This document shows, in pieces, positions 1-64,000 of a stretch of DNA of 64,000 bases (the stretch's first letter is position 1; each line of letters starts with the position of its first letter). The stretch spans positions 1 to 64,000 of the forward strand of contig JAJPHE010000090.1 in the NCBI GenBank assembly GCA_021325435.1, in the 5' to 3' direction. The translations under genes were made by a program, and so were the position numbers. The stretch is from Actinomycetota bacterium. Lineage in GTDB: Bacteria > Actinomycetota > Acidimicrobiia > Acidimicrobiales > JAJPHE01. The notes below the pieces were generated by a model, which searched no databases, had not been told where the DNA came from, and saw only the letters and a list, made by a program, of their open reading frames with translations.

Positions 1-977
1 CGTGGCGCCACGACATCACCTACCACACGTTCATCCACGAGAACATGCGCAAGCGGTTCATGGACGGCTTCCACTACGACGCCCACCCCATGGGGATGCT
101 GGTATCCGGCGTGGCCGCCCTGTCCACCTTCTACGACGAGGCCAAGGCCATCTTCGACCAGGAGATCCGCTACAAGCAGATCGTCCGGCTCATCGCCAAG
201 CTGCCGACCCTCGCCGCCTGCACCTACCGGTTCAGCGTGGGCATGCCGTTCGTGTATCCCGACAACGCCCTCAGCTTCACCGCCAACTTCCTGCGCATGA
301 TGTTCGAGCCCCGCGAGGACGTGGCTTGGGCCGATCCCGTGCTGGCCAGGGCGCTCGACGTGCTGTTCATCCTCCACGCCGACCACGAGCAGAACTGCTC
401 GACGACGGCCATGCGGGTGGTGGGCTCCTCACACGCCGATCCCTACACGGCGTGCGCGGCGGCGTGCGCCGCTCTCTACGGCCCCCGTCACGGCGGCGCC
501 AACGAGCAGGTCATCCGCATGCTCACCGAGATCGGCTCGATGGACAACGTGGCCGACTTCGTCAAGGAGGTGAAGGCGGGCAAGGGCCGGCTGCAGGGCT
601 TCGGCCACCGGGTCTACAAGAACTACGACCCCCGGGCCAAGATCATCAAGCGCACCGCCGATGAGGTCTTCGCCGTCACCGGCAAGAACCCGCTGCTGGA
701 CATCGCCCTGAAGCTCGAGGAGGTCGCCCTCTCCGACGAGTACTTCATCTCCCGCCGGCTCTATCCGAACGTCGACTTCTACTCGGGCCTCATCTACCAG
801 GCCATGAGCTTCCCGATCGAGACCTTCCCGGTGCTATTCGCCATCCCCCGCACGTCGGGGTGGCTGGCCCACTGGGGCGAGATGCTCGACCAGGACTCCA
901 AGATCTCCCGCCCCCGCCAGCTCTACGTGGGCGAGGAGGAGCGCCAGTACCAGCCGATGGCCAAGCGGGGCAGCTGA
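1..977 (+). CDS. gltA: Citrate synthase, 3' part (5' end outside window)
   Basis: This is the C-terminal ~324 residues of a type II citrate synthase, which condenses oxaloacetate and acetyl-CoA at the entry of the TCA cycle. The frame is open from base 3, so roughly the first 100 residues lie outside the window; an internal ATG at 45 is not the real start. The family's catalytic residues are visible: the His in ILHADHEQNCST, the His in GFGHRVYKNYDPR and the Asp in YPNVDFYSG. The C-terminus (SGWLAHWGEML, then SRPRQLYVG) is typical. It is followed after 19 bp by a convergent thioesterase gene. Identification is secure. Confidence 0.95.
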   Translation, partial: WRHDITYHTFIHENMRKRFMDGFHYDAHPMGMLVSGVAALSTFYDEAKAIFDQEIRYKQIVRLIAKLPTLAACTYRFSVGMPFVYPDNALSFTANFLRMMFEPREDVAWADPVLARALDVLFILHADHEQNCSTTAMRVVGSSHADPYTACAAACAALYGPRHGGANEQVIRMLTEIGSMDNVADFVKEVKAGKGRLQGFGHRVYKNYDPRAKIIKRTADEVFAVTGKNPLLDIALKLEEVALSDEYFISRRLYPNVDFYSGLIYQAMSFPIETFPVLFAIPRTSGWLAHWGEMLDQDSKISRPRQLYVGEEERQYQPMAKRGS

Positions 978-996
978 GCCAGCCGCTGAGCCAGTC

Positions 997-1872
997 TCAG
1001 CCTTCGCCGCCGGGCCGGCGGGCCGGGTCCACCAGGCGGAGCAGCCCTTCCTGCACGACCGACACGACCAGGGTGCCGTCCTCGGTGAAGATGTGGCCCA
1101 TCGCCAGCCCCCGGGCCCCCGAGGCCGAGGGGCTGTGCTGGTCGTAGAGGAACCACTCGTCGGCCCGGAACGGGCGGTGGAACCACATGGCGTGGTCGAG
1201 GCTGGCCATCATCACCCGGGGGTCGTCCCACGCCAGCTGATGGGGCATCACCACCGAGTCGAGCAGCGTCATGTCGGAGGCGTAGGCGACCACGCAGGCG
1301 TGCAGCATCGGGTCGTCCGGCAGCCGGCCGTCGGCCCGCATCCACACCCGCTGGTGCGGAGGGCGGGGCTCGGCGCCGCGGAAGCGGCCGGGGTCCTCGG
1401 TGTGGCGCTGGTCGATGGGCCGGGGCCGCCAGTACCAGTCGCCCATCACCTCGGCGTAGGGCCGCATCCGCTCCTGGAAGGTGGGCAGCGTCTCCGGGGC
1501 GGGGACCTCCGGCATCGGCAGCTGGTGGCTGACCCCGTCCTCGCCGACGTGGAACGACGCCGACAGGTTGAAGATGGCCCGGCCGTGCTGGATGGCGACG
1601 ACCCGGCGGGTGGTGAACGACCTGCCGTCGCGGATCCGGTCCACCTCGTAGAGGATCGGCACCGCCGGGTCGCCGGGGCGCAGGAAGTAGGCGTGCAGCG
1701 AGTGCACCGTGCCCGAGTCGACCGTGCGCCCCGCCGCCACCAAGGCCTGTCCGGCCACCTGGCCGCCGAACACCCGCTGGCGCTTCTCGGTGGGGCTCAC
1801 GCCGCGGAAGATCTTCACCTCGATGGGCTCGAGGTCGAGGATGCGCAGCAGGTCGTCGAGCGCCTCGGTCAC
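997..1872 (-). CDS. tesB: Acyl-CoA thioesterase II (TesB family)
   Basis: The 291-residue product has the double hot-dog architecture of TesB thioesterases, which hydrolyse acyl-CoA to free fatty acid and CoA in the cytoplasm. Visible signatures are RVFGGQVAGQAL near the N-terminus, ASDMTLLDSV (the conserved Asp), SLDHAMWFHRPFRADEW and SVVQEGLLR near the end; the E. coli enzyme is about the same length (286). The open frame extends to 2013, but that would cross the divergent glycosidase start. I chose GTG 1872 because a TAGTCT hexamer ends 7 nt before it, as expected for a leaderless transcript. It faces gltA and diverges from the GH1 gene. Confidence 0.9.
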   Translation of the reverse strand: MTEALDDLLRILDLEPIEVKIFRGVSPTEKRQRVFGGQVAGQALVAAGRTVDSGTVHSLHAYFLRPGDPAVPILYEVDRIRDGRSFTTRRVVAIQHGRAIFNLSASFHVGEDGVSHQLPMPEVPAPETLPTFQERMRPYAEVMGDWYWRPRPIDQRHTEDPGRFRGAEPRPPHQRVWMRADGRLPDDPMLHACVVAYASDMTLLDSVVMPHQLAWDDPRVMMASLDHAMWFHRPFRADEWFLYDQHSPSASGARGLAMGHIFTEDGTLVVSVVQEGLLRLVDPARRPGGEG

Positions 1873-1879
1873 GGGCCGC

Positions 1880-1885
1880 AGACTA
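1880..1885 (-). promoter_or_regulatory. Putative -10 element of leaderless tesB
   Basis: TAGTCT (minus strand) is followed by 7 nt and the GTG start at 1872. It is back to back with a second such element for the divergent glycosidase gene, so both promoters share a 37-bp intergenic gap. Confidence 0.5.
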
Positions 1886-1896
1886 GGGGCCGAGAG

Positions 1897-1902
1897 TAGG
1901 GT
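1897..1902 (+). promoter_or_regulatory. Putative -10 element of leaderless GH1 gene
   Basis: TAGGGT is followed by 7 nt and the ATG start at 1910; no Shine-Dalgarno sequence is present in between. Confidence 0.5.
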
Positions 1903-1909
1903 CGGCCGC

Positions 1910-3088
1910 ATGCGCATCACCTTTCCGGACGGCTTCGTGTGGGGCACGGCCACCGCCGCCCACCAGGTCGAGGGGGGCAACTGGAACAACGACTGGTGGA
2001 TGTGGGAGCACAATCCCCTGAGCGGTTGCGTGGAGACCAGCGGCGACGCCTGCGACCACTACCACCGCTATGCCGAGGACCTCGATCTGGTGGCGGGCCT
2101 CGGCTTCAACTCCTACCGCTTCTCGTTGGAGTGGAGCCGCATCGAGCCCGAGGAGGGGGAGTGGTCGCTGGCCGCCCTCGACCACTACCGCCGGGTGTGC
2201 GCCGCCTGCCACGAGCGGGGGCTGACCCCGATCGTCACCTTCCATCACTTCACCACGCCCCGTTGGGTCAGCCACCACGGCGGCTGGGAGGAGCCCGACA
2301 CCGCCGACCGTTTCGCCCGTTTCTGCGAGCGGGCCACCGCCCACCTCGGCGACCTGATCGGGTGGGCGTGCACGATCAACGAGCCCAACGTGGTGGCCCT
2401 CATGGGTTACCTGGTCGGCATGTTCCCCCCGGGCCGGCGCGACGCGGCCCTGCGTAGGTGCGTCAACGACATCTTCATCGACGCCCACCACAAGGCCGTC
2501 GCCGCCATTCGCTCCGGGCCGGGCGACGCGCCGGTGGGCATGACCCTGTCGATGTCGGACTACCAGGCCCTCGAAGGCGGTGAGGCCCGGCTCGAGCGCA
2601 TCCGCCGCGGCATGGAGGACGTGTTCCTCGAGGCGGCGTCCGGTGACGACTTCATCGGGGTGCAGACCTACAGCCGCACCCGGGTGGCGCCGTCGGGCCC
2701 GCCCGAGCCGGAGGACGGCGTGGAGCTGACCCAGATGGGATACGAGTTCTGGCCCGACGCCCTCGAGGCCACCATCCGCCGCGCCTACCAGGTCACCGGG
2801 GGCATACCGGTGATGGTGACCGAGAACGGCATCGGCACCGCCGACGACTCCCGCCGCGTCGCCTACGTCACCACCGCCCTGGAGGGGGTGGGCCGCTGCC
2901 TGGCCGACGGGATCGACGTGCGCGGCTACGTCTACTGGACGACCATGGACAACTTCGAGTGGGCCATGGGCTACCAGCCCACGTTCGGCCTGGTGGCGGT
3001 GGACCGCGAAACCCTCCGGCGCACTCCGAAGCCCAGCGCGTCGTGGCTCGGCTCGATCGCCAGCGCCAACGCCCTCGACGTAGAATGA
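1910..3088 (+). CDS. Glycoside hydrolase family 1 (beta-glucosidase-like)
   Basis: This 392-residue protein is a GH1 retaining glycosidase with a TIM-barrel fold, probably acting on beta-glucosides or related sugars. It opens with FPDGFVWGTATAAHQVEG, the usual GH1 N-terminus. The acid/base Glu is in TINEPN (about residue 158) and the nucleophile Glu in VTENG (about residue 305). The C-terminal YVYWTTMDNFEWAMGY carries the sugar-binding NFEW. At 392 residues it is shorter than the usual 440-480, with loops around the active site apparently trimmed. No signal peptide is seen, so it is likely cytoplasmic. Substrate cannot be told from sequence. Confidence 0.9.
   Translation: MRITFPDGFVWGTATAAHQVEGGNWNNDWWMWEHNPLSGCVETSGDACDHYHRYAEDLDLVAGLGFNSYRFSLEWSRIEPEEGEWSLAALDHYRRVCAACHERGLTPIVTFHHFTTPRWVSHHGGWEEPDTADRFARFCERATAHLGDLIGWACTINEPNVVALMGYLVGMFPPGRRDAALRRCVNDIFIDAHHKAVAAIRSGPGDAPVGMTLSMSDYQALEGGEARLERIRRGMEDVFLEAASGDDFIGVQTYSRTRVAPSGPPEPEDGVELTQMGYEFWPDALEATIRRAYQVTGGIPVMVTENGIGTADDSRRVAYVTTALEGVGRCLADGIDVRGYVYWTTMDNFEWAMGYQPTFGLVAVDRETLRRTPKPSASWLGSIASANALDVE
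3081..3086 (+). promoter_or_regulatory. Putative -10 element of leaderless GtrA-like gene
   Basis: TAGAAT overlaps the stop codon of the glycosidase gene and lies 6 nt before the GTG start at 3093, suggesting independent leaderless transcription. Confidence 0.45.
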
Positions 3089-3092
3089 GGCC

Positions 3093-3575
3093 GTGAACCT
3101 CTCTCCCGCGGCGGTGGGGGAATGGTGGCGCAGCGAAGGCCAGAAAGCCGTCCGCTACACCCTCGTTTCCGTCATCTCCACCGCCGTGAGCCAGGCCGCC
3201 TTCATCATCGTGTTCGGCGTCGTCCGTTGGGGCGCCCGCACCTCGGCCATCTTCGCCACCTGCGTGGGGGCGGTTCCGTCCTACTACCTGAACCGCAACT
3301 GGGCGTGGGGCAAGACCGGTCGTTCCCACGTGTGGCGCGAGGTGGTCCCGTTCTGGGTGCTGGCCATCGTCGGGCTGGTGTTCTCCACCTGGGCCGCTGA
3401 CTTCGCCCACACCCACAGCCGGGGCATCCACAGCCACGTCGAGCACGTGGCCCTGGTGTCGGCCTGCTACCTGGGCGCCTTCGGGGTCTTGTGGGTCGCC
3501 AAGTTCCTGATCTTCAACCGGCTGCTGTGGCCGTCGGAGCGGGTGGAGGAAGAGCCCGTTCGCGCCGCCGCCTGA
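3093..3575 (+). CDS. GtrA-like membrane protein
   Basis: The 160-residue product has four predicted membrane segments and the GtrA-family features: VRYTLVSVISTAVSQ in helix 1, then SYYLNRNWAWG between helices 2 and 3, and AKFLIFNRLLW at the end. GtrA-family proteins are small membrane proteins linked to moving polyprenyl-phosphate sugars across the membrane for cell-surface glycosylation. The GTG start is supported by the TAGAAT element 6 nt upstream. The last 62 bp overlap the 3' end of the convergent lnt gene. No glycosyltransferase partner is adjacent. Confidence 0.8.
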   Translation: MNLSPAAVGEWWRSEGQKAVRYTLVSVISTAVSQAAFIIVFGVVRWGARTSAIFATCVGAVPSYYLNRNWAWGKTGRSHVWREVVPFWVLAIVGLVFSTWAADFAHTHSRGIHSHVEHVALVSACYLGAFGVLWVAKFLIFNRLLWPSERVEEEPVRAAA

Positions 3576-5064
3576 GCACCCTCTGGCGGCCGGCCGCCGC
3601 CCAGGCGGCGAGGAGGACCATCCCGACGAGGGCGTCGGGGCCGGCCTGACCGACCCGGTCGAACACGGTCCGCCCGTCGCGCCGTCGGAGCACCCCCTGC
3701 AGCACCTGGCGGGCGCCCAGGCCGGAGCGGGCCAGCACCCGGCCCCGGTGGTCGAACAGGGCCGTGTACCCGGTGGGGGCGGCCTGGGCCAGGTCGCGCC
3801 CGGCCTCCACCGCCCGCAGCCGCGAGGCGGCCACCTCCATCAGCGGCATCTGGGAAGTGGTGTAGGAGGCGGCGTTGGTCGGAACGAGCAGCACCCGGCC
3901 GCCGGCCCGCACCGCGGCCAGGGCCCGGTCGTCGAAGAACACCTCGTAGGAGATCATCACCCCGACCCGGCCGGCGCCGGTGGCGAGCACGCCCGGCCCC
4001 CGCCCGGCCACCTCGTCGCGGGGGACGGCCGACACGTCCCCCAGATGGCTGATCACCGAGCGGAAGGGGATCCACTCTCCGAACGGCACCCGGTGGACCT
4101 TGGTGTAGGGGCCGGTTCGGGTTCCGTCGGGCCACCAGGCGAACGCCTCGTTGAGGAAGCCGTCGGGGCCGGCCGGCTCGGTCACCCCGGCCGCCACCGT
4201 CGCCCCGTACGAGGCGGCCAGCGCCGCCATCTCCGCGTCTTCCGGGGAGCCGGCGAGGGGTTGGTCCAGCTCGATCACGTTCTCCGGCCACAGCACCAGG
4301 TCGACCGGTTGGCGCACGGCGGCCATGGCGTCGACCTGGGCCCGGAAGACCAGCGAGGGATCGCGGTTCACCGCCCGCAGGCCCCGGGGCCCGCCCCCCT
4401 GGACGAGGGCCACCCGGATCCGGCCCCTACCCGCCCCCCCGTCGGGGGCGGCCGCCGCCACCGCCGTCAGCCCCGCCACCACCGCCAGGGCGACGGCGCC
4501 GGCCGCCATCACCCGCAGCCCCGAATCGGGGGCCCGGTCGGGTCGGGACGCCACCTGGCGGACGGCGCCGGTGGCGAGGGCGGCCAGGGCCGCCCCGGCC
4601 AGGGCCGTCGCCCCCGTCACCAGCGGAACCCCGCCCAGCCGGGCCAGGGCGAGGAGCGGGCCGCCGGCCTGGCCGAGGGCCACCCCGGCGATGGGGACCC
4701 CGCCGAAGGGCCAGTGGTCGCGGGCGATGCCGGCCCCTGCCACGGCGGCGGCGAAGCCGGCGATCCGCCCGCGCCGCGAGGGGGTGACGAGCCCGGCCCC
4801 GGCGTAGAAGCCGGCTTCGGCGAGCACCGCCACCGGGTAGCCGGGCCCGGTGAAGCCGGTCATCCACCACCACCCGGGAGCGAACAGGCCGATGCCCACC
4901 AGCCACCCGACCAGGGCCCGCCGCCCCGGACTCTGGCCGGCCGTCAGGGCCGCCCACCCGGCCAGGCCCAGCGGGCCGGCCGGCCACCAGCCGACCGGCG
5001 GCAGGGCGCAGAAGAGGAGGACGCCGGCGGCGACCGCCGCCAGCAGCGGCAGGCCTCGCCTCAC
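3514..5064 (-). CDS. lnt: Apolipoprotein N-acyltransferase homologue with Cys-to-Ser change
   Basis: This 516-residue protein has an N-terminal block of membrane helices and a C-terminal nitrilase-like domain, the layout of Lnt, which adds the third acyl chain to lipoproteins on the outer face of the membrane. Two catalytic residues are present: Glu at about residue 261 (VLWPEN) and Lys at about 322 (YTKVHRVPFGE). The nucleophilic Cys expected before YEVFF is Ser (ISYEVFF, TCC codon, residue ~372). The protein may be inactive, use Ser, or have another role. The GTG start overlaps the cgoX stop as GTGA, so it is the last gene of the haem operon. Its 3' end overlaps the convergent GtrA-like gene by 62 bp. 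Confidence 0.85.
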   Translation of the reverse strand: MRRGLPLLAAVAAGVLLFCALPPVGWWPAGPLGLAGWAALTAGQSPGRRALVGWLVGIGLFAPGWWWMTGFTGPGYPVAVLAEAGFYAGAGLVTPSRRGRIAGFAAAVAGAGIARDHWPFGGVPIAGVALGQAGGPLLALARLGGVPLVTGATALAGAALAALATGAVRQVASRPDRAPDSGLRVMAAGAVALAVVAGLTAVAAAAPDGGAGRGRIRVALVQGGGPRGLRAVNRDPSLVFRAQVDAMAAVRQPVDLVLWPENVIELDQPLAGSPEDAEMAALAASYGATVAAGVTEPAGPDGFLNEAFAWWPDGTRTGPYTKVHRVPFGEWIPFRSVISHLGDVSAVPRDEVAGRGPGVLATGAGRVGVMISYEVFFDDRALAAVRAGGRVLLVPTNAASYTTSQMPLMEVAASRLRAVEAGRDLAQAAPTGYTALFDHRGRVLARSGLGARQVLQGVLRRRDGRTVFDRVGQAGPDALVGMVLLAAWAAAGRQRVLRRRRERALPPPAPTATAAG

Positions 5065-6470
5065 CGGGTGGGGGCGAGCGAGCGGAGGTGGTCGAGGGCC
5101 CGGGCGGCCGCCGCCTCCCCCTGGGCGATGCAGGCGGGGATGCCGAGTCCCCGAAAGGCCGCCCCGGCCGCCTCGAGGCCGGGCAGGCCGGCCAGCTCGG
5201 CCTCGGCCGCGGCCACCCGGTCGAGATGGCCCACCGTGTACTGGGGAAAGGCGCCCGGCCAGCGGGTCACCCGGTGCTCCACCGGGGGTCCGGACAACCC
5301 CATGGCCTCGGCCAGCTCGGCGTGAAGGGCCCCCACCAGCTCGGTGTCGTCCAGCTGCAGGGCCCGCTCGTCGCCGTAGCGGCCGGCCGACGCCCGCACC
5401 AGGACGAGTCCGGCGGGGGCGAGGTGGGGCCACTTCGAGGAGGTCCAGGTGCCGGCGGTGAGCAGGCGGCCCTCGGTGCGCGGAACGAGAAAGCCGCTGC
5501 CGTCGAGACGGGCGGGCACGTCGGAGGCCCGGTAGGCCAGCGCCGTCACCACCACCGAGGAGTGCTCGACCGAGCGGGCGAAGGCGCCGGCGCGGGGGGC
5601 CACGCCGTCGAGCAGCCCGGCCGTGGCCGGGGCGGGGACGCACACGATGACGGCGTCAGCGTCGATCCGGCGGCGGTCGGTCCTCACCGCCCAGCCCGGC
5701 CCGGCGCCCCGCTCGACGGAGGTGGCCGCCTCGCCCAGGGCCAGCTCCACCCCGGCGGCGGCCAGCCGGCCGGTCAGGGCGTCCACCACCCGCTCCAGGC
5801 CGGCGGGGTGGGAGAGGAAGACCGGGGGGACGGCGCCCCCCGGCGTCGGCGGGGGCGCGGCGCGCCGTAGGGCCAGCAGCAGGCTGCGCCCCCGGCGGGC
5901 GGCGGCGTCGAGCTGGGGGGCGGTGGCCGCCACGGACAGCAGCTCGGAGCGCCCGGCGTGGATGCCGCCGAGGAGCGGGTCGACGAGGCGCCGGTGGACC
6001 TCGGCGCCGAAGCGGCCGGCGACCACGTCCCCGACGGAGCGGTCGCCTTCGGCCGCCGGGCGGGGCAGCACCAGGTCGAGGGCGGCCCGGGCCACGCCGG
6101 CGGGGGACAGGATGCCCGAGCGGGCCACGGCGGCGAGGTTCGACGGGACACCGAGGACGAGGCCCTCCGGCAGCGGCCGCAGCCGCCCCCGCACCCACAG
6201 CCAGGCCTTGCCGGTGGCGGGGGCGATGAGCTCGTCGCCCAGGCCCAGACGACCGCACAGGTCGACGGCGTGGGGCACCCGGGCCAGGAAGGAGTCGGGC
6301 CCGAGGTCGAGCGGCACGCCGGCGAAGGGCTCGGTGGCGATCTTGCCCCCCGCCCGCCACGAGGAGTCGAGGACCACCACCCGCGCCCCTTCGGAGTCGG
6401 CGAGGGCGAAAGCGGCGGCCAGGCCGGTGACCCCGGCCCCGATCACGACCGCGGTCGGGCGCCGGCTCAC
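5061..6470 (-). CDS. cgoX: Coproporphyrinogen III oxidase / protoporphyrinogen oxidase (HemY family)
   Basis: The 469-residue flavoprotein starts with the FAD-binding Rossmann motif VVIGAGVTGLAAAFALA and ends with the HemY-type GLGIPACIAQGEAAA. Mid-sequence LVDPLLGGIHAG and WPGAFPQYTVGHLDRV are family hallmarks. In monoderm actinobacteria this enzyme oxidises coproporphyrinogen III to coproporphyrin III (CgoX), upstream of the ferrochelatase. The GTG start overlaps the cpfC stop as GTGA, which implies translational coupling. The frame is open further upstream, but only inside cpfC. Confidence 0.9.
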   Translation of the reverse strand: MSRRPTAVVIGAGVTGLAAAFALADSEGARVVVLDSSWRAGGKIATEPFAGVPLDLGPDSFLARVPHAVDLCGRLGLGDELIAPATGKAWLWVRGRLRPLPEGLVLGVPSNLAAVARSGILSPAGVARAALDLVLPRPAAEGDRSVGDVVAGRFGAEVHRRLVDPLLGGIHAGRSELLSVAATAPQLDAAARRGRSLLLALRRAAPPPTPGGAVPPVFLSHPAGLERVVDALTGRLAAAGVELALGEAATSVERGAGPGWAVRTDRRRIDADAVIVCVPAPATAGLLDGVAPRAGAFARSVEHSSVVVTALAYRASDVPARLDGSGFLVPRTEGRLLTAGTWTSSKWPHLAPAGLVLVRASAGRYGDERALQLDDTELVGALHAELAEAMGLSGPPVEHRVTRWPGAFPQYTVGHLDRVAAAEAELAGLPGLEAAGAAFRGLGIPACIAQGEAAAARALDHLRSLAPTR

Positions 6471-7402
6471 GCCGCCGTCGCCTCGAGGGCCCCGGTGACC
6501 GCGGCGGCCACCGCCGCGCACAGGCCCGGGTCGTCGTTGAGGGACTCGGTCCGCTCGAAGGCCAGGCCGGCGTCGGCGGCGACCCGGCGGGCGTCCACGT
6601 CGAGGTCGTACAGGATCTCGAGATGATCGGAGGTGAACCCGACCGGCGCCACCACCACCCCCCGGGCGCCCTCTCCGGGCAGGGCCCGGATCACCTCGGT
6701 CACGTCCGGGCCGAGCCACGGCTCGGGGGTCCGGGCCGCGCTCTGCCAGGCCTGGCGCCACCGCCCCACCCCCGCCGCCCGGGCCACCGCCTCACCGGTC
6801 TGGCGGACCTGTTCGGGATACGGGTCGCCGGTCTCGAGGATCCGCCGGGGCAGGCTGTGCGCCGTCACCAGCACCTCGACGTCGGCGGGGTCGACGCCGG
6901 CGGCGACCACCCGGCCCAGGGCGACCCGCAGGCGGGCGGTGAGGGCGTCGATCAGGCTGGGGGCCAGGTGCCAGCTGCGCACCGGGTGGAAGGCGAGGGC
7001 CGCCCCGGCGCACGCCTCCGCCGCCCGGGCCAGGTACTCGCCCACCGACAACGCCGAGTAGTGGGGCGCCAGCACCACGCCCACGGCCGCTGACACCCCG
7101 GCGCCGGCCATGGCGGCCACCCCGTCCTCGATGAAGGGGGTGGCGTGCTTGTCGCCGCGGAAGACCCGGAACCGGCCCGGATGCCCGGCGTCCAGCGACG
7201 CCTGGATCCCTTCGGCCTGGGCGGCGGTGCGGGCGGCCAAGGGGGACAGGCCCCCGATGGCCTCATACCGGCGGCGCAGGTCGGCCAGCTGCTCGGCGCT
7301 CGGCGGCCGGCCTCGGCGGATGTCGGTGTAGTAGGCCTCGATGTCGGCGGCGGTGGCCGGGGTGCCGTAGGACATCACCAGCACCCCGACGGGGGCGCTC
7401 AC
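6467..7402 (-). CDS. cpfC: Coproporphyrin III ferrochelatase
   Basis: This 311-residue protein belongs to the ferrochelatase family and inserts ferrous iron into coproporphyrin III in the monoderm haem pathway. Visible motifs: VLVMSYGTP at the N-terminus, [12 protein letters not shown] with the metal-site His, [10 protein letters not shown], and [15 protein letters not shown] with the conserved Glu. The start GTG overlaps the hemE stop (GTGA). No decarboxylase (ChdC/HemQ), needed to finish haem by this route, is in the window. The neighbouring cytochrome genes are obvious haem consumers. Confidence 0.92.
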
Positions 7403-8451
7403 GGCGACCCGCCCGGGGCCGCCTCGGCCCGGCCCTCGGCGTGGACCAGCTCGGCCACCCGGGTCAGGACCCCCGGGTCGGTCTCGGGCATGACCCCGTG
7501 GCCCAGGTTGAAGATGTGCCCGGGCAGCCCCCCGGCCTGGGCCAGCACCCGGCGGGCCTCGGCTTCCACCACCTCCAACGGCGCCAGGCACATCACCGGG
7601 TCGAGGTTGCCCTGCACGGCCCGGCCCCCGACCCGCCGGCGGGCCTCGCCGAGGGGCACCCGCCAGTCCACCCCCACGACGTCCGCTCCGGCCTCGCCCA
7701 TCATGGTGAGCAGCTCGCCGGTGCCCACGCCGAAATGGATCCGGGGCACGCCCAGGTCGGCGATGCCCTCCAGCACCCGGCGGCTGGCCGGCAGGACGTG
7801 CTGGCGGTAGTCGTCGGGCGAGAGGGCGCCGGCCCAGCTGTCGAACAGCTGGACGGCCGAGGCGCCCGCCTCGACCTGGGCCCGCAGGAAGGCCAGCGCC
7901 AGCTCGGCCAGCCCGTCCATCAGCCGGCCCCACCACCCGGGCTCGGAGTGCATTAGCGCCTTGGTCCGGGCCCAGGTGCGTGACGGTCCCCCCTCCACCA
8001 GGTAGCTGGCCACCGTGAAGGGCGCCCCGGCGAAGCCGATCAGGGGGACCGACAGCTCGCCGACGAGGATCCGCACCGTCTCCAGCACGTGCGGGATGTC
8101 CTCCTCGGGCTCCAACGCCCGCAGGCGGCGGAGGTCCTCGGGGCCGCGGAACGGGTCGGCCACCACCGGGCCGTGGCCGGGGGTCACGTCCACCCCCACG
8201 TCGATGGCGGCCAGGGGCACCACGATGTCGGAGAAGAGGATGGCGGCGTCCACCCCGTAGCGGCGGACCGGCTGCAGGGTGATCTCGGCGGCCAGCTCGG
8301 GCTCGGCGATGGCGTCGAGGATGCTGCCCTCGCCCCGCACCTGGCGGTACTCGGGCAGGGCGCGCCCGGCCTGGCGCATGAACCACACCGGCACGGTGTC
8401 CGACGGAAGGCAGCGACAGGCCTTCATGAAGGGGGATTCTTCGAAGGCCAC
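7399..8451 (-). CDS. hemE: Uroporphyrinogen decarboxylase
   Basis: HemE decarboxylates uroporphyrinogen III to coproporphyrinogen III. The 350-residue product carries the N-terminal signature [17 protein letters not shown], the catalytic Asp in [12 protein letters not shown], and [13 protein letters not shown]. It is the first gene of the hemE-cpfC-cgoX-lnt operon. I chose GTG 8451 because TAGTTT lies 8 nt upstream, giving a leaderless start and an N-terminus ([12 protein letters not shown]) like other HemE proteins; ATG 8427 is the alternative. It diverges from the HelD-like gene. Confidence 0.93.
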
Positions 8452-8459
8452 CGGGCCGA

Positions 8460-8465
8460 AAACTA
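8460..8465 (-). promoter_or_regulatory. Putative -10 element of the haem operon
   Basis: TAGTTT on the minus strand precedes the hemE GTG by 8 nt, consistent with leaderless transcription of the four-gene operon. Confidence 0.5.
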
Positions 8466-8478
8466 CCGGCGCCGGCAC

Positions 8479-8484
8479 TATGCT
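8479..8484 (+). promoter_or_regulatory. Possible -10 element of the HelD-like gene
   Basis: TATGCT lies 33 nt before the proposed TTG start at 8518. A short C5/G5 hairpin follows in the leader. No convincing -35 is seen. Confidence 0.3.
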
Positions 8485-8517
8485 GGCCGGTCCCCCTTTT
8501 CCGGGGGCGCAACGCAA

Positions 8518-10692
8518 TTGTCGACTCACCCCGATCTGCCCGCCGAGCAGGCGTACATCGACCGGGCCTACGAACGGCTCGAGGCGATGCGCGAGTCCGC
8601 CCGCCAGATGATCCGCGCCGTCATCGGCCTGGGTAAGGGCGGCACCCACCAGGCCCGCGAGGAGCGTGACGTGATCGTGCGCACCAGCCTCCAGCGCCTG
8701 GAGCGGCTCGACATCGGGCGCGAGGCGCTGTGCTTCGGGCGTATCGACCGGGCCGGGGAGCCCGGGACGGCCGAAGGGGTCGAGAGCTTCTACATCGGGC
8801 GGCTCGGGGTCTCCGGCGAGCACCACGAGCCCCTCGTGGTCGACTGGAGGGCGCCGGTGGCCGAGCCCTTCTACCGGGCCACCGGGGCCCATCCCATGGG
8901 CCTGGCCCGCCGCCGGCACTTCCTGACCGACGACCGCCGCCTGGTCGCCATCGAGGACGAGCTCTTCGGCGAGGGCCACATCGGCGACGCCGAGCCGGGC
9001 GGGGCGCTGGTGTCGGCCATGGAGCGGTCGCGCACCGGCCGGATGCGCGACATCGTCGCCACCATCCAGCGCGAGCAGGACGAGATCATCCGGGGCCCGC
9101 TGCCCGGGGTGATGGTCGTCCAGGGCGGCCCGGGCACCGGCAAGACCGCCGTGGCCCTGCACCGGGCCGCCTACCTGCTCTACACCCACCGCTTCCCGCT
9201 CGAGCGCCAGGGGGTGCTGGTGGTGGGGCCCAACCCGGTCTTCCTCCGCTACATCGAGCAGGTCCTGCCCTCGCTGGGGGAGAGCGGCGCCGTGCTCACC
9301 ACCCTCGGGGGGCTGGTGACCGAGGCCCGGGTCAAGGCGGTCGACCCGCCGGCGACGGCCGCCCTCAAAGGCGACGGCCGCATGGCCCGCCTGATCGCCC
9401 GGGCGGTGAAGGACCGCCAGCGCCCCCTGCGGGCCCCGGTCGAGGTGGGCGTCGGCGGCCACCTCCTCCGGTTGACGCCCGAGGACTCGGCCGTGGTGGT
9501 GGCGGCCGCCCGCCGGCGCCACGGCCCCCACAACTCCCGCCGCCGCCACGTCGAGGCCCACGTGGCCCAGATCCTCTACCAGCGCTACCTCGAGTCGGTC
9601 GAGCGGTCACGGTTGGCCCGGGCCGGCGCCGCCGACCCCGAAGAGGCCCCTGCCGGCGAGGCCGACGAGCAGCGCCGGGCCCTCCGCCGCCACCCGGCGG
9701 TGGTGGCCGCCCTCGACCGGATGTGGCCCCGCCTGCTGCCCGAGGAGCTGATCCACGACCTGTTCGGGGCGCCGGCCCTGCTGGCCCTGGCCGGGCGGTC
9801 GCTGCTGTCGGAGGAGGAGCTGCGCCTGCTCCACCGCCCCCGGTCCGACTCGCTGGAAACCATCCCCTGGACGGCGGCCGACCTGCCCCTCATCGACGAG
9901 GCCGAGGTGCTCCTCGGCCCGGTGCGCCTCCCCCCCGAGGGCGACGCCGGCCCCCGGACCTACGGCCACATCGTGGTGGACGAGGCCCAGGACCTTTCCC
10001 CTATGCAGTTGCGCATGCTGGCCCGCCGGTCGATCTCCGGTTCGATGACGGTGGTGGGCGACGTGGCCCAGGCGACCGGGTCGCGGGCCCCGTCGGGCTG
10101 GGACGACGTGCTCGCCTACCTGTCGCCCCGGCGGCCGGCGACCGTGGCCCAGCTCAGCGTCAACTACCGCACCCCCTCGGAGGTGATGGAGGTGGCCGTG
10201 CGGGTCCTGGCCTCGGCCGACCCGGGGCTGACCGCCCCGACGTCGGTCCGGTCGACGGGCATCCCGCCCCGGGCGGTGGGGGTGGACGGAACCGACCTGG
10301 CCACCACGGTGGCCGAGGTGGCCCGGGCCGAGGCGGCCGAGGTCGGCGGGGGGACCGTCGCCATCCTCTGCCCCGACTCCTGGGTGGGCGACCTGGCCCC
10401 GGACCTGGCCGGCGCCGGGCTCGAATTCGCCCTCGGCGAGGTGGACGGCCTCGACCAGGCCGTCACCCTGCTTCCGGTGGGGGTGGCCAAAGGGCTCGAG
10501 TTCGACTCGGTGGTGCTGGTCGAGCCGGCCGCCGTCCTCGACGACGCCGTTCAGGGCATGCGGGCGCTGTACGTGGCCCTGACCCGGACCACCCGCCGGC
10601 TGACCGTCGTGCACTCCCGCCCGCTGCCCGCCGAGCTGGCGGGGCTGGCGGGGCGGGACGAGGCCGCCGCCCCCGCTACGACAGGGTGGTGA
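8518..10692 (+). CDS. HelD-like UvrD/PcrA-family ATPase (RNA polymerase-associated)
   Basis: The 724-residue protein is a superfamily 1 helicase-like ATPase. Walker A is [20 protein letters not shown] (about residues 202-220), Walker B is [14 protein letters not shown], and the later motifs VNYRTPSEV and [13 protein letters not shown] are present. The N-terminal [19 protein letters not shown] coiled segment and length fit HelD, which releases RNA polymerase from stalled complexes. The open frame runs far upstream over hemE, so the start is uncertain. TTG 8518 is chosen because it follows a G-rich ribosome-binding-like run and gives the usual HelD N-terminus. The 3' end overlaps the convergent sigma-factor gene by 17 bp. 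Confidence 0.8.
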
Positions 10693-11551
10693 GGCGGGGC
10701 CCCGAGCTGGGGTCCAGCCGCGACTTCCAGTCGCGCCCGGCGCCGACCGAGGCCAGATAGGCCGAGGTGCGCTTGGCGGCCCGGGGCGACAGGTCGACCA
10801 GCGGCTCGCCCTCCTCGAGGTTGGCCTCGAGGGCGCTGCGCAGCAGGACCAGGGCCTCGGAGCGCATCTGGGAGATCCGCGACTCGGTGACGCCGAGCTC
10901 GTCGGCCAGCTCTCGCATGGGCCGCTCGTCGAAGAAGTAGCCGATGACCACGTGGCGGAGCCGCTCCGGCAGGGCGCTGACCGCGTCCACCAGGTAGGCC
11001 CGCCGCTCACGGTCGAGCAGCTGGGCGTCCGGGCCCTTCTCGTCGGCGGGCAGGATCGAGGAGCCGTCGCCGTCGGTCACGAGGGAGTCGAAGTTGAGGA
11101 CCACGGCCCGGTGGACGTCGCCGCTCAGCGACTCGAGGCTCGCCTTGTCGGTGCCCATGTGGGTGGCGACCTCGTCGGCCGTGGGCGCCCGGCCCAGGGT
11201 GGCGGTCAGCTCGTCGGTGACGCCAGCGACCGAGCGGGCCTTGGCCCGCACCGAGCGGCTGGCCCAGTCGCGGCTGCGCAGCTCGTCGAGGAGGGCGCCG
11301 CGGATGCGGGCGGAGGCGAAGCGGTCGAAGGCGATGCCCCGCTCGGGGTCGAAGCTGCGGGCGGCCTGCGCCAACCCGGCCAGAGCGGCGGAGAGAAGGT
11401 CGTTGCGGCTCACGTGGCGGGGGACCCGCTGCAGCATGTCCGACACCGCCCGGTGCACGAGGGGGAGGTGGTCCCTGACCAGCTGCTCCTCGTCGACCTG
11501 GGCCGTCCCGCACTCTGTTGTGTTTCCGTTGTTATTGAGCCTTTTCGCCAT
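10676..11551 (-). CDS. FliA/WhiG-type sigma factor
   Basis: This 291-residue group 3 sigma factor has region 2 (SFDPERGIAFDRFASARIRGAL followed by LDELRSRDW), region 3 and region 4 (MRELADELGVTESRISQMRSEAL), the last being the -35-binding helix-turn-helix. The RGALLDELRSRDW motif is typical of the FliA/WhiG/SigB-like group. No flagellar or anti-sigma gene lies nearby, so the regulon is unknown. A C-terminal tail of ~45 residues after region 4 is not part of the family core. The gene converges on and overlaps the HelD-like gene, another RNA-polymerase partner. The ATG start has no clear Shine-Dalgarno. Confidence 0.85.
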   Translation of the reverse strand: MAKRLNNNGNTTECGTAQVDEEQLVRDHLPLVHRAVSDMLQRVPRHVSRNDLLSAALAGLAQAARSFDPERGIAFDRFASARIRGALLDELRSRDWASRSVRAKARSVAGVTDELTATLGRAPTADEVATHMGTDKASLESLSGDVHRAVVLNFDSLVTDGDGSSILPADEKGPDAQLLDRERRAYLVDAVSALPERLRHVVIGYFFDERPMRELADELGVTESRISQMRSEALVLLRSALEANLEEGEPLVDLSPRAAKRTSAYLASVGAGRDWKSRLDPSSGPRLTTLS

Positions 11552-11722
11552 AGATGTCTTTATCGACTATGAGCGGAGGGTGGCGCATCGCCCACAAGAT
11601 TGGTTCGTCGACCGGCGGTGACTCGGGCGCGCTATGGACCTTCCCGTACGTGGGATCCGGCCAGAAAGGGCTAGTCATCACGGCACCTCGTCGCCGTCGC
11701 CGGCGAGCCGGCCCACCGCAGT

Positions 11723-11728
11723 TAGCCT
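11723..11728 (+). promoter_or_regulatory. Putative -10 element of leaderless LuxR-type gene
   Basis: TAGCCT precedes GTG 11736 by 7 nt. The identical hexamer and spacing occur before the SufR-like regulator at 51986. Confidence 0.5.
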
Positions 11729-11735
11729 GACGGCG

Positions 11736-12368
11736 GTGGCGGCAGCCCACGGCGTGGTGATCGTCGACCCGTGGCCCCTGGTCCGGCTCGGTATCGGCCG
11801 GGCCCTGCCGGGCCTTAGCTACCGGGTCGTGGCTGAGTCGGCCGGCGCGGCCGACGCGCCGGCCGACATCGCCCGCACCTCGCCGTCGCTGGTGGTGCTG
11901 GGAGCCAACGTCGGCGACGACGGCCCCCCGGTGGTGGAGGCGGCCAAGGCCCGCGGGGCCTTCGCCCTGGCCATCGTGGGGCGGGCCCGACGCGACGAGC
12001 TGGTCGCCCTGGCCGGCGCCGGTGCCGACGGCATCATCACCGCCGGGGTGGAGCCGGCGGAGCTGGCCTCGGCCGCCGACCGGGTCCTCGCCGGCGAGCG
12101 GGTGCTGGCCCCGTCCCTCTTGCCGGCGCTGGTCGGCGCCGTGGGCCCTCCGACCGAGCGGCCCGGTGACCGCGAGCTGCTCACTGACCGTGAGCGCCAG
12201 GTCCTGTCCTGCCTCGTGCGGGGCGCCCGCAACGACCAGATCGCCAGCCAGCTCTTCATGTCGCCCTCGACAGTGAAGACCCACCTCAACCACATCTACG
12301 CCAAGCTCGGCGTGAACGGCCGCCACGAGGCCCTGGCCCGGGCGGTCGAGCTCGGGCTCACCGTCTAA
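11736..12368 (+). CDS. LuxR-type regulator with degenerate receiver domain
   Basis: The 210-residue protein has a response-regulator-like N-terminal domain and a C-terminal LuxR/NarL helix-turn-helix (LLTDRERQVLSCLVRGARND, then STVKTHLNHIYAKLGVNGR). The receiver fold starts normally (VVIVDPWPLVRLGI), but the phospho-acceptor Asp is missing: the strand reads LVVLGANVGDDG where LVVLD is expected. The conserved Lys region is also altered (GIITAGVEP). It probably responds to something other than phosphorylation. No kinase gene is adjacent. The frame extends upstream to 11634, but GTG 11736 fits the leaderless element. The ctaE-qcrCAB operon starts 63 bp downstream. Confidence 0.8.
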   Translation: MAAAHGVVIVDPWPLVRLGIGRALPGLSYRVVAESAGAADAPADIARTSPSLVVLGANVGDDGPPVVEAAKARGAFALAIVGRARRDELVALAGAGADGIITAGVEPAELASAADRVLAGERVLAPSLLPALVGAVGPPTERPGDRELLTDRERQVLSCLVRGARNDQIASQLFMSPSTVKTHLNHIYAKLGVNGRHEALARAVELGLTV

Positions 12369-12430
12369 AGACGGGCCCGCCCCGCCCCCGGAGCCTCGAT
12401 GTGCCCGCGCCGGGCGATCTCGACTAGTAA

Positions 12431-13054
12431 GTGGATCCCGTGAGCCAGGCCATCTCGGTCGACCCGCACCACCAGTACGTATCCGAGGTCTCCCCCAACC
12501 GGCCCAACCTCCTCAACGTCGGGGTCATGGTCTGGCTGGGCTCCGAGCTCATGTTCTTCAGCGGCCTGTTCGCCGCCTACTTCACCATCCGGGCCCAGGA
12601 CACCCTGAACGGCGTCTGGCCCCCCCGGGGCATCGAGCTCGACGTCCTCCAGTCCGGCATCTTCACGGCCATCCTGGTCGCCTCCAGCTTCACCATGCAG
12701 CGGGCGCTGTGGTCCGACGAGCGGCGCCACAACCGCACCCAGGCCAAGCGCTGGATCGTCATCAGCTTCGTGATGGGGTCACTGTTCCTCGGCAACCAGG
12801 GCTACGAGTGGTTCCACGTCAAGTTCCACATCTCGACCAACGCGTTCTCGTCGCTGTTCTTCCTCATGACCGGCCTGCACGGTCTCCACGTCTTCGTGGG
12901 CCTGGTGGCCATGGTGGGCCTCCTCGGCCGCATGGCCGGCCCCGGCGGCGACCCGGGCGAGCGGCCGGTGTTCCAGGTCGTCACCTACTACTGGCACTTC
13001 GTCGACATCGTTTGGGTCTTCCTGTACGCGTCCATCTTCCTCCTCAAGGGCTGA
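12431..13054 (+). CDS. ctaE: Cytochrome c oxidase subunit III
   Basis: The product (207 residues) has five membrane segments and the subunit III signatures GVMVWLGSELMFFSGLFAAY, GLHGLHVFVGL and VTYYWHFVDIVWVFLY, the last carrying the conserved His-Phe-Val-Asp. It is a core subunit of the aa3-type oxidase that reduces O2 at the end of respiration. As usual in actinobacteria it sits directly upstream of qcrC-qcrA-qcrB, while ctaC-D-F is elsewhere (here 21.9-24.7 kb). GTG 12431 and GTG 12440 are both possible starts. Confidence 0.95.
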   Translation: MDPVSQAISVDPHHQYVSEVSPNRPNLLNVGVMVWLGSELMFFSGLFAAYFTIRAQDTLNGVWPPRGIELDVLQSGIFTAILVASSFTMQRALWSDERRHNRTQAKRWIVISFVMGSLFLGNQGYEWFHVKFHISTNAFSSLFFLMTGLHGLHVFVGLVAMVGLLGRMAGPGGDPGERPVFQVVTYYWHFVDIVWVFLYASIFLLKG

Positions 13055-13064
13055 GCGACCACCG

Positions 13065-14012
13065 ATGAGCCCGATGCGCCCCCGACGCAAGCTGATCGCC
13101 CCCCTGCTCTTGGTGAGCGGCGTCGCCGTGGCCACCATCGCCCTGTTCGGCGGGGGCGCCGGCGCCCAGACCGGAGCCAGCCCGACGAGCTCGTCGACCA
13201 GCTCGACGACCCAGCCCTCCACCACGACGACCGTCACCACCATCGGCGGGTCCACGACGACCAGCGAGCCCACCACGTCGACCACCACCTACAGCCCCTA
13301 CGGCGGATCGGCGCCGTCGGAGACCCAGACCACCTACCCGCCCCAGACCTACAGCGGCGGCGGTTCGACCGTCGCGCTGGTCAAGGGACGCGAGATGTTC
13401 GTGCAGTCCTGCGCCGCCTGCCACGGGCTGTCGGCCGAAGGCAGCATCCGGGCCCCCACCCTCGCCGGGCTGGGCGCCGGCACCGTCGACTTCTGGGTTT
13501 CGACCGGGCGCATGCCCCTGGCCACACCGACCGTGCAGCCCGCCCGCAAGAAGCCGGTGTTCGACCAGACCGAGGCCCGTGAGATCGCCGACTACGTGGC
13601 CTCGCTGGCGCCCGGCGGCGTGCCCATCCCGAAAGTCGACCTCTCCCACGCCGACCTGCAGCGGGGCGGCTCCCTGTTCCGCCTCAACTGCGCCACCTGC
13701 CACAGCTACCTGGCCGTCGGCGGGGCCCTCGACTACGGCGCCAACGCGCCCCCGCTGTCCATGTCGACGCCGACCCAGATCGCCGAGGCCATCCGCACCG
13801 GCCCGGCCAACATGCCCCGCTTCGGTCCGAAGAACATCTCCGACCAGGACATGAACGACATCATCAAGTACGTCAAGTACATCACCAAGCCCAACGACCG
13901 GGGCGGGTTCGACCTGGGCCACCTGGGGCCGGTCGCCGAAGGGCTCATCGGCATCGTGTTCGGGGTCGGCCTGCTCATGCTGGCCGCCTACTGGATCGGG
14001 GACCGGGCATGA
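13065..14012 (+). CDS. qcrC: Diheme cytochrome c subunit of the bcc complex
   Basis: QcrC is the actinobacterial cytochrome cc subunit that passes electrons from the bcc complex straight to the aa3 oxidase without soluble cytochrome c. The 315-residue product has an N-terminal membrane anchor, two CXXCH haem sites (CAACHG around residue 120, CATCHS around 210) and a C-terminal membrane helix (GLIGIVFGVGLLMLAAYW). Unusually, residues ~35-100 are a Ser/Thr/Pro-rich linker between the anchor and the first haem domain. It lies 10 bp after ctaE and overlaps qcrA by ATGA. Confidence 0.95.
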   Translation: MSPMRPRRKLIAPLLLVSGVAVATIALFGGGAGAQTGASPTSSSTSSTTQPSTTTTVTTIGGSTTTSEPTTSTTTYSPYGGSAPSETQTTYPPQTYSGGGSTVALVKGREMFVQSCAACHGLSAEGSIRAPTLAGLGAGTVDFWVSTGRMPLATPTVQPARKKPVFDQTEAREIADYVASLAPGGVPIPKVDLSHADLQRGGSLFRLNCATCHSYLAVGGALDYGANAPPLSMSTPTQIAEAIRTGPANMPRFGPKNISDQDMNDIIKYVKYITKPNDRGGFDLGHLGPVAEGLIGIVFGVGLLMLAAYWIGDRA

Positions 14013-14923
14013 CCGAGCACGCCACGCCCGTCGCCGACACCGACGGCTTCCCCGAGCACATGGAGATCGCCACCGCCAACCCCGGACGGGCGATCACCGT
14101 CATCGCCGTCAGCTTCCTTTTGAGCATCGCCGCCACCTTCGTCCTCGGCTGGATCTACACCCAGGGCGGCAACCCGGCGATCGAGGGGATGATGCTCGCC
14201 GTCGTCTTCGGCGGCATCGGCTTCGGCATGGCGGCGTGGGGCAAGTGGCTGATGCCGAAGGGCCCCTTCGTCGAGGAGCGCGAGGTCCTCACCACCGAGG
14301 AGAACCAGGAGAAGTTCGCCAAGACCTTCACCCGAGGCCAGGTGGCCATCGAAGGGCGCCGCAGCGTGCTGCTCAAGCTGCTGCTGGCCGCCATGGGGAC
14401 GATGACGGCCATCCTGCTGTTCCCGATCCGCTCGCTCACCGGCAAGAACCCCGACAAGGTCCTGTACCAGTACGGCAGCGGCTGGAAGGCCGGGTCTCAG
14501 CTGGTGACCGACGAGGGCAAGCCGGTCCACTCCGACGACCTCGAGGTGGGCGGGGTGCTCACCGTGTTCCCGCCCGACTCGGGCGACATGGCCATGGACC
14601 AGACCCTCCTCATCCGGGCCGCCGCCGCCCCGCTTCCCTTCAACCCGTCGGCGACCCCCGGCGGGTACGTGGCCTACTCCAAGGTGTGCACCCACGCCGG
14701 CTGCCCCGTCGGGCAGTACCAGGCCCAGTTCGGCAAGCTGCTGTGCCCCTGCCACGGGTCGACCTTCGACGTGCTGCACGGGGCCGACGTGGTGTTCGGG
14801 CCCGCCCCCCGGCCCCTGGCCCTGCTTCCGCTCATGGTCGACGACAACGGCTACCTTCGGGCCCAACGGGGCTACGACGAGCCGCTGGGCCCCGGGTTCT
14901 GGAGCAGAGGCGGGGTGCGATGA
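14009..14923 (+). CDS. qcrA: Rieske iron-sulfur subunit of the bcc complex
   Basis: The 304-residue protein has three N-terminal membrane helices, as in actinobacterial QcrA, and a C-terminal Rieske domain with CTHAGCP and CPCHGSTFD, which bind the 2Fe-2S cluster through two Cys and two His. It transfers electrons from menaquinol to the cytochrome c subunit. Start and stop overlap the neighbours by ATGA on both sides, so translation of qcrC-qcrA-qcrB is likely coupled. Confidence 0.96.
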   Translation: MTEHATPVADTDGFPEHMEIATANPGRAITVIAVSFLLSIAATFVLGWIYTQGGNPAIEGMMLAVVFGGIGFGMAAWGKWLMPKGPFVEEREVLTTEENQEKFAKTFTRGQVAIEGRRSVLLKLLLAAMGTMTAILLFPIRSLTGKNPDKVLYQYGSGWKAGSQLVTDEGKPVHSDDLEVGGVLTVFPPDSGDMAMDQTLLIRAAAAPLPFNPSATPGGYVAYSKVCTHAGCPVGQYQAQFGKLLCPCHGSTFDVLHGADVVFGPAPRPLALLPLMVDDNGYLRAQRGYDEPLGPGFWSRGGVR

Positions 14924-16647
14924 CCGACGTCGCCAACGACGGGATGCGGGCCAAGACCGCGGCGGTGGCCAAGAAGGGTGCGGCCAGCCAGGCCCGCCAC
15001 CTCGACGAGCGCCTCGGCCTGGCCGGCGGGGTCCGCTGGCTCCTCAACTACATCTTCCCGGACCACTGGTCCTTCATGTTGGGCGAGATCGCCCTCTACT
15101 CGTTCATCATCCTGATCATCACCGGGGTCTACCTGTCGCTGTTCTTCGTCGACTCCGGCAAGGAGATCATCTACCACGGCTCGTACCTGCCGCTGCGGGG
15201 CGTGAAGATGACCGAGGCCTACCAGTCGACCATCGACATCAGCTTCAACGTCCGAGCCGGTCTGGTCATGCGCCAGATGCACCACTGGGCGGCCATCATC
15301 TTCATCGGGGCCATCGGCATCCACATGTGCCGGGTGTTCTTCACCGGTGCCTTCCGCCGCCCCCGCGAGATCAACTGGACCATCGGTCTCACCCTGATGC
15401 TGCTGGCGGTGGCCAACGGCTTCTTCGGTTACTCGCTGCCCGACGACCTGCTGTCCGGCACCGGCCTGCGCATCGCATACTCGGTGTTCGAGTCGATACC
15501 AATAATCGGGACCTGGATCGTGTACTGGTTGTTCGGCGGGGCCTTCCCCGGCGACAACCTGTTCGAGCGGATGCTCGTCATCCACATGTTCGTCCTGCCG
15601 CTGCTGATCCTGGGGCTGCTCACCGCCCACCTGGTGATCATCATGCGCCAGCACCACACCCAGTTCCCCGGCAAGGGGGCCACCGAGACCAACGTGGTCG
15701 GCACCCCGATGTGGCCGGGCTACGCGGCCAAGTCCGGCGGCTACTTCTTCATGACCTTCGCCGTCACCGCCGCCTTGGCCGGGGTGGCCCAGATCAACCC
15801 CATCTGGCTGTACGGGCCCTACGACCCGTACAAGGTGACGACCTTCGCCCAACCGGACTGGTACATCGGGTGGCTCGAGGGCTCGTTGCGGCTCATGCCC
15901 AACTGGGAGACGCACCTGCCGGGGCACATGATCCCGAACGCCTTCTTCCCCGGCATCCTCCTGCCCGGGCTCATCTTCAACGTCCTGTACGCCTACCCGT
16001 TCATCGAGTCCTACCTGACCGGCGACAAGACCCCCCACAACCTGCTCGATCGGCCCCGCGACCGGCCGGCCCGGGCCGGGTTCGGGGCGGGCATGCTCAC
16101 CTTCTTCTTCATCCTGCTCATCGCCGGGTCGGACGACCTCATCTCGGTGTTCCTCGACACGCCGCTGCAGCTGGTCGTCTGGGTCCTGCGGGTGCTGCTG
16201 TTTGTGGCGCCGGTGATCGTCGGTCTCGTCACCTACGAGATGTGCCGCGAACTGTCGAAGGTCCCCGACGGCGGCAAGCGCAAACGGGCCAACATCATCG
16301 TGCGCACCGCCGATGGCGCCTACCACTCGGTGCCGAGCGAGCCCCACCCGGCCGACGAGCACCACGAGCTGCTGCCCGCGCCAGTGGGGGAGGCCGACCT
16401 GCCCGTGCTGGTCGGGGCGGCGATGACCCCCGGGCGGGGTGGGCCGCCCTTGACGGCGCCCTCGGGGACGGTCGGCTCCACCGCCCCTTCGGGGATCCCC
16501 GGGGTCTCCACCGTCACCCGTGACACTCCTCCCGCCCCTCGCCCCCAGCGGGGCCTGTTGCCCGGCTTCGGCCTGCGCCGCAACCGTCGGCCCGGCAATG
16601 GTTCCGGTGGGAACGGCGCCGGTGGTGGTGGCGGGACCGGTTCCTGA
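14920..16647 (+). CDS. qcrB: Cytochrome b subunit of the bcc complex
   Basis: QcrB holds the two b haems and the menaquinol-oxidation site. The 575-residue product has the b-type helices with haem-ligand His pairs in MRQMHHWAAIIFIGAIGIH and MLVIHMFVLPLLILGLLTAH, and WLEGSLRLMPNWE. The Qo-site PEWY is replaced by PDWY, as is common in actinobacteria. The last ~110 residues are a cytoplasmic tail rich in Pro, Gly and Ser, ending in a Gly-rich run; this tail is longer than in the E. coli-type enzymes. It closes the operon and faces the convergent XRE gene. Confidence 0.96.
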   Translation: MTDVANDGMRAKTAAVAKKGAASQARHLDERLGLAGGVRWLLNYIFPDHWSFMLGEIALYSFIILIITGVYLSLFFVDSGKEIIYHGSYLPLRGVKMTEAYQSTIDISFNVRAGLVMRQMHHWAAIIFIGAIGIHMCRVFFTGAFRRPREINWTIGLTLMLLAVANGFFGYSLPDDLLSGTGLRIAYSVFESIPIIGTWIVYWLFGGAFPGDNLFERMLVIHMFVLPLLILGLLTAHLVIIMRQHHTQFPGKGATETNVVGTPMWPGYAAKSGGYFFMTFAVTAALAGVAQINPIWLYGPYDPYKVTTFAQPDWYIGWLEGSLRLMPNWETHLPGHMIPNAFFPGILLPGLIFNVLYAYPFIESYLTGDKTPHNLLDRPRDRPARAGFGAGMLTFFFILLIAGSDDLISVFLDTPLQLVVWVLRVLLFVAPVIVGLVTYEMCRELSKVPDGGKRKRANIIVRTADGAYHSVPSEPHPADEHHELLPAPVGEADLPVLVGAAMTPGRGGPPLTAPSGTVGSTAPSGIPGVSTVTRDTPPAPRPQRGLLPGFGLRRNRRPGNGSGGNGAGGGGGTGS

Positions 16648-16672
16648 CTGCTCCTTGCCGGTCCTGAGGGCC

Positions 16673-16701
16673 GCTCAGGGCCGCTCACGGGGGGCCTGAG
16701 C
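16673..16701. terminator. Possible hairpin between convergent qcrB and XRE gene
   Basis: GCTCAGG and CCTGAGC form a 7-bp stem with a 15-nt G/C-rich loop. No U-tract follows, so terminator activity is a guess from position. Confidence 0.3.
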
Positions 16702-16725
16702 GCCTCCTCCCGCCTCCTCATCTGG

Positions 16726-16998
16726 TCACCACGGCCCGAAGCCCTCGTCGGCGTCGGGCCGGTGGCCCACCCAGGCCCGGGGGTAGAGCCCCATCATCGG
16801 CCGCACGCACTCGACCTTGATGTGAAGACGGCACCCGGCCGCCGTCACCAGGCGGTTCAGGGCTTCGAAGGTCGGCTGCATTCGGCCGGTCTCGATGCGG
16901 CTGATCGTCGACTGCGGCACCCCAGCCAGCAGGGCGAGATCCCGCTGGCTGGCACAGGCGTGATGGCGTACCTCTCGGATCACATCGGCGGCGGTCAT
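16726..16998 (-). CDS. Small XRE-family helix-turn-helix protein
   Basis: This 90-residue protein is mostly a Cro/C1-type helix-turn-helix (SQRDLALLAGVPQSTISRIE, then TGRMQPTFEALNRLVTAAG), residues ~18-65. It ends with a short tail rich in aromatic residues. Such proteins are repressors or antitoxins; no toxin-like gene is next to it. ATG 16998 is the first start that gives a compact protein; the frame stays open to 17892, but that part is compositional. Six copies of a GA(G/T)AGCGG motif lie just upstream (17009-17233), so autoregulation is plausible. The link between this protein and those sites is inference. Confidence 0.75.
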   Translation of the reverse strand: MTAADVIREVRHHACASQRDLALLAGVPQSTISRIETGRMQPTFEALNRLVTAAGCRLHIKVECVRPMMGLYPRAWVGHRPDADEGFGPW

Positions 16999-17008
16999 GA
17001 GTCGGAGT

Positions 17009-17233
17009 GATAGCGGTGGGTTGTGACCGTGGCGACGCGCCCGACCGTGAGAGCGGATCGGCTGTAGCGCACCGGTTGGGGGACCGATTTTTTCGACGGC
17101 CCATCCGCTCTCAGAACTTGGGTGCTCCCCGAGAGCGGAAACGCCGTCAAAAAATGCCTCGTCCCGCCCCCCTCTCCTGAGCGGATACGCCCTCACCGCC
17201 GCGGGAAGCCAGGGTTGCGTTCTCTCCGCTATC
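17009..17233. promoter_or_regulatory. Cluster of six GA(G/T)AGCGG motifs (candidate operator array)
   Basis: The 338-bp gap between the XRE gene and the coiled-coil operon holds GATAGCGG at 17009-17016 (+), GAGAGCGGA at 17049-17057 (+), 17104-17112 (-) and 17131-17139 (+), a shorter GAGCGGA at 17179-17185 (+) and GATAGCGGA at 17225-17233 (-). Several copies are followed by (A/T)ACGCC(G/C)TC. The array lies between divergent genes and could serve both. Whether the neighbouring XRE protein binds it is unknown. Confidence 0.55.
17087..17155. repeat. Long imperfect inverted repeat
   Basis: Left arm 17087-17112 and right arm 17131-17155 match in reverse complement over about 25 bp, with one extra C and three central mismatches. 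Each arm has a T6/A6 end, GACGGC and TCCGCTCTC; the loop is 18 nt. It contains two of the motif copies of the operator cluster. It could be a paired operator or, if transcribed, a strong hairpin. Confidence 0.7.
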
Positions 17234-17336
17234 GACACCGCGACGGGGCGGCCGTGGCCATGGTGTGACCAACGTCGTTTTTCGCCACCCACACCACTGG
17301 GTATCGCGACTCGGTACGCGATGGCAGGAGGAATTG

Positions 17337-17840
17337 GTGAGCGATCCGCAGCACGAGAAGGTGACCTCGGGCACCGTCGGCAAGGTGGTGGGCAAGGCCA
17401 AAGAAGCTGCCGGCGAGCTCGTGGGACGCGAAGACCTGGCGCGGGAGGGCCGCCTGCAGCAGGCGGCCGTCGACGCCGAGGTGGAGAGCAAAAGACGGCA
17501 GGAGCGCGCCGCTGAGGCCGAGGCCGAGGCCGAGCTGCACGAGAAGGAGCGCGAGATAGTCGTCGAGCGCGACCAGCTCCGCGAGGAGATCCGCGAGGAG
17601 CGCCAGGAGCAGGCCCTCGACGCCCAGGCCGCCCGAGCGAAGGCCGATATCGAGTCGGAGGCCCAGCGGGCCCACGAGCTGGCCGAGCGTCAGCGGCAGA
17701 ACGGCGAGCGGGCCGCCCAGGCCGAGCGGCAGCGGGCGGAGCGCGAGCACGCCACTGCCACCCAGCAGGCCCAGGCGGCGGCGGCCGCAGCCCAGGCCGC
17801 GGCTCAGCGGGCCGACGCACTCGACCCGAAGGAGGCGTGA
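17337..17840 (+). CDS. CsbD-like / coiled-coil protein
   Basis: The 167-residue protein begins with a CsbD-like segment (GTVGKVVGKAKEAAGELVG, then REDLAREGRLQQAAVDAE), followed by a long Ala/Glu/Arg/Gln-rich predicted coiled coil to the end. CsbD-type proteins are small stress-induced proteins of unclear mechanism. GTG 17337 is chosen because AGGAGGA lies 4 nt before it. The stop overlaps the next gene (GTGA), whose product has the same plan. Coiled-coil composition makes distant homology unreliable; function is unknown. Confidence 0.7.
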   Translation: MSDPQHEKVTSGTVGKVVGKAKEAAGELVGREDLAREGRLQQAAVDAEVESKRRQERAAEAEAEAELHEKEREIVVERDQLREEIREERQEQALDAQAARAKADIESEAQRAHELAERQRQNGERAAQAERQRAEREHATATQQAQAAAAAAQAAAQRADALDPKEA

Positions 17841-18457
17841 TGGTCGACATCCGTGCATTCCCCCGATCCGTATTCGAGCGGTCGGTCGACACCGTCCGCG
17901 CCCCGGTGGACGCCGTGGCCCGGCTGATCGGTGGCGGTCACCCCGCCTCCCCGGTCCGGGCCGCCATCGACCAGGCCGACGCCGCCGTACGCGAGACGGT
18001 CGGCCGCCTGACGGGCGACACCCACCTGGTGGCTGAGGCCCGGCGCCGCCGCGCCGCCGCCGACGAGCGTCACCAGGCGGCCCGGCTCCAGGCCGAAGCC
18101 GAGGCCAAGCGCCGCCAGGCCGACGAGAGCCTGGCCGCCGGCAAGCGGCGGGCCGAGGCACAGCGGCGGCGGGCCGCCGAAGCCGCCGAACGGCAGGCCA
18201 CGGCGGCGGACCGGACCAAGCAGCAGAAGCTGGCCGAGCTGGACCAAACCGTGAGCAAGCAGCGGGCCGCTCAACGCCGGGCGGCCGAGGTCCACGAGAA
18301 GGCCATCCACGACGAGGAGCGCCAGGCCCGACTGGCCACCCTCGAGGACGAGGAAGCCGCCCTGGCCCACGAGGAGGAGGCGCTGTCGGCCCGCGAGGAG
18401 GCTGAACGGCTGGAGGAGACGGCGGCGGCGGTGAAGGCGGCCAGGAAGGACAGCTAG
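17837..18457 (+). CDS. Ala/Glu-rich coiled-coil protein, companion of the CsbD-like protein
   Basis: The 206-residue product has a short N-terminal segment, then DTHLVAEARRRRAAADERHQ, which resembles the REDLAREGRLQQAAVDAE stretch of the preceding protein, then a continuous charged coiled coil to the C-terminus. No signal peptide or membrane helix is seen. The GTG start overlaps the upstream stop, so the two are translated together and may form a hetero-oligomer. ATG 17840 is an alternative start one codon later. Function not recognised. Confidence 0.65.
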   Translation: MMVDIRAFPRSVFERSVDTVRAPVDAVARLIGGGHPASPVRAAIDQADAAVRETVGRLTGDTHLVAEARRRRAAADERHQAARLQAEAEAKRRQADESLAAGKRRAEAQRRRAAEAAERQATAADRTKQQKLAELDQTVSKQRAAQRRAAEVHEKAIHDEERQARLATLEDEEAALAHEEEALSAREEAERLEETAAAVKAARKDS

Positions 18458-18485
18458 GGCCGCTGATCGCCAGTTTTTGACACCC

Positions 18486-18535
18486 TGACTTCGGCACCCG
18501 GAACTGCAGGACCCCGGGCCCGGGTGCCGAAGTCA
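18486..18535. repeat. Perfect 16-bp inverted repeat (REP-like or regulatory)
   Basis: TGACTTCGGCACCCGG at 18486-18501 is repeated exactly in reverse complement at 18520-18535, with an 18-nt loop. It sits between the coiled-coil operon and the GH18 gene. A T5 run lies upstream (18474-18478) rather than downstream, so it is not a standard + strand terminator. A dispersed palindromic element or attenuator is possible. Confidence 0.65.
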
Positions 18536-18540
18536 CATAG

Positions 18541-20247
18541 GTGGGACGAAGCCGACGCCGTCGCCTCCGGGCCGCCTCCGCCGAGCTGGTGGAGCGGGCC
18601 CGGCTCCGTTGGAGCGCCCCCGCCCGGATCCGGACCCGCCGGCGTATGCGGGTCCCCCTGCCCCGCCTCCGCCTACCGGCCGCACGGCTACGGATCCCCG
18701 TGCCCCGCCTCCGCCTGCCCGCCGTACGGCTGCAGATCCCCGTGCCCCGCCTCCGGCTGCCGGCGGTGCGCCTGCGGCTGCCGGCAACCCCGAAAGACTG
18801 GCCCGTGGCCGCCCGGGTCGGGGCCGCTCTCGGCGTGCTCGCCCTGGTGGCGGGTGGTTCCGCCACCCAGCTGGCCTCGGCTCCCGCCCGCCATCCGGTG
18901 GTCATCGCCGATCCAGACCCCAACCACCGGCCGGCGGCCTGGCTGCTCCAGCAGGAGCAGCTGGCCCCGGCTCCGCCGCTGCCGCCTGCGGCGGCCCCCC
19001 CGGCCCCGCCGCCTCCGGTGGTGTCCGCCGCCCCGGCCCTGCGCCCCCACGAGGTCTTCGGGTTCGCCCCGTACTGGACGCTGCCCTCCGCTGGCGGGTT
19101 CGACCTGGCCCACCTGACTACCCTCGCCTACTTCGGGGTCGACGCCGGCGCCGATGGCTCGCTCGTGCAGTCCGGCCCCGGTTGGACCGGCTACCAGAGC
19201 CAGGATCTGGTCGACCTGATCAACCGGGCCCACGCGGCCGGCGACCGGGTCGTCCTGTCAGTCGAGTGCTTCGACCAGTCCTCGCTCGACCGGCTGACGT
19301 CGGACCCCCAGGCCGACCAGCACCTGGCCGACGCCATCGTCGCCGCCGTGGCCGCCAAGTCCATGGACGGCGCCAACATCGATTTCGAGGGGACCGGCTC
19401 GGCCGACCGGGCCGGCATGGTCCGGTTGGTCGAATACCTCTCCCAGCGCCTGCGGGCCGCCAACCCGCACTGGCAGGTGACGGTCGACACCTACACCGGC
19501 TCGGCTACCGACACCAACGGCTTCTTCGACGTGCGGTCCATGGCCAACGCCGTCGACGCCTTCTTCGTCATGGCCTACGACATGGAGCGCAGCGACGCCC
19601 CGTCACCCAACGCTCCCCTCACCGGTCGCACCCCGAGCGACGCCGAAGCGGTGGCGGGGTACCTCTCTGCCGTCCCCGCCTCCAAGGTCGTCCTCGGCGT
19701 CCCCTTCTACGGCTACCAGTGGGCCACCACGGACAACACTCCCGGCTCGCCGGCCACCTCGGGCCCGGCGGCGGTCACCTACGCCCAACTGCGCTCCACC
19801 AGCGCTCCGGTCTACTGGGACTCCCAGTCCGACGTGCCCTGGACCGCCTACCAGGACCCCGCCGGTCAGTGGCACGAGGCCTACTTCGACGACCCCCACT
19901 CGGTGGCCCTCAAGGCCCAGCTGGCCAACCAGGCCCACTTGGCCGGCGTGGGCATCTGGGCCCTCGGCATGGACGGCAACGACCCGGCCATGATGGCCGC
20001 CCTGGTGGGCGGGGCCCAGGTGGTGAAGAGCTACTCCCCGGCCCCGGCCCCCACCACGACCACCAGCTCGACGTCGACGTCGACCACCAGCTCCACCTCG
20101 ACCACCAGCACCACCGCTCCGAAGCAGAAGTCCTCGGGTACGAGCGGGGGCACGAGCGGGGGATCCGGCAGCGGCTCGGGGGGCAGCTCCCCGCCGGTCA
20201 CTCAGCCGCCGCCCCCGACGACAGTGCCGACGCTGCCGAAGCTGTAG
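18541..20247 (+). CDS. Membrane-anchored GH18-family protein
   Basis: The 568-residue protein has four parts. Residues 1-82 are a basic cytoplasmic tail with three 14-residue repeats (RIPVPRLRLPAVRL). A membrane helix follows (~88-110), then a Pro-rich linker, then a glycoside hydrolase family 18 domain (~170-500). The GH18 signature is present as DGANIDFEG, with the acid Glu at about 283, and VLGVPFYGYQW is also typical. GH18 enzymes cleave chitin, peptidoglycan-like or related glycans; this one resembles the spore-cortex/SleL-type branch more than classical chitinases. The C-terminus is a Ser/Thr/Gly-rich tail. GTG 18541 is the assumed start. The enzyme likely works outside the cell, tethered to the membrane. 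Confidence 0.8.
   Translation: MGRSRRRRLRAASAELVERARLRWSAPARIRTRRRMRVPLPRLRLPAARLRIPVPRLRLPAVRLQIPVPRLRLPAVRLRLPATPKDWPVAARVGAALGVLALVAGGSATQLASAPARHPVVIADPDPNHRPAAWLLQQEQLAPAPPLPPAAAPPAPPPPVVSAAPALRPHEVFGFAPYWTLPSAGGFDLAHLTTLAYFGVDAGADGSLVQSGPGWTGYQSQDLVDLINRAHAAGDRVVLSVECFDQSSLDRLTSDPQADQHLADAIVAAVAAKSMDGANIDFEGTGSADRAGMVRLVEYLSQRLRAANPHWQVTVDTYTGSATDTNGFFDVRSMANAVDAFFVMAYDMERSDAPSPNAPLTGRTPSDAEAVAGYLSAVPASKVVLGVPFYGYQWATTDNTPGSPATSGPAAVTYAQLRSTSAPVYWDSQSDVPWTAYQDPAGQWHEAYFDDPHSVALKAQLANQAHLAGVGIWALGMDGNDPAMMAALVGGAQVVKSYSPAPAPTTTTSSTSTSTTSSTSTTSTTAPKQKSSGTSGGTSGGSGSGSGGSSPPVTQPPPPTTVPTLPKL
18649..18786 (+). repeat. 42-bp tandem repeats inside the GH18 gene
   Basis: Three units (18649-18690, 18691-18732, 18733-18774) and a partial fourth encode the 14-residue repeat R(V/I)P(L/V)PRLRLPA(A/V)RL in the cytoplasmic tail. 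They are in frame and coding, so this is not a CRISPR array. Confidence 0.75.
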
Positions 20248-20274
20248 CGGCGCCCCCGGCGAATCAGGGCGCCG
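20248..20274. terminator. Possible bidirectional hairpin between convergent genes
   Basis: CGGCGCCC (20248-20255) and GGGCGCCG (20267-20274) form a perfect 8-bp stem between the GH18 and lysyl oxidase stop codons. There is no U-tract. Confidence 0.4.
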
Positions 20275-20280
20275 GCCGGG

Positions 20281-21774
20281 TCAGCCGGCTGGGCAGGCGA
20301 CGGCGGGTCGGGAGGCCAGGACCGTCACGCTGGCCGACTGGGATCCCTGGGTGAGGCGCAGCTCGGTCGCCGAGCATGTCTGGGCCGGGCCCGACACCAG
20401 GATGGCCCCGGCCGGGTTGGTCTTCTCCACGATCCAGTAGGTGCCCGACGCCACGTGGGTGATGTCGATGTACTGGTCGGGGGTGTCCCAGGTGTAGACG
20501 TCACCCCACCCCGGGGTGATGCCCTCCTCGACGTAGGTGCCGCTGCCCGGGGTGGCGGTGGGGGCCGACACCTGCTGGGGGGCGTTGCAGCCGGGCTGGC
20601 CCACGTTTTCGCGCGGCCCGTTGGGTCCGGGCGTGCCGTAGCCGAAGTAGTCGTCGTCGGCCAGGCAGAACGACTCCTTGGACGACACCGACACCGATCG
20701 GCCGATGGATCCGTCCGGGTTGGCCGCGTGCAGGGAGTAGCCGATCAGGGCGTCGTAGTGGAAGTGCCCGTGCTCGAGGTGGAACTGGCAGTCGCCGGCG
20801 GGGCGGCTGACCGTGCGACCCCGCGACGTGCTGACGAACTGCACGGCGTGGCACTGGCCGGGCAGGTAGCCCACCTGGGACTGCCCCTTGGCCCCGGTGG
20901 CGGCGGCCGGAATGCCGACCGTCAGCGGGCCGGCTCCGGTGTTCTGCACGTCGCTGGTGAAGCGCAGGCACCTCGTCACCGGGTGCTCCACGGCGGTGGC
21001 CGAGGGGTTGTCCAGGCCGACCGTCTCGTCCAGGTAGCAGGAGGTGGACGTGGGGAAGCTGAACGGGAACGGGTAGCCGGCCGGCGTGGAGGTGGCGGGA
21101 GGCACGCCGCTGGTCACGACGTCGTAGGGGGCGAGGGCCCGCAACCTCGGCAGCTCGAAGCAGGCGGTGACCCCGGACACGGTTCCGCAGGTGGCCGGGG
21201 CCGGCTGCCAGGTGGCCGGTGTCAGGAGGCGGACCTCTCCGACCCATGCGGCGTTGGTGTCGTTGGCGAAGGTGAAGGTGACGACGATGGTGTACCGGCC
21301 GGCGCCGCCCGGCCTGACCAGCACCGACTCGCCGTTGGATCCGATGCCGTTCTGGGACCCCACCAGGTGCCCGGCCGGGTCGTACACGTACAGGTCGAAG
21401 CCGTCATCGGCGTTGTAGGTGCCGCCCGGGCCGGTGACGGTGTTCTTCAGGGAGGCGAGGAAGGGCGTCCTGGCCGCCGCCGGGGCCACGGTGAACTGGT
21501 ACTCCTGGCACTCGGCCCCGCACACCTCGGGCGAGGGGTTGTTGACCAGGGGAAAAGGCGTCGGGTTGGTGACGGCCCCGTTGAAGTTGAGGATGGGGTG
21601 GGCGGGGCTGAGAGAGCCGAGCCGGGTCGGGGCGGACGCCGGCACCGGCGTCACCGGTGGCCCGGGGACGCCCAAGGGCCCGGACGAGTCGGCCAGGACC
21701 GGTACGGCCACCGCTCCGGCGAGGGCCAGGCAGCCGCCGAGGGCGCCGGCGAGGACGAGGCGCGCTGAACTCAC
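20281..21774 (-). CDS. Secreted lysyl oxidase family protein
   Basis: The 497-residue protein has a signal peptide (LVLAGALGGCLALAGAVAVP) and, in its C-terminal half, the lysyl oxidase copper motif HLEHGHFHYDAL, where three alternating His bind Cu. Bacterial lysyl oxidases oxidise lysine side chains to aldehydes, which can cross-link extracellular proteins. The N-terminal half (about residues 60-200) is a separate beta-rich domain resembling a pre-peptidase C-terminal/carbohydrate-binding type fold; I do not name it firmly. Several Cys suggest disulfides. The GTG start follows a CTAGGG sequence. It converges on the GH18 gene, and ctaF ends just upstream of it on the same strand. Confidence 0.8.
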   Translation of the reverse strand: MSSARLVLAGALGGCLALAGAVAVPVLADSSGPLGVPGPPVTPVPASAPTRLGSLSPAHPILNFNGAVTNPTPFPLVNNPSPEVCGAECQEYQFTVAPAAARTPFLASLKNTVTGPGGTYNADDGFDLYVYDPAGHLVGSQNGIGSNGESVLVRPGGAGRYTIVVTFTFANDTNAAWVGEVRLLTPATWQPAPATCGTVSGVTACFELPRLRALAPYDVVTSGVPPATSTPAGYPFPFSFPTSTSCYLDETVGLDNPSATAVEHPVTRCLRFTSDVQNTGAGPLTVGIPAAATGAKGQSQVGYLPGQCHAVQFVSTSRGRTVSRPAGDCQFHLEHGHFHYDALIGYSLHAANPDGSIGRSVSVSSKESFCLADDDYFGYGTPGPNGPRENVGQPGCNAPQQVSAPTATPGSGTYVEEGITPGWGDVYTWDTPDQYIDITHVASGTYWIVEKTNPAGAILVSGPAQTCSATELRLTQGSQSASVTVLASRPAVACPAG

Positions 21775-21849
21775 CCCTAGGTCTTCTAGATGTACGGGCG
21801 GTGACCCTCCCGCCGGACTCCGCTCCCCGGGCCCCAGCGGGGCCGGCGG

Positions 21850-22278
21850 CTATACGTAACCGCCGCGGCGGCTCTCGACCGTGTAGCCGATCAGCACCGC
21901 CGCCATGGCCCCGGCGCCGAGGATGGCCGGCCATTCGCCGAAGACGAAGGCGAGGGCGGTGGCGGCAGCGCCCATGCCCATGGCGAAGGGCCAGATGCTG
22001 GAGCTGGGGAAGGCGCCGACCGTGCCGGCCCCGTCCTCGAGGTCGGCGGTGTCGCGGTCCTCGGGGCGGGCGCGCATGTGATGGCCCCACCAGTACAGGT
22101 AGCTGCCGGGGAGGAAGCCCAGGAAGGCGGTGAGCAGCAACATCACCGACCCGGCGTGCTCGTAGGAGGTGAACCAGTAGGCGATGCAGACGACGAAGAA
22201 GAACAGGGCGGTGCCGAGAAACACGTAGGCCTCGACGGAGTAGCCCCGCCGGTCCTTGGGCTCGGTCAGATCGCTCAT
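21850..22278 (-). CDS. ctaF: Cytochrome c oxidase subunit IV, actinobacterial type
   Basis: The 142-residue protein has four membrane segments and the actinobacterial CtaF features: [21 protein letters not shown] near the start, then [21 protein letters not shown] and the [14 protein letters not shown] stretch. It is a small structural subunit of the aa3 oxidase found in actinobacteria. Its ATG overlaps the ctaD stop (ATGA), completing a ctaC-ctaD-ctaF operon. Confidence 0.92.
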
Positions 22279-23948
22279 CCCCGGGTCACCCCCGTCGGTC
22301 CCTCCGCCCCCACCAGCGGCTCGCCGTGGTTGTAGTCCCACACCGGCCGCTCGGAGCGGATGGGCGGCAGGCTCTCGAAGTTGTGGTGCGGGGGCGGCGA
22401 GGTGGTCCACCACTCGAGGGCGTGGCCGTCCCACGGGTTGCCCCCGGCAGGCACCGGCCGGCGCCAGGACACCCACATGTTGAGAAGGAAGAACACCATC
22501 GACAGCCCGAGCATGTAGGCGCCGGCCGAGGAGATCCGGTTGAGGACGGTGAAGCCGTCGCTCGGCTGGTACAGGGCGATCCGCCGGGGCATCCCGTGCA
22601 GGCCGACCAGGTACTGGGGGATGAAGGTCAGCCAGAAGCCGACGAACATGGTCCAGAAGTTGAGGTGGCCCAGGCCCTTGTGGGTCATCCGGCCGGTGAA
22701 CTTCGGATACCAGTAGTACCAGCCGGCGAACCCGCCGAACACCGAGGTGCCGAACAGCACCTGGTGGAAGTGGGCGACCACGAAGTAGGTGTTGTTCACG
22801 TAGAAGTCCAGCGGCGGGGAGGCGAGGATCACCCCGGAGAGGCCGCCGGCCAGGAACACCACGAGGAAGCCCACGGCGAACAGCATCGGGGTATCGAACA
22901 CGATCGAGCCCCGCCACATGGTGCCGATCCAGGCGAAGAACTTGATGCCGGTGGGGATGGCGATGAGCATGGTCATGGCCGAGAAGAACGGCAGGAGGAC
23001 GGCCCCGGTGGTGAACATGTGGTGGGCCCACACGCCGGTGGACAGCCCGGCGATGGCCAGGGTGGCGAAGACCAGGCCCTTGTAGCCGAACACCGGCTTG
23101 CGCGAGAAGACGGGGAGGATCTCGGTCACCATGCCGAAGTAGGGCAGGGCCAGGATGTACACCTCCGGGTGGCCGAAGAACCAGAACAGGTGTTGCCACA
23201 GGATCGGCACCCCGCCGCCGTTCACCTCGAAGATGTGGGTGCCGAAGTGGCGGTCGAAGTACAGCATCACCAGGGCGCTGGTGAACACCGGGAAGGCCAG
23301 GAGGATCAGGATCGCCGTCACCAGCATGTTCCAGGTGAAGATCGGCATCCGGAACATCGTCATCCCCGGCGCCCGCAGCCCGAAGATGGTCGTGACGATG
23401 TTGATGCCGGTGAAGATGGCCGAGAACCCGGTGAGGGCCAGGGCCATGATCCACATGTCCGGCCCCCGGCCCGGCGAGTTCTGGATGTCGGTCAGGGGCG
23501 AGTAGGCGGTCCAGCCGAAGGCGGCCGCCCCCCCGTTGACCAGGAAGCTGGCGAACAGGATGAGGCCGCCGGAGAGGTACAGCCAGTAGGACAGGGCGTT
23601 GAGGCGGGGGAAGGCCATGTCGGGCGCGCCGACCTGGAGCGGCATGACGTAGTTGGTGAAGCCGCCGAAGGCGAAGGGGCCGGCGAAGAGCAGCAGCATC
23701 ACCGTGCCGTGCATGGTGAACAGCTCGTTGTAGGCCTGCTGGCTGACCAGGTGGTTGTTGGGGCCGAGCAGCTGGGTGCGCATGAACATGGCCATGAGCC
23801 CGCCGCCGAGGAAGAAGATGATCGACGTGTACAGGTAGTTCTTGCCGATCACCTTGTGGTCGGTGGAGGTGATCCAGTACAGGAAACCCGTGCGCTCGTG
23901 GTGCTCGGGCTCGTGGACTGTCTCGTGCCGCTCGGCGAGAAGGGTCAT
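22275..23948 (-). CDS. ctaD: Cytochrome c oxidase subunit I
   Basis: This is the catalytic subunit of the aa3 oxidase (557 residues, 12 membrane helices). Metal ligands are visible: His in FTMHGTVML for haem a, HPEVYI with the CuB His and the cross-linked Tyr, WAHHMFTTG with the two other CuB His, and [11 protein letters not shown] with the haem a3 and haem a His. It reduces O2 to water and pumps protons. ATG 23948 overlaps the ctaC stop. The frame is open to 24059, but only inside ctaC. Confidence 0.97.
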
Positions 23949-24739
23949 GCTGCCGCCTTTGACGCTTGCTGTTGGACCCAGGTGTTGAACTGCGAGGCCG
24001 GAACCGTCTTCACGTAGAAGATCATCAGGCTGTGGTGCAGCCCGCACAGGAAGTTGCACCGCCCGGTGAAGCGCCCGCCCACGGTCGGGGTGAAATCGAA
24101 CACGTTGGTGATGCCCGGCTGGGCGTAGCGCTGGAAGTCGAACGCCGGGATGAAGAACGAGTGCACGACGTCATCCGACACCAGGGTGACCCGGGTCGTC
24201 TCCTGCAGCGGCAGCTCGATGGTGGCGTAGCGCTGGGGCTCGCTGACCACCACGGCGTGGCGGCCGTCGGGCAGCGTGTAGTCGAACTTCCAGCCCCACT
24301 GGAAGGCGGTGACGGCCAGCTTCTGGTCCGGGTTGGCCGTTACGTGATCGACATAGTTCTCGCCCACGAAGGTGATGCCGAACAGGCCGCCGACCACCAG
24401 GACCGGGCCGAGGGTGTAGACGACCTCCCACGGCAGGTTGTACCGGGTCTGGCGGGGCATCTCGTCGGCCCGGCGGCGCCGGTAGCGCAGGACGCACCAG
24501 AAGATCAGCGCCCACACCAGGGCCCCGACCACCAGGGCGGTGATGTCGAAGCCGACGAACATCCGGTAGATGTACTGGCCCTGCTTGGTGGCGCCGGGGT
24601 TGTTCTCGAACCGGAAGCTCTGATTGCACCCGGCGAGCACCACGGCCAGCGCGGCCAGGGCCACGCTTTTCGCCGCCCGCCTGGGCCACCGGGGGGAGGT
24701 CCGGCCGCGGTCGACGGAACCTCTCGGCTCGGTGATCAC
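23945..24739 (-). CDS. ctaC: Cytochrome c oxidase subunit II (lipoprotein)
   Basis: CtaC receives electrons from QcrC through its CuA centre. The 264-residue product has a lipoprotein signal ending in LAGC, two membrane helices ([37 protein letters not shown]) and a cupredoxin domain with CuA ligands: His in [10 protein letters not shown], then [12 protein letters not shown]. The frame is open to 24883, but GTG 24739 is supported by TAGATT 8 nt upstream, and it puts the lipobox at a normal distance. Maturation of the lipoprotein would involve the Lgt/LspA pathway and possibly the Lnt homologue in this window. Confidence 0.95.
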
Positions 24740-24747
24740 GTCGGGGG

Positions 24748-24753
24748 AATCTA
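24748..24753 (-). promoter_or_regulatory. Putative -10 element of the ctaC-ctaD-ctaF operon
   Basis: TAGATT on the minus strand is 8 nt before the ctaC GTG, consistent with a leaderless transcript. A divergent element for the nitrobindin-like gene lies 42 bp away. Confidence 0.5.
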
Positions 24754-24794
24754 GCGGTCGGCCCCCGCCGGGTAGCAAGCTGGCCCGCCGGTCG

Positions 24795-24800
24795 TAGTCT
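24795..24800 (+). promoter_or_regulatory. Putative -10 element of the nitrobindin-like gene
   Basis: TAGTCT lies 9 nt before ATG 24810, slightly longer spacing than the other leaderless candidates. Confidence 0.4.
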
Positions 24801-24809
24801 GCGGAGCCG

Positions 24810-25301
24810 ATGAGCGGTCCGGAGCTGCACCCCGACGTCGCTGACCTGGGGTTCCTGCTCGGCTCATGGTCGGGCGGGGGCACCGGCCGCTACCCCACCA
24901 TCGACACCTTCTCCTACGGGGAGGAGGTCGTGTTCGCCCACGTGGGCAAACCCTTCGTCTCCTACGCCCAGCGCACGTGGAGCGTGCCGGAGCGCCGTCC
25001 TCTGCACTCCGAGACCGGTTACCTGCGCATGGCGGGCCCGGGCCGGCCGGAGCTGGTCCTGGCCCAGCCGAGCGGGGTGGTCGAGGTCCACACCGGCACC
25101 CTCACCGACGCCGTGGTCTCCCTCTCCGCCGTGCTGGTGGGGCGGACGCCGACGGCGAAAGAGGTGACCGCCGTCGAGCGGGTGCTCCGGGTGGACGGGG
25201 ACGTCCTCTCCTACCGGGTGCGCATGGCGGCCGTGGGCCAGCCGCTGCAGGACCACCTCGAAGGCCAGCTGCACCGGACTGGCGTCAGGCTCGGCACCTA
25301 G
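24810..25301 (+). CDS. Nitrobindin-like haem-binding beta-barrel protein
   Basis: The 163-residue protein matches the nitrobindin/FABP-like family: LGSWSGGGTGRYPTI near the start corresponds to the family GxWxGxGxGxYPTI motif. The C-terminal QPLQDHLEGQLHR is where the proximal haem His of nitrobindins is found. Family members bind ferric haem in a beta-barrel and isomerise peroxynitrite to nitrate. It is divergent from ctaC, so it may serve protection of respiration, but that is inference. Confidence 0.75.
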   Translation: MSGPELHPDVADLGFLLGSWSGGGTGRYPTIDTFSYGEEVVFAHVGKPFVSYAQRTWSVPERRPLHSETGYLRMAGPGRPELVLAQPSGVVEVHTGTLTDAVVSLSAVLVGRTPTAKEVTAVERVLRVDGDVLSYRVRMAAVGQPLQDHLEGQLHRTGVRLGT

Positions 25302-25375
25302 GATCCCTCGGCCGCCCGAGGTGCGGCCGGCAAGGCCAGGCAAGCGCCCGGCGACCAGCAGGCGAGGAGGGGGAC

Positions 25376-25798
25376 ATGGCCGAAGATTTCGCAGTCTCGG
25401 ACCGGGAGAGCCTGGCCAAGCTGCTGGAGGGCCTCTCCGACGACGACATCAACGCCGCCGTCGGCCCGACGGTCGACCAGGTGCTCGATCAGGTATTCGA
25501 CGGGATGAGGCAGGCCTTCGTGCCAGAGCGGGCCGCCGGTCAGGCGGCGGTGGTCCAGTGGGACATCTCCGCCCCCGACGGGACCAAGACCTACCAGTTC
25601 AAGGTGGCCGACGGGGCCTGCGAGGTGGTGAAGGGGGCGGCGGAGAGCGCCCGGGTGACCCTCGGCCTCAGCCTTCCCGACTTTCTCCGCTTCGTCGCCG
25701 GCCAGCTCGACGGCATGCAGGCGTTCATGGGCGGCAAGCTGCGGCTGTCGGGCGACATGATGTTCGCCCAGAGCATGCAGTCCTGGTTCGCCGCCTGA
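25376..25798 (+). CDS. SCP2 sterol-binding-domain protein
   Basis: The 140-residue protein has an SCP2-like lipid-binding domain: VVQWDISAPDGTKTYQFKVA, a VTLGLSLPDFLRFVAGQLDG helix and the end MGGKLRLSGDMMFAQSM are typical. These domains bind fatty acids or other lipids in a hydrophobic tunnel. The ATG start has GGAGG 5 nt upstream. It is 10 bp from the 3' end of the convergent LLM pseudogene. Confidence 0.8.
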   Translation: MAEDFAVSDRESLAKLLEGLSDDDINAAVGPTVDQVLDQVFDGMRQAFVPERAAGQAAVVQWDISAPDGTKTYQFKVADGACEVVKGAAESARVTLGLSLPDFLRFVAGQLDGMQAFMGGKLRLSGDMMFAQSMQSWFAA

Positions 25799-25808
25799 TC
25801 CGAGCCGG

Positions 25809-27055
25809 TTACGCCCGGGCGGCGGCGACGATGTGGTGCTCGGGGGCGGGGCGGGGCGGCTCCTTGCGGGTCAGGGCCGCCTCCACGGCCGGGGCCAGCC
25901 GCTCGGCCTTGGCCGCCTCCCGGTCCGCCTCTTCCTCCTTGAACTCGGGCAGGACGGTGCGGGCGAACAGCTCGAGGGACTCACAGATGTGCTCGTGGCG
26001 GTTCTTGCCGGCCTGGCTGACCAGGATGAGCTGGTCCACGCCGGATTCGGCGTAGCCCCGGCACAGGTCGCGGATCTGGGCCGGGGTGCCGATGGCGCCC
26101 CGCAGCGAGCCGAGGCCCTGCTGCAGCAGCTGGGCGCCGAGGGGCATCCCCGTCTGGGAGGCGACGTCGCGGTCGAAGCCGAAGTTGGACCGGTTGGCCT
26201 GGAACTGGTCCCATACATTGGTCCGGGCCGGAACGTGGTCGCCGAACACGTAGTAGTGGGCCAGCGAGTAGCCGAAGAAATGGCCGCCGTCGAGGCCCCG
26301 CTCGATGGCGGTGGCCTCGTCCTCGTGGCACATGAACGGGATGACGCACGCCACCTGCGGGTTGACGGCGAAGCCACCGGGCACGCACGCCTCCGAGGCG
26401 ATGGTGGCGTAGTAGTCGTCCACCCACGCCTTGGCTTCGTGGGGCTCGATGAACGAGAAGGAGAGGGCCCCGATCCCCTTGGTGGCGGCGAGATGGATGG
26501 TCTCCCGGCGGCTGCAGGCGACCCACAGCGGCGGATGGGGCTTTCTGCAGGGGCTTGGGCACCACGTTGCGCACCGGCATCTTCAGGTGCTTGCCGTCCC
26601 AGCCGGCGAAGGGCTCCTCGACCATCATCCGGGTGACGGCGTCGAGCGCTTCGATCCACTGCTCGCGCTTGGTCTCGCGGTCGACGTTGAAGCCGCCGAG
26701 CTCGGCCGCCGAGGAGGACTCGCCCGTGCCGAACTCGACCCGGCCGTCAGAGATCAGGTCCAAGGTGGCGATGCGTTCGGCGACCCTGGCGCTGTGGTTG
26801 AACCCCTGGGGCAGCTGGACGATCCCGTGGCCCAACCGGATCTGCTTGGTGCGCTGGCTGGCCGCCCCGAGGAACACCTCGGGGGCACTGGAGTGGGAGT
26901 ACTCCTCGAGGAAGTGGTGCTCGACCTCCCACACGAAATCGATGCCGAGGGAGTCGGCCAGCTCCACCTGCTCGGGCGTCCTTCAGCAGGCGGTGCTCCG
27001 ACTCGGGGTCCCAGGGGCGGGGGAGCTGGTGCTCGTAGAAGATGCCGAACTTCAC
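25809..27055 (-). pseudogene. LLM-class flavin-dependent oxidoreductase, two frameshifts
   Basis: Three consecutive reading frames encode one luciferase-like monooxygenase. Piece one starts at GTG 27055 after GGGAGG (KFGIFYEHQLPRPWDPESEH). It shifts near 26974, where GAC GCC is followed by a lone C before GAG CAG GTG GAG. Piece two (VELADSLGIDFVWEVEHHF onward) shifts near 26542-26544, where an AAA run in place of AA disrupts LQKPHPPLW. Piece three (WVDDYYATIASEAC onward) runs to the stop. The rest is intact and well conserved in codon use. It is either a very recent pseudogene or an assembly error. If intact it would be ~414 residues and use reduced flavin and O2 or F420. Confidence 0.8.
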
Positions 27056-27095
27056 GTGATCCTCCCAGCGTGGGCCGGCGGCGCCGGCGGTGGTC

Positions 27096-27130
27096 TTACG
27101 GCGACGTCGTTACGGCGATGTCGTCACGGC
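27096..27130. repeat. 14-bp tandem repeat in a short intergenic region
   Basis: TTACGGCGACGTCG (27096-27109) is followed directly by TTACGGCGATGTCG (27110-27123) and a partial third unit TCACGGC that overlaps the PaaX stop codon. It lies between the PaaX-type gene and the LLM gene. Confidence 0.6.
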
Positions 27131-27999
27131 AGCGTCTCAATGGCCTCGTCGAACAGCCGGAACAGGGGTGGCAGGCCGTGCGCCTGGCGGAGGGCGAGGG
27201 CCTGGCGCCGGCTGGTGCGCACCAGCTCGCGTGCCTCGCGTCCCGGCCAGGGCCGGGGCAGCAGCTCGGGGGGAAGCAGGGGATCGCCACCGAAACACTC
27301 CTGAAAGGCGACCGCCATCGACAACGCCAGGGGCAGGAAGGTCTCGTCACCGAGCCGCTGGCGCTGCTCGCGCATGCGTGACAGTTGGGTGGGCACGGCG
27401 GCGAAGGCGTCGACGAACTCCTGGTAGCGGAGGGCCAGGTCGTCGAGCTGCCACAGGCGGCGGGCCAGCTCGCGGGGGTCGCGCTCGCCACCGACCTCCA
27501 GGTCGTGGGTGGTGGCCACTGTCACCGCCTCGGCGACACCCAGCCGGTCGGCCTCGGCCTTGACGTCCTTGTGCCACGGGTGGGGCGACACATAGAGGCC
27601 GCCCTGCAGGGCGCTGCCGCCCAGCTGGCGCAGCCGGTCGCGGAAGGCGTCGCGGGCCGAGCGGTTGCGTTCGGGCACGGCGAAGCCCACCAGCCGCCAC
27701 TGACCGTCCCATCCCCGCCCCGCCGCATCCTGGGCCCAGGCCAGCCGGGTCCGCTCCATGGTCGTGCCCAGGGCGGCCAGTCCGGCCTCGGTGGCCTCGA
27801 AGGTGGCGTTGCGCCCCGATCCCCGTCGGACGAAGAGGCCCTCGGCCACGATGCGCCGGAGGCAGGAGCGGACCTGGTCGGGGCTCTGCCCACAGGCCTC
27901 GGCCACCGGCAGCACCTCGGAGGCGAGGATGGTGCCCTCGGCCCGGGCCATCCCGAACACCAGCACCCTGGTCGGCACCTGCACGGTCGTTCGGGCCAC
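27124..27999 (-). CDS. PaaX-family transcriptional regulator
   Basis: The 291-residue protein matches PaaX-type repressors, which control aromatic-acid or related catabolism: an N-terminal winged helix (residues ~20-80, SPDQVRSCLRRIVAEGLFVR) and a C-terminal PaaX domain with WDGQWRLVGFAVPERNRSAR, GGLYVSPHPWH and a late RRLWQLDDLALRYQEFV. GTG 27999 is supported by TAAGCT 6 nt upstream. It is followed after 68 bp by the LLM oxidoreductase on the same strand, a plausible target. The ligand is unknown. Confidence 0.8.
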   Translation of the reverse strand: MARTTVQVPTRVLVFGMARAEGTILASEVLPVAEACGQSPDQVRSCLRRIVAEGLFVRRGSGRNATFEATEAGLAALGTTMERTRLAWAQDAAGRGWDGQWRLVGFAVPERNRSARDAFRDRLRQLGGSALQGGLYVSPHPWHKDVKAEADRLGVAEAVTVATTHDLEVGGERDPRELARRLWQLDDLALRYQEFVDAFAAVPTQLSRMREQRQRLGDETFLPLALSMAVAFQECFGGDPLLPPELLPRPWPGREARELVRTSRRQALALRQAHGLPPLFRLFDEAIETLP

Positions 28000-28005
28000 G
28001 ACCGC

Positions 28006-28011
28006 AGCTTA
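28006..28011 (-). promoter_or_regulatory. Putative -10 element of leaderless PaaX-type gene
   Basis: TAAGCT on the minus strand is 6 nt before the GTG start at 27999. Confidence 0.45.
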
Positions 28012-28016
28012 GGTGT

Positions 28017-28478
28017 TCACCCGGTACGGCGGCGGCGGGCCAGCCGGCCGGCGACATACCCGGCCTTGCGGGCTCCGGCCGGCAGCCGCTCGAGCCCGGG
28101 CTCGCTGGCCCGGCGGCCCCGGCCGACCAGCCGGCCGGCGGTGCGGGCCAATCCCAGGGCGGCCGGCCCGGCCGGCGGCGAGGGGGATGAGGCAGCGGAA
28201 GGGGAAGTGGAAGGGGGCCCCGCCGGCCGGGCGGCGGCCCGGGCCTCGTATCGAGTGACCCCCTGCAGCCGCCAGGCCACCACGGCCACGGCCTCGGCGA
28301 CGAGAATCGACACGGCCGTCCGGCCCGGCGCCACTGGGGACAGGGCGAGCAGCCCGGCGAAGGCCAGATCGAGGCGGCGGTGTGTCGTCCGGCCCAGCGC
28401 CTTCCAGCCCCCGAGGGGGGGACCCGACAGGGCGGCGAGGACGGCGGACAGGGCCCCCGCTGCCACCAGCACGCCCAT
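28017..28478 (-). CDS. Small membrane protein of unknown function
   Basis: From ATG 28478 the product is 153 residues, with hydrophobic segments at about 1-20, 37-52 and 56-70 and a long basic, Ala/Pro/Arg-rich cytoplasmic tail. The same frame stays open upstream to the tatA stop and encodes a further hydrophobic helix (HQATEYLLAAALIATGLHLYG), but offers no ATG, GTG or TTG there. The true start may therefore be a rarer codon, giving a four-helix protein. I do not recognise the family. It lies directly downstream of tatA on the same strand. Confidence 0.5.
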   Translation of the reverse strand: MGVLVAAGALSAVLAALSGPPLGGWKALGRTTHRRLDLAFAGLLALSPVAPGRTAVSILVAEAVAVVAWRLQGVTRYEARAAARPAGPPSTSPSAASSPSPPAGPAALGLARTAGRLVGRGRRASEPGLERLPAGARKAGYVAGRLARRRRTG

Positions 28479-28590
28479 GGGCGGCCCGTACAGGTGCAGG
28501 CCCGTGGCGATCAGGGCGGCGGCGAGGAGGTACTCGGTCGCCTGGTGCAGGCCGAAGGGCAGGACCCGGCGGCCGGCGCGGTCCGGGCGC

Positions 28591-28797
28591 TCAGCTACCG
28601 GGCTTCTCCTCGGTGGCCTTGGCCGACTCCTTGGAGGATTCGCCGTTCGAGCCGCCCTCTTCGACTCCCTTGCGGAACTCGTGGGACGCCGAGCCCAGGG
28701 AACGGGCCAGCTTGGGGAGCTGGCTGCCCCCGAACAGCAGGGCTAGGACCAGGAGGACGATCGCCGTGTCGGGGCCCAGCAGGTTGGCAAGTACCAC
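28591..28797 (-). CDS. tatA: Sec-independent translocase protein TatA
   Basis: The 68-residue protein has the TatA plan: short N-terminus, one membrane helix (TAIVLLVLALLFGGSQLPKL), an amphipathic helix with LPKLARSLGSASHEFRKGV and a charged tail. TatA forms the pore of the twin-arginine pathway, used by the Tat-signal protein encoded at 46.1 kb. The frame opens at ATG 28824, but GTG 28797 has AAGGAG 6 nt upstream and gives the usual very short periplasmic end. No tatB or tatC is in the window. Confidence 0.88.
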   Translation of the reverse strand: MVLANLLGPDTAIVLLVLALLFGGSQLPKLARSLGSASHEFRKGVEEGGSNGESSKESAKATEEKPGS

Positions 28798-28924
28798 TTC
28801 GTGCTCCTTCTCCGGGGCGGTCACCCCGAAGGGCGCCCTGACACCAGGGTAGATCGCACACGGCCCCCTCTGGCACCCCCCTCACGGGAGATGCCCTGGA
28901 GGGGGCGGCGTGCGACCAGATGGG

Positions 28925-29690
28925 TTAAATGCCCGACATCCCGACGATGGGAGCGGCCAGCTGCTTGCCGCCCATCGACCCGAAGAAGTTGGCGTCGCCG
29001 AAGGAGAACACGCCGCCGTCGCGGGCGACGAACCAGTAGCCGCCGCCGTCGGGGGTTGCGGACATGCCGACGATCGGCTGGGCCAGGTGGATGTTGCCGG
29101 TCGACCCGAAGAAGTTGGCGTCACCGAAGGTGAAGATGCCGCCGTCGGCCGCCACCAGCCAGTAGCCGTTGCCGGTGGGCGTCGCCGCCATCCCGACGAT
29201 GGGGGCGTTCAGGTGGATGTTGCCGAGCGAGCCGTGGAAGCGGGCGTCACCGAAGCTGAAGATGCCCCCGTCGCTGCCCACGAACCAGTAGCCGCCGCCG
29301 TCCGGAGTGGCCGCCATGCCCACGATGGGGGCCGCCAGCTTGATGTTGCCGGTGGAGCCGTGGAAGACGGCGTTACCAAAGCTGAATATGCCGCCGTCGC
29401 GGGCCACCAACCAGTAGCCGCCGCCATCCGGGGTGTAGGCCATCCCCACCACCGGCTGGGCCAGACGGATGTTGCCCGTCGACCCCCAGTAGTGGGCGTC
29501 GCCGAAGCTGAACACGCCACCGTCGGCGCCCACGAACCAGTAGCCGTTGGCATCCGGTGTGGTGCTCATGGCCACGATCGGTGCCGCCAGCTTTATGTTT
29601 CCGGTCGAGCCGTAGTAGTGGGCCACGCCGAAGCTGAAGATGCCGCCGTCGGAGCCGACCAGCCAGTAGCCCTGGGGGATCGTGCTGGAC
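28925..29690 (-). repeat. Array of six 42-residue propeller repeats
   Basis: Six tandem units with the pattern GYW(L/F)V-x2-DGG(I/V)FSFG-x-A-x(3)GS(T/L/M)G, each ~126 bp. Two further proteins in the window, at 40.9 and 46.1 kb, carry the same unit. Confidence 0.8.
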
Positions 29691-31360
29691 GGCTTGGTGA
29701 AGTTGTAGACATCCGACGCCGTCTTGGTCGGCTTGGTCGCCGCGTCCTGGGCGGTGATGCTGTCGGTTCCCTTGGTCGGCGGGTTGGCCGGGGCGGTGTA
29801 GGTGATGGAGACCGTCCCTTGGGCGCTGGCCGTGAACGGCTGGGGCGTGCTGGTCAGCTTGGTGGTGCCCGACGACGTCTTCACCGAGGCGGACCCACCC
29901 CCCGAAGCCGGCGAGAACGACAGGTAGACGGTTCCGCCCCCTTGGGGCTGGCCGTTGGACTGCACGGTGAGGGTCACCGGCACGGACTGGTTGGCGCCCA
30001 GGCTGCCGTCCGCCGCGATCGGGCTGGGATTGAACACGAAGGCGGCCGGGGCGTAGGTGTAGGAGTCGGTGTTGGTGCTCGACGGGCTGGACGACGCGTC
30101 CTGGGCGGTGATCACGTCTGTGCCGCTGGCCGGTGTCGTCGTCGGGGTGGTGTAGGTGATGAGCACCCGGCCGCCGGAGTCGGTGGTGTAGGCGCCCGGG
30201 GTCGAGCTGAGCGCTCCGCTGTTGGCCTGGGCGCCGAGGTTGCTGCTGGCCGGGTTGGTCGCCGTGGCCTTGCCGATCGGGGCGGCGCCGTTGGTGCCGG
30301 TCAGCGACAGGTAGACGGTGGCGCCGGCCTGCTTCTGGCCGCTCGAGTCCAGCACGAGCAGGGTGACGGTGACCGACTGGCTGGAGCCCAGGCTGCCGGT
30401 GGGGGCGATCGGCGTGGGGGAGAACTGGTACTGGGTCTGGCCGTAGTCGTACTCATCGGACACCGTCGCCCCCGGGTTGGACTGGGCGTCCTGCACGGTG
30501 ATCACGTCCCGTCCCCCGGTGGGGAAGGACGGCACGCCCGAGCTCTGCTTGTAGTCGAACTTGATCTGGCCGTTGCTGTCCGTGCGGCACGGTGCCGGCG
30601 ACGGCGAGTTGGTGGGGATGCTCGAGCACCCGCCTCCGGCCTGCACCGTGGCCGGGTCGGTGCTGAAGGACCCCCCGCCGTTCGGGGTCTGGGCCGATGC
30701 CCACACCGTGGCGTTGGCGTCCGGGGTGCCGTCCTGCTTGGTCGCCTGGAAGGTGATCACGATCGGGCTGCAGTTCTGGCAGGCCTTGAGGCTGCCGGCC
30801 GGCGCGATCGGCGTCGGCGTCATCGTGTACTTGTCGATCTGGACCGAGCCGTAGGTGTACGAGTCGGTCGCCGACACCGTCGGGCTGCTCGGGGCGTTCT
30901 GGGCGGTGATGGTGTCGGAGCCCTGGCTGGCCTCACCTCCGCAGCCGGCGCTGCCAAAGCAGCTACCGGCCGTCGAGTAGTCGATGGAGATCTTCCCGTC
31001 CGATCCGGCGGTGAACGCCGTGGGGGTGCTGGTCAGCTTGGTGCCATTGGCGGTGGCCGAGCCGGGCTGGGCTGTAGGGTCGCTGGGGTTCGAGGCGTTG
31101 GAGGTGAACGACAGGTACACCGTCGCCCCCGGCACCGGGTTGCCTCCTGAGTCGACTGCGGTCAGGACCACCGTCACGCTGGCGCCCGGCTGCAGCTTGC
31201 CTTGGGCGGCGATCGGGTTGGGATCGAACACGTAGTTGGCCGCGTCGGCCGACGCCGGCGCGCTCATCGCCACCAGCTGAGCCAGTGATGTCACCAGCGC
31301 GGCCGCGGTTCCCAGCACCGCCAGCCGTGCTCCCGCCGAATGCTTTCGCCACGTTCTCAT
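28925..31360 (-). CDS. Large secreted protein with Ig-like and 42-residue propeller repeats
   Basis: The 811-residue protein has a signal peptide (ending ...SAPASADA), four Ig-like/bacterial adhesion-type domains (about residues 40-550), each opening with a (F/Y)xFxPxPIA motif and containing GATVYLSF-type strands and a DxITAQ(D/N)A strand, and then six repeats of about 42 residues (about 558-811) with GGYWLVARDGGIFSFGNA. The repeats probably make a beta-propeller. There is no cell-wall sorting signal. It is likely an extracellular adhesion or matrix protein. ATG 31360 is chosen as it begins a normal signal peptide; the upstream extension to 31519 is not needed. Function is unknown. Confidence 0.75.
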   Translation of the reverse strand: MRTWRKHSAGARLAVLGTAAALVTSLAQLVAMSAPASADAANYVFDPNPIAAQGKLQPGASVTVVLTAVDSGGNPVPGATVYLSFTSNASNPSDPTAQPGSATANGTKLTSTPTAFTAGSDGKISIDYSTAGSCFGSAGCGGEASQGSDTITAQNAPSSPTVSATDSYTYGSVQIDKYTMTPTPIAPAGSLKACQNCSPIVITFQATKQDGTPDANATVWASAQTPNGGGSFSTDPATVQAGGGCSSIPTNSPSPAPCRTDSNGQIKFDYKQSSGVPSFPTGGRDVITVQDAQSNPGATVSDEYDYGQTQYQFSPTPIAPTGSLGSSQSVTVTLLVLDSSGQKQAGATVYLSLTGTNGAAPIGKATATNPASSNLGAQANSGALSSTPGAYTTDSGGRVLITYTTPTTTPASGTDVITAQDASSSPSSTNTDSYTYAPAAFVFNPSPIAADGSLGANQSVPVTLTVQSNGQPQGGGTVYLSFSPASGGGSASVKTSSGTTKLTSTPQPFTASAQGTVSITYTAPANPPTKGTDSITAQDAATKPTKTASDVYNFTKPSSTIPQGYWLVGSDGGIFSFGVAHYYGSTGNIKLAAPIVAMSTTPDANGYWFVGADGGVFSFGDAHYWGSTGNIRLAQPVVGMAYTPDGGGYWLVARDGGIFSFGNAVFHGSTGNIKLAAPIVGMAATPDGGGYWFVGSDGGIFSFGDARFHGSLGNIHLNAPIVGMAATPTGNGYWLVAADGGIFTFGDANFFGSTGNIHLAQPIVGMSATPDGGGYWFVARDGGVFSFGDANFFGSMGGKQLAAPIVGMSGI

Positions 31361-31419
31361 TTGTCCGACGTCCCTCTCTGAGCGCCAAGTGCGGCAAAAC
31401 GGTAGCCGTCGGCCGGTTG

Positions 31420-32730
31420 TCACTGGTGGTCGGTGGGCGTTTCGCGCCATTTGCCGGAGCGCCAGCGGCCCATGAGCACCGCCGCCCGGGTCGCCAGCCA
31501 ACAGAGCAGCGCGGCCCACACCCCGACGATGCCCAACGAGTGGAAGTGAAGGGTGACGGCAGCGGCCGGCAGGAAGCCGACCAGGGCGATGGCCATCGCC
31601 GACCGCAGGAAGCGGAAGTCACCGGCGCCCAGCAGGACTCCGTCGAGCTCGAAGGCCACCGCCGCCAGCGGAAGCGACGCCCCCGCCAGGGCGATGGCGA
31701 TGGCCGCCTGGTGCTGGATCTGACGGTCCCCGCTGAACACCGCCGGTAGCACCGGCGCCAGGGCGGCGGTCACCGCCCCCAGCCCGGCGGCGGCGATGAC
31801 CCCGCGCGAAAGGACCCGCCCGCCCAGTCGGGCGGCGGCGTACGGGTCGCCGGCGCCCAGCGCCTCGCCCACCAGGATCTGGGCCGGCACGGCCAGGGCG
31901 TCGAGCGACAACGCCACCAGGAACCAGACCTGCAGGCCGATCTGGTGGCCGCCGAGGACGGCGGGCCCGACTCTGGCCGCCACCGCCGTGCTGCCGCTCA
32001 GGGCCAGCAGGAGCGCGACGGTGCGGACCACCAGCACCACCCCCGAGGAGAACAGCCGGCGCACCTCACGGCGCCGGGGCCGCCAGTCGGCGCCCGCCGC
32101 CCGCAACCGGGCCCGGCTGGCCCCGAGGAAGAGGGCCGCTCCGACCACCTGGGCCAGGACGGTGCCGAGGGCCGAGCCGGCGACGCCGAGGCCGGCGCCG
32201 TACACCAGGGCGACCTCGAGCACGACGTTGAGGGCATTGCTCGACAGGGTGATGACGAAAGGGGTGCGGGTGTCGGCCGTGCCCCGCAGGTGTCCGCTCC
32301 CGGCGAGGACGCAGAGCACGAAGGGCAGGCCGCCGGCCGCCACCCTCAGGTAGGTGGTGGCCTGATGGGCCACCGCGTGGTGGGCCCCGGCCACCGAGGC
32401 GATGAACGGGGCGGCCGCCTCCACCACCAGGGCCAGCGCCACCCCCATGCCGGCGGCGACCCAGTAGGCGGCTACCGCCGCCCGGGCCGCGGACTGGCGG
32501 TCGCCCCGCCCCCGCAGGAAGGCCACCCGCTGGGTGGTGGCCATGGACAGAAAGCCGCATCCGTAGACGGCGAAGTTGAGCACGGCGGTGGCCACCGCCA
32601 GTCCGCCGAGCGGTGCCCGACCGAGGTGGCCGACGATGGCGGTGTCGGTCAGGTTGTACAGCGGCTCGACGGCCAGGGCCCCCAGCGCCGGAAGGGCCAG
32701 GCCGGCGATGCGACGGTCGAGGGGGTCCAC
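31420..32730 (-). CDS. MATE-family efflux transporter (DinF-like)
   Basis: The 436-residue product is a 12-helix multidrug and toxin extrusion transporter of the DinF branch: ALPALGALAVEPLYNLTDTA at the N-terminus, VGHLGRAPLGGLAVA, and GHLRGTADTRTPF with FELDGVLLGAGDFRFLR in the two halves. Such proteins export drugs or metabolites using Na+ or H+ gradients. The start GTG has no clear Shine-Dalgarno. It is divergent from the glycosyltransferase at 32815. Substrate unknown. Confidence 0.9.
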   Translation of the reverse strand: MDPLDRRIAGLALPALGALAVEPLYNLTDTAIVGHLGRAPLGGLAVATAVLNFAVYGCGFLSMATTQRVAFLRGRGDRQSAARAAVAAYWVAAGMGVALALVVEAAAPFIASVAGAHHAVAHQATTYLRVAAGGLPFVLCVLAGSGHLRGTADTRTPFVITLSSNALNVVLEVALVYGAGLGVAGSALGTVLAQVVGAALFLGASRARLRAAGADWRPRRREVRRLFSSGVVLVVRTVALLLALSGSTAVAARVGPAVLGGHQIGLQVWFLVALSLDALAVPAQILVGEALGAGDPYAAARLGGRVLSRGVIAAAGLGAVTAALAPVLPAVFSGDRQIQHQAAIAIALAGASLPLAAVAFELDGVLLGAGDFRFLRSAMAIALVGFLPAAAVTLHFHSLGIVGVWAALLCWLATRAAVLMGRWRSGKWRETPTDHQ

Positions 32731-32814
32731 CGGGCCGAGCCTTTCAGAACACCATGCGACCCTCCGGCCGGCCGGCCTGAGTCACTGCCGGGGTCACCGG
32801 GGTACGAACCCACC

Positions 32815-33972
32815 ATGGCGACCAGTGTCGGCCAGCAGCAGGTGGAGGGCCGGGCCGAGGAGCCGCAGCGCCGTCCCGCGCTGTCCGTCGTCGCCCTGGT
32901 GCCGCGCACGTCTCTCGGTCGTCAGCGAGACGCCTTCGCCGCCGCCGTGCTCGAGGTGCTCGAGAAGCTCGACGTACCCGTGCGCGTCGTCACCGGCAGG
33001 ACGAGGACGGCGGCCGCGGGCTCGGCCGCCGGTGTCGTAAGCCGGGCCCGCTCGGAGCCCCCCACCCACGTGCTGTGCTTCGACCCGGCCCTCGCCCCGG
33101 TGGCGGCCGCCATACACATGGTCTCCGGGCGGCGGCCCCGGTTGCTGTTGTTCTGCACGGGGACCGACCTGATCGACGCCGGGCCGCTGTCGCAGGCGGT
33201 GATGGGCCGCCTGCCGATCCGGTTGGTGGCGACCGATGGCGCCGCCGGCGCCGCCCTGTCCGCCCGCTACGGGCCGGTCGACCTGCTCCGCCCCTCCGTC
33301 GACGAAGAGGCCTACCGCGCCCTACTCAGCCTCGAGCCGACGCCGGAGCCGGACTCCACGAACCCGCCTGCCCTGCTCAGCTTCATGCCCCTCGACGCGG
33401 CCGGCGAGAGCGGAGTGATGACCCTCCTGAGGGCCGTCGAGCTGGTGCGGGCGCGCCACGCCGATCTGAACCTCACCATCGCCGGGCCGGGCCAGCCGAC
33501 GTCGGAGCTGACGCGCGCACTGGCCGAGCGGGCCACGTGGGCCACCGCGCTCACCTCGACCGACCTTTTCGATCTGCGGGCGGCGCTCGCCCGCTGTCAC
33601 CTGTTCGTGGTGCCGGGCCGCCGGTCCGGCCTCGCTCACCGGCCCGACGACTTCGGCATCCCGTTGATCCACGCCCAGCTGGCGGCCACACCGGTGATCG
33701 CCCCGCCCGACGGGTCCGGCAGCGACGCCTTCGTGGAGGGGATCACCGGCATCCGCCCGGTCAACGCCACGGCCGAGAGCCTGGCCCGTTGCATCCTCAC
33801 CTTCCTCGATCACGAGTCGGTCCTGCAGCGCACGGCCCGCAACGCCCGGTTGTGGGCGTCTTTCGGGTGCGCCCCCGGCAGGTTTGCCACCCAGGTGCGC
33901 CAGATCGTGCTCAACGCCGAGCCTGATGAGATCCGCATGCCGGCGTTGGCCCTGGTGAGCCCACTGCCCTGA
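32815..33972 (+). CDS. GT4-like glycosyltransferase
   Basis: The 385-residue protein has the two-domain layout of GT-B glycosyltransferases. The C-terminal domain carries NLTIAGPGQPTSEL, LFVVPGRRSGLAHRPDDFGIP and GSDAFVEGITGIRPVNATAE, typical of the GT4 donor site. The N-terminal half is poorly conserved. It has no signal peptide, so it acts at the cytoplasmic side. The frame is open far upstream, but that part is antisense to the MATE gene; ATG 32815 starts the first plausible protein. Donor and acceptor sugars are not known. Confidence 0.75.
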   Translation: MATSVGQQQVEGRAEEPQRRPALSVVALVPRTSLGRQRDAFAAAVLEVLEKLDVPVRVVTGRTRTAAAGSAAGVVSRARSEPPTHVLCFDPALAPVAAAIHMVSGRRPRLLLFCTGTDLIDAGPLSQAVMGRLPIRLVATDGAAGAALSARYGPVDLLRPSVDEEAYRALLSLEPTPEPDSTNPPALLSFMPLDAAGESGVMTLLRAVELVRARHADLNLTIAGPGQPTSELTRALAERATWATALTSTDLFDLRAALARCHLFVVPGRRSGLAHRPDDFGIPLIHAQLAATPVIAPPDGSGSDAFVEGITGIRPVNATAESLARCILTFLDHESVLQRTARNARLWASFGCAPGRFATQVRQIVLNAEPDEIRMPALALVSPLP

Positions 33973-33989
33973 ACGGGTACGGACCCAGG

Positions 33990-35777
33990 GTGAGCAAGCA
34001 AATGGTCAGTGACTACGTCATCCAGCGGCTGCGCGAATGGGGGGTCGACCACATCTTCGGCTATCCCGGGGATGGCATCAACGGCCTCATGGGTGCCCTC
34101 AACCGGGCGGGCAACAAGCCCAAGTTCGTGCAGGCCCGCCACGAGGAGATGGCCGCCTTCTCCGCCGTCGGTTACGCCAAGTTCACCGGACGGCCCGGCG
34201 TCTGCATGGCTACCTCCGGCCCCGGCGCCATCCACCTGCTCAATGGTCTCTACGACGCCTCCCTCGACCACGTGCCGGTCGTGGCCATCGTCGGTCAGCA
34301 GGCCCGGACGGCTCTCGGCGGCAACTACCAGCAGGAAGTGGATTTGACCTCGCTGTTCAAGGACGTCGCCCACGAGTACGTCCACATGGCCACCACCGCC
34401 GAGCAGTTCCCACTGCTGATCGACCGGGCCATGCGCACGGCGATGAGCGAGCGCTGCGTCGCCTGCGTCATCATCCCGACCGACCTCCAAGAGGAGGAGT
34501 GGAGCCGACCGCAGCACACCTTCAAGGAGATGCTCAGCTCCGATGCCTACGCCGCGGCCGAGGTGGTGCCGGCCGAGGAGCAGCTGCGCCAGGCGGCCGA
34601 GGTGCTGAACTCGGGCCAGCGGGTGGCGATGCTCGTCGGGCAGGGGGCCCGGGCCGCCCGTCAGGAGGTGCTCGAGGTGGCGGACATCCTCGGGGCCGGG
34701 GTGGCCAAGGCCCTGTTGGGAAAGGACGTGCTGCCTGACGACCACCCGGTCGTGACCGGAGCCATCGGCCTGCTCGGCACCCGACCCAGCTACGACCTGA
34801 TGATGGAGTGCGACACGCTGCTGATGGTCGGCTCCAGCTTCCCGTACTCGCAGTTCCTGCCCGAGTGGGGCCAGGCCCGCGGGGTGCAGATCGACATCGA
34901 CGCCCGCATGATCGGCATCCGCTACCCGATGGAGGTCAACCTGGTGGGCGACGCCCGGGCAACCCTGCGGGCGCTCATCCCGCTGCTCCAGCGCAAGACG
35001 GACCGCTCGTGGCAGGAGAAGATCGGCGAGGAGATCATCCGGTGGTGGAAGGTCGTCGAGGCCCGCGCCCACCTGGAGGCCAAGCCGCTCAACCCGCAGT
35101 ACGTGTTCTGGGAGCTGTCGCCCCGCCTGCCCGACGACGCCATCATCGCCGCCGACTCGGGCTCGACCGCCAACTGGTACGCCCGCGACCTGAAGTTCCG
35201 CGGCAACATGCGCGGCTCGTTGTCGGGCACATTGGCGACCATGGGGCCGGGCGTGCCCTATGCCATCGGCGCCAAGTTCGGCAACCCCCATCGGCCGGTG
35301 TTCGCCCTGGTGGGCGACGGCGCCATGCAGATGAACGGCATCAATGAGCTCATCACCATCTCGAAGTACTGGAAGGAGTGGGCCGATCCCCGCCTGGTGA
35401 TCCTCGTGCTCAACAACCGCGACCTGAACCAGGTCACCTGGGAGATGCGGGCGATGTCAGGAGACCCCAAGTTCGAGGCCTCCCAGGAGCTTCCCCCGTT
35501 CCAGTACGCGGCCTACGCCGAGATGCTCGGCCTCAAGGGCATCACCGTCGACAAGAAGGACGAGGTTGGGCCGGCGTGGGATGCAGCCCTCGCCGCCGAC
35601 CGCCCGGTGGTGGTCGACGCCGTCACCGACCCCGAGGTGCCGCCGCTGCCGCCCCACATCGAGTTCGAGCAGGCCAAGTCGCTGTTGGCCGCCATGATGA
35701 AGGGCGACCCCGCCAGCCGCGAGATCATCCGCCAGGGCTTCAAGGGCAAGCTCCAGGAGTTCGTGCCCCACCGATGA
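33990..35777 (+). CDS. Thiamine pyrophosphate-dependent enzyme (pyruvate oxidase / acetolactate synthase-like)
   Basis: The 595-residue protein has the three domains of the POX/AHAS family: an N-terminal pyrimidine-binding domain with the catalytic Glu in ARHEEMAAFSA, a central domain (VAMLVGQGARAARQEVLEVA), and a C-terminal pyrophosphate domain with the GDG motif VGDGAMQMNGINELI ending in an NNRDLNQ stretch. It most resembles the actinobacterial pyruvate-oxidase-like ThDP enzymes (PoxB type), not classical IlvB. It may act on pyruvate or another 2-oxo acid. The GTG start lies 18 bp after the glycosyltransferase stop. The next gene overlaps by ATGA. Confidence 0.85.
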   Translation: MSKQMVSDYVIQRLREWGVDHIFGYPGDGINGLMGALNRAGNKPKFVQARHEEMAAFSAVGYAKFTGRPGVCMATSGPGAIHLLNGLYDASLDHVPVVAIVGQQARTALGGNYQQEVDLTSLFKDVAHEYVHMATTAEQFPLLIDRAMRTAMSERCVACVIIPTDLQEEEWSRPQHTFKEMLSSDAYAAAEVVPAEEQLRQAAEVLNSGQRVAMLVGQGARAARQEVLEVADILGAGVAKALLGKDVLPDDHPVVTGAIGLLGTRPSYDLMMECDTLLMVGSSFPYSQFLPEWGQARGVQIDIDARMIGIRYPMEVNLVGDARATLRALIPLLQRKTDRSWQEKIGEEIIRWWKVVEARAHLEAKPLNPQYVFWELSPRLPDDAIIAADSGSTANWYARDLKFRGNMRGSLSGTLATMGPGVPYAIGAKFGNPHRPVFALVGDGAMQMNGINELITISKYWKEWADPRLVILVLNNRDLNQVTWEMRAMSGDPKFEASQELPPFQYAAYAEMLGLKGITVDKKDEVGPAWDAALAADRPVVVDAVTDPEVPPLPPHIEFEQAKSLLAAMMKGDPASREIIRQGFKGKLQEFVPHR

Positions 35778-36874
35778 CGGACGGCGCCGTCCCCGTCGAA
35801 CGGGTCGAGGCCCACGCCTACACCATTCCGACCGACAAGCCGGAGTCCGACGGGACCATGCAGTGGGACTCCACCACCATTGTGGTCGTCGAAGCCCACG
35901 CCGGTGGGCGCACCGGCGTGGGGTGGACCTACTGCCACCAGGCCGCCGCCGATTTGGTGAGCTCCACGCTGGCCGAGGTGGTTCGGGGGCGCGACGCCCT
36001 GGCCGTGGGCGCCGTGTGGGATGCCATGGTGGCGGCGGTGCGCAACATCGGCCGGCCCGGTCTGGCGTCGGAGGCGATCTCCGCCGTCGACATCGCCCTG
36101 TGGGATCTCAAGGCCCGCCTCCTCGAGGTGCCGTTGGTCGTGGCGCTCGACGCCGTTCACGAAGCCACCCCCATCTACGGAAGCGGCGGGTTCACCACCT
36201 ACTCGCCCCAGGAAGTTGCCGAGCAACTGGGCGGGTGGGCCGAGGCGGGCATACCTCGGGTGAAGATGAAGGTCGGGCGCCACCCTGATCAGGACCCAGC
36301 CCGAGTCGAGGCCGCTCGCCGGGCGGTGGGAGATGACGTCGAGCTGTACGTCGACGCCAACGGCGCCTACAGCCGCAAGCAGGCCCTCTGGTGGGCGGGC
36401 TGGTTCGCCGACCGGGGGGTGCGCTGGTTCGAGGAGCCCGTCACCTCCGACGACCTGGCCGGGTTGCGCCTGCTGCGCGACCGGGGGCCCGCCGGCCTGG
36501 ACATCGCCGCCGGGGAGTACGGCTACGAGATCACCTACTTCCGCCGCATGCTCGATGCCGGCGCGGTGGACTGCCTGCAGGCCGACCCCACCCGCTGCGG
36601 GGGCATCACCGGCTACCTCAAGGTCGGGTCGCTGTGCGACGCCCACACCGTGGACCTGTCGGCCCACTGCGCCCCGCAGGTCAGCGCCCAGGCGTCGACG
36701 GCGGTGTGGCACATGCGCCACCTCGAGTACTTCCACGACCACGTCCGCATCGAGCATGTCCTGTTCGACGGGTGCCTCGAGCCGGCGGCCGGCGGCGTCC
36801 TCGTCCCGGACCGGTCCCGCCCGGGCCTCGGCCTCGAGCTCAAGCAGGCCGACGCCGCCCGTTTCGCCGCCTGA
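35774..36874 (+). CDS. Enolase-superfamily protein (mandelate racemase / muconate lactonizing type)
   Basis: The 366-residue protein belongs to the MR/MLE group of the enolase superfamily. Active-site residues are visible: the Lys of PRVKMKVGRH, metal ligands Asp in LYVDANGA, Glu in WFEEPV and Glu in IAAGEYGYE, and a later His in DLSAHCAPQ. Such enzymes abstract the alpha-proton of a carboxylate, as in sugar-acid dehydratases. The ATG overlaps the ThDP gene stop (ATGA), so the two are one operon and may act on related 2-keto/sugar acids. Substrate not determined. Confidence 0.85.
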   Translation: MTDGAVPVERVEAHAYTIPTDKPESDGTMQWDSTTIVVVEAHAGGRTGVGWTYCHQAAADLVSSTLAEVVRGRDALAVGAVWDAMVAAVRNIGRPGLASEAISAVDIALWDLKARLLEVPLVVALDAVHEATPIYGSGGFTTYSPQEVAEQLGGWAEAGIPRVKMKVGRHPDQDPARVEAARRAVGDDVELYVDANGAYSRKQALWWAGWFADRGVRWFEEPVTSDDLAGLRLLRDRGPAGLDIAAGEYGYEITYFRRMLDAGAVDCLQADPTRCGGITGYLKVGSLCDAHTVDLSAHCAPQVSAQASTAVWHMRHLEYFHDHVRIEHVLFDGCLEPAAGGVLVPDRSRPGLGLELKQADAARFAA

Positions 36875-36928
36875 GCCGGGCTGGACCACCTCATCTGTTC
36901 GGCAGATGGCCGACATCTGCAATTGCTG

Positions 36929-36956
36929 TTGGACAGATGGAGGCCGTCAGTAGAAA
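36929..36956 (+). promoter_or_regulatory. Housekeeping-type promoter of the 6C RNA
   Basis: TTGGAC (36929-36934) and TAGAAA (36951-36956) are spaced by 16 bp, a good match to primary-sigma promoters. The predicted transcript would start near 36963, just before the two C-rich hairpins. Confidence 0.6.
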
Positions 36957-36962
36957 ATGTTC

Positions 36963-37056
36963 AGCAGCTGGTGAGGTCCCGGAATCCCCCCCTCCGGTTG
37001 ACCCTCCAGGTGGTGCGAAGGGCCGGCTATCCCCCCAGCCGGCCCTTTGCTTTTTC
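36963..37056 (+). ncRNA. 6C small RNA
   Basis: Two hairpins with C-rich loops lie in order. CCGGA/TCCGG (36979-36983/36993-36997) closes a loop with seven C. AAGGGCCGGCT/AGCCGGCCCTT (37018-37028/37037-37047) closes a loop with six C and is followed by TTGCTTTTTC, so it is also an intrinsic terminator. This is the defining architecture of the 6C RNA motif of actinobacteria, known in mycobacteria and Streptomyces as a regulatory sRNA acting through its C-rich loops. A promoter ends just before the RNA. It lies between the enolase-type and DUF2510 genes. Confidence 0.85.
37018..37056 (+). terminator. Intrinsic terminator of the 6C RNA
   Basis: An 11-bp perfect GC-rich stem with loop ATCCCCCC is followed by TTGCTTTTTC. 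It may also stop read-through from the upstream ThDP/enolase operon. Confidence 0.8.
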
Positions 37057-37114
37057 TCAGCTTTGGGCCGGTCCCGCCCGGTTGGGTCGCCGGAGCGTCG
37101 GGGAGGAAAGGGCC

Positions 37115-37390
37115 GTGCCCGACCAGGACCACCACACCACCGCCGCCGAGGGGCCCGCCCCCGGCGCAGCTCGCGCCGCCCCGCTGTCCTCGTCGTCGTC
37201 CGGGCCGGGCTCGCCCCCGGCCACCCGCCCGGCGCCGACCGGCCTGGCCGAGGGGAGCCCGACCCCTTTTCGCCCCCCGCCGGGGTGGTATCCGGACCCC
37301 GCCGGTGGGGATCGCCAGCGATGGTGGGACGGCCGCTCATGGTGTGACGACACCCGGCCGGCCGAGCGGCGGCCGCCCGACGAGCCCTGA
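37115..37390 (+). CDS. Small DUF2510-domain protein
   Basis: The 91-residue protein is Pro/Ala-rich for two thirds and ends with a DUF2510 domain: PPGWYPDPAGGDRQRWWDGR then SWCDDTRPA. This short domain is common in actinobacteria, usually next to membrane segments, and its role is unknown. No membrane helix is present here. GTG 37115 is supported by GGGAGGAAAG upstream. The Kelch/PQQ-like lipoprotein gene starts 13 bp downstream. Confidence 0.7.
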   Translation: MPDQDHHTTAAEGPAPGAARAAPLSSSSSGPGSPPATRPAPTGLAEGSPTPFRPPPGWYPDPAGGDRQRWWDGRSWCDDTRPAERRPPDEP

Positions 37391-37403
37391 TAGAAGGACG
37401 TCC

Positions 37404-39407
37404 GTGCCCTTCCCCCGACGCTTGATCAAGGCCGCCCTGACGCCGGCCGCCGCCGCCACGCTGGCCCTGGTCGCCGCCGCCTGCGGCGGGTCCGGCGGCG
37501 CCACCGCCAAGTCGACGACCACGTCGTCAGCGGCCGGCCGAGGCGCTGCGGCGCCGACCCTCCAGGCGACGCTGGCGTCCTATCGCCTGACCGCTCCGTT
37601 GTCGCGCGAGGTGGTGTTGGCCGACGGCACGTCGCTGGTGATCCTCGGCGGCCTGGACCGCGCGCAGCAGTCGGCCGCCGGGGTGTACCGCCTCGACCCG
37701 GCCACCGGCCAGCTCAGCCACCTCGGGGCCCTGCCGAGCCCGGTCCACGACGCGGCCGGCGCTGAGGTCGGCGGCCGGTGGTTGGTCCTCGGCGGCGGGG
37801 CCCCCACCACCTTCGACAAGGTCCAGTCCTTTTCGCCCTCGGCCGGCGGGGGGCAGCTGGTCGGACATCTGCCCCGGCCCCGCTCGGACCTGGCGGCGGC
37901 CACCATCGGAGGCACCGCCTACGTCGCCGGCGGCTACGACGGGTCACGGCCGACACCGGAGATCCTGGCCACCACCGACGGTTCGAGCTTCCGCCAGGTT
38001 GGCACCCTGACCGACGGGGTGCGCTACCCGGCGGTGGCGGCGAGCGGAGGCAAGCTCTATCTGTTCGGCGGGGAGTCGGGGTCGTCGGTGACCGCCGACA
38101 TCCAGGCCTTCGACCCCGGCTCCGGCCAGGTGCGGGTCGTGGGCCAGCTGCCGGCGCCGCTGTCCCACGCCTCGGCCGTCACCCTCGGAGGCCAGATCTG
38201 GGTGCTCGGGGGCAAGGTGGGCAACGCCGCCAGCGACCAGATCCTGCGCTTCGACCCCTCTACCGGCAAGGTGAGCGCCGCCGGCCAGCTGCCCGAGGCG
38301 GTCACCGACGCCGGAGCCACCGTGGTGGGCGACACCGGCTACCTGGTCGGGGGAGAGGCGCCCCAGACCCTGGACACGGTCGTCACCCTGACCGTCACCA
38401 CCGGGCCCAGCGCCCTCGGCGGTGCACCTGATCCGGCCCCCGCCGCCGCCTCCGTGCCCGGGTCGTCGACGTGGAAGCCGGGCCAGGCCCCGTTCAAGGG
38501 CCAGCTTCTCATCGCCGACCGGGGCAACGACCGGCTCATCGTCGTCGACGCCAACAAGCAGCTGCTCTGGCAGTACCCGTCGGCGACGGCGCCCGCCCCC
38601 CCGGGAGGGTTCTACTTCCCCGACGACGGCTTCTTCGTCCGCCACGGGACGTCGATCATCTCGAACGAGGAAGGCAACAACACCATCGTCCAGATCAGCT
38701 ACCCGGCCGGACAGGTCATCTGGACCTACGGGCACCCGCACTCGCCTGGCTCGGCCGCCGGGTACCTCAACCAGCCCGATGACGCCTACCTGCTCGCCGA
38801 CGGGACGGTGTCGGTGGCCGACGCCATGAACTGCCGCATCCTGTTCATCGACGGCCAAGGGTCGCCGGTCAGCCAGATCGGCACGACCGGGCGCTGCGTG
38901 CACGCGCCCCCCACCGAGCTGGGCTATCCCAACGGTGACACGCCGCTGCCCGACGGGAACTTCCTCATCTCGGAGATCCACGGCTCCTGGATCTCCGAGT
39001 ACACCCCGGCCGGAGGCCTCGTATGGACGGTCCAGCTGCCGATCGCCTACCCGTCCGACCCTCAACAGCTCGGACCCGACCTCTACATCGTCGCCGACTA
39101 CAGCAGGCCGGGCGGCATCTACGAGTTCAACCGCGAGGGCCAGATCCTCTGGTCGTACAAGCCGACGTCGGGGGAGGACATGCTCGACCACCCGAGCCTG
39201 GCCGAGCGACTGCCGAACGGGCTCATCGGCACCAACGACGACTACCGGCACCGGGTGGTGCTGATCGACCCGACCACCGGCCAGATCGCCTGGCAGTACG
39301 GGCAGACCGACGTGGCGGGCACCGGCGCCGACCAGTTGCACACCCCTGACGGCTTCGACCTGCTGGCGCCCGATCACACCACGCCCACCCATCCGCAGAC
39401 CGGATGA
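37404..39407 (+). CDS. Lipoprotein with Kelch-type and PQQ-like propeller domains
   Basis: The 667-residue protein starts with a lipoprotein signal (LALVAAACGG; lipid Cys at about residue 30) and a Ser/Thr linker. Residues ~60-340 have Kelch-like repeats (AAATIGGTAYVAGGYDGSRP, GKLYLFGGESGSS, QIWVLGGKVGN), and ~360-660 a second propeller of PQQ/arylsulfotransferase-like type (ADRGNDRLIVVDANKQLLWQ, NREGQILWSY). It would be anchored outside the membrane. No catalytic residues are obvious, so it may be a binding or scaffold protein. GTG 37404 is preceded by GAAGGA. Confidence 0.75.
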   Translation: MPFPRRLIKAALTPAAAATLALVAAACGGSGGATAKSTTTSSAAGRGAAAPTLQATLASYRLTAPLSREVVLADGTSLVILGGLDRAQQSAAGVYRLDPATGQLSHLGALPSPVHDAAGAEVGGRWLVLGGGAPTTFDKVQSFSPSAGGGQLVGHLPRPRSDLAAATIGGTAYVAGGYDGSRPTPEILATTDGSSFRQVGTLTDGVRYPAVAASGGKLYLFGGESGSSVTADIQAFDPGSGQVRVVGQLPAPLSHASAVTLGGQIWVLGGKVGNAASDQILRFDPSTGKVSAAGQLPEAVTDAGATVVGDTGYLVGGEAPQTLDTVVTLTVTTGPSALGGAPDPAPAAASVPGSSTWKPGQAPFKGQLLIADRGNDRLIVVDANKQLLWQYPSATAPAPPGGFYFPDDGFFVRHGTSIISNEEGNNTIVQISYPAGQVIWTYGHPHSPGSAAGYLNQPDDAYLLADGTVSVADAMNCRILFIDGQGSPVSQIGTTGRCVHAPPTELGYPNGDTPLPDGNFLISEIHGSWISEYTPAGGLVWTVQLPIAYPSDPQQLGPDLYIVADYSRPGGIYEFNREGQILWSYKPTSGEDMLDHPSLAERLPNGLIGTNDDYRHRVVLIDPTTGQIAWQYGQTDVAGTGADQLHTPDGFDLLAPDHTTPTHPQTG

Positions 39408-39420
39408 GGATCGCCGCCCG

Positions 39421-39426
39421 TAGCAT
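39421..39426 (+). promoter_or_regulatory. Putative -10 element of leaderless YceH-like gene
   Basis: TAGCAT is 6 nt before GTG 39433, without a Shine-Dalgarno sequence. Confidence 0.45.
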
Positions 39427-39432
39427 CGGGTC

Positions 39433-40140
39433 GTGAACCTCGACGACGGCGAGATCATCAACCTCGGACCGGTGGAGGGCCGGGTGCTGGGATGCCTGCT
39501 CGAGAAGGAGCGGACGACCCCGGACAACTACCCGCTCACCCTCAACAGCGTCCGGCTGGCCTGCAACCAGGCGTCCAGCCGCGACCCGGTCGTCACCTAC
39601 GACGAGGCCACGGTCGCCGACGCCCTCGCCTCCCTTCGCCAGAAGCAGCTCATCCGCATCGTGCACAGCCCGTCCAACCGGGCCGCCAAGTACCGCCACG
39701 TTGTCGACGAGGTGCTCGAGCTCGGGCGGGAGGAGCTCGCCGTGCTGTGCCTGTTGCTGCTGCGCGGCCCCCAGACGCTGGGGGAGCTGCGCACCCGCAG
39801 CGAGCGTCTGGCCGAGTTCTCCTCGCTCACCGAGGTTCAGGCCGTTCTCGATCGCCTGGCCGGCAGGCAGCCCCCGTTGGTGCGGATGCTCGACCGTCAA
39901 CCCGGCCAGAAGGAGGCGCGGGTCGCCCAGCTCCTCGCCGAGGAGGTCGGGGGCGGGGCCTCGGCCGAAGGCGGTGAGTCGCAGTCGACGGACTCTCCGT
40001 CCGCCGCTCCGGTGAGCGCCACCGGCGTCGACCGGGTGTCGGCGCTCGAGTCAGATCTCGACGCCCTCCGGGGCGAGGTGAGCGAGTTGCGTCGCGCCGT
40101 CGAGGAGCTGTGCTCGTCCCTCGGCGTCTCCCCGCCATGA
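39433..40140 (+). CDS. YceH/DUF480 family winged-helix protein
   Basis: The 235-residue protein matches YceH: PVEGRVLGCLLEKERTTPDN at the start, YPLTLNSVRLACNQ(A/K)SSRDPV, and AVLCLLLLRGPQTLGELRTR, i.e. two winged-helix repeats. The family is common in bacteria and its function is not established. The last ~50 residues form a predicted coiled coil (ALESDLDALRGEVSELRRAV). The stop overlaps the ATG of the YqgE gene (ATGA). Confidence 0.9.
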   Translation: MNLDDGEIINLGPVEGRVLGCLLEKERTTPDNYPLTLNSVRLACNQASSRDPVVTYDEATVADALASLRQKQLIRIVHSPSNRAAKYRHVVDEVLELGREELAVLCLLLLRGPQTLGELRTRSERLAEFSSLTEVQAVLDRLAGRQPPLVRMLDRQPGQKEARVAQLLAEEVGGGASAEGGESQSTDSPSAAPVSATGVDRVSALESDLDALRGEVSELRRAVEELCSSLGVSPP

Positions 40141-40685
40141 GCCACCGAGGCAAGCTTCTCGTGGCCAATCCGGCTCTGCCGGACCCCAACTTCCACCGCA
40201 CGGTCGTGCTCATGCTCGAGCACAACGACGACGGCGCGGTGGGCGTCGTGCTCAACCGACCCAGCGACACCCACGTCGGCGAAGCCCTTCCGGCCCTGGC
40301 CGAGGTGGCGTCCGAACCTGCCGTCGTCCACGTGGGCGGACCGGTCGCTCCCACCGCCGCCCTCTGCCTCGCCCGCATGCGCCAGACCGACGAGGCCGAG
40401 GGGGTCGCCCACCTGTTCGGCGCTCTCGGCAGCATCGACCTCGACCAGGACCTCGACCTGCTCGTTCCCTCGGTCGAGGGCGTCCGCGTGTTCGCCGGCT
40501 ACTCGGGGTGGGCGGCCGGCCAGCTGGAAGGGGAGATCGACGCCGGGGCGTGGTTCGTGGTCGGCATGGAGTCGGACGACCCCTTCTCGGCCCGCTCGTC
40601 CCAGCTGTGGCGCGACGTCCTACGCCGCCAGCCCCCGTCGTTGGCCATGCTCGCCTCCTTCCCCGAGGACGTCACCACCAACTAG
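40137..40685 (+). CDS. YqgE/AlgH family protein
   Basis: The 182-residue protein carries the YqgE signature LLVANPALPDPNFHRTVVLM followed by GAVGVVLNRP, then VVHVGGPV and RVFAGYSGWAAGQLEGEI. YqgE proteins are widespread and of uncertain function; AlgH was once linked to alginate transcription in Pseudomonas. The ATG at 40137 overlaps the YceH stop, and the earlier frame start at 40110 lies inside YceH. The pair is probably cotranscribed. Confidence 0.9.
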   Translation: MSHRGKLLVANPALPDPNFHRTVVLMLEHNDDGAVGVVLNRPSDTHVGEALPALAEVASEPAVVHVGGPVAPTAALCLARMRQTDEAEGVAHLFGALGSIDLDQDLDLLVPSVEGVRVFAGYSGWAAGQLEGEIDAGAWFVVGMESDDPFSARSSQLWRDVLRRQPPSLAMLASFPEDVTTN

Positions 40686-40722
40686 CCCCCCGCGCCGGCG
40701 ACACCTCCCAGGTCCTTCCTAC

Positions 40723-40856
40723 GGCAGGGGGCGGTCCGCCCTGCCGCTCGGATCCATCCCGCCCGTGCCGATGCAAACCCGGGCGGTCGTGAGCTGACGC
40801 GGTTGCCCGCACTCCACCACACCTGAAGACCCACGGCGGGTCTGTCTTCAAGGAGG
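40723..40856 (+). promoter_or_regulatory. Structured leader before the NlpC/P60 gene
   Basis: The 177-bp gap has three potential hairpins: CGGCAGGG/CCCTGCCG (40723-40749 region), CCGCCCG/CGGGCGG (around 40760-40783), and CCTGAAGAC paired with GTCTTCAAGG, whose right arm runs into the AGGAGG ribosome-binding site (40851-40856). The last could hide the ribosome-binding site. I looked for a c-di-AMP riboswitch core, common before such hydrolases, and could not recognise it. Confidence 0.35.
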
Positions 40857-40862
40857 CGTGAG

Positions 40863-42293
40863 TTGCGCCCACAGAGCGTTCTCGCCCAGCCGCAACCGGT
40901 GCCGGCCGTCCTGGCGGCGATCGCCGCCCTATTCGTCCTCCTGGCCGTCTGGCGCCCGGGGCCGGCCGCCGTCACCCACCGCGCCGCCCGGTCGGGCGCC
41001 GCCGCCGAGGCCCCGGCGACGGGCCGCCCCGCACCGACCGCCCCCGCCCCCCCGACCGAGCTGCCCCGTTGGATGGTCACCCCGGCCGGGTCGGTGGAGC
41101 CCCTCGGCGGGGCCCGTCAGCTCGGTCAGCTCGTCGGCACCCGGCTGACGGCGCCGATCATCGCCCTGGTGCCCACGCCCGACGGGGGCGGCTACTGGCT
41201 GGCCGGCGCCGACGGCGGGGTGTTCGCCTTCGGCGGCGCCCGCTTCTACGGCTCGGCCGGGGGGATGGCCCTGGCCCGCCCGGTAGCCGCCATGGTCGCC
41301 ACGCCCGACGGCCACGGCTACTGGCTGGCGTCGGCGGACGGTGGCGTCTTCACCTACGGCGACGCCCGCTTCTACGGCTCGGCCGGCGATCTCGCCCTCT
41401 CGAAGCCGGTGGTGGCCATGGCGGCCACCGGGGCCGGTCGCGGCTACTGGCTGGTGTCGGCGGACGGTGGGGTGTTCACCTACGGCGACGCCCGCTTCTA
41501 CGGCTCGGCCGGCACCGTCGGCCTGGCCCGTCCCATCGTGGCCGTCACGGCCACTCCGGACGACCGTGGCTACTGGCTGGTGTCGGCGGACGGCGGGGTG
41601 TTCACCTACGGCGACGCCCGGTACTTCGGATCATCGGGGGGCCGGCCGGCAGCCACCACCGAGGCGCTGGTCCCGACCGTGGCAGGCGATGGCTACTGGC
41701 TCATGGGATCGGACGGCTCCGTGCACCCCTTCGGCGCCGCCACCCGCCGGCCGGGCCCCGCCCTTCCCGGGCGCACGTTCGCCCCCCGCGCCTCGAGAAG
41801 CGCCAGCATCACTGCCTTGCTGGCCGCGGCCCGCCAGCCGGTTCAGCCGACGGAGACAGCGACGGCGACCGCGGCGGTCGCCTCGGTCGGAGTGCCGGGA
41901 GCGGTGCCGGTGGGAGGCCACGGTCCGAAGGCGGCCGCCACCGCCCTGGCCTGGGCGATGAACCAGATCGGCAAGCCCTACGTGTGGGGCGGCACCGGCC
42001 CGGTCGGGTTCGACTGCTCGGGCCTCACCATGGACGCGTTCGCCGCCGCCGGCGTGTCCCTGCCGAGGCTGGCCGCCGACCAGTTCGGCGCCGGAGCCCA
42101 CCTGCCGGTCGACGAGGCGGCGCCCGGGGACCTCATCTTCTGGGCGTCGGATCCGAACGACCCGGCGACCATCTACCACGTCGGCGTCTACATAGGTGGG
42201 GGCTTGATGGTGCACGCCCCCCACAGCGGTGAGTCGGTCGAGGTGATACCGGTGTTCGCCGCTGACCTGTTCCCGGTGGCTACCCGCCCGTAG
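40863..42293 (+). CDS. NlpC/P60 endopeptidase with propeller repeats
   Basis: The 476-residue protein has an N-terminal membrane/signal segment (VLAAIAALFVLLAVW), five 42-residue repeats (about residues 100-300; HGYWLASADGGVFTYGDA) and a C-terminal NlpC/P60 domain. The catalytic Cys is C385 in GFDCSGLT, the His is H439 in YHVGVYIGGG, and a third polar residue follows in VHAPHSG. Such enzymes cut peptide stems of peptidoglycan outside the cell. TTG 40863 is preceded by AGGAGG at 6 nt spacing. The propeller may bind the wall or partners. Its stop sits inside a bidirectional terminator hairpin. Confidence 0.85.
   Translation: MRPQSVLAQPQPVPAVLAAIAALFVLLAVWRPGPAAVTHRAARSGAAAEAPATGRPAPTAPAPPTELPRWMVTPAGSVEPLGGARQLGQLVGTRLTAPIIALVPTPDGGGYWLAGADGGVFAFGGARFYGSAGGMALARPVAAMVATPDGHGYWLASADGGVFTYGDARFYGSAGDLALSKPVVAMAATGAGRGYWLVSADGGVFTYGDARFYGSAGTVGLARPIVAVTATPDDRGYWLVSADGGVFTYGDARYFGSSGGRPAATTEALVPTVAGDGYWLMGSDGSVHPFGAATRRPGPALPGRTFAPRASRSASITALLAAARQPVQPTETATATAAVASVGVPGAVPVGGHGPKAAATALAWAMNQIGKPYVWGGTGPVGFDCSGLTMDAFAAAGVSLPRLAADQFGAGAHLPVDEAAPGDLIFWASDPNDPATIYHVGVYIGGGLMVHAPHSGESVEVIPVFAADLFPVATRP
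41171..41755 (+). repeat. Propeller repeats in the NlpC/P60 gene
   Basis: Five units of GYWL(A/V)-x-ADGGVF(T/A)(Y/F)G-x-AR(F/Y)(Y/F)GS type, the fifth degenerate. They are close in sequence to the arrays at 28.9 and 46.7 kb. Confidence 0.75.
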
Positions 42294-42321
42294 GGCGCTC
42301 TCTCAGCCGAGCGCCCTACGG
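42288..42321. terminator. Bidirectional terminator between convergent genes
   Basis: CCGTAGGGCGCTC and GAGCGCCCTACGG form a perfect 13-bp stem with an 8-nt loop, spanning the stop codons of both the NlpC/P60 gene and the serine hydrolase gene. Confidence 0.6.
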
Positions 42322-43475
42322 ACCGCCTCCACCAGGCGGGTGGCACGGGGGTCGGCGGTGATGTTGAGCCCCATCCGGTTCATCACGTAGCCGAAGCCCA
42401 GGTTCGCATCGGCGTCGGCGAAGCCGAGGGACCCGCCGGCTCCGGCGTGGCCGAACGAGCGGGGGCCGAGCATCGGGGTCATCGGGGAGTCGAGCATGAA
42501 CCCGCAGCCGTACCGGGTGTCGACCACCAGCGTCCGGTCCGGTCCCTCCGACTGGACCTCGCTGGCGTGGGCGGCGGTGGCTGGATCGAAGAGGCGGACC
42601 CCGTCGACCTCCCCGACGGTGGCGGCGTACAGGCGCGACAGGGAGCGGGCCGTGGTGATGCCGTTGGCCGCCGGCATCTCGGTGGCGTGGCATTCGCGGG
42701 TGTTGAAGGGCATGGACTCGCCGATCAGGCCGAGGGCCCCGTCGAGGGTGAGCGCCCGCAGCCCGAGAGCGTCCTCGGCGAGGAAGGCGGCGGCGAACTC
42801 GAGCAGCTCGGGATCGATCCGGGTCGGCAGCTCCATGGACAACGGAGCGACCCGTGCCTCTTCCTCCTCGGGCAGGCCGATCCAGAACTCGAGGCCGAGC
42901 GGGTCCGCCACCTCGTCGGCGAAGAAGCGGCCGACCGACCTGCCCGTGACCCGGCGGACCACCTCACCGACCAACCAGCCGAAGGTGAGGGCGTGATAGC
43001 CGTGCACGGTGCCGGGCTCCCACAGCGGCGGCTGGGCGGCCAGCGCCTCGACGACGGGCGTCACCTCGCAGACCTGCTCGAAGGAGAGCTTGGTGTCGAG
43101 CGCCGGCAATCCCGCCCGGTGCGACAGCAGCCAGCGGACGGGGATCGTCTCCTTGCCGGCGGCGGCGAACTCGGGCCAGTAGGACGCGACAGGAGCGTCA
43201 AGGTCGATCTGTCCCCGCTGGGCGAGCAGGTTGGCGCAGATGGCGGTGGCGCCCTTCGTCGTGGAGAACACCAACTGCAACGTGTCGGGTCCGTAGGGAC
43301 GGCCCGAGGCCGGATCAGCGACACCGCCCCACAGGTCGACCACGACGCGGCCGTCGACATGGAGACAGAAGGCCGCACCCGTCTCGGATCCCTCGGCGAA
43401 GTTCTGACCGAAGGCGTCGGCCACCGGGCCGTAGCCCGGCTCGGCATCGCCCTGAACTTGCGGCAGCTGCTGCAC
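42303..43475 (-). CDS. Serine hydrolase, beta-lactamase/esterase EstB family
   Basis: The 390-residue protein is a class C beta-lactamase-fold hydrolase. The SxxK motif is STTKG, the catalytic Tyr lies in GYHALTFGW, and the HAGAGGS stretch replaces the KTG box. These features fit EstB-like esterases or D-amino-acid/beta-lactam-type hydrolases. There is no signal peptide. The frame opens at 43496, but GTG 43475 is preceded by GGAGGGGA at suitable spacing and is preferred. It is divergent from the thioredoxin-like gene. Substrate unknown. Confidence 0.85.
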   Translation of the reverse strand: MQQLPQVQGDAEPGYGPVADAFGQNFAEGSETGAAFCLHVDGRVVVDLWGGVADPASGRPYGPDTLQLVFSTTKGATAICANLLAQRGQIDLDAPVASYWPEFAAAGKETIPVRWLLSHRAGLPALDTKLSFEQVCEVTPVVEALAAQPPLWEPGTVHGYHALTFGWLVGEVVRRVTGRSVGRFFADEVADPLGLEFWIGLPEEEEARVAPLSMELPTRIDPELLEFAAAFLAEDALGLRALTLDGALGLIGESMPFNTRECHATEMPAANGITTARSLSRLYAATVGEVDGVRLFDPATAAHASEVQSEGPDRTLVVDTRYGCGFMLDSPMTPMLGPRSFGHAGAGGSLGFADADANLGFGYVMNRMGLNITADPRATRLVEAVRRALG

Positions 43476-43636
43476 GGTTCGTTCCCCTCCCGTCACCCAG
43501 CGTCACCCGGGAACCCCCCATGTTGGACCATCCCCGAGCCGCTGGCGCGCGCCGGTTCGGGAGTGCCCCAGCCGGATCGGTGGTCGCTAGAGTGCGCCCT
43601 CCGGGTCGGCCGGCCCAATCGAACCGGCGGAGAGCG

Positions 43637-44434
43637 ATGACGGTCCTGATCACGGCGGAATCAATCGTGCTGGTGCTGCTGGTGGTGCTGGTCGCCGGGC
43701 TGCTGCGCAGCCACGCCGACATCCTGCGGGCGCTGCACGAGCTCGGAGTCGGAGACCCCACCAGCGCCGAGGGACCAGGGGCCCCCAGCGTGGCGGTGCC
43801 CCTGTCGGCCGGGCGCCGGTCCGACGCCTCCGCCGTTCCGGCCGCCCTGGTGGGTGTCACCCCCAGCGGTGAGACCGCCAGCGTCGCCGTGGCCGGCGCG
43901 GGCACGGACGTGCTCATCGCCTTCCTGTCCAGCGGCTGCGGCACCTGCGCCGGGTTCTGGCAGGAGCTCGGCCGGGGCGCCCACTCCCAGCTGCAGGGGA
44001 CACGGGTGGTCGTGGTGACCCGCGACCCGTCGGAGGAGAGCATCTCGGCCGTGGCCCGCCTGGCTCCTGCCGACCTCACCGTGCTCATGTCCAACGACGC
44101 CTGGGAGGACTTCCGGGTTCCCGGCTCGCCGTATTTCGTCTTCGTGGACGGCGAGGCCGCCGCCGTCACAGGGGAGGGCACGGCGGCGCGTTGGGACCAG
44201 CTGGTGTCGCTCTACGCCCAGGCGAGGGCTGACTCAGCCACGACCCCGGCCGCCGCCGGCCGGGGCGCCAGCGGATCCGGTGGTTGGCGCAGATGGTTGA
44301 ACGACGCCGACCGCGAGGCGCGGGCGGATCGCGAGCTGATGGCGGCCGGCATCCATCCCGGCCATCCCAGCCTGCACCCGCCGGCCCGGGCCGGTGGCGA
44401 CGGTCCGGACGGTGCGGGTGTGACCAGCCGGTGA
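43637..44434 (+). CDS. Membrane-anchored thioredoxin-fold protein (MauD-like)
   Basis: The 265-residue protein has one N-terminal membrane helix (ITAESIVLVLLVVLVAGLL), then a thioredoxin-like domain with a CGTC redox motif (SSGCGTCAGFWQELG) and a VPGSPYFVFVDGE strand. The helix-plus-thioredoxin plan is that of MauD, the disulfide-handling factor for methylamine dehydrogenase assembly. The C-terminal ~60 residues are a charged, Gly-rich extension. ATG 43637 follows GGAGAG. It opens a run of genes ending with a MauE-like and a Cys-rich MauA-like protein, which supports the assignment. Confidence 0.75.
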   Translation: MTVLITAESIVLVLLVVLVAGLLRSHADILRALHELGVGDPTSAEGPGAPSVAVPLSAGRRSDASAVPAALVGVTPSGETASVAVAGAGTDVLIAFLSSGCGTCAGFWQELGRGAHSQLQGTRVVVVTRDPSEESISAVARLAPADLTVLMSNDAWEDFRVPGSPYFVFVDGEAAAVTGEGTAARWDQLVSLYAQARADSATTPAAAGRGASGSGGWRRWLNDADREARADRELMAAGIHPGHPSLHPPARAGGDGPDGAGVTSR

Positions 44435-44511
44435 CGGCGGTGGTGTGGGCGGGTCTGGCCACCTCCGTGGCCGCGGGCCTGCGTTCGAGCTGGTCGCCCT
44501 GAGGGGAGTCG

Positions 44512-45105
44512 ATGCTGGCGAGCATCAACCCTCTCGGGGAGAGGGCACGGAACAACCGATGGTGGCTGACCGCCTATCCGTACCTGGTGGCGTCGGCCGC
44601 CGGCGGGGCGGCCCTCGGCGGGCTCATCGGCGCCGTGGGCGCCGCCGTCATTCCGGCTTCAGCCCGGGGCGGGGGGCTGGCCGCCGCCGCTGCCGTGGCC
44701 TGCTGGGGGGCGGCGGTGGCCGACCTCACCGGTAGGCGGCTGCCGGGCCTGCGCCGGCAGGTAAACGAGGACTGGCTGGCGTCTTACCGGGGCTGGGTCT
44801 ACGGGGTGGGTTTCGGCGCCCAGCTCGGCGCGGGGTTGTTCACCATCGTCACCACCGCCACTGTGTACCTCTGCTTTGGGCTGGCGCTCTTGTCGGGCTC
44901 TCCGGGGGCGGGCGCCGGCATCGGTGTCGTGTTTGGCGTGGCCCGGGCGGTGCCGGTGCTCACCACGGCCCGGATCGACGGACCCGAAGCGCTGCGGCGC
45001 TTCCACCGCCGGATGCAGGCCGGCCTGCCGCTCGCCGCTCGGTTGGCGGCGGCCACCGCCGCCGCGGCCGGCACCGCCCTCGGAGTGGCGGCAGTGGCCC
45101 GTTGA
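44512..45105 (+). CDS. Polytopic membrane protein of the Mau-like cluster
   Basis: The 197-residue protein has about five membrane segments, with a stretch GWVYGVGFGAQLGAGLFTIV and VYLCFGLALLSG, then GVVFGVARAVPVL. This pattern is reminiscent of CcdA/DsbD-type and MauF-type membrane proteins, but it lacks an obvious redox Cys pair, so the identification is tentative. ATG 44512 follows GAGGGGAG. The TTGA overlap with the next gene implies cotranslation. Position between MauD-like and MauE-like genes suggests a role in export or maturation. Confidence 0.55.
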   Translation: MLASINPLGERARNNRWWLTAYPYLVASAAGGAALGGLIGAVGAAVIPASARGGGLAAAAAVACWGAAVADLTGRRLPGLRRQVNEDWLASYRGWVYGVGFGAQLGAGLFTIVTTATVYLCFGLALLSGSPGAGAGIGVVFGVARAVPVLTTARIDGPEALRRFHRRMQAGLPLAARLAAATAAAAGTALGVAAVAR

Positions 45106-45572
45106 CGCGCCTGGCCGCCTACGGGATCGCCGTCACACCACCGGCGGGTTGGGACGTCCGTATCTACCGGCGGCCCGCCGCCGACGGGGAGACCACCCAC
45201 ACCGTCATGCACGCCGCCAACTTCCCTCTGCCCGCCGTGCGGGCCGACTACGGCGGAGGGGCGGTGGAACGGATGGGTCCCGCCCACGCCTTCGTCGCCC
45301 TGCTCGAGTTCCACCCCGACGACGCCGGTTCGCCGCTGTTCTCCCGCCAGGGCATCCCCGAAGCGCTTGACCCCGACCGCTTCGACCCGACCACCCTGCA
45401 GCGTCAGCTGCCCGGCCAGGCGGGGGCCCAGTCGTTCTTCTCCGCCCGCCACCGCTGCTTCTGTCTTTATGTCGTCCTCGGCAGCTACACCCGTCGGGCC
45501 CAGCTGGTCGCCGAGGTCAACCGGCTGCTGCCGACCGTCACCGTCGCCGGCCCGGTCAGGGCGGTCGAGTGA
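45102..45572 (+). CDS. Unknown small protein of the Mau-like cluster
   Basis: The 156-residue product has no signal peptide or membrane helix and starts with YGIAVTPPAGWDVRIYRRP; HAANFPLPAVRADYGGGAVE follows. I do not recognise the family. Two nearby Cys (HRCFCLYVV) are the only ones. The TTG start overlaps the previous stop and its own stop overlaps the next gene (GTGA), so it is an integral part of the operon. Confidence 0.55.
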   Translation: MTRLAAYGIAVTPPAGWDVRIYRRPAADGETTHTVMHAANFPLPAVRADYGGGAVERMGPAHAFVALLEFHPDDAGSPLFSRQGIPEALDPDRFDPTTLQRQLPGQAGAQSFFSARHRCFCLYVVLGSYTRRAQLVAEVNRLLPTVTVAGPVRAVE

Positions 45573-46087
45573 TCCTCAGCGCCCCCGTGCTCGGGCTGGC
45601 CGCCCTGCTGGGGGCGGCAGGACTGGCCAAGGTGGCCCGCCCGGCCCCGACTGCCCGGGCCCTGCGCTCGGTCGGCCTGCCCGTGCCGGCCGGGCTGGTG
45701 CGGGCCGGAGCGGCGGCGGAGGTGGCGGTCGGAGGCGGCTTCGTCCTGTTCGGAGGGTGGCTGGCGGCGGGGGCGGTCGCCCTCAGCTACGCCGGTTTCG
45801 CCGTGTTCGTCGGCGCCGCCCTGGCCCGGGGTGGCACGGTGTCCTCCTGCGGTTGCTTCGGTGAGCCCGACACGCCGCCCACCCTGACCCACCTACTGGT
45901 GTGCGCGGCCGGGGCGGCCGGGGCGGCGGCGGCCGCCTCCACCCACCCCGTCGGGGCCTGGGCTCTGGTGTCCGCCCACCCCGCCCAAGCGCCGGCCCTG
46001 CTGCTCCTGGTGGCCTGCACCGCCTACTGCGGGTACCTGCTGATGGCGGTGGCGCCCCGCCTCGCCGCCCGAAGGCTGGCCCGGTGA
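45569..46087 (+). CDS. MauE/DoxX-like membrane protein
   Basis: The 172-residue protein has four membrane helices and the MauE-type motif SSCGCFGEPDTPPTLTHLL in the loop after helix 3; the N-terminus LGLAALLGAAGLAKVARP is also typical. MauE is needed, with MauD, for making the disulfide-rich light chain of methylamine dehydrogenase. The GTG overlaps the upstream stop and the downstream GTG start (46084) overlaps its stop, a tightly coupled pair with the Cys-rich protein. Confidence 0.8.
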   Translation: MILSAPVLGLAALLGAAGLAKVARPAPTARALRSVGLPVPAGLVRAGAAAEVAVGGGFVLFGGWLAAGAVALSYAGFAVFVGAALARGGTVSSCGCFGEPDTPPTLTHLLVCAAGAAGAAAAASTHPVGAWALVSAHPAQAPALLLLVACTAYCGYLLMAVAPRLAARRLAR

Positions 46088-47583
46088 GCGTCTGGCTGGT
46101 CGACCGGGCGGCGGCGGCGCTGGGAGCCCGCACCAGCCGGCGCGGCTTCCTCGCCCGCTCCTCCCTGGTAGCCACGGCGTTGGCGGTGGCGCCGGCCGAG
46201 TACGTGCTCAGGCCGGGCACCGCCTACGGGGCGATATGCGGTTGTGTCGGGCAGAGCTGCACGTGCGGGTCGGCCTGCTGCGACGGCTACACCGAGTTCT
46301 GCTGCACCCTGCACCACGGGTCGAACACCTGCCCCCCGGGCACGTTCGCCGGCGGGTGGTGGAAGGCGGACGGCTCCGCCTACTGCGCCGGCCCCCGGTA
46401 CTACGTCGACTGTCACGCCGAGTGCAGCTGCACGGACGGGTGTGGCGGCGGCTACCACTTCTGCTCGAACCAGTGTGACGGTCTCGACTGCGGCTGCGCC
46501 CTGGGGGACTGCAACCACCGGCGGGCCGGTTGCGTCACCTTCCGTTATGGCCAGTGTCACACCGACATCTCCTGCGCCGGACGCATCGCCTGCCGGGTGG
46601 TGACCTGCACGCCGGCCTATCTGCTCGACAACGCCTGCGGATCCAACTCGTTCACCGACGACTTCACTGCCAACCACAACGCCCCCTGCCTCGAAGCCCC
46701 GCCGGTGAACGTTCGTGAGTACGGCTTCGCCGCCCATCCCGCCGGCGGGTTCTGGATGTCGGGGCTCGACGGAGGGGTGTTCTCCTTCGACGGGGCGCCG
46801 TACCACGGCTCGATGGGAGGCCAGCGGCTCGACCAGCCCGTGGTGGCCATGGCCGGCACCCCTTCGGGCAACGGGTACTGGTTGGCCGCGCTCGACGGCG
46901 GCATCTTCTCCTACGGTGACGCCGGCTTCCACGGCTCTCTGGGGGGTGTCGATCTCTTCGCTCCGGTGGTCGCCATCAAGGCCACCGCCACCGGCGCCGG
47001 GTACTGGCTGGCCGCGTCCGACGGGGGGGTCTTCACCTTCGGGGACGCCGGCTTCCACGGATCGGTCGGCGGCACCCGGCTGGCGGCTCCGGTGGTCGAC
47101 CTGGCCCCCACGCCCAGCGGCGACGGCTACTGGATGGTGGCCTCCGACGGAGGGGTGTTCACGTTCGGGGACGCCGGCTTCCACGGCTCGATGGGCGGCC
47201 AAGCGCTGACGGCTGCCGTCACCCGCATCGTCGCCACTCCCACCGGTCAGGGCTACTACCTGCTCGGGCAGGACGGCGCCGTCTACACCTTCGGCGACGC
47301 CGTCTACTACGGCTCCTACGGCTCACTGCAGCCCGACCCGGCGTTGCCGGCGAACGGGATCGACGCCTTCTACGGGATGATCCTCACCATCGCCGGCAGC
47401 CAGGTGACCGGATACACCCTCTACGCCGTGTCCGGCACCCAGCCGCCGCCCCCGGTGCGCCGCTACCCGTTCGGAACGACCACCCAGCCGGCGCCCGGGC
47501 CCATACCGCCCCTGCCGACCACCACGACCACCGTTCCCCCACCCACCACGACGTCGTCCACGACCACGTCAACCACTGCCTAG
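46084..47583 (+). CDS. Tat-exported Cys-rich MauA-like domain fused to propeller repeats
   Basis: The 499-residue protein has a Tat signal (TSRRGFLARSS, RR at 19-20), a Cys-rich domain at ~50-205 with 26 Cys, and five 42-residue repeats (~210-425), then a Thr/Pro tail. The Cys-rich part resembles the methylamine dehydrogenase light chain: CCTLHHGSNTCPPGT and GGWWKADGSAYC fall where MauA has its CPPGT and the first TTQ Trp, and RYYVDCHAEC follows. The second TTQ Trp seems absent (YGQC where MauA has a Trp-Cys). In MADH the partner heavy chain is a propeller; here a different propeller is fused in cis. Genes just upstream encode MauE- and MauD-like proteins. Catalytic activity is doubtful; the cofactor is unknown. 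Confidence 0.75.
   Translation: MSVWLVDRAAAALGARTSRRGFLARSSLVATALAVAPAEYVLRPGTAYGAICGCVGQSCTCGSACCDGYTEFCCTLHHGSNTCPPGTFAGGWWKADGSAYCAGPRYYVDCHAECSCTDGCGGGYHFCSNQCDGLDCGCALGDCNHRRAGCVTFRYGQCHTDISCAGRIACRVVTCTPAYLLDNACGSNSFTDDFTANHNAPCLEAPPVNVREYGFAAHPAGGFWMSGLDGGVFSFDGAPYHGSMGGQRLDQPVVAMAGTPSGNGYWLAALDGGIFSYGDAGFHGSLGGVDLFAPVVAIKATATGAGYWLAASDGGVFTFGDAGFHGSVGGTRLAAPVVDLAPTPSGDGYWMVASDGGVFTFGDAGFHGSMGGQALTAAVTRIVATPTGQGYYLLGQDGAVYTFGDAVYYGSYGSLQPDPALPANGIDAFYGMILTIAGSQVTGYTLYAVSGTQPPPPVRRYPFGTTTQPAPGPIPPLPTTTTTVPPPTTTSSTTTSTTA
46715..47330 (+). repeat. Propeller repeats in the MauA-like fusion gene
   Basis: Five units such as GDGYWMVASDGGVFTFGDAG followed by FHGSMGG. They are clearly the same repeat family as in the surface protein and the NlpC/P60 hydrolase. 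Confidence 0.75.
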
Positions 47584-47591
47584 GAGGCGTC

Positions 47592-47990
47592 ATGGAGTTC
47601 GACCGGGCCGACGCGGCCAAGGGCGAGCTGCCCGAGGCGTTCCGGCCGCACTTCCAGGGCGCGGCCCGCTTCCAGCAGCTCACCAGCCCCTTCCCCGAGG
47701 GACCGAACGTCTTCTTCGTCCACTTCGAAGCCGGGGGCCGGACCCGCCCTCACGTCCACCACACCGGGCAGGTGCTCCACATCGTCGCCGGCGAGGGCGT
47801 GGTGGCGGACGGATCGGGCCGCCACGTGGTGGGCCCGGGCGACGTGGTGACGGTGATGCCGGACGAATGGCACTGGCACGGCGGCTCTCCGAGCTCGCCC
47901 ATGTCGCATCTCACCGTTCAGTTCGGCGGTGACGATGTCTCCTGGGACGTGGACGAAGGCGACTGGGCGTCCGGTTACGGCGCCGGGTAG
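47592..47990 (+). CDS. Cupin-domain protein
   Basis: The 132-residue protein is a single conserved beta-barrel cupin: metal-binding motif 1 is RPHVHHTGQVLHIVAGEG, and motif 2 is PGDVVTVMPDEWHWHGG. It may be an enzyme, isomerase or binding protein; family alone does not tell. The ATG comes 8 bp after the stop of the MauA-like fusion and has a GGAGG just upstream, so it may be the last gene of that operon. Confidence 0.85.
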   Translation: MEFDRADAAKGELPEAFRPHFQGAARFQQLTSPFPEGPNVFFVHFEAGGRTRPHVHHTGQVLHIVAGEGVVADGSGRHVVGPGDVVTVMPDEWHWHGGSPSSPMSHLTVQFGGDDVSWDVDEGDWASGYGAG

Positions 47991-48019
47991 CCGGCAAACC
48001 GGCGGCGCCATCTGAGGGC

Positions 48020-48634
48020 ATGGGCGAGACTGGGGCGATGGGACGTCTCTACGACTCGGTCGACGGTCGCCTCGCCGAGTTCATCACCCGCCAGCCCGTG
48101 TTCTTCGTCGCCACCGCCCCTGCCGGCGCCGAGGGCCATGTCAACTGCTCACCAAAGGGCAACCGCGACGAGCTGGTCGTGCTCGACGATCACACCGTCG
48201 CCTATCTGGACCTGACGGGCAGCGGCATCGAGACGGTGGCCCACCTGCGGGACAACGGCCGCATCGTGCTGATGTTCTGCTCGTTCGAGGGCCCACCCCG
48301 AATCGTGCGCCTGCACGGTCAGGGCCGGGTGGTGACCACCGACGAGCCGGACTTCGCCGAGCTGGCGTCCCACTTTCCGGCACGGATGGCGTCTCGCAGC
48401 GTGGTCGTGGTGTCCGTCACCCGGGTCTCGGATTCCTGTGGCTACGGGGTGCCGCTCATGAGCTTCCAGGGGCACCGATCCCAGATGGACGAGTGGGCCG
48501 CCCGCAAGGGACCGGACGGCATCGTCGCCTATTGGGAGGAGAAGAACCTCCTCAGCGTGGACGGCCTGCCCGGCCTAGCCACCGGGCCGGGCTCGGGACG
48601 GGGGTCTCCTGATCGGGCGGCCACGGCAACCTGA
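48020..48634 (+). CDS. Pyridoxamine 5'-phosphate oxidase-like protein
   Basis: The 204-residue protein has the split beta-barrel flavin-binding fold of PPOX-like proteins: FFVATAPAGAEGHVNCSPKG and VAYLDLTGSGIETVAHLRDN are the typical motifs (the family often has ...SPKGxD...DLTGSG.ET..HL..NGR), followed by IVLMFCSFEGPPRI. It may bind FMN or F420. ATG 48020 and ATG 48038 are both possible; the second gives a more compact N-terminus. Confidence 0.85.
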   Translation: MGETGAMGRLYDSVDGRLAEFITRQPVFFVATAPAGAEGHVNCSPKGNRDELVVLDDHTVAYLDLTGSGIETVAHLRDNGRIVLMFCSFEGPPRIVRLHGQGRVVTTDEPDFAELASHFPARMASRSVVVVSVTRVSDSCGYGVPLMSFQGHRSQMDEWAARKGPDGIVAYWEEKNLLSVDGLPGLATGPGSGRGSPDRAATAT

Positions 48635-48773
48635 GTTTCGTCCGGGCCCGGCAACGAGCGGGCGGCAGGCCCGTCCTCGCCGGTTTCCACCGGGTTGGAA
48701 GGTTCTGCTACTCAGTGGGTCGAAGGTACTCAGGGCTGCGTCCGGCGGTCGGCGTGATACGGCAGGGGAAGAG

Positions 48774-50018
48774 TTGGCGGGCAGAGGTCGGTCGAAGGGC
48801 GACGGCGAGCGCTTCAGTGCGTTCATCGAGCTGCTGCGCCGTTCCCATCTCATCGACCCGGTTGGAATCCAGGACGCCATCGCCGGCGCGGCCAAACGGA
48901 TGGGCTGGCAGCTCGCCGGCATCTTCCTCGCCGACCTCGAACAGCGGCTCCTGACCCGGGTGGGGGAGCCGGCCTTCTCCGAGCTCGACGAGGACCTGCC
49001 CATCGACACGACCATGGCCGGGCGGGCCTTCGTCAGCGGCGATGTGCACCTCGGCAAGGTCGACGGCACGGCCCTCGTGTGGGTGCCCATGATCGACGGC
49101 ACCGCCCGCATCGGGGTGATGGGAATCTTCGTGCCCGGCGACCCCGTCGCCGACAACGACGCCCTCCTGGCCCTGGCGTCGCTGGCCACCCTGATGGTGC
49201 TGGCCAAGTCCGGCTACACCGACCTGTTCACCGCCGCCCGCCGGCGCAAGGACATGAGCCTGGCCGCCGAGATGCAGTGGGCCCGCCTGCCCCCCTTAAC
49301 CCTCGGCACCCCCCGGGTGGCGGTGGCGGCCATCGTGGAGCCGGCCTACGCCCTCGGCGGCGACGCCTTCGACTACGCCTTGAACGGCGACGTCCTCCAC
49401 CTGGCCATCCTCGACGCCATGGGCCACGGCCTCGAGTCGGCCACCGCCGTCAGCCTGGCCATCGGCAGCCTGCGGCACAGCCGGCGCCGCTCACTGGGGC
49501 TGCCCGACGCCTACCGGGCGGCGGACCGGGCCCTGTCGGACCAGTTCGGATCGGAGCGCTTCGTCACCGCCCAGATCGGACAGCTCGACGTCAACACCGG
49601 CCGCCTCTCGTGGCTCAGCGCCGGGCACCCGCCTCCGCTGCTCCTCCGCGGATCGAAGATCGTCGGCTACCTGCCCTGCCAGCCCAGCCTGCCCCTCGGA
49701 CTCGGCGGAGGGGTGGAGAGCGTCACCACCACCGACCTGGAGCCCTGGGACCGGTTGCTGTTCTTCACCGACGGCGTCGTCGAGGGCCGCCGTCGCGGAG
49801 AGCCCTTCGGGGAGGAGCGCCTGGCCGACACCCTGGCCCGCGAGAGCCTCGCCGGCAACGGCCCCGCCGAGACGCTGCGCCGCCTCTCCCACGCCATCCT
49901 CGACCACGAGGGCCATCAGCTCTCCGACGATTTCACCCTGCTGCTCGTGGAGTACCGCGGGTCCGACGCCGACCAGGCCCCGGACTCGATTCGAGTAGCC
50001 ACCCAGCGCACCCTCTGA
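48774..50018 (+). CDS. GAF-SpoIIE serine phosphatase
   Basis: The 414-residue protein has an N-terminal GAF-like sensor (about 10-150) and a C-terminal SpoIIE/PP2C domain. Motifs of the phosphatase are GGDAFDYALNGD, DAMGHGLESA, SAGHPPPLLL and FFTDGVVEGR, with the metal-binding Asp residues intact. Such proteins dephosphorylate anti-anti-sigma factors in partner-switching stress circuits. TTG 48774 follows GGGGAAG. No anti-sigma gene is adjacent; the sigma factor at 10.7 kb and the similar phosphatase at 61.3 kb may belong to the same network, but that is speculation. Confidence 0.85.
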   Translation: MAGRGRSKGDGERFSAFIELLRRSHLIDPVGIQDAIAGAAKRMGWQLAGIFLADLEQRLLTRVGEPAFSELDEDLPIDTTMAGRAFVSGDVHLGKVDGTALVWVPMIDGTARIGVMGIFVPGDPVADNDALLALASLATLMVLAKSGYTDLFTAARRRKDMSLAAEMQWARLPPLTLGTPRVAVAAIVEPAYALGGDAFDYALNGDVLHLAILDAMGHGLESATAVSLAIGSLRHSRRRSLGLPDAYRAADRALSDQFGSERFVTAQIGQLDVNTGRLSWLSAGHPPPLLLRGSKIVGYLPCQPSLPLGLGGGVESVTTTDLEPWDRLLFFTDGVVEGRRRGEPFGEERLADTLARESLAGNGPAETLRRLSHAILDHEGHQLSDDFTLLLVEYRGSDADQAPDSIRVATQRTL

Positions 50019-50088
50019 CCGCCGCCCGAGCCTGTCCGGGCCGTGCGCCTCTGGACAGAAGCCCTTGCTCCCCGACCGTTTGAGGAGT

Positions 50089-50111
50089 AAAAACAGATAA
50101 TTCTGTGTTTT
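50089..50111. terminator. AT-rich hairpin, possible terminator
   Basis: ACAGA-TAAT-TCTGT is flanked by AAAA upstream and GTTTT downstream, 70 nt after the phosphatase stop. It is a marked AT-rich island. It could instead be an AT-rich promoter for the following SDR gene. Confidence 0.35.
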
Positions 50112-50206
50112 CTCCGCTACCGGTGTCCCCGGGACAGGCAGGGAAACGAGCGGCGACGGCTGCGAACGCAGCCCGGCGGGTCGCCTCTTCTGACGAGGAG
50201 GTGGCG

Positions 50207-50920
50207 ATGAGAGTTGCGCTGGTGACCGGAGGCTCGAGGGGCCTGGGCCTCGCCTTGGGCCGGGCCCTGGCGGCCGAAGGCTGGGAGCTGGTGATCGACG
50301 GCCGGGGGGCAGAGGCGCTGGAGGCGGCCCGGGCCGAGCTGCAGGACCTGGCCGCCAGCGGCGCCCGGGTCCTGGCCGTCGCCGGCGACGTCGCCGACGA
50401 GGTGCACCGGGCCGCCGTGGCGGCCACCGTCCGGTCCTACGGACGACTGGACCTGCTGGTCAACAACGCCAGCGTGCTGGGGCCGAGTCCCCAGCCACCG
50501 CTGGCCAGCTATCCCCTGGACGTCCTGCGTCGGGTCTACGACGTCAACGTGGTGGCGCCGCTGGCCCTCACCCAGCTGGTGCTCCCGCAGCTGCGGGCGG
50601 CGGCCGGGCGAGTGGTCAACGTCACCTCCGACGCCGCCGTCGAGGCCTACGAGGGTTGGGGCGGCTACGGCTCCTCCAAGGCCGCCCTGGAGCAGGTGAG
50701 CCGGGTCCTCGCCGCCGAGGAGCCCGGGCTGCGGGTCTACGCGGTCGACCCCGGCGACATGCGGACCCGGATGCACCAGGAGGCTTTTCCGGGTGAGGAC
50801 ATCTCCGACCGCCCGCCGCCCGAGGCGGCCGTGCCGGGCCTACTCCGGCTCATCCACGAGGACCGGCCGAGCGGCCGTTACCTCGCTCGCCGCCTGGCGC
50901 CCGAGGGGGTGGGGGCATGA
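50207..50920 (+). CDS. Short-chain dehydrogenase/reductase
   Basis: The 237-residue protein is a classical SDR: NAD(P)-binding TGGSRGLGLALG, the NNAS motif, and the catalytic Tyr/Lys in YGSSKAAL, with an upstream Ser in NVTSDAAVEAY. It reduces or oxidises a carbonyl/hydroxyl group on an unknown small molecule. ATG 50207 follows GAGGAGG. The stop overlaps the queA-like ATG (ATGA). Confidence 0.88.
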   Translation: MRVALVTGGSRGLGLALGRALAAEGWELVIDGRGAEALEAARAELQDLAASGARVLAVAGDVADEVHRAAVAATVRSYGRLDLLVNNASVLGPSPQPPLASYPLDVLRRVYDVNVVAPLALTQLVLPQLRAAAGRVVNVTSDAAVEAYEGWGGYGSSKAALEQVSRVLAAEEPGLRVYAVDPGDMRTRMHQEAFPGEDISDRPPPEAAVPGLLRLIHEDRPSGRYLARRLAPEGVGA

Positions 50921-51963
50921 CGGTGCTGGAGCGGGCGACCTCCTTCGTGCTGCCGCCGGAGCTGGAAGCCGGCACTCCGCCCGAGCGCCGGGTGGGAGCC
51001 CGCGACCGGGTTCGGTTGATGGTGGCCAGGCCGGGGCGCATCGAGCACCGCCAGTTCACCGACATCGAGGCGGAGCTCGACCCGGGCGACGTCGTAGTCA
51101 TCAACACCTCGGCAACCCTGCCGGCCGCTCTGGCTGTCACCGGCCCCGACGGGCTGCCGTTCCGGCTCCATGTCTCGGGTCGGGTGCCCGTCGGTGGGCT
51201 GTGGCTGGTCGAGGTGCGCCGGCCCGCCGGAGCGGCCAGCCTGGCGGCCCCGGCGGACCGCCAGGGGCAGCGCTTGGCCCTGCCCGCGGCGGCGTCGGCC
51301 GAGCTGATCTCGCCCGCGACCGCGGGCAGTCGCCTGTGGGTGGCCCGCATCCGCGGCCTCGACGGCGGGCTCGCCGCCTACCTCCAGGGGCACGGCTTCC
51401 CGATCCGCTACCCGTATGTCGACAAGCCCTGGCCGCTGTCGGACTACCAGACCGTCTACGCCACCGAGCCGGGCAGCGCCGAGATGGCCAGCGCCGGCCG
51501 GCCCTTCACCACCCGCCTTCTCACGTCCCTGGTGGCCAAAGGCGTCGAGGTGGCGCCCCTGCTCCTCCACACCGGGGTCTCGTCGTTGGAGGACCACGAG
51601 CCGCCGTACCCGGAGTGGTTCCGGGTTCCGCCCGCCACCGCCCGCCGGGTCAACGCCGCCCGCCGGGCCGGCGCCCGGGTGGTGGCGGTGGGCACCACCG
51701 TGGTCCGGGCGCTGGAGTCGGCCGCTGACGACGAGGGTGTCGTCCACCCGGCCGAAGGCTGGACCGACCTCGTCATCGGCCCCGGCCGGCCCGTCCGGGT
51801 GGTGGGCGGCCTGCTGACCGGATGGCACCAGCCCGGCAGCTCCCATCTGGCCATGCTCACCGCGGTCGGCGGCCCGGAGCTCGTCCAGGAGTCCTACGCC
51901 GAGGCCCTCTCGCGCCGCTACCTGTGGCACGAGTTCGGCGACGTCCACCTGCTCTTGCCATGA
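50917..51963 (+). CDS. QueA-like S-adenosylmethionine:tRNA ribosyltransferase-isomerase
   Basis: The 348-residue protein belongs to the QueA family, which transfers the ribosyl part of SAM to preQ1-tRNA in queuosine synthesis. Visible features are DVVVINTSATLPAA, GRPFTTRLLTSLVAKGV followed by LLLHTGVSS, and GGLLTGWHQPGSSHLAM. In canonical QueA the last reads TNFHLPxSTLLMLV; here GWHQPGSSHLAML, so it is a divergent branch. Queuosine genes (tgt, queG) are not in the window. The ATG overlaps the SDR stop. It may act on another substrate. Confidence 0.75.
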   Translation: MTVLERATSFVLPPELEAGTPPERRVGARDRVRLMVARPGRIEHRQFTDIEAELDPGDVVVINTSATLPAALAVTGPDGLPFRLHVSGRVPVGGLWLVEVRRPAGAASLAAPADRQGQRLALPAAASAELISPATAGSRLWVARIRGLDGGLAAYLQGHGFPIRYPYVDKPWPLSDYQTVYATEPGSAEMASAGRPFTTRLLTSLVAKGVEVAPLLLHTGVSSLEDHEPPYPEWFRVPPATARRVNAARRAGARVVAVGTTVVRALESAADDEGVVHPAEGWTDLVIGPGRPVRVVGGLLTGWHQPGSSHLAMLTAVGGPELVQESYAEALSRRYLWHEFGDVHLLLP

Positions 51964-51972
51964 CCACTCCCA

Positions 51973-51978
51973 TAGCCT
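51973..51978 (+). promoter_or_regulatory. Putative -10 element of leaderless SufR-like gene
   Basis: TAGCCT is 7 nt before ATG 51986, identical in sequence and spacing to that of the LuxR-type gene at 11736. Confidence 0.5.
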
Positions 51979-51985
51979 TGGGACG

Positions 51986-52678
51986 ATGGTGACGGCCGCC
52001 CTGGACTCGCTGGCGCCCACCCGCCGCTCGATCCTCTGCGAGATCAAACGGCGGGGGGAGGCGGCCACCGACGAGCTGGCCGAGGCGGAGGCCCTCACCG
52101 TCAGCGCCGTGCGCCAGCACCTCGCCGCCCTGGCCGCCGACGGGTTGGTGGCCCACCGCCAGGAGCCGGCGTCCGACGGTCGGGGGGGACGCCCCCGTCA
52201 CCTCTACCGGCTCACTCCCCGGGCCCACGGTCTGTTTCCGGCGGCCTACGGCGAGCTGACCAACGAGTTGCTGGGCTACTTCTCGGAGGCTTCCCCCGAG
52301 CTCGTCGACGACGCCTTCCAGCGTCGCCGCCGGCGCCGCACCGAGGCGGCCCGGGCCCGGCTGGCCGGCCACGACTTCGCCGGCAAGGTCGCCGAGCTGG
52401 CCCGCATCCTCGACGAGGACGGATACCTGGCCGACTTCGAGCGACTGGACGACGGCACCTGGCGCATCACCGAGCACAACTGCGCCATCTTCGGGGTGGC
52501 CCGCCGCTACGGACAGGCCTGCTCGAGCGAGATCGAGTTCCTGCGCGAGGCCTTGCCGGAGGCGGACATCGAGCGGGTGGCCCACATGGTCGCCGGCGCC
52601 CACATGTGCTCCTACCGGGTGGCGCCCCGTGCGGACAGCCGGGCCGCCCGGCGGCGGGTCCGGCCCAAGCGACAATGA
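51986..52678 (+). CDS. SufR-like iron-sulfur winged-helix regulator
   Basis: The 230-residue protein has an N-terminal ArsR/DeoR-like winged helix (ATDELAEAEALTVSAVRQHL; residues ~20-75) and a C-terminal half with EHNCAIFGVARRYGQACSSEI and a later HMVAGAHMCSYRV. The three conserved Cys fit SufR-type regulators, which bind a [4Fe-4S] cluster and repress suf operons. No suf genes are in the window. The next gene, an MFS transporter, starts 4 bp after the stop and may be the target. Confidence 0.75.
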   Translation: MVTAALDSLAPTRRSILCEIKRRGEAATDELAEAEALTVSAVRQHLAALAADGLVAHRQEPASDGRGGRPRHLYRLTPRAHGLFPAAYGELTNELLGYFSEASPELVDDAFQRRRRRRTEAARARLAGHDFAGKVAELARILDEDGYLADFERLDDGTWRITEHNCAIFGVARRYGQACSSEIEFLREALPEADIERVAHMVAGAHMCSYRVAPRADSRAARRRVRPKRQ

Positions 52679-52682
52679 GGCC

Positions 52683-54143
52683 GTGACGAACACCGCCGCG
52701 CCCGCTCCGTCCGACGTCTCGGCCGACCCGGTCGAGCGGACGGGTCTCGCCCTGCTGGTCATCGTCGTCGGGGTCCTCATCACCGCCGTCGACACGACCA
52801 TCGTCATCCTCGCCCTCCCGGAGATCCAGCGGACCCTCCACGTCGGGTTGGCCTCCGTCGTCTGGGTGATCATCGGCTACCTGCTGGTGATCACCGTCCT
52901 GGCCACCCAGGTGGGACGGCTGGGGGACATGTACGGCCGGGTGCGCATGTACGAGCTCGGCTTCGTGGTGTTCATCGTCGGGTCGGTGCTGTGCGCCCTG
53001 TCGTGGAACGAGGCTTCCATCATCGTGTTCCGCCTGGTGCAGGGGGTCGGGGGCGCCCTGGTGACGGCGAACAGCGGAGCGGTCATCGCCGACACCTTCC
53101 CGCCGGAGAAGCGGGGCCGGGCCTACGGGTACAACGCCATGGGGTGGACGGCCGGCGCCATCCTCGGGGTCCTCATCGGCGGGGCGATCGTCACCTACGT
53201 GTCGTGGCGGTGGATCTTCTGGATCAACGTGCCCATCGGAGGGGCGGCCGTGCTCCTCGCCCTCCGGGTCCTGCGCGACCGGGGCGAGCGGGTCCCCCGC
53301 CGCCTCGACGTCCCCGGCATGGTCGTGCTCAGCGTCGGCCTGCTCGGCGTGCTGTGGGCCATGACCAAGCTGGCGTCGGAGTCGCTCACCGGATCGGTGC
53401 TGGTCTCGCTGGTCGTGGGCGTCGTGCTCATCGGGGTCTTCGTGGTGGTGGAGCGCTCCACCCGCCAGCCGATGCTGGAGCTGTCGCTGTTCCGGGTTCC
53501 GACCATGTCGCCGTCGCTTCTGGCCGCCATGTTCCAGAGCCTGGCCAACTTCGCCGTGCTGTTCCTCCTCATCATGTACCTGCAGGGCGTCCGGGGCCTC
53601 TCCCCGCTGCACGCTTCGCTGCTGCTGGTCCCCGGTTATGTGGTGGGCGGCGTGGTCGGGCCCCTGGCCGGGCGGCTGGCCGACCGCGTCGGGCCGGTGC
53701 TGCCGGCGACGGCCGGCCTGGCCATCGAGGTGGTGGCGCTGGCCGTGTACGCCCACCTCGGCGCCCGCACCGCCCTGTGGGTCGTCGTGCTCGGCAGCGT
53801 CATCAACAGCACCGGAACGGGTGGCTTCTTCCCCGCCAACAGCTCGGCGGTGATGAAGGCGGCGCCCCCCGGCGTGTTCGGCATCGCTTCGGGGATGCTG
53901 CGCACCTTCTCCAACGTGGGGATGGTGTTCTCCTTCGCCGTTGCCATCCTCGTCGCCTCCCACTCGATCTCGCGGCGGGTCGCCTTCGCCATCTTCGTGG
54001 GCACGACCACGCTGTCGTCCCGGGTGTCCGGCTCGTTCATCTCCGGGTTGCACGCCGCCTTCTACTCCTCGATGGCGCTGATGGTGCTGGCGGCCCTGCT
54101 GTCGGCGGTGAGGGCCCGGCCCGTGCGCCCGGCGGCCGGGTAG
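52683..54143 (+). CDS. MFS transporter, DHA2-like
   Basis: The 486-residue protein is a major facilitator of the 14-helix DHA2 type. Typical motifs are ITAVDTTIVILALPEIQRTL in helix 1, GRLGDMYGRVRMY after helix 2, RLVQGVGGALVTANSGAVIA in helix 4, and the WRWIFWINVPIGG motif. Such pumps export drugs or metabolites by proton exchange. The GTG start is 4 bp after the SufR-like gene, suggesting an operon with redox-dependent control. Confidence 0.88.
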   Translation: MTNTAAPAPSDVSADPVERTGLALLVIVVGVLITAVDTTIVILALPEIQRTLHVGLASVVWVIIGYLLVITVLATQVGRLGDMYGRVRMYELGFVVFIVGSVLCALSWNEASIIVFRLVQGVGGALVTANSGAVIADTFPPEKRGRAYGYNAMGWTAGAILGVLIGGAIVTYVSWRWIFWINVPIGGAAVLLALRVLRDRGERVPRRLDVPGMVVLSVGLLGVLWAMTKLASESLTGSVLVSLVVGVVLIGVFVVVERSTRQPMLELSLFRVPTMSPSLLAAMFQSLANFAVLFLLIMYLQGVRGLSPLHASLLLVPGYVVGGVVGPLAGRLADRVGPVLPATAGLAIEVVALAVYAHLGARTALWVVVLGSVINSTGTGGFFPANSSAVMKAAPPGVFGIASGMLRTFSNVGMVFSFAVAILVASHSISRRVAFAIFVGTTTLSSRVSGSFISGLHAAFYSSMALMVLAALLSAVRARPVRPAAG

Positions 54144-54152
54144 CACCAGCGG

Positions 54153-54158
54153 TACGGT
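54153..54158 (+). promoter_or_regulatory. Possible -10 element of leaderless enoyl-CoA hydratase gene
   Basis: TACGGT is only 5 nt before ATG 54164, at the short end of the leaderless spacing range. Confidence 0.35.
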
Positions 54159-54163
54159 GCGGC

Positions 54164-54940
54164 ATGGGCCCCGCCGTGTTGTACGAACTCGACGGTCACG
54201 TGGCGACCATCACCTACAACCGTCCCGAGTCGCTCAACGCCGTCAACGGCGAGCTCCGGCGCCAGCTCAACGCCGCCTTCTCACGGTTCCGCGACGAGGA
54301 GGACGCCTGGGTCGCCATCGTCACCGGGGCGGGGCGAGCCTTCTGCGCCGGCGCCGACCTGAAGGACGGCAGCGGGTCGACCGGCGAGTTCGCCGGCACG
54401 TTCTGGGAGAAGCCCACCCTCAACTCCTTCGAGAGCGGCTGGGAGATCTTCAAGCCGGTGATCGCCGCGGTGAACGGGCCCTGCCTCGGCTACGGGCTGA
54501 CCCTCGTCACCTGGTGCGACTTCGTCATCGCCAGCGAGCGGGCCGAGTTCGGCTTTCCGGAGGCGAAGCTGGGCGTGCCGGCGATCGTCGGGGCCATCCG
54601 CCTTCCCCGCCGCATCGGCTGGTCCGACGCCATGGAGCTGCTGCTCACCGGCGAGCGCATCGACGCCCGCCGGGCGGCCGACATCGGTCTGGCCTGGCGG
54701 GTGGTTCCCCATGAGAGCCTCATGCTCGAGGCGCGGGGGTTGGCCGAGCGGCTGGTGGCGGCGGCGCCGCTGGCTCAGCGGGTCATGAAGGAGATGGCGG
54801 TGCGCACCCAGGCCATGCCGATGCTCGAGGCCATCCGCTTCGGGGAGACCATGCGCAAGGTCGTGGGCGCCACCCACGACGCCGCCGAAGGGATGCGGGC
54901 GGCGGCCGAGCGGCGGCCTCCGAACTGGGCTGGTCGCTGA
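54164..54940 (+). CDS. Enoyl-CoA hydratase/isomerase family protein
   Basis: The 258-residue protein is a crotonase: ITYNRPESLNAVNGELRRQL, then AGRAFCAGADLKDG and AAVNGPCLGYGLTLVTWCDF form the CoA/oxyanion site, and the EFGFPEAKLGVPA loop is typical. It hydrates or isomerises an acyl-CoA, probably in fatty-acid degradation. One catalytic Glu of true hydratases is not clearly present; the exact reaction is open. It is followed by the convergent EAL gene after 7 bp. Confidence 0.88.
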   Translation: MGPAVLYELDGHVATITYNRPESLNAVNGELRRQLNAAFSRFRDEEDAWVAIVTGAGRAFCAGADLKDGSGSTGEFAGTFWEKPTLNSFESGWEIFKPVIAAVNGPCLGYGLTLVTWCDFVIASERAEFGFPEAKLGVPAIVGAIRLPRRIGWSDAMELLLTGERIDARRAADIGLAWRVVPHESLMLEARGLAERLVAAAPLAQRVMKEMAVRTQAMPMLEAIRFGETMRKVVGATHDAAEGMRAAAERRPPNWAGR

Positions 54941-54947
54941 GGCTCGC

Positions 54948-55979
54948 TCAGGCCCGGTCGGCGTCGCTGGTGTCGGAGATCACCTCGGTCCAGTCGCCCT
55001 GCTGGTCGATGTCGAGCAGGTTCGCCGGCCGGGCGAGGAAGTAACCCTGCCCGTGGGTCACCCCGAGGATCCGGAGGGTGGCCAGCTCGGCGGCGGTCTC
55101 GATGCCCTCGGCGACCAGGGCGGCGCCGGTGTGCCGGGCGTAGTCGGCCAGGCCGCTGATGAGCCCCTGCAGCGGCGACTCGGCGTCCAAGCCCGAGACG
55201 AGAACCCGGTCGAGCTTGATGACGTCGGGGGACAGGCGCACCACGTGGCGCAGGTTGGCGTAGCCCGCCCCCACGTCGTCCACGGCGAGCCGGGCCCCGA
55301 TGTCACGCAGGCTGCCGAGATGCTCGCGGAGAGCCTCGTACTCGTCGACCACGGCGTGCTCGGTGATCTCGATGACCACCCGCGCCGGGTCGTGGTGGGA
55401 GATCAGCTCCACCGCCCGGGGATCGGCGACGACCGAAGGGGAGAGGTTCACCGCCACGCCGATGTGGTCGGACACCTCGCCGATCCGCTCGAGGGCCCGC
55501 CGCAACGCCAGCAGCTCTAGGTCGGCCCCCATGCCCAGCCCGGCGGCCTCCTCGAACCACTGGTCGGGCGGCCGGTAGGGGTCGGTCCGGAAGCGGGCGA
55601 GGGCCTCGAGGTGGGACATCCGCCCGGTCCGCAGGTCGATGACGGGCTGAAAGGCCATCTCCAGGCGCTCCGAGGCGTCGAGGATCCGCTTGACCCGCTC
55701 GACCTGCAGCCGCCGGCGCGACTCCTGGAGCTGGCGGACCTGCTCGTCGGTGAGCCGGCCCTGGCGGGCGGTCCGGAAGGCCCGGGCCGCCCCCACCGCC
55801 GGAGGGACCCAGGCCATGCGCACCACCAGGAGGAGCAGCTGGAGGCTGACCGTCGTCAGGGACCGGCGGTGGACCAGCCAGTACTCGATGAGGATGTTGG
55901 CGGCGGCGAAGAACCCGGCGGCCAAGACGGCCAGAGCGATGGCTTTGGCCCAAGGTCTCGGGTCCATGCGATCGGGCAT
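54948..55979 (-). CDS. Membrane-anchored EAL-domain c-di-GMP phosphodiesterase
   Basis: The 343-residue protein has two N-terminal membrane helices (~14-60), a short coiled link, then an EAL domain (~100-335). All key residues of active phosphodiesterases are visible: EALARF (EAL motif), NLSP, EITEH, DDVGAGYANL (the DDxGxG loop 6 element), IKLDR, AEGIET and GQGYFLARP. No GGDEF domain is attached. It should hydrolyse c-di-GMP. The divergent TetR gene and the pilin-like genes 0.9 kb away suggest a role in surface behaviour, but this is inference. Confidence 0.9.
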   Translation of the reverse strand: MPDRMDPRPWAKAIALAVLAAGFFAAANILIEYWLVHRRSLTTVSLQLLLLVVRMAWVPPAVGAARAFRTARQGRLTDEQVRQLQESRRRLQVERVKRILDASERLEMAFQPVIDLRTGRMSHLEALARFRTDPYRPPDQWFEEAAGLGMGADLELLALRRALERIGEVSDHIGVAVNLSPSVVADPRAVELISHHDPARVVIEITEHAVVDEYEALREHLGSLRDIGARLAVDDVGAGYANLRHVVRLSPDVIKLDRVLVSGLDAESPLQGLISGLADYARHTGAALVAEGIETAAELATLRILGVTHGQGYFLARPANLLDIDQQGDWTEVISDTSDADRA

Positions 55980-56017
55980 CGCCCACCCCCGCCCAGTCTC
56001 AGTTGCCTAACTTTTCC

Positions 56018-56033
56018 CTGACATTGGTGTCAG
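56018..56033. promoter_or_regulatory. Palindromic operator candidate
   Basis: CTGACA-TTGG-TGTCAG is a perfect 6-4-6 palindrome between the divergent EAL and TetR genes, in an otherwise AT-richer 128-bp gap. It is a plausible binding site of the TetR-family regulator. Confidence 0.5.
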
Positions 56034-56094
56034 TAAACGACAAAAGTCAGCCATAGTCGAAGCCGGACATCTGTTGCTAAACCGGGACGAGATG

Positions 56095-56100
56095 TACCGT
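56095..56100 (+). promoter_or_regulatory. Putative -10 element of leaderless TetR gene
   Basis: TACCGT is 7 nt before ATG 56108. This supports that start over the GTG two codons upstream. Confidence 0.45.
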
Positions 56101-56107
56101 TGTGCCC

Positions 56108-56701
56108 ATGGTCACGCGGGGCGGTCTGCGCGAGCGCAAGAAACAGATGACCCGAGAGGCCATCGAGGCTGCCGCCCTGGACCTGTTCGAGCGGCAGGGG
56201 TTCGACCACACGACCGTCGACGAGATCGCCGCCGAGGCCGGCATCTCCCCCCGGACGTTCTTCCGGTACTACGAGTCGAAGGAGAACGTGGTCCTGCCCG
56301 ACCCCCGGCAGCGGGCGGAGGTGGCCAACGAGGCTCTACGGGCCCAGCCGCCGGGTCCTCCGCAGGCCCGCCTCGCCGCCGCCATGAGCCATTTCGCCCG
56401 TTGGATCGAGGAGCACGACGAGCGGGCGGCGGCCCGGGCCAGGATCGTGCGGGGTCATGCCGCCCTGGTCTCTCGGTCCCTGCTGCACTCCTCCATGGCC
56501 CAGGACTCCCTGGCGGTGGTCCTGGCCGAGACGGAAGGCCGCCCGACCCCGGAGCTGCGTCACCGGGTGCTGGCCACCACCGCCGTCGGCGTGGTCGTCA
56601 GCGCCACCCGCCACTGGCGCGACGAGGGCCAGGAGGCCCCCCTGTCCGACGTCGTCACCCGGGCCTTCGAGACCCTCGGGTGGGCCGGAACTAGCCACTA
56701 G
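56108..56701 (+). CDS. TetR-family transcriptional regulator
   Basis: The 197-residue protein has the TetR helix-turn-helix (REAIEAAALDLFERQGFDHT followed by TVDEIAAEAGISPRTFFRYY; residues ~10-60), matching the TetR signature ending YYESKENV. The C-terminal ligand domain is divergent. The palindromic CTGACA-N4-TGTCAG site just upstream may be its operator. ATG 56108 is chosen over 56102 because of the leaderless element. Target genes are unknown; the EAL gene shares the same intergenic region. Confidence 0.85.
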   Translation: MVTRGGLRERKKQMTREAIEAAALDLFERQGFDHTTVDEIAAEAGISPRTFFRYYESKENVVLPDPRQRAEVANEALRAQPPGPPQARLAAAMSHFARWIEEHDERAAARARIVRGHAALVSRSLLHSSMAQDSLAVVLAETEGRPTPELRHRVLATTAVGVVVSATRHWRDEGQEAPLSDVVTRAFETLGWAGTSH

Positions 56702-56779
56702 ATAGTCCTCCGTAGTCATGGTCGAAGACGACCTCGCCTTTGCCCCTCCGGCTAGTGGTACGGCGCCACTGTGTCCATG

Positions 56780-56868
56780 GTTCGGCTAGTCCGATAGGGC
56801 CATTGCTGTCGCCGAACGATCGGGCACCGCTCAATAGCTAAAGGCGAAGCCTGGCGGGTTCCGATAGG
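56780..56868 (+). ncRNA. Structured leader upstream of the pilin-like genes (riboswitch candidate)
   Basis: A GTTCGGC/GCCGAAC stem (56780-56786/56811-56817) is followed by AAAGGCGAAGCC and TGGCGGGTTCCGAT (56852-56865), the latter resembling the 3' end of the c-di-GMP-I riboswitch consensus. TCCGATAGG occurs twice (56790-56798 and 56860-56868). The RNA ends just before the first pilin start. The full riboswitch core could not be confirmed by eye. Confidence 0.3.
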
Positions 56869-56873
56869 CGGGC

Positions 56874-58142
56874 GTGAAGCACTGCCAGCTCGGGCTCCCA
56901 CACTCCCGCCGCGGCCAGTGCAATCGGGGGGATGAGTCCGGCTTCACGGTCGTCGAGCTGGTGATCGCACTGGCTCTCATGGCGATCGTGATGGCCGGGC
57001 TCGCCCCGGCCATCGATGGAGCGCTGCAGGCGGCGGCGACCACGAACCACAGAACGGAGGCGGACGGCCTGGCCGTCGCCGCCATCGAGCAGTGGAAGTC
57101 CATTCCCTACGCCGAGGTCGGCTTCTCGGGCCCGGCCCCGGCGTACTGCACCACGGCGAACCCCGCTTCGCCCTTCAATGCTTACGCCACCGCTGACACC
57201 GCGGTGACCACCGCACAGCCCAATTCCCTGGTCACCAACCAAACCTTGAACTTCGCGCCGGACAGCGTGCAATACACGGTCCAGAGCTGCGTGTACTGGG
57301 CAAACGCGAGCATCAGCGGGGATACCGACGCCTATAAGCAGACCGTCGCTGCTGTTTCGTGGACGGACTCGGCCGGCGCCCACGCGATCTCTGAGGAATC
57401 AGTCGTCTATGACTGCGGCCAGCCGTACGCGTTCGAACAGAACAGCTGCAAGGCCGCGGCCTCCTCCGCGCCCGCCGGCGATCCCGCCCCGCCCACGGCT
57501 CTGGTCGCCACGACTGGCGACTACGGAACGGTCAATCTCGCCTGGGTACCTCCGGCGCTGACACCGGTCCCCGTCGATCATTACCTCATCGAGTACAACA
57601 CCACCGGGGTCTTCGGTGCGAGCGGAGCCTTCGCCAGCCTCGACGGCGGTCAGGGTCTGACCTACTCGGTCGGGGGCTTGACGCCCGGGAGCATCTACTA
57701 CTTCCAAGTGCTGGCGGTGGCGGCGGGGGGCGGGCAGTCCTCCCCCTCCAACGTTGCCTACGCTCCGGCCGGCGGCGACTTGCCAAGTGGCCTCTGTGTG
57801 GTGAATTCCCTCAACGTCACGCCCACGACCGGTGTAGTGGATCACCACGGCAACCTTTTGAATGGTACGACGGTGGGCACAGTCGACGAGTTCTCCCTGA
57901 GCGTCAACGCGACACCAGCGTGTAACAGCGTCCAGGTCCAGTACGCGGATGCCTCAGGAACCCAATACGCCACCGTCGCCGGTACCAGCGGCCAGCTCAC
58001 CGGCACCACCCTTCCGACATCGATCAAATGGAATGTCGGTACGGACCCCTTCGTGGTCTACGTGGGCGGCGTGAAGTACTCGCCGCTCACGGAGGTGCTG
58101 GTGAACGTCTGCCTGGAGAAGGGAAGCACCGGCACGTGTTGA
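56874..58142 (+). CDS. Type IV prepilin-like protein with fibronectin III domain
   Basis: The 422-residue protein has a prepilin leader: DESG|FTVVELVIALALMAIVMA, with Gly at -1, Phe at +1 and Glu at +5 of the expected processing site, after a basic, Cys-containing N-terminal peptide of ~23 residues. After a pilin globular region (~45-195) come a fibronectin type III-like domain (~205-300; LTPGSIYYFQVLAVAAGGGQ) and another beta-rich domain with Cys pairs. It is likely a minor pilin or tip component. GTG 56874 is the only start that gives this leader. Composition is clearly less GC-biased than neighbouring genes. Confidence 0.7.
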   Translation: MKHCQLGLPHSRRGQCNRGDESGFTVVELVIALALMAIVMAGLAPAIDGALQAAATTNHRTEADGLAVAAIEQWKSIPYAEVGFSGPAPAYCTTANPASPFNAYATADTAVTTAQPNSLVTNQTLNFAPDSVQYTVQSCVYWANASISGDTDAYKQTVAAVSWTDSAGAHAISEESVVYDCGQPYAFEQNSCKAAASSAPAGDPAPPTALVATTGDYGTVNLAWVPPALTPVPVDHYLIEYNTTGVFGASGAFASLDGGQGLTYSVGGLTPGSIYYFQVLAVAAGGGQSSPSNVAYAPAGGDLPSGLCVVNSLNVTPTTGVVDHHGNLLNGTTVGTVDEFSLSVNATPACNSVQVQYADASGTQYATVAGTSGQLTGTTLPTSIKWNVGTDPFVVYVGGVKYSPLTEVLVNVCLEKGSTGTC

Positions 58143-58810
58143 CGAGGCACGCCGCGCCACGCGGGGAGGAAGGCTTCACCGTGCTAGAGATGATGGTGGT
58201 GCTGGTGATCCTCAGCATCGTCCTAGCAATCGTCGGCAATGTCCTGATGTCGGTCACCCATGCCGCCAACCAGGGTGAAGCGCTGGTCGAAAACGAACAG
58301 CAGTCAACTTTGGCGATCGGGCGCCTGGCCCGAGATCTGCGGGCTGCCAATCCGCTTCAACCGATAATCGACGAGTCTCCGACTAGCGGCTACAACAGCT
58401 ACGCCGACCAGATCCAGGTCACCCTCGTCAACCCCACCGGCGGGGCGCCCACCACCGTCGAATGGGTGTACGACCCGAATGCCCAGACCCTCACTCGCGA
58501 GGTCCTCTCCGGCCCCCATGGGAGTGTCGTCTCGGCCGAGACGGTGCTTCGTAACGTGTTCAACTGCACGGGCTCCGGCTGCTCACCGGCCCAGCCGGTG
58601 TTCCGCTATTGGGATAACGCCGGAAATGAGTTCACCCAAGGCGACACCCCCGACGGGACCATTGCCACCTGCACCACCCGGGTCACCATCGACCTGATCA
58701 GTCGGTCCGACCCGGGGCCGCTTCCCTTCCAGGAAACCAAGGACGTGGAGCTGCGAAACCAGATAGCGGACCTGCAGGCGACGGGAGGCGACCCATGCGG
58801 CAGCGGCTGA
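58136..58810 (+). CDS. Type IV prepilin-like protein (second)
   Basis: The 224-residue protein has the prepilin leader EEG|FTVLEMMVVLVILSIVLA near residue 12 and a beta-rich body with ESPTSGYNSYADQIQVTLVN and Cys pairs. Its size and the GFTVLEMM motif suggest a PilV/PilW-like minor pseudopilin. GTG 58136 or TTG 58139 starts it, overlapping the previous stop; its 3' end overlaps the next gene by 16 bp, so the three genes are one operon. Confidence 0.7.
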   Translation: MLTRHAAPRGEEGFTVLEMMVVLVILSIVLAIVGNVLMSVTHAANQGEALVENEQQSTLAIGRLARDLRAANPLQPIIDESPTSGYNSYADQIQVTLVNPTGGAPTTVEWVYDPNAQTLTREVLSGPHGSVVSAETVLRNVFNCTGSGCSPAQPVFRYWDNAGNEFTQGDTPDGTIATCTTRVTIDLISRSDPGPLPFQETKDVELRNQIADLQATGGDPCGSG

Positions 58811-60045
58811 CGACCCCCGACGAGCGAGGAAACCTGATCGTCGCCATCGCCATCATCATGATCGTAATGATGATCGGCACCGCGCTAATGGCGAGGTCCT
58901 TGTCGAACATTCATGTGATCACCCACTTGGAGAACTTCAGCTCGGCGCTTGGAGATGCAGACGCGGGTCTGTCCGACGCCAAGTTCCGTATCGACAACGG
59001 GCAGGCGGCCAGTTTCTGCGTCGGGACGTCCCCGGCGTGCCTGGCGTCAGCTGTCCCTGGGGCACCTGGGGTCCAGTACAAGGCAACCGCCACAACGCCT
59101 GATCAGTGGACGATTCAGTCGATGGGCTCCGAACACAATGTTCCCCACGCCATCCAGGCCACCTACAGTCGCTCAACGAAGTTCCCCTTTGCTTTGTTCG
59201 GAAAGACCGGACTCAACTTCCAGGGCACGGGTGGGCCGGTGGGCTGCGTCCTTAACGGGTGCAACAGCAACAATGACGCGTTCAGCACCTACAACTCGTC
59301 GGTCGCAGGAGGCGGATACAACGCCAACGGTCCTGTGTATATAGGCAGCGATGGGGTCGTCAATTGCAACGGAAACCTCACCAGCAACGTGACCGTCGTG
59401 TACTTCCAAGGGGGCGGTGGAACGTCCGGATGCACCAATGCCACCCTGCAACCGATCGGAATCCCCTATCCGGTCCCGTTGCAGAACCCGCCTGCGACCG
59501 GCGTGCAGGCGTGTCCTGGTCTGATCCAAGGGAGCAGCGTGTTCCTGGGGAGTGCGTACGGCATACCCATCATCCCGTCCGGCATCTACCAGTGCAACCT
59601 GCCAATCGTGATGGCAGGGACCCTGGCCGTGGCGGGTCCGGTCCAGCTCTACGTCGAGCTGGATCCCACGATCAACCTGGCATCGGTACCTGACATCACC
59701 ATCGCACCGGCCTCGAGCATCAACGGCCCCGTTACCGACGCCTTGGGGAACATCACAACTTGGCCCGTGGCCGCCAATCTTCAGATCTACACCAACGGCA
59801 TCGGATCCATCGGGGCCCTGGCAGGGCAGGGTTACACGTTCGGAGGCGTCCTCTATGCCCCGCAGGCCTACATGACGGCCGACGGTTGCAAAGGGACCTA
59901 CTACGGGTCGGTCGTGGCCAACACCCTTACCTGCAACGGCACTCCCAACCTCAAGTTCCTCTACGACGGCGCCTTGTCGCAGCTGAAGGACGCGTGGCTG
60001 ATGAGCCAGTACACCGAGATCGGGGCGCCCATCTCGGTGCCATAG
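58795..60045 (+). CDS. PilX-like / secreted beta-rich protein of the pilin operon
   Basis: The 416-residue protein has an N-terminal hydrophobic helix ([20 protein letters not shown]), which resembles PilX-type N-termini but lacks the GFxxxE site. The rest is beta-rich, with several Cys pairs, an [20 protein letters not shown] stretch and a C-terminal region like the polymer-forming DUF7305-type domain of pilus-associated proteins. It probably assembles with the two prepilins. ATG 58795 overlaps the previous gene. No pilB, pilC, pilD or pilM are present in the window. Confidence 0.6.
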
Positions 60046-60053
60046 ATCGGGGC

Positions 60054-60117
60054 TCGGGCGGAGCGGCATCCTCATCCGGCCGATTCTCCGGGCGGTCTTT
60101 CCAGCCGCTCCGCCCGA
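60054..60117 (+). terminator. Terminator-like hairpin after the pilin operon
   Basis: TCGGGCGGAGCGGC (60054-60067) pairs perfectly with GCCGCTCCGCCCGA (60104-60117), a 14-bp stem with a 36-nt loop. There is no U-tract after the stem. It lies between the pilin operon and the next gene. Confidence 0.45.
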
Positions 60118-60132
60118 CCTCGGGTCCCGCCA

Positions 60133-60138
60133 TAGGAT
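60133..60138 (+). promoter_or_regulatory. Putative -10 element of leaderless AhpD-like gene
   Basis: TAGGAT is 7 nt before GTG 60146. Confidence 0.5.
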
Positions 60139-60145
60139 CGGCACG

Positions 60146-60727
60146 GTGGAGGAGCGGATCAGCTGGTACCCGGTGCCCGACGAGGCCGACCTGCCCGAGG
60201 ACCTGCAGAAGCTGTTCGCCAAGGCCCGCGAGCGGATCGGCTTCGTCCCCAACGTGTTCCGGGCCTACGCCTGGCGACCGGACCGGATGCGGGCCTGGTT
60301 CACCCACTTCCGTGACCTGCACGAGCCGTCCGAGCATCTGGGGACTGCTGAGCGGGAGATGATCGCCGTCGCCGTCTCAATGGCCAACGGATGCCTGTAC
60401 TGCCTGGTCGCCCACGGTGCGGCGCTGAGGGAGGCGCTCGGAGACCCGGTGCTGGCCGACCGGATCACTCTCGACTATCGCCGGGCCGGCCTCGACGAGC
60501 GCACCAAGGCGGTCCTCGACTACGCGGTGAAGGTCACCCGGACACCGGTCGAGTGCGACGAGGACGACATCGCCGGCCTGCGCCGACTGGGTCTCAGCGA
60601 GGAGGAGACCTGGGACGTGGCCGAGATCGCCGCCATGTACAACTTCACCAACCGCTTGGCCATGGCCACCGGGCAGCTGCCCAACCCCGAGTACCACTGG
60701 CTGGTCCGCCAGCCCGACGAGGGCTAG
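60146..60727 (+). CDS. Peroxidase-related protein of the AhpD/carboxymuconolactone decarboxylase family
   Basis: The 193-residue protein has the AhpD-like all-alpha fold with the redox motif [11 protein letters not shown] (CxxC plus His) and the peroxidase-related N-terminus [20 protein letters not shown]. Family members act with alkyl hydroperoxide reductases or as thiol-dependent peroxidases. GTG 60146 is supported by TAGGAT 7 nt upstream. It is convergent with the histidine phosphatase gene, with 6 bp between stops. Confidence 0.85.
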
Positions 60728-60733
60728 GTCCGC

Positions 60734-61315
60734 TCAGCCCGAAAGGCCGGCGAGGTGGCCGGCGTCGTTCCACAGACCGATGGCCGGCGTGCCGTGCTCG
60801 TGGTCCAACCGGCTCAGGCTGGCGGTCGACAGCCGCAGATGCCGGCCGAAGCCGGCTGTCTCGCCGACCCAACGGGCGGCGAGGACCCTGAGCAGGTGCC
60901 CGTGGGCGAACACCAGGACGTCACCGGTGGCCGCAGAGGCCCGGGCGAGCACCCGGTCGGCCCGGGCCGCCACTTCATCGGGCGTCTCCCCGCCGGGGGC
61001 GCCCCCGTCCCACAGCGACCACCCCGGATCGTCCCGGTGGATCTCCGCCGTGGTGCGGCCTTCGTAGTCGCCGTAGTCCCACTCGGCCAGGTCGGGGTCG
61101 ACCTCGGCGACCGACCCGAGCCCCGCCAGCTCGCAGGTCCGTCGAGCCCGTAGCCGGGGGCTGACGAGCACGAGGGCGAAGCTCCGGCTGGCGAGGCGCT
61201 GGCCGAGGGCGGCCGCCTGACGACGACCGGCGGCGGTGAGATCCACGTCGGTGCGGCTGGTGTGTCGGCCCGACGCCGACCACTCGGTCTCGCCGTGACG
61301 GGCCAGCCAGATCAA
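60734..61315 (-). CDS. Histidine phosphatase family protein (phosphoglycerate mutase-like)
   Basis: The 193-residue protein has the phosphohistidine motif WLARHGETEWS near the start, SPRLRARRTCELAG, and the second catalytic His in VFAHGHLLRVLAARW, with the acidic EWDYGDYEG between. It may dephosphorylate a small metabolite; it is not clearly a glycolytic PGM. The TTG start overlaps the stop of the upstream receiver-SpoIIE gene (TTGA), so the two are translated together. The open frame extends upstream inside that gene. Confidence 0.85.
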   Translation of the reverse strand: MIWLARHGETEWSASGRHTSRTDVDLTAAGRRQAAALGQRLASRSFALVLVSPRLRARRTCELAGLGSVAEVDPDLAEWDYGDYEGRTTAEIHRDDPGWSLWDGGAPGGETPDEVAARADRVLARASAATGDVLVFAHGHLLRVLAARWVGETAGFGRHLRLSTASLSRLDHEHGTPAIGLWNDAGHLAGLSG

Positions 61316-62994
61316 GTGAGCCGGGCGATCAGCAGGGCGACGTCGTCGTCGTGGCTGCTGGCCACGATCATCCGGTCCAGGCAGACGTCGCACAACTCCT
61401 CGATCGGCGTGGAAGTGGCGAGGGGCCCGACGGTGGACGAGAGGAGGTCGAGGCCCTCCGAAAGCGGCCGCTGCCGGCTTTCGACCAGGCCGTCGGTGAA
61501 CATCACGATGGTCGAGCCGCGGGCCACCGAGCCGGCGACCGGCGTGTAGAGGGGCGAGCGGTGCACCCCGAGGGGGGGACGGGTGTCGCATTTCATGTAG
61601 GCGGTGGTCCCGTCCGGGCCGACCAGCAGAGGCGGCGGATGGCCGGCGACCACCAGCTCGGATCGGCCGGTGACCGGGTCGAGCACCAGGCAGATGGCGG
61701 TGGCGAGAGACGAGTCGCTCACATCCTGGAGGAGGCGGTCGAGGCTGCGCATGAGGACGCTGGCCGGCAGCTGCTGCAGGGCGTAGGCGCGCATGGCCGT
61801 CCGCAGCTGGCCCATCACCGCCGCGGCCCGGGCGCCCCGGCCCACGACGTCGCCCACGGCGAGGACGACCCGTCCGTCGTCGAGCTGGATGGCGTCGTAC
61901 CAGTCGCCGCCGACTTCGGCGACGGCGCTGCCCGCCACGTACCGGGCCGCCAGCTCCAGCCCTCCGATCTCGGGCAGCCGCTGGGGGAGCATGCTGCGCT
62001 GCAGGGTGTCGGCGATGACGTGCTGCTGCTCGTAGCGGTCGGCGTTCTCCACCGCCACCGCCGCCAGCTGGGCCAGCTGTACGAGGACCACTTCGTCGTC
62101 GTCGCTGAAGTCGCCCTCGGCCTTGTCGGCGACCTGGATGATGCCGAGGGCCTTGCCTGTCCTCCCTACGAGGGGCACGGCCAGCCATCCTTCGAGCAGC
62201 GGGTGGCCAGGGTCGATGGAGTCGAGCCCCCGAGCGGCGAAGCTGGCTTCGATCTCCTTCTTGGTCATGCGCACCGGGCTGGCCTGCTCGAGGACGAAGG
62301 CGTAGATGGGCGACAGGTCGACGGCGGTCTCGCGAGCCCAGCGCGAATACTTGGCCGAGTGCGCTCGGGCGCTCTCGGGGGTGTCGGTCTCCTCGCGGGA
62401 GAGCACCACCGTCTCGGCCTCGTGAGCTTCGATCACCTCGCGGGCGCTCTGGGTGATGACGCGCAGCATCTCCCGGAGGGAGAGGCTGGAGTTGATGGCC
62501 AGGGCGGCGTCGGCCAGCTTGCGGAGGTGGCGGGCCTCCGCCGCGTAGCGCTCGTCCAGCCGGCGGGACAGGAGCTCGCTCTGGCGGCGGAGCAGCTCCG
62601 TCTTCTGGGACAGGTCAACGAACACCTGGACTTTGGCGCGCAGTAGGGCCGCGTCCACCGGCTTGGTCACGTAGTCGACGGCCCCGGAGGAGAAGCCCTC
62701 GAGGATGGCGCCGGAGTCGGCCTGCATCGCCGTCAGGAAGATGATCGGAAGATCGCGGGTCCGCTCGCGGCTCTTGATATGCCGGGCCGTCTCGAAGCCG
62801 TCCATGCCGGGCATGCGCACGTCGAGGAGGATGACCGACACGTCATGGGTGAGGAGGCGCTTCAGGGCCTCATCGCCGGAGGTGGCGGTGACGAGCTCGT
62901 GGCCCAGAGGCTCCAGGATCAGGCGCAGGACGTCCAGGTTCTCGGGCCGGTCGTCCACCAGCAGCAGGGTGGCGTCCGGCAGAGGCAGGTCCAT
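61312..62994 (-). CDS. Receiver-GAF-SpoIIE phosphatase (RsbU-like)
   Basis: The 560-residue protein has an N-terminal receiver (phospho-Asp in VILLDVRMPGMDG, Lys in TKPVDAALL), a coiled link, a GAF domain (~165-320) and a SpoIIE PP2C phosphatase. Metal-site motifs are GGDWYDAIQLDDG, GDVVGRGARAAA, VAGHPPPLLVG and MFTDGLVESR. It should be activated by phosphorylation from the adjacent histidine kinase and dephosphorylate an anti-anti-sigma factor. Its ATG overlaps the kinase stop by 1 nt; the histidine phosphatase follows by TTGA overlap. Confidence 0.9.
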   Translation of the reverse strand: MDLPLPDATLLLVDDRPENLDVLRLILEPLGHELVTATSGDEALKRLLTHDVSVILLDVRMPGMDGFETARHIKSRERTRDLPIIFLTAMQADSGAILEGFSSGAVDYVTKPVDAALLRAKVQVFVDLSQKTELLRRQSELLSRRLDERYAAEARHLRKLADAALAINSSLSLREMLRVITQSAREVIEAHEAETVVLSREETDTPESARAHSAKYSRWARETAVDLSPIYAFVLEQASPVRMTKKEIEASFAARGLDSIDPGHPLLEGWLAVPLVGRTGKALGIIQVADKAEGDFSDDDEVVLVQLAQLAAVAVENADRYEQQHVIADTLQRSMLPQRLPEIGGLELAARYVAGSAVAEVGGDWYDAIQLDDGRVVLAVGDVVGRGARAAAVMGQLRTAMRAYALQQLPASVLMRSLDRLLQDVSDSSLATAICLVLDPVTGRSELVVAGHPPPLLVGPDGTTAYMKCDTRPPLGVHRSPLYTPVAGSVARGSTIVMFTDGLVESRQRPLSEGLDLLSSTVGPLATSTPIEELCDVCLDRMIVASSHDDDVALLIARLT

Positions 62995-64000
62995 TAGCTT
63001 GGTCCTTCGGGAAGGGTGAAGCAGACCTTGACCCCGGATGGCTGGTTCGGCTCCATCCAGATCCGGCCTCCCAGCCGGGCGACGATCCTCCGGCAGATGG
63101 CCAACCCCAGGCCCACCCCGGGCGACGGCTGGTCGCCGAGCCGCTCGAACATGCCGAACAGCCGGTCCATCTGGTCCGGGGGGACCCCCGGGCCATCGTC
63201 AGCGACGGTGACTGTCACCAGCCCATCTTGCCTGGATCCGCTGATGTGGACGCGCGCCGGCTGGTCACCGGCGTGGTGGACGGCGTTGGCCACGAGGTTC
63301 TGGAATATCCGGGCCACCTCGCGGCGGGGGCCGGACGCCTCGGGCAGCGGATCGCTGGTTATCTCGGCCGCCCCGACCTCGATGGTGGTCTGCAGGTTGG
63401 CCAGGGCGTCAGCCAGGGCGTCGCCGAGCAGGACGGTCTCGAGGCTCGGCTGCTCGTTCACCCGGCCGTAGGACAACAGGCCATCCAGCAGGTCGGCCAT
63501 CCTGACCGCGGCGGCGTCGATCCGGCCGATCCAGCGCCGGCAGTCGTCATCAAGGACGTCGCCCAGGCGGTCCTCGAGGAGCTCCAGATGGCCGGTGATC
63601 ACCCGCAGCGGCTCCTGGAGGTCGTGGGACGCCACGTAGGCGAACTGCTCGAGGTCGGCGTTGGAGCGGGCCAACTCGGCCGTCCGGCGCTCCAGTTGCT
63701 CGCGCTGGGCGATCAGCTGGCGCTCCTGCAGGTGGAGCTGGACGAACACCCCGACCTTGGCCCGCAGCACCTCGGGGTCGATCGGCTTGAAGATGTAGTC
63801 GACCGCTCCCACCTCGTAGCCCCGCAGCCGGTGGACCTCGTCGCGGTTGATGGCGGTCAGGAAGATGATCGGGATGTGACGGTTCCGCTCGCGCTGGCGG
63901 ATGGCCGCCGCCGTCTGGAACCCGTCCAGGCCGGGCATCTGCACATCCAGCACAATGGCGGCGAACTCTCGCCGCAGGAGGTGGGCGAGGGCCTCCTCGC
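62994..64000 (-). CDS. Receiver-histidine kinase hybrid, 5' end outside window
   Basis: Only the C-terminal ~335 residues lie in the window. The visible part begins inside a receiver domain (phospho-Asp in VLDVQMPGLDG; Lys in FKPIDPEVL), followed by a coiled region, a HisKA domain with the phospho-His in YVASHDLQEPLRVI and a HATPase domain with NLVANAVHH, ADDGPGVP and GVGLGLAICRRIV. The family class is cyanobacterial-phytochrome-like (HWE-free). The frame is open to the last base, so the gene continues beyond 64000. It probably phosphorylates the receiver of the SpoIIE protein downstream. Confidence 0.9.
   Translation of the reverse strand, partial: EEALAHLLRREFAAIVLDVQMPGLDGFQTAAAIRQRERNRHIPIIFLTAINRDEVHRLRGYEVGAVDYIFKPIDPEVLRAKVGVFVQLHLQERQLIAQREQLERRTAELARSNADLEQFAYVASHDLQEPLRVITGHLELLEDRLGDVLDDDCRRWIGRIDAAAVRMADLLDGLLSYGRVNEQPSLETVLLGDALADALANLQTTIEVGAAEITSDPLPEASGPRREVARIFQNLVANAVHHAGDQPARVHISGSRQDGLVTVTVADDGPGVPPDQMDRLFGMFERLGDQPSPGVGLGLAICRRIVARLGGRIWMEPNQPSGVKVCFTLPEGPS

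Follow-up and report, generated by a model that had tools for sequence, protein, structure and literature searches.

Small XRE proteins are known to act on autoregulatory regions with several operators, as at OR and OL of lambdoid phages. Similar regions exist in restriction-modification systems, whose C-proteins (for example C.Esp1396I and Kpn2I) are small HTH_3/XRE proteins with a number of quasi-palindromic sites next to their genes, in a divergent gap. Arrangements of this kind, in which a divergent gap holds several operators for one small HTH protein, follow a well-known principle, and the wider impact of a further case is therefore modest. The locus described here, from a window of 64,000 nt (the whole stretch of DNA analysed), resembles such autoregulated operators in having an XRE/HTH_3 gene adjacent to four upstream dyad sites plus a further motif copy, E. 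It differs from the C-protein and lambdoid systems in that neither restriction-modification genes nor a prophage were observed in the stretch read, and in that the six sites, all putative, lie inside one 240-bp inverted repeat.

Two other groups of systems were compared. Structures of HigA antitoxins match the XRE protein of this locus in both sequence and fold, and its nearest NCBIfam family is couple_hipB (Y4mF). However, the score of 39.1 bits is below the cut-off of 71.65, no toxin partner gene is present in the XRE operon or the local neighbourhood, and the site layout is not comparable with that of HipB/Y4mF-type and HigA operators; a type II toxin-antitoxin system was therefore rejected. 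A resemblance of GCGGATA to a HipB half-site was dropped because the order of the half-sites differs. MITE- and REP-type elements are likewise long imperfect intergenic inverted repeats, but the repeat here occurs as a single copy with no related element in the genome, plasmids, or phages, so that membership of a dispersed, multiple-copy family was rejected. Integron attC was also rejected, no R'/R'' core being seen at the repeat ends by eye against the consensus.

Motif copies and the long inverted repeat

The gap between the divergent XRE and csbD-like genes is 336 bp (nt 17001–17336), slightly shorter than the 338 bp given in an earlier note on this DNA. The motif GAKAGCGG, an 8-mer and not a 9-mer as that note had it, occurs exactly five times, at nt 17009 (+), 17049 (+), 17105–17112 (-), 17131 (+), and 17226–17233 (-). 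A sixth, degenerate copy (CTGAGCGGATACGCC) lies within nt 17177–17194, where CTGAGCGG replaces GAKAGCGG. All six fall within 225 bp and in both orientations as claimed, although the six copies claimed come down to five exact and one degenerate. In the whole genome (4.008 Mb, 160 contigs), GAKAGCGG was found 363 times, corresponding to 0.02 expected per 225 bp; the density is thus far above chance, as had been proposed, with a Poisson probability of 2e-11 for at least five copies in 225 bp and of about 4e-7 over all genome windows of that size. When the 64-kb window was scanned for local clusters of 8-mers with one wildcard, this cluster ranked first, but clusters of comparable nominal significance were observed at nt 22661 and 47201, so that the cluster alone is notable and not extraordinary.

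An imperfect inverted repeat of about 25 bp with T6/A6 ends, also noticed earlier, proved to be real (nt 17089–17112 and 17131–17154; 24 nt, 83%, 18-nt gap) but only the core of a long and degenerate inverted repeat that spans about 240 bp (nt 17002–17241). Its arms (approximately nt 17002–17112 and 17131–17241, with an 18-nt loop and the centre at 17121.5) share 76% identity, with 79 of 104 aligned positions identical in a gapped alignment of about 110 bp per arm, and similarity is also present outside the motif copies. The repeat takes up the greater part of the divergent gap: it starts immediately outside the start codon of the XRE gene and stops 37 bp short of the -35 of the csbD-like gene. 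The alignment score of 32 exceeds that of every other inverted-repeat centre in the 64 kb (runner-up, 29) and compares with a mean of 10.3 and a maximum of 21 after shuffling of the arms (n = 3000); the outer part alone, with the core excluded, was equalled at 0.44% of other centres. A repeat reaching into both coding regions was rejected, the rise in score from 32 to only 37 over about 110 more bases per side being taken as drift.

The six copies form three mirror pairs, with three copies in each arm. Motif copy E (GATAGCGG, nt 17009–17016, + strand), found by pattern match, is paired with copy F (GATAGCGG, nt 17226–17233, - strand), found by pattern match and arm alignment. Site D (GAGAGCGGATCGGCTGTA, nt 17049–17066, + strand; pattern match and dyad analysis), which holds the quasi-palindrome AGCGGATCGGCT, is paired with the degenerate site C (CTGAGCGGATACGCCCTC, nt 17177–17194, + strand; arm alignment and dyad analysis). 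The core arms carry, on the left, site A (GAGAGCGGATGGGCCGTC followed by GAAAAAA, nt 17095–17112, - strand) and, on the right, site B (GAGAGCGGAAACGCCGTC followed by AAAAAA, nt 17131–17148, + strand), both located by pattern match and inverted-repeat search. Relative to 17121.5, the dyad centres of the 18-bp sites lie at -104, -64, -18, +18, +64, and +103. About 0.3% of random layouts are equally symmetric. This figure is somewhat generous, because the data themselves guided the choice of the dyad offset and because, with raw 8-mer midpoints in place of dyad centres, the centre of the D/C pair shifts by 5 bp. Spacings between successive sites are 40, 46, 36, 46, and 39 bp, which are not whole helical turns.

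An 18-bp quasi-palindrome is common to the inner four sites, A to D (21 of 36 pairs; column-shuffle p = 0.006), as would be expected for the sites of a dimeric HTH regulator, while copies E and F possess no dyad. In the alignment, sites D and C look like two derivatives of GAGCGGATCCGCTC, a perfect palindrome, and may have had such an ancestor.

The long form of the motif, allowing up to 3 mismatches, was found in the 4.0-Mb genome in the two arms only, as expected for a private autoregulator, and was absent from two other genomes of the same family. A genome-wide regulon was rejected: the count of 363, which the earlier note had suggested making, is near background (309 for the reversed control), and the reading is further undercut by the confinement of the long form to the arms and by the 15-mer core, which has no other exact copy in the whole genome. 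Pairs of the form GCGGAW-N8-38-WTCCGC, a pattern covering the convergent layout only, were not enriched in the genome (84 versus 134).

The XRE gene, the csbD-like pair, and their predicted promoters

The nearest regulator is, as previously stated, a 90-residue XRE protein encoded just left of the array (nt 16729–17000, - strand), with Pfam HTH_31/HTH_3 above the cut-offs. The HTH occupies residues 3 to 60, approximately, and beta-strands are predicted in the C-terminal part. The AlphaFold model, of modest confidence (mean pLDDT 67), has helices at residues 3–14, 18–25, 29–36, and 44–53. Top Foldseek matches include multi-operator autoregulators, C.Esp1396I being among the best, although every match had E > 0.001. 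On its 3' side the gene is convergent with qcrB, and its divergent neighbour is the csbD-like gene. The ATG is located near nt 17000, at the edge of the gap, with no obvious Shine-Dalgarno sequence. Copy E is situated about 9–16 bp upstream of this ATG. By reading of the sequence, a possible -10 (TATCAC), predicted to give a leaderless transcript, lies a short way before the ATG and shares bases with CCGCTATC, the reverse complement of E; copy E thus probably overlaps the likely XRE promoter.

The gene at nt 17337–17840 (+ strand) encodes a protein of 167 aa with a coiled-coil tail. It matched Pfam CsbD over residues 11–44 only (E = 5.7e-7; 29.8 bits, cut-off 40) and NCBIfam MBP-1 (1.8e-9; 37.8 bits, cut-off 80). 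Because the score is below the Pfam gathering cut-off, the predicted product is called CsbD-like or MBP-1-like and is not assigned as a member of CsbD. A second coiled-coil protein of 205 aa is encoded at nt 17840–18457 (+ strand) in the same operon, with overlapping stop and start. It has weak similarity, at 25.5 bits against a cut-off of 80, to microaggregate-binding protein 1, and the two genes may thus be diverged duplicates.

Upstream of the csbD-like gene, a putative SigB-like promoter, TTTTCG-N14-GGGTAT (nt 17279–17304, + strand), was recognized from the sequence, from comparison of orthologues, and from the SigB consensus GTTTAA-N12-14-GGGWAW (PMC8346170). TTTTCG-N14-GGGTA, which fits this consensus, is present upstream of csbD both in the genome of the window and in its relative G001. 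A -10 of the GGGTA type recurs upstream of csbD-like orthologues across the order (L041–L046 and L091–L095), several in similar positions, and in L042–L045 it follows a GCTTGCT/GCTTACT-like element at a distance of roughly one promoter spacer. This suggests a conserved SigB-type promoter for the csbD-like orthologues of the order. The csbD-like gene keeps its own predicted promoter; the array ends ahead of the -35, and sites F and C are located upstream of this promoter.

Possible function of the repeat

We tentatively read the 240-bp repeat as a multi-site operator private to this locus, an assignment with somewhat less than an even chance of being right. It would serve as a cis-regulatory region common to the two units, XRE and csbD-like, that diverge from it. 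The three operator-like sites of one arm mirror those of the other, and the quasi-palindromic ones would be bound cooperatively by a dimeric HTH regulator, for which the neighbouring 90-aa XRE protein is the likeliest candidate. The XRE protein would occlude its own promoter via site E, and the csbD-like operon would be modulated from sites upstream of its SigB-like promoter. That the sites bind a protein, that this XRE protein is the binder, and which way control would run are what we infer from the arrangement. The earlier proposal of a multi-site operator for the XRE gene and the CsbD-like pair agrees with the location, the inner dyad, the fold of the XRE protein, and the lack of a genome-wide regulon, but it missed the pairing of the copies by the long repeat, through which six 'independent' copies shrink to three per arm. 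Counting against an operator are the non-helical spacings, copies E and F without a dyad, arm similarity beyond the motifs, the modest XRE model and Foldseek E values, and the lack of a conserved array among the genomes searched. The fuller version, in which an orphan XRE protein controls both itself and a SigB-type stress coiled-coil operon through a mirror array that probably arose by inverted duplication of an operator, is possible but doubtful. Binding by the XRE protein would make the locus a small autoregulatory switch, open to testing, for csbD/MBP-1-type stress proteins of a bacterial order that has been little studied, and also an example of an operator array multiplied through inverted duplication.

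As the arms pair all copies, an inverted duplication or a mobile element enters as the main rival. The repeat would then be the relic of such a duplication, or a hairpin or MITE-like element beside the XRE gene, and the motifs would be the best-preserved parts of arms of about 110 bp with no regulatory role. Pairing of six copies across one long repeat, arm identity of 76%, and similarity beyond the motifs are in its favour, as are the signs that the block has moved, G001 having qcrB and the GH18-type gene without it in between, and the presence in this near relative of a different dispersed inverted-repeat family with one copy upstream of its csbD. Yet the repeat is single-copy in the genome, the region matched no plasmids or phages and the motif no viral contigs, and no clear target-site duplication was seen by eye at nt 17002/17241; moreover, duplication alone leaves both the threefold recurrence of the motif within each arm and the dyad of the inner sites unexplained. 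A relic without regulatory role has, in our estimate, roughly one chance in four. A little less probable still is that the sites are operators of another regulator of the csbD-like stress operon and that the XRE gene is merely an unrelated neighbour. Elsewhere, csbD-like genes count among the stress genes, the array stops upstream of the SigB-like promoter, and G001 retains the csbD pair without an adjacent XRE gene; however, such a regulator would be expected to have further genomic sites, whereas no further long form and no other exact copy of the 15-mer core was found, and csbD orthologues lack the sites.

Action of the repeat as folded RNA, as an attenuator or an antisense hairpin within the leader of a transcript, appears very unlikely. 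The minimum-energy fold of the + strand is one long hairpin formed by both arms, and the core hairpin is formed on the - strand too, but the z-scores against shuffled sequences are just -1.55 and -2.22, there is no Rfam match, only 6 of 25 mismatched positions are G-U on one strand or the other, and the predicted csbD promoter lies downstream, placing the repeat outside its transcript. An intrinsic terminator was likewise rejected, since on either strand the core hairpin carries T on the 5' side and A on the 3' side, opposite to the order in a terminator; the terminator scan gave one weak match (nt 17073–17086). Least credible of all is a chance cluster in GC-rich DNA picked post hoc: similar nominal clusters and gapped inverted-repeat scores of up to 29 do occur within the 64 kb, but chance would hardly account for five copies against 0.02 expected, nor for the exact centring of the mirror layout and the 24-bp core repeat besides.

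Relatives of the locus and the repeat family of G001

No close orthologue of the XRE protein was found in 99 relatives, 395 class members, or GTDB contigs, and the motif was absent from the 300 bp upstream of all the more distant XRE loci located. The array was not found in any relative searched, and csbD orthologues possess neither the array nor the sites. With no XRE orthologue and no conserved array, there is no phylogenetic footprint and conservation cannot decide the case.

The csbD-like pair has relatives within the order, the nearest in G001 (61% identity for the first protein), where the pair is placed elsewhere. The gene immediately after qcrB in G001 is the GH18-type gene, whose counterpart in the window (nt 18541–20247) comes after the pair. 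The block from the XRE gene to the coiled-coil gene (window nt 16720–18500) is absent between the two in G001 and is thus placed differently in the two lineages.

A dispersed family of intergenic inverted repeats (TTTCACATGGTCCGAA ... TTCGGACCATGTGAAACCG, frequently with a G-rich run after it), absent from the genome of the window, was observed in G001, with 13 matches versus 0 in the control. Its loci include L041:2140–2240 (G001:C142:14441–14527), L100–L104, and L107–L112, and the copy upstream of the G001 csbD lies at about the same distance from that gene as the repeat does in the window.

Follow-up and report, generated by a model that had tools for sequence, protein, structure and literature searches.

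Relatives of MauD, MauE and MauF are genetically linked to a Tat-type cysteine-rich protein with a variable C-terminus in Actinobacteria

MauD, MauE and MauF are assembly proteins of a methylamine-oxidising enzyme, and to our knowledge they are known essentially as helpers of that one enzyme family. What would such genes be doing beside an unusual cysteine-rich protein in a member of the Acidimicrobiales? The question is raised by the window analyzed here, which comprises the first 64,000 nucleotides of contig JAJPHE010000090.1. An earlier note had read five consecutive plus-strand genes in this window as a Mau-like maturation cluster serving a MauA-like protein fused to a propeller. All five open reading frames are confirmed in position, and we designate each by its start coordinate. 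The 43637 and 44512 genes are separated by 77 bases, and the overlaps described among the last four genes can be read directly in the sequence as TTGA (45102), GTGA (45569) and GTGA (46084).

Profile comparisons indicate that each of the three light-chain maturation proteins has a relative in the cluster. The MauD-like membrane thioredoxin (43637..44434, 265 aa) contains an N-terminal membrane anchor, as judged by eye, a CGTC motif of the CxxC type and a conserved C-terminal AGIxPGxPxL tail. It matches Thioredoxin_2 weakly, and its family aligns with MauD at a probability of 98.5 in hhalign profile-to-profile comparison. The MauE-like protein (45569..46087, GTG start, 172 aa) is the only one of the five products with a clear Pfam match (PF07291, E = 1.2e-12, 48.7 bits, cut-off 27); the other four give weak matches or none. 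Its family conserves an SCGCFG (CxC) motif and aligns with MauE at a probability of 97.5. Both of these identities had been proposed in the earlier note, and both are recovered. The polytopic membrane protein (44512..45105, 197 aa) had been left unnamed and is now recognized as MauF-like by profile, with a probability of 98.1 over 168 columns, compared with 0.2 for the reversed-sequence control. It is shorter than Paracoccus MauF, and the match spans the shared membrane region. The MauF-like family has no invariant cysteine, and DsbD_2 gives weak matches to 13 of 35 members. These alignments contain 39-49 sequences each, taken from the window and related loci, and the reference MauF, MauE, MauD, MauA and MauB sets were drawn from annotated plasmids. 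The hhalign E-values apply to single comparisons, and the reversed-sequence controls for MauD, MauE and MauF all remain at or below 3%.

The third gene (45102..45572, TTG start) encodes a 156-aa protein in which neither a signal peptide nor a membrane segment is apparent by eye. It has no Pfam match, and profile comparison of its family with MauA, MauB, MauD, MauE and MauF found nothing. The structure model predicts an α/β fold with a pLDDT of 95.8. The best Foldseek matches to this model are weak (E-values of 0.01 and above, TM scores of 0.24-0.38) and include EagT6, PA94, PsbP and LpqN, which we take to be members of the Mog1/PsbP/DcrB-like group. EagT6 is a chaperone. Because the model weakly resembles a group that includes this chaperone and the product lacks a signal peptide, our guess is that the 45102 protein may be a cytosolic chaperone.

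The last gene (46084..47583, GTG start, 499 aa) encodes a predicted Tat signal region (46084..46218), a constant Cys-rich domain (46219..46698) and a variable C-terminal part (46699..47583). The claim of Tat-type export signals fares well: TIGR01409 identifies a twin-arginine signal just below its cut-off, and the RR pair is retained in 97-99% of homologues. The window protein contains 26 cysteines, 16 of which occupy columns conserved in at least 90% of homologues, and the constant domain has 25 invariant columns, 10 of which are cysteine. The conserved pattern (GxNxCP..G..GWW..C..RY..DC ... CxC ... FRYGQC ... CR...C ... T..H...C) features N-x-C-P, G-W-W, R-Y-x-x-D-C and F-R-Y-G elements. The Tat signal and the many invariant cysteines are MauA-like traits, and disulfides are predicted. 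The invariant WW, RY..DC and FRYG motifs could possibly play a redox or catalytic role. The domain is modeled with a pLDDT of 88 and pTM of 0.84. Single-sequence and profile searches of the PDB returned nothing of weight for either the Cys-rich or the 45102 family. We also considered and rejected selenocysteine incorporation or readthrough at an in-frame TGA present in some homologues; the codon lies where the domain truly ends.

The gene set is strongly conserved as a unit. All 48 related loci have a MauD-like and a MauE-like gene. A member of the 45102 family is present in 47 of them, the one exception being L109, which is truncated at a contig end, and a MauF-like gene is present in 40. In two genomes (G110 and G035), the MauF-like gene is missing from the cluster and found elsewhere in the same genome. 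Given these counts, the arrangement is not due to chance, and the linkage is maintained even as gene order varies over 14 different arrangements. The Cys-rich domain was found in 64 of the 296 class genomes and in 32 of the 397 phylum genomes, nearly always as one copy per genome; no plasmids carrying it were found. Within the class, the 45102 family is present in 65 genomes, 62 of which also have the Cys-rich domain (Fisher p ~1e-57, a statistic that ignores shared ancestry and is computed over many draft assemblies). Across the 397 phylum genomes there are 31 strong MauF-like matches, and every one comes from a genome that also encodes the Cys-rich domain. The co-occurrence with MauD and MauE homologues is therefore conserved, and the genetic linkage is stronger than the earlier note could see.

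MauF-like proteins are not restricted to this setting. In about 35 phylum genomes, a weaker MauF-like match is seen in the absence of the present Cys-rich domain, and 20 loci were sampled from these genomes. MauD-like and/or MauE-like genes flank MauF in 18 of the 20, with only MauF found in L170 and L177. Most of the sampled loci, L170 included, also encode a Tat-type Cys-rich protein beside MauF, as read by translation alone. These neighbors are mainly of two kinds, a family of ~180 aa with GGGW..CC......DCC and a family with a CWB2-like C-terminus. Profile comparison links the two families to each other (probability 93.5), and neither shows a convincing profile match to MauA or to the present Cys-rich domain. 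L180 and L184 are partial reads, L188 carries a different Cys-rich protein and L177 carries none.

The same accessory genes, together with a Tat signal and a CPPGT motif, might be taken to mean that the Cys-rich domain is genuinely related to MauA, though at a great distance, and carries a protein-derived cofactor, in which case the cluster would specify an extracellular dehydrogenase for amines or other substrates, with its electron-transfer partner elsewhere. A Trp near the place of MauA W57 and a DC at the place of MauA D76-C fit this idea, as does weak profile similarity: the mature domain scores 22.7 against the Thermomicrobium roseum proteins, a value that none of 120 column shuffles equaled, and 19.9 against the MauA profile, a level reached by 3 of 120 shuffles. 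This similarity rests mainly on CPPGT and adjoining residues. With full-length sequences the comparison with MauA rises to 91-94%, but only if the Tat signal is left in, and we do not count it as evidence. Against the idea, PF02975 matches 0 of 57 Cys-rich homologues at E ≤ 1. This negative is meaningful because the same profile finds the divergent T. roseum MauA (36.2 bits; 180 bits for Paracoccus MauA, cut-off 25). Among the 397 phylum genomes, PF02975 gives four sub-threshold matches, none of them Cys-rich on reading, and Thermomicrobium MauA as a bridge query into Actinobacteria returns weak matches only, the best of which is not Cys-rich. Foldseek identifies no solved relative of the domain model, in a run without a MauA model as positive control. 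In MauA, W57 and W108 form TTQ, and both are invariant throughout the MauA set, including T. roseum. The present domain has a single conserved Trp position (the WW pair) and no second conserved Trp, so TTQ is unlikely to be present. MauG (CCP_MauG) serves TTQ formation, and PF03150 has no match in the source genome (96% complete), although controls were found; the earlier statement that no mauG is seen is thus upheld. The companion statement that no mauB is seen fits the surroundings of the 48 loci, where a MauB profile gives one weak match, to a generic propeller, and is less secure genome-wide, where PF06433 has no match and its controls were not detected either. The occurrence of the domain in stand-alone form and in lectin, SLH and LGFP fusions also speaks against a dehydrogenase subunit. 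Homology to MauA is possible, but the MauA-like assignment of the earlier note does not survive at the sequence level, and we regard a divergent MauA with a cofactor as unlikely.

The earlier note can further be read as proposing that the propeller-like repeat replaces MauB within the same chain. The C-terminal part of the window protein consists of five 42-aa GYW/DGGVF repeats and a Pro/Thr-rich tail, and the repeat does share one polypeptide with the Cys-rich domain in the window protein and in seven other sampled homologues. These are only 8 of 57, and the others have unrelated domains or none. The C-terminal parts of 51 scanned relatives include LGFP (15), CWB2 (5), FG-GAP-like (4), SLH (3) and ricin lectin (1) types, other relatives have unnamed repeats, and some homologues end after the constant domain. 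On a quick tree of that domain, with C-terminal types assigned by sequence motifs, the type changes at least 11 times. Moreover, the repeat has 65 matches in the source genome, including those in an NlpC/P60 protein at 40863, about 4 kb upstream. Because the repeat is common in the genome and the C-terminal part is swapped or absent in relatives, a built-in MauB-like partner is not supported; the swapping largely refutes it, and we consider it very improbable. The pattern suggests instead an interchangeable cell-envelope or ligand-binding end. A different objection is that the Cys-rich protein is no client of the MauD-, MauE- and MauF-like proteins at all, and that the genes simply share regulation as envelope or redox-stress genes. 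The proposed client link comes from gene content and conservation, and some genomes have the MauF-like gene away from the cluster. The tight co-occurrence, the clustering that persists despite reshuffling and the repeated pairing of MauD, MauE and MauF with other Cys-rich Tat proteins make simple co-regulation improbable as well.

The explanation that we consider probable is that the locus forms a module dedicated to the biogenesis of a surface protein rich in disulfides. Judging from its signal, the 46084 product would be exported by the Tat pathway. If the methylamine dehydrogenase light chain is a guide, the constant domain would then receive its disulfides from the MauD-like thioredoxin and MauE at the outer face of the membrane, with the MauF-like membrane protein assisting this step. 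For the 45102 protein, the lack of a signal peptide and the weak fold match make a cytosolic task most likely, either holding the precursor or delivering it. The exchangeable envelope or ligand-binding region would be the C-terminal part, represented in the window protein by the five repeats. The mature product is more likely to be a structural or binding protein of the envelope than a TTQ amine dehydrogenase. Of the earlier proposal of a distinct extracellular system that reuses the Mau machinery, the association of MauD and MauE, and often MauF, with a Tat-type Cys-rich protein stands across Actinobacteria; the MauA-like domain and the stand-in for MauB do not.

Several known systems resemble this module in part. 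The Paracoccus denitrificans mauFBEDA operon (L112) likewise encodes MauF, MauE and MauD homologues beside a Tat-type Cys-rich protein. In contrast to that operon, MauB and MauG were not found here, the Cys-rich domain lies outside PF02975 and lacks the second TTQ Trp, and the set includes the additional 45102 gene and fusions to interchangeable envelope-type domains. The mau-like locus on the Thermomicrobium roseum megaplasmid (L138) combines MauE, MauD-like and MauF-like membrane proteins with Cys-rich Tat proteins, one of which contains CPSGT..WW...RYLDCC. There, however, PF02975 does match the one Cys-rich protein that was compared with it, and the two known proteins each retain the two Trp positions; adjoining uncharacterized proteins look propeller-like by eye. 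Dsb/TlpA-type disulfide systems also combine a membrane thioredoxin with polytopic membrane partners, whereas the present machinery is tied to one co-encoded protein and its MauF-like family is devoid of invariant Cys. In Streptomyces, candidate RiPP clusters detected by decRiPPter independently place mauE and mauD homologues, and no other mau genes, next to predicted precursors that contain eight or more Cys (PMC7794033). The likeness to the present locus is one of description alone; those clusters are candidates for peptide natural products, and neither MauF nor the 45102 family is mentioned in the passages considered (PMC7794033). A literature search, with coverage that excluded most subscription journals, found no published description of the present gene set.

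Taken with the other MauF-type loci, these results suggest a more general role for the Mau assembly machinery, in the service of disulfide-rich envelope proteins. MauD, MauE and MauF may even constitute a general, previously unrecognized pathway by which Actinobacteria assemble the disulfides of Cys-rich envelope proteins exported by Tat, a proposal that we hold tentatively, at somewhat lower confidence than the biogenesis module itself. Its separate client families would include the present domain, the ~180-aa stand-alone family, the CWB2-fused family and others, and the proteobacterial TTQ enzyme would be one specialized client. If this is correct, an actinobacterial gene set with clients that are probably TTQ-free would separate the disulfide role of MauD, MauE and MauF from TTQ formation and would offer clean systems in which to study it. 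It would also point to an undescribed class of modular actinobacterial surface proteins with swappable ends.

The MauD-like family of membrane-anchored thioredoxins (43637-44434) carries a conserved D..L..AGI.PG.P.L motif at its C-terminal end, beyond the thioredoxin domain. The 42-residue GYW/DGGVF repeats of the Tat-signal, Cys-rich protein encoded at 46084 are also borne by an NlpC/P60 endopeptidase-like protein (40863-42293). In the window protein the repeat matched no Pfam family; 65 matches to the repeat are found across this genome.

On the Thermomicrobium roseum megaplasmid, a mau-like locus (L138:8721-17353) encodes MauA-like proteins, at least one of them without annotation, and repeated uncharacterised proteins sit between them. 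The MauE of this locus has a long N-terminal extension.

In further loci from actinobacteria without the 46084-type Cys-rich domain (L169-L188), MauF-like proteins occur together with MauD/MauE and with different Cys-rich proteins of the Tat type. Several ORFs there have matches to MauF as well as to MauE, which points to possible fusions.
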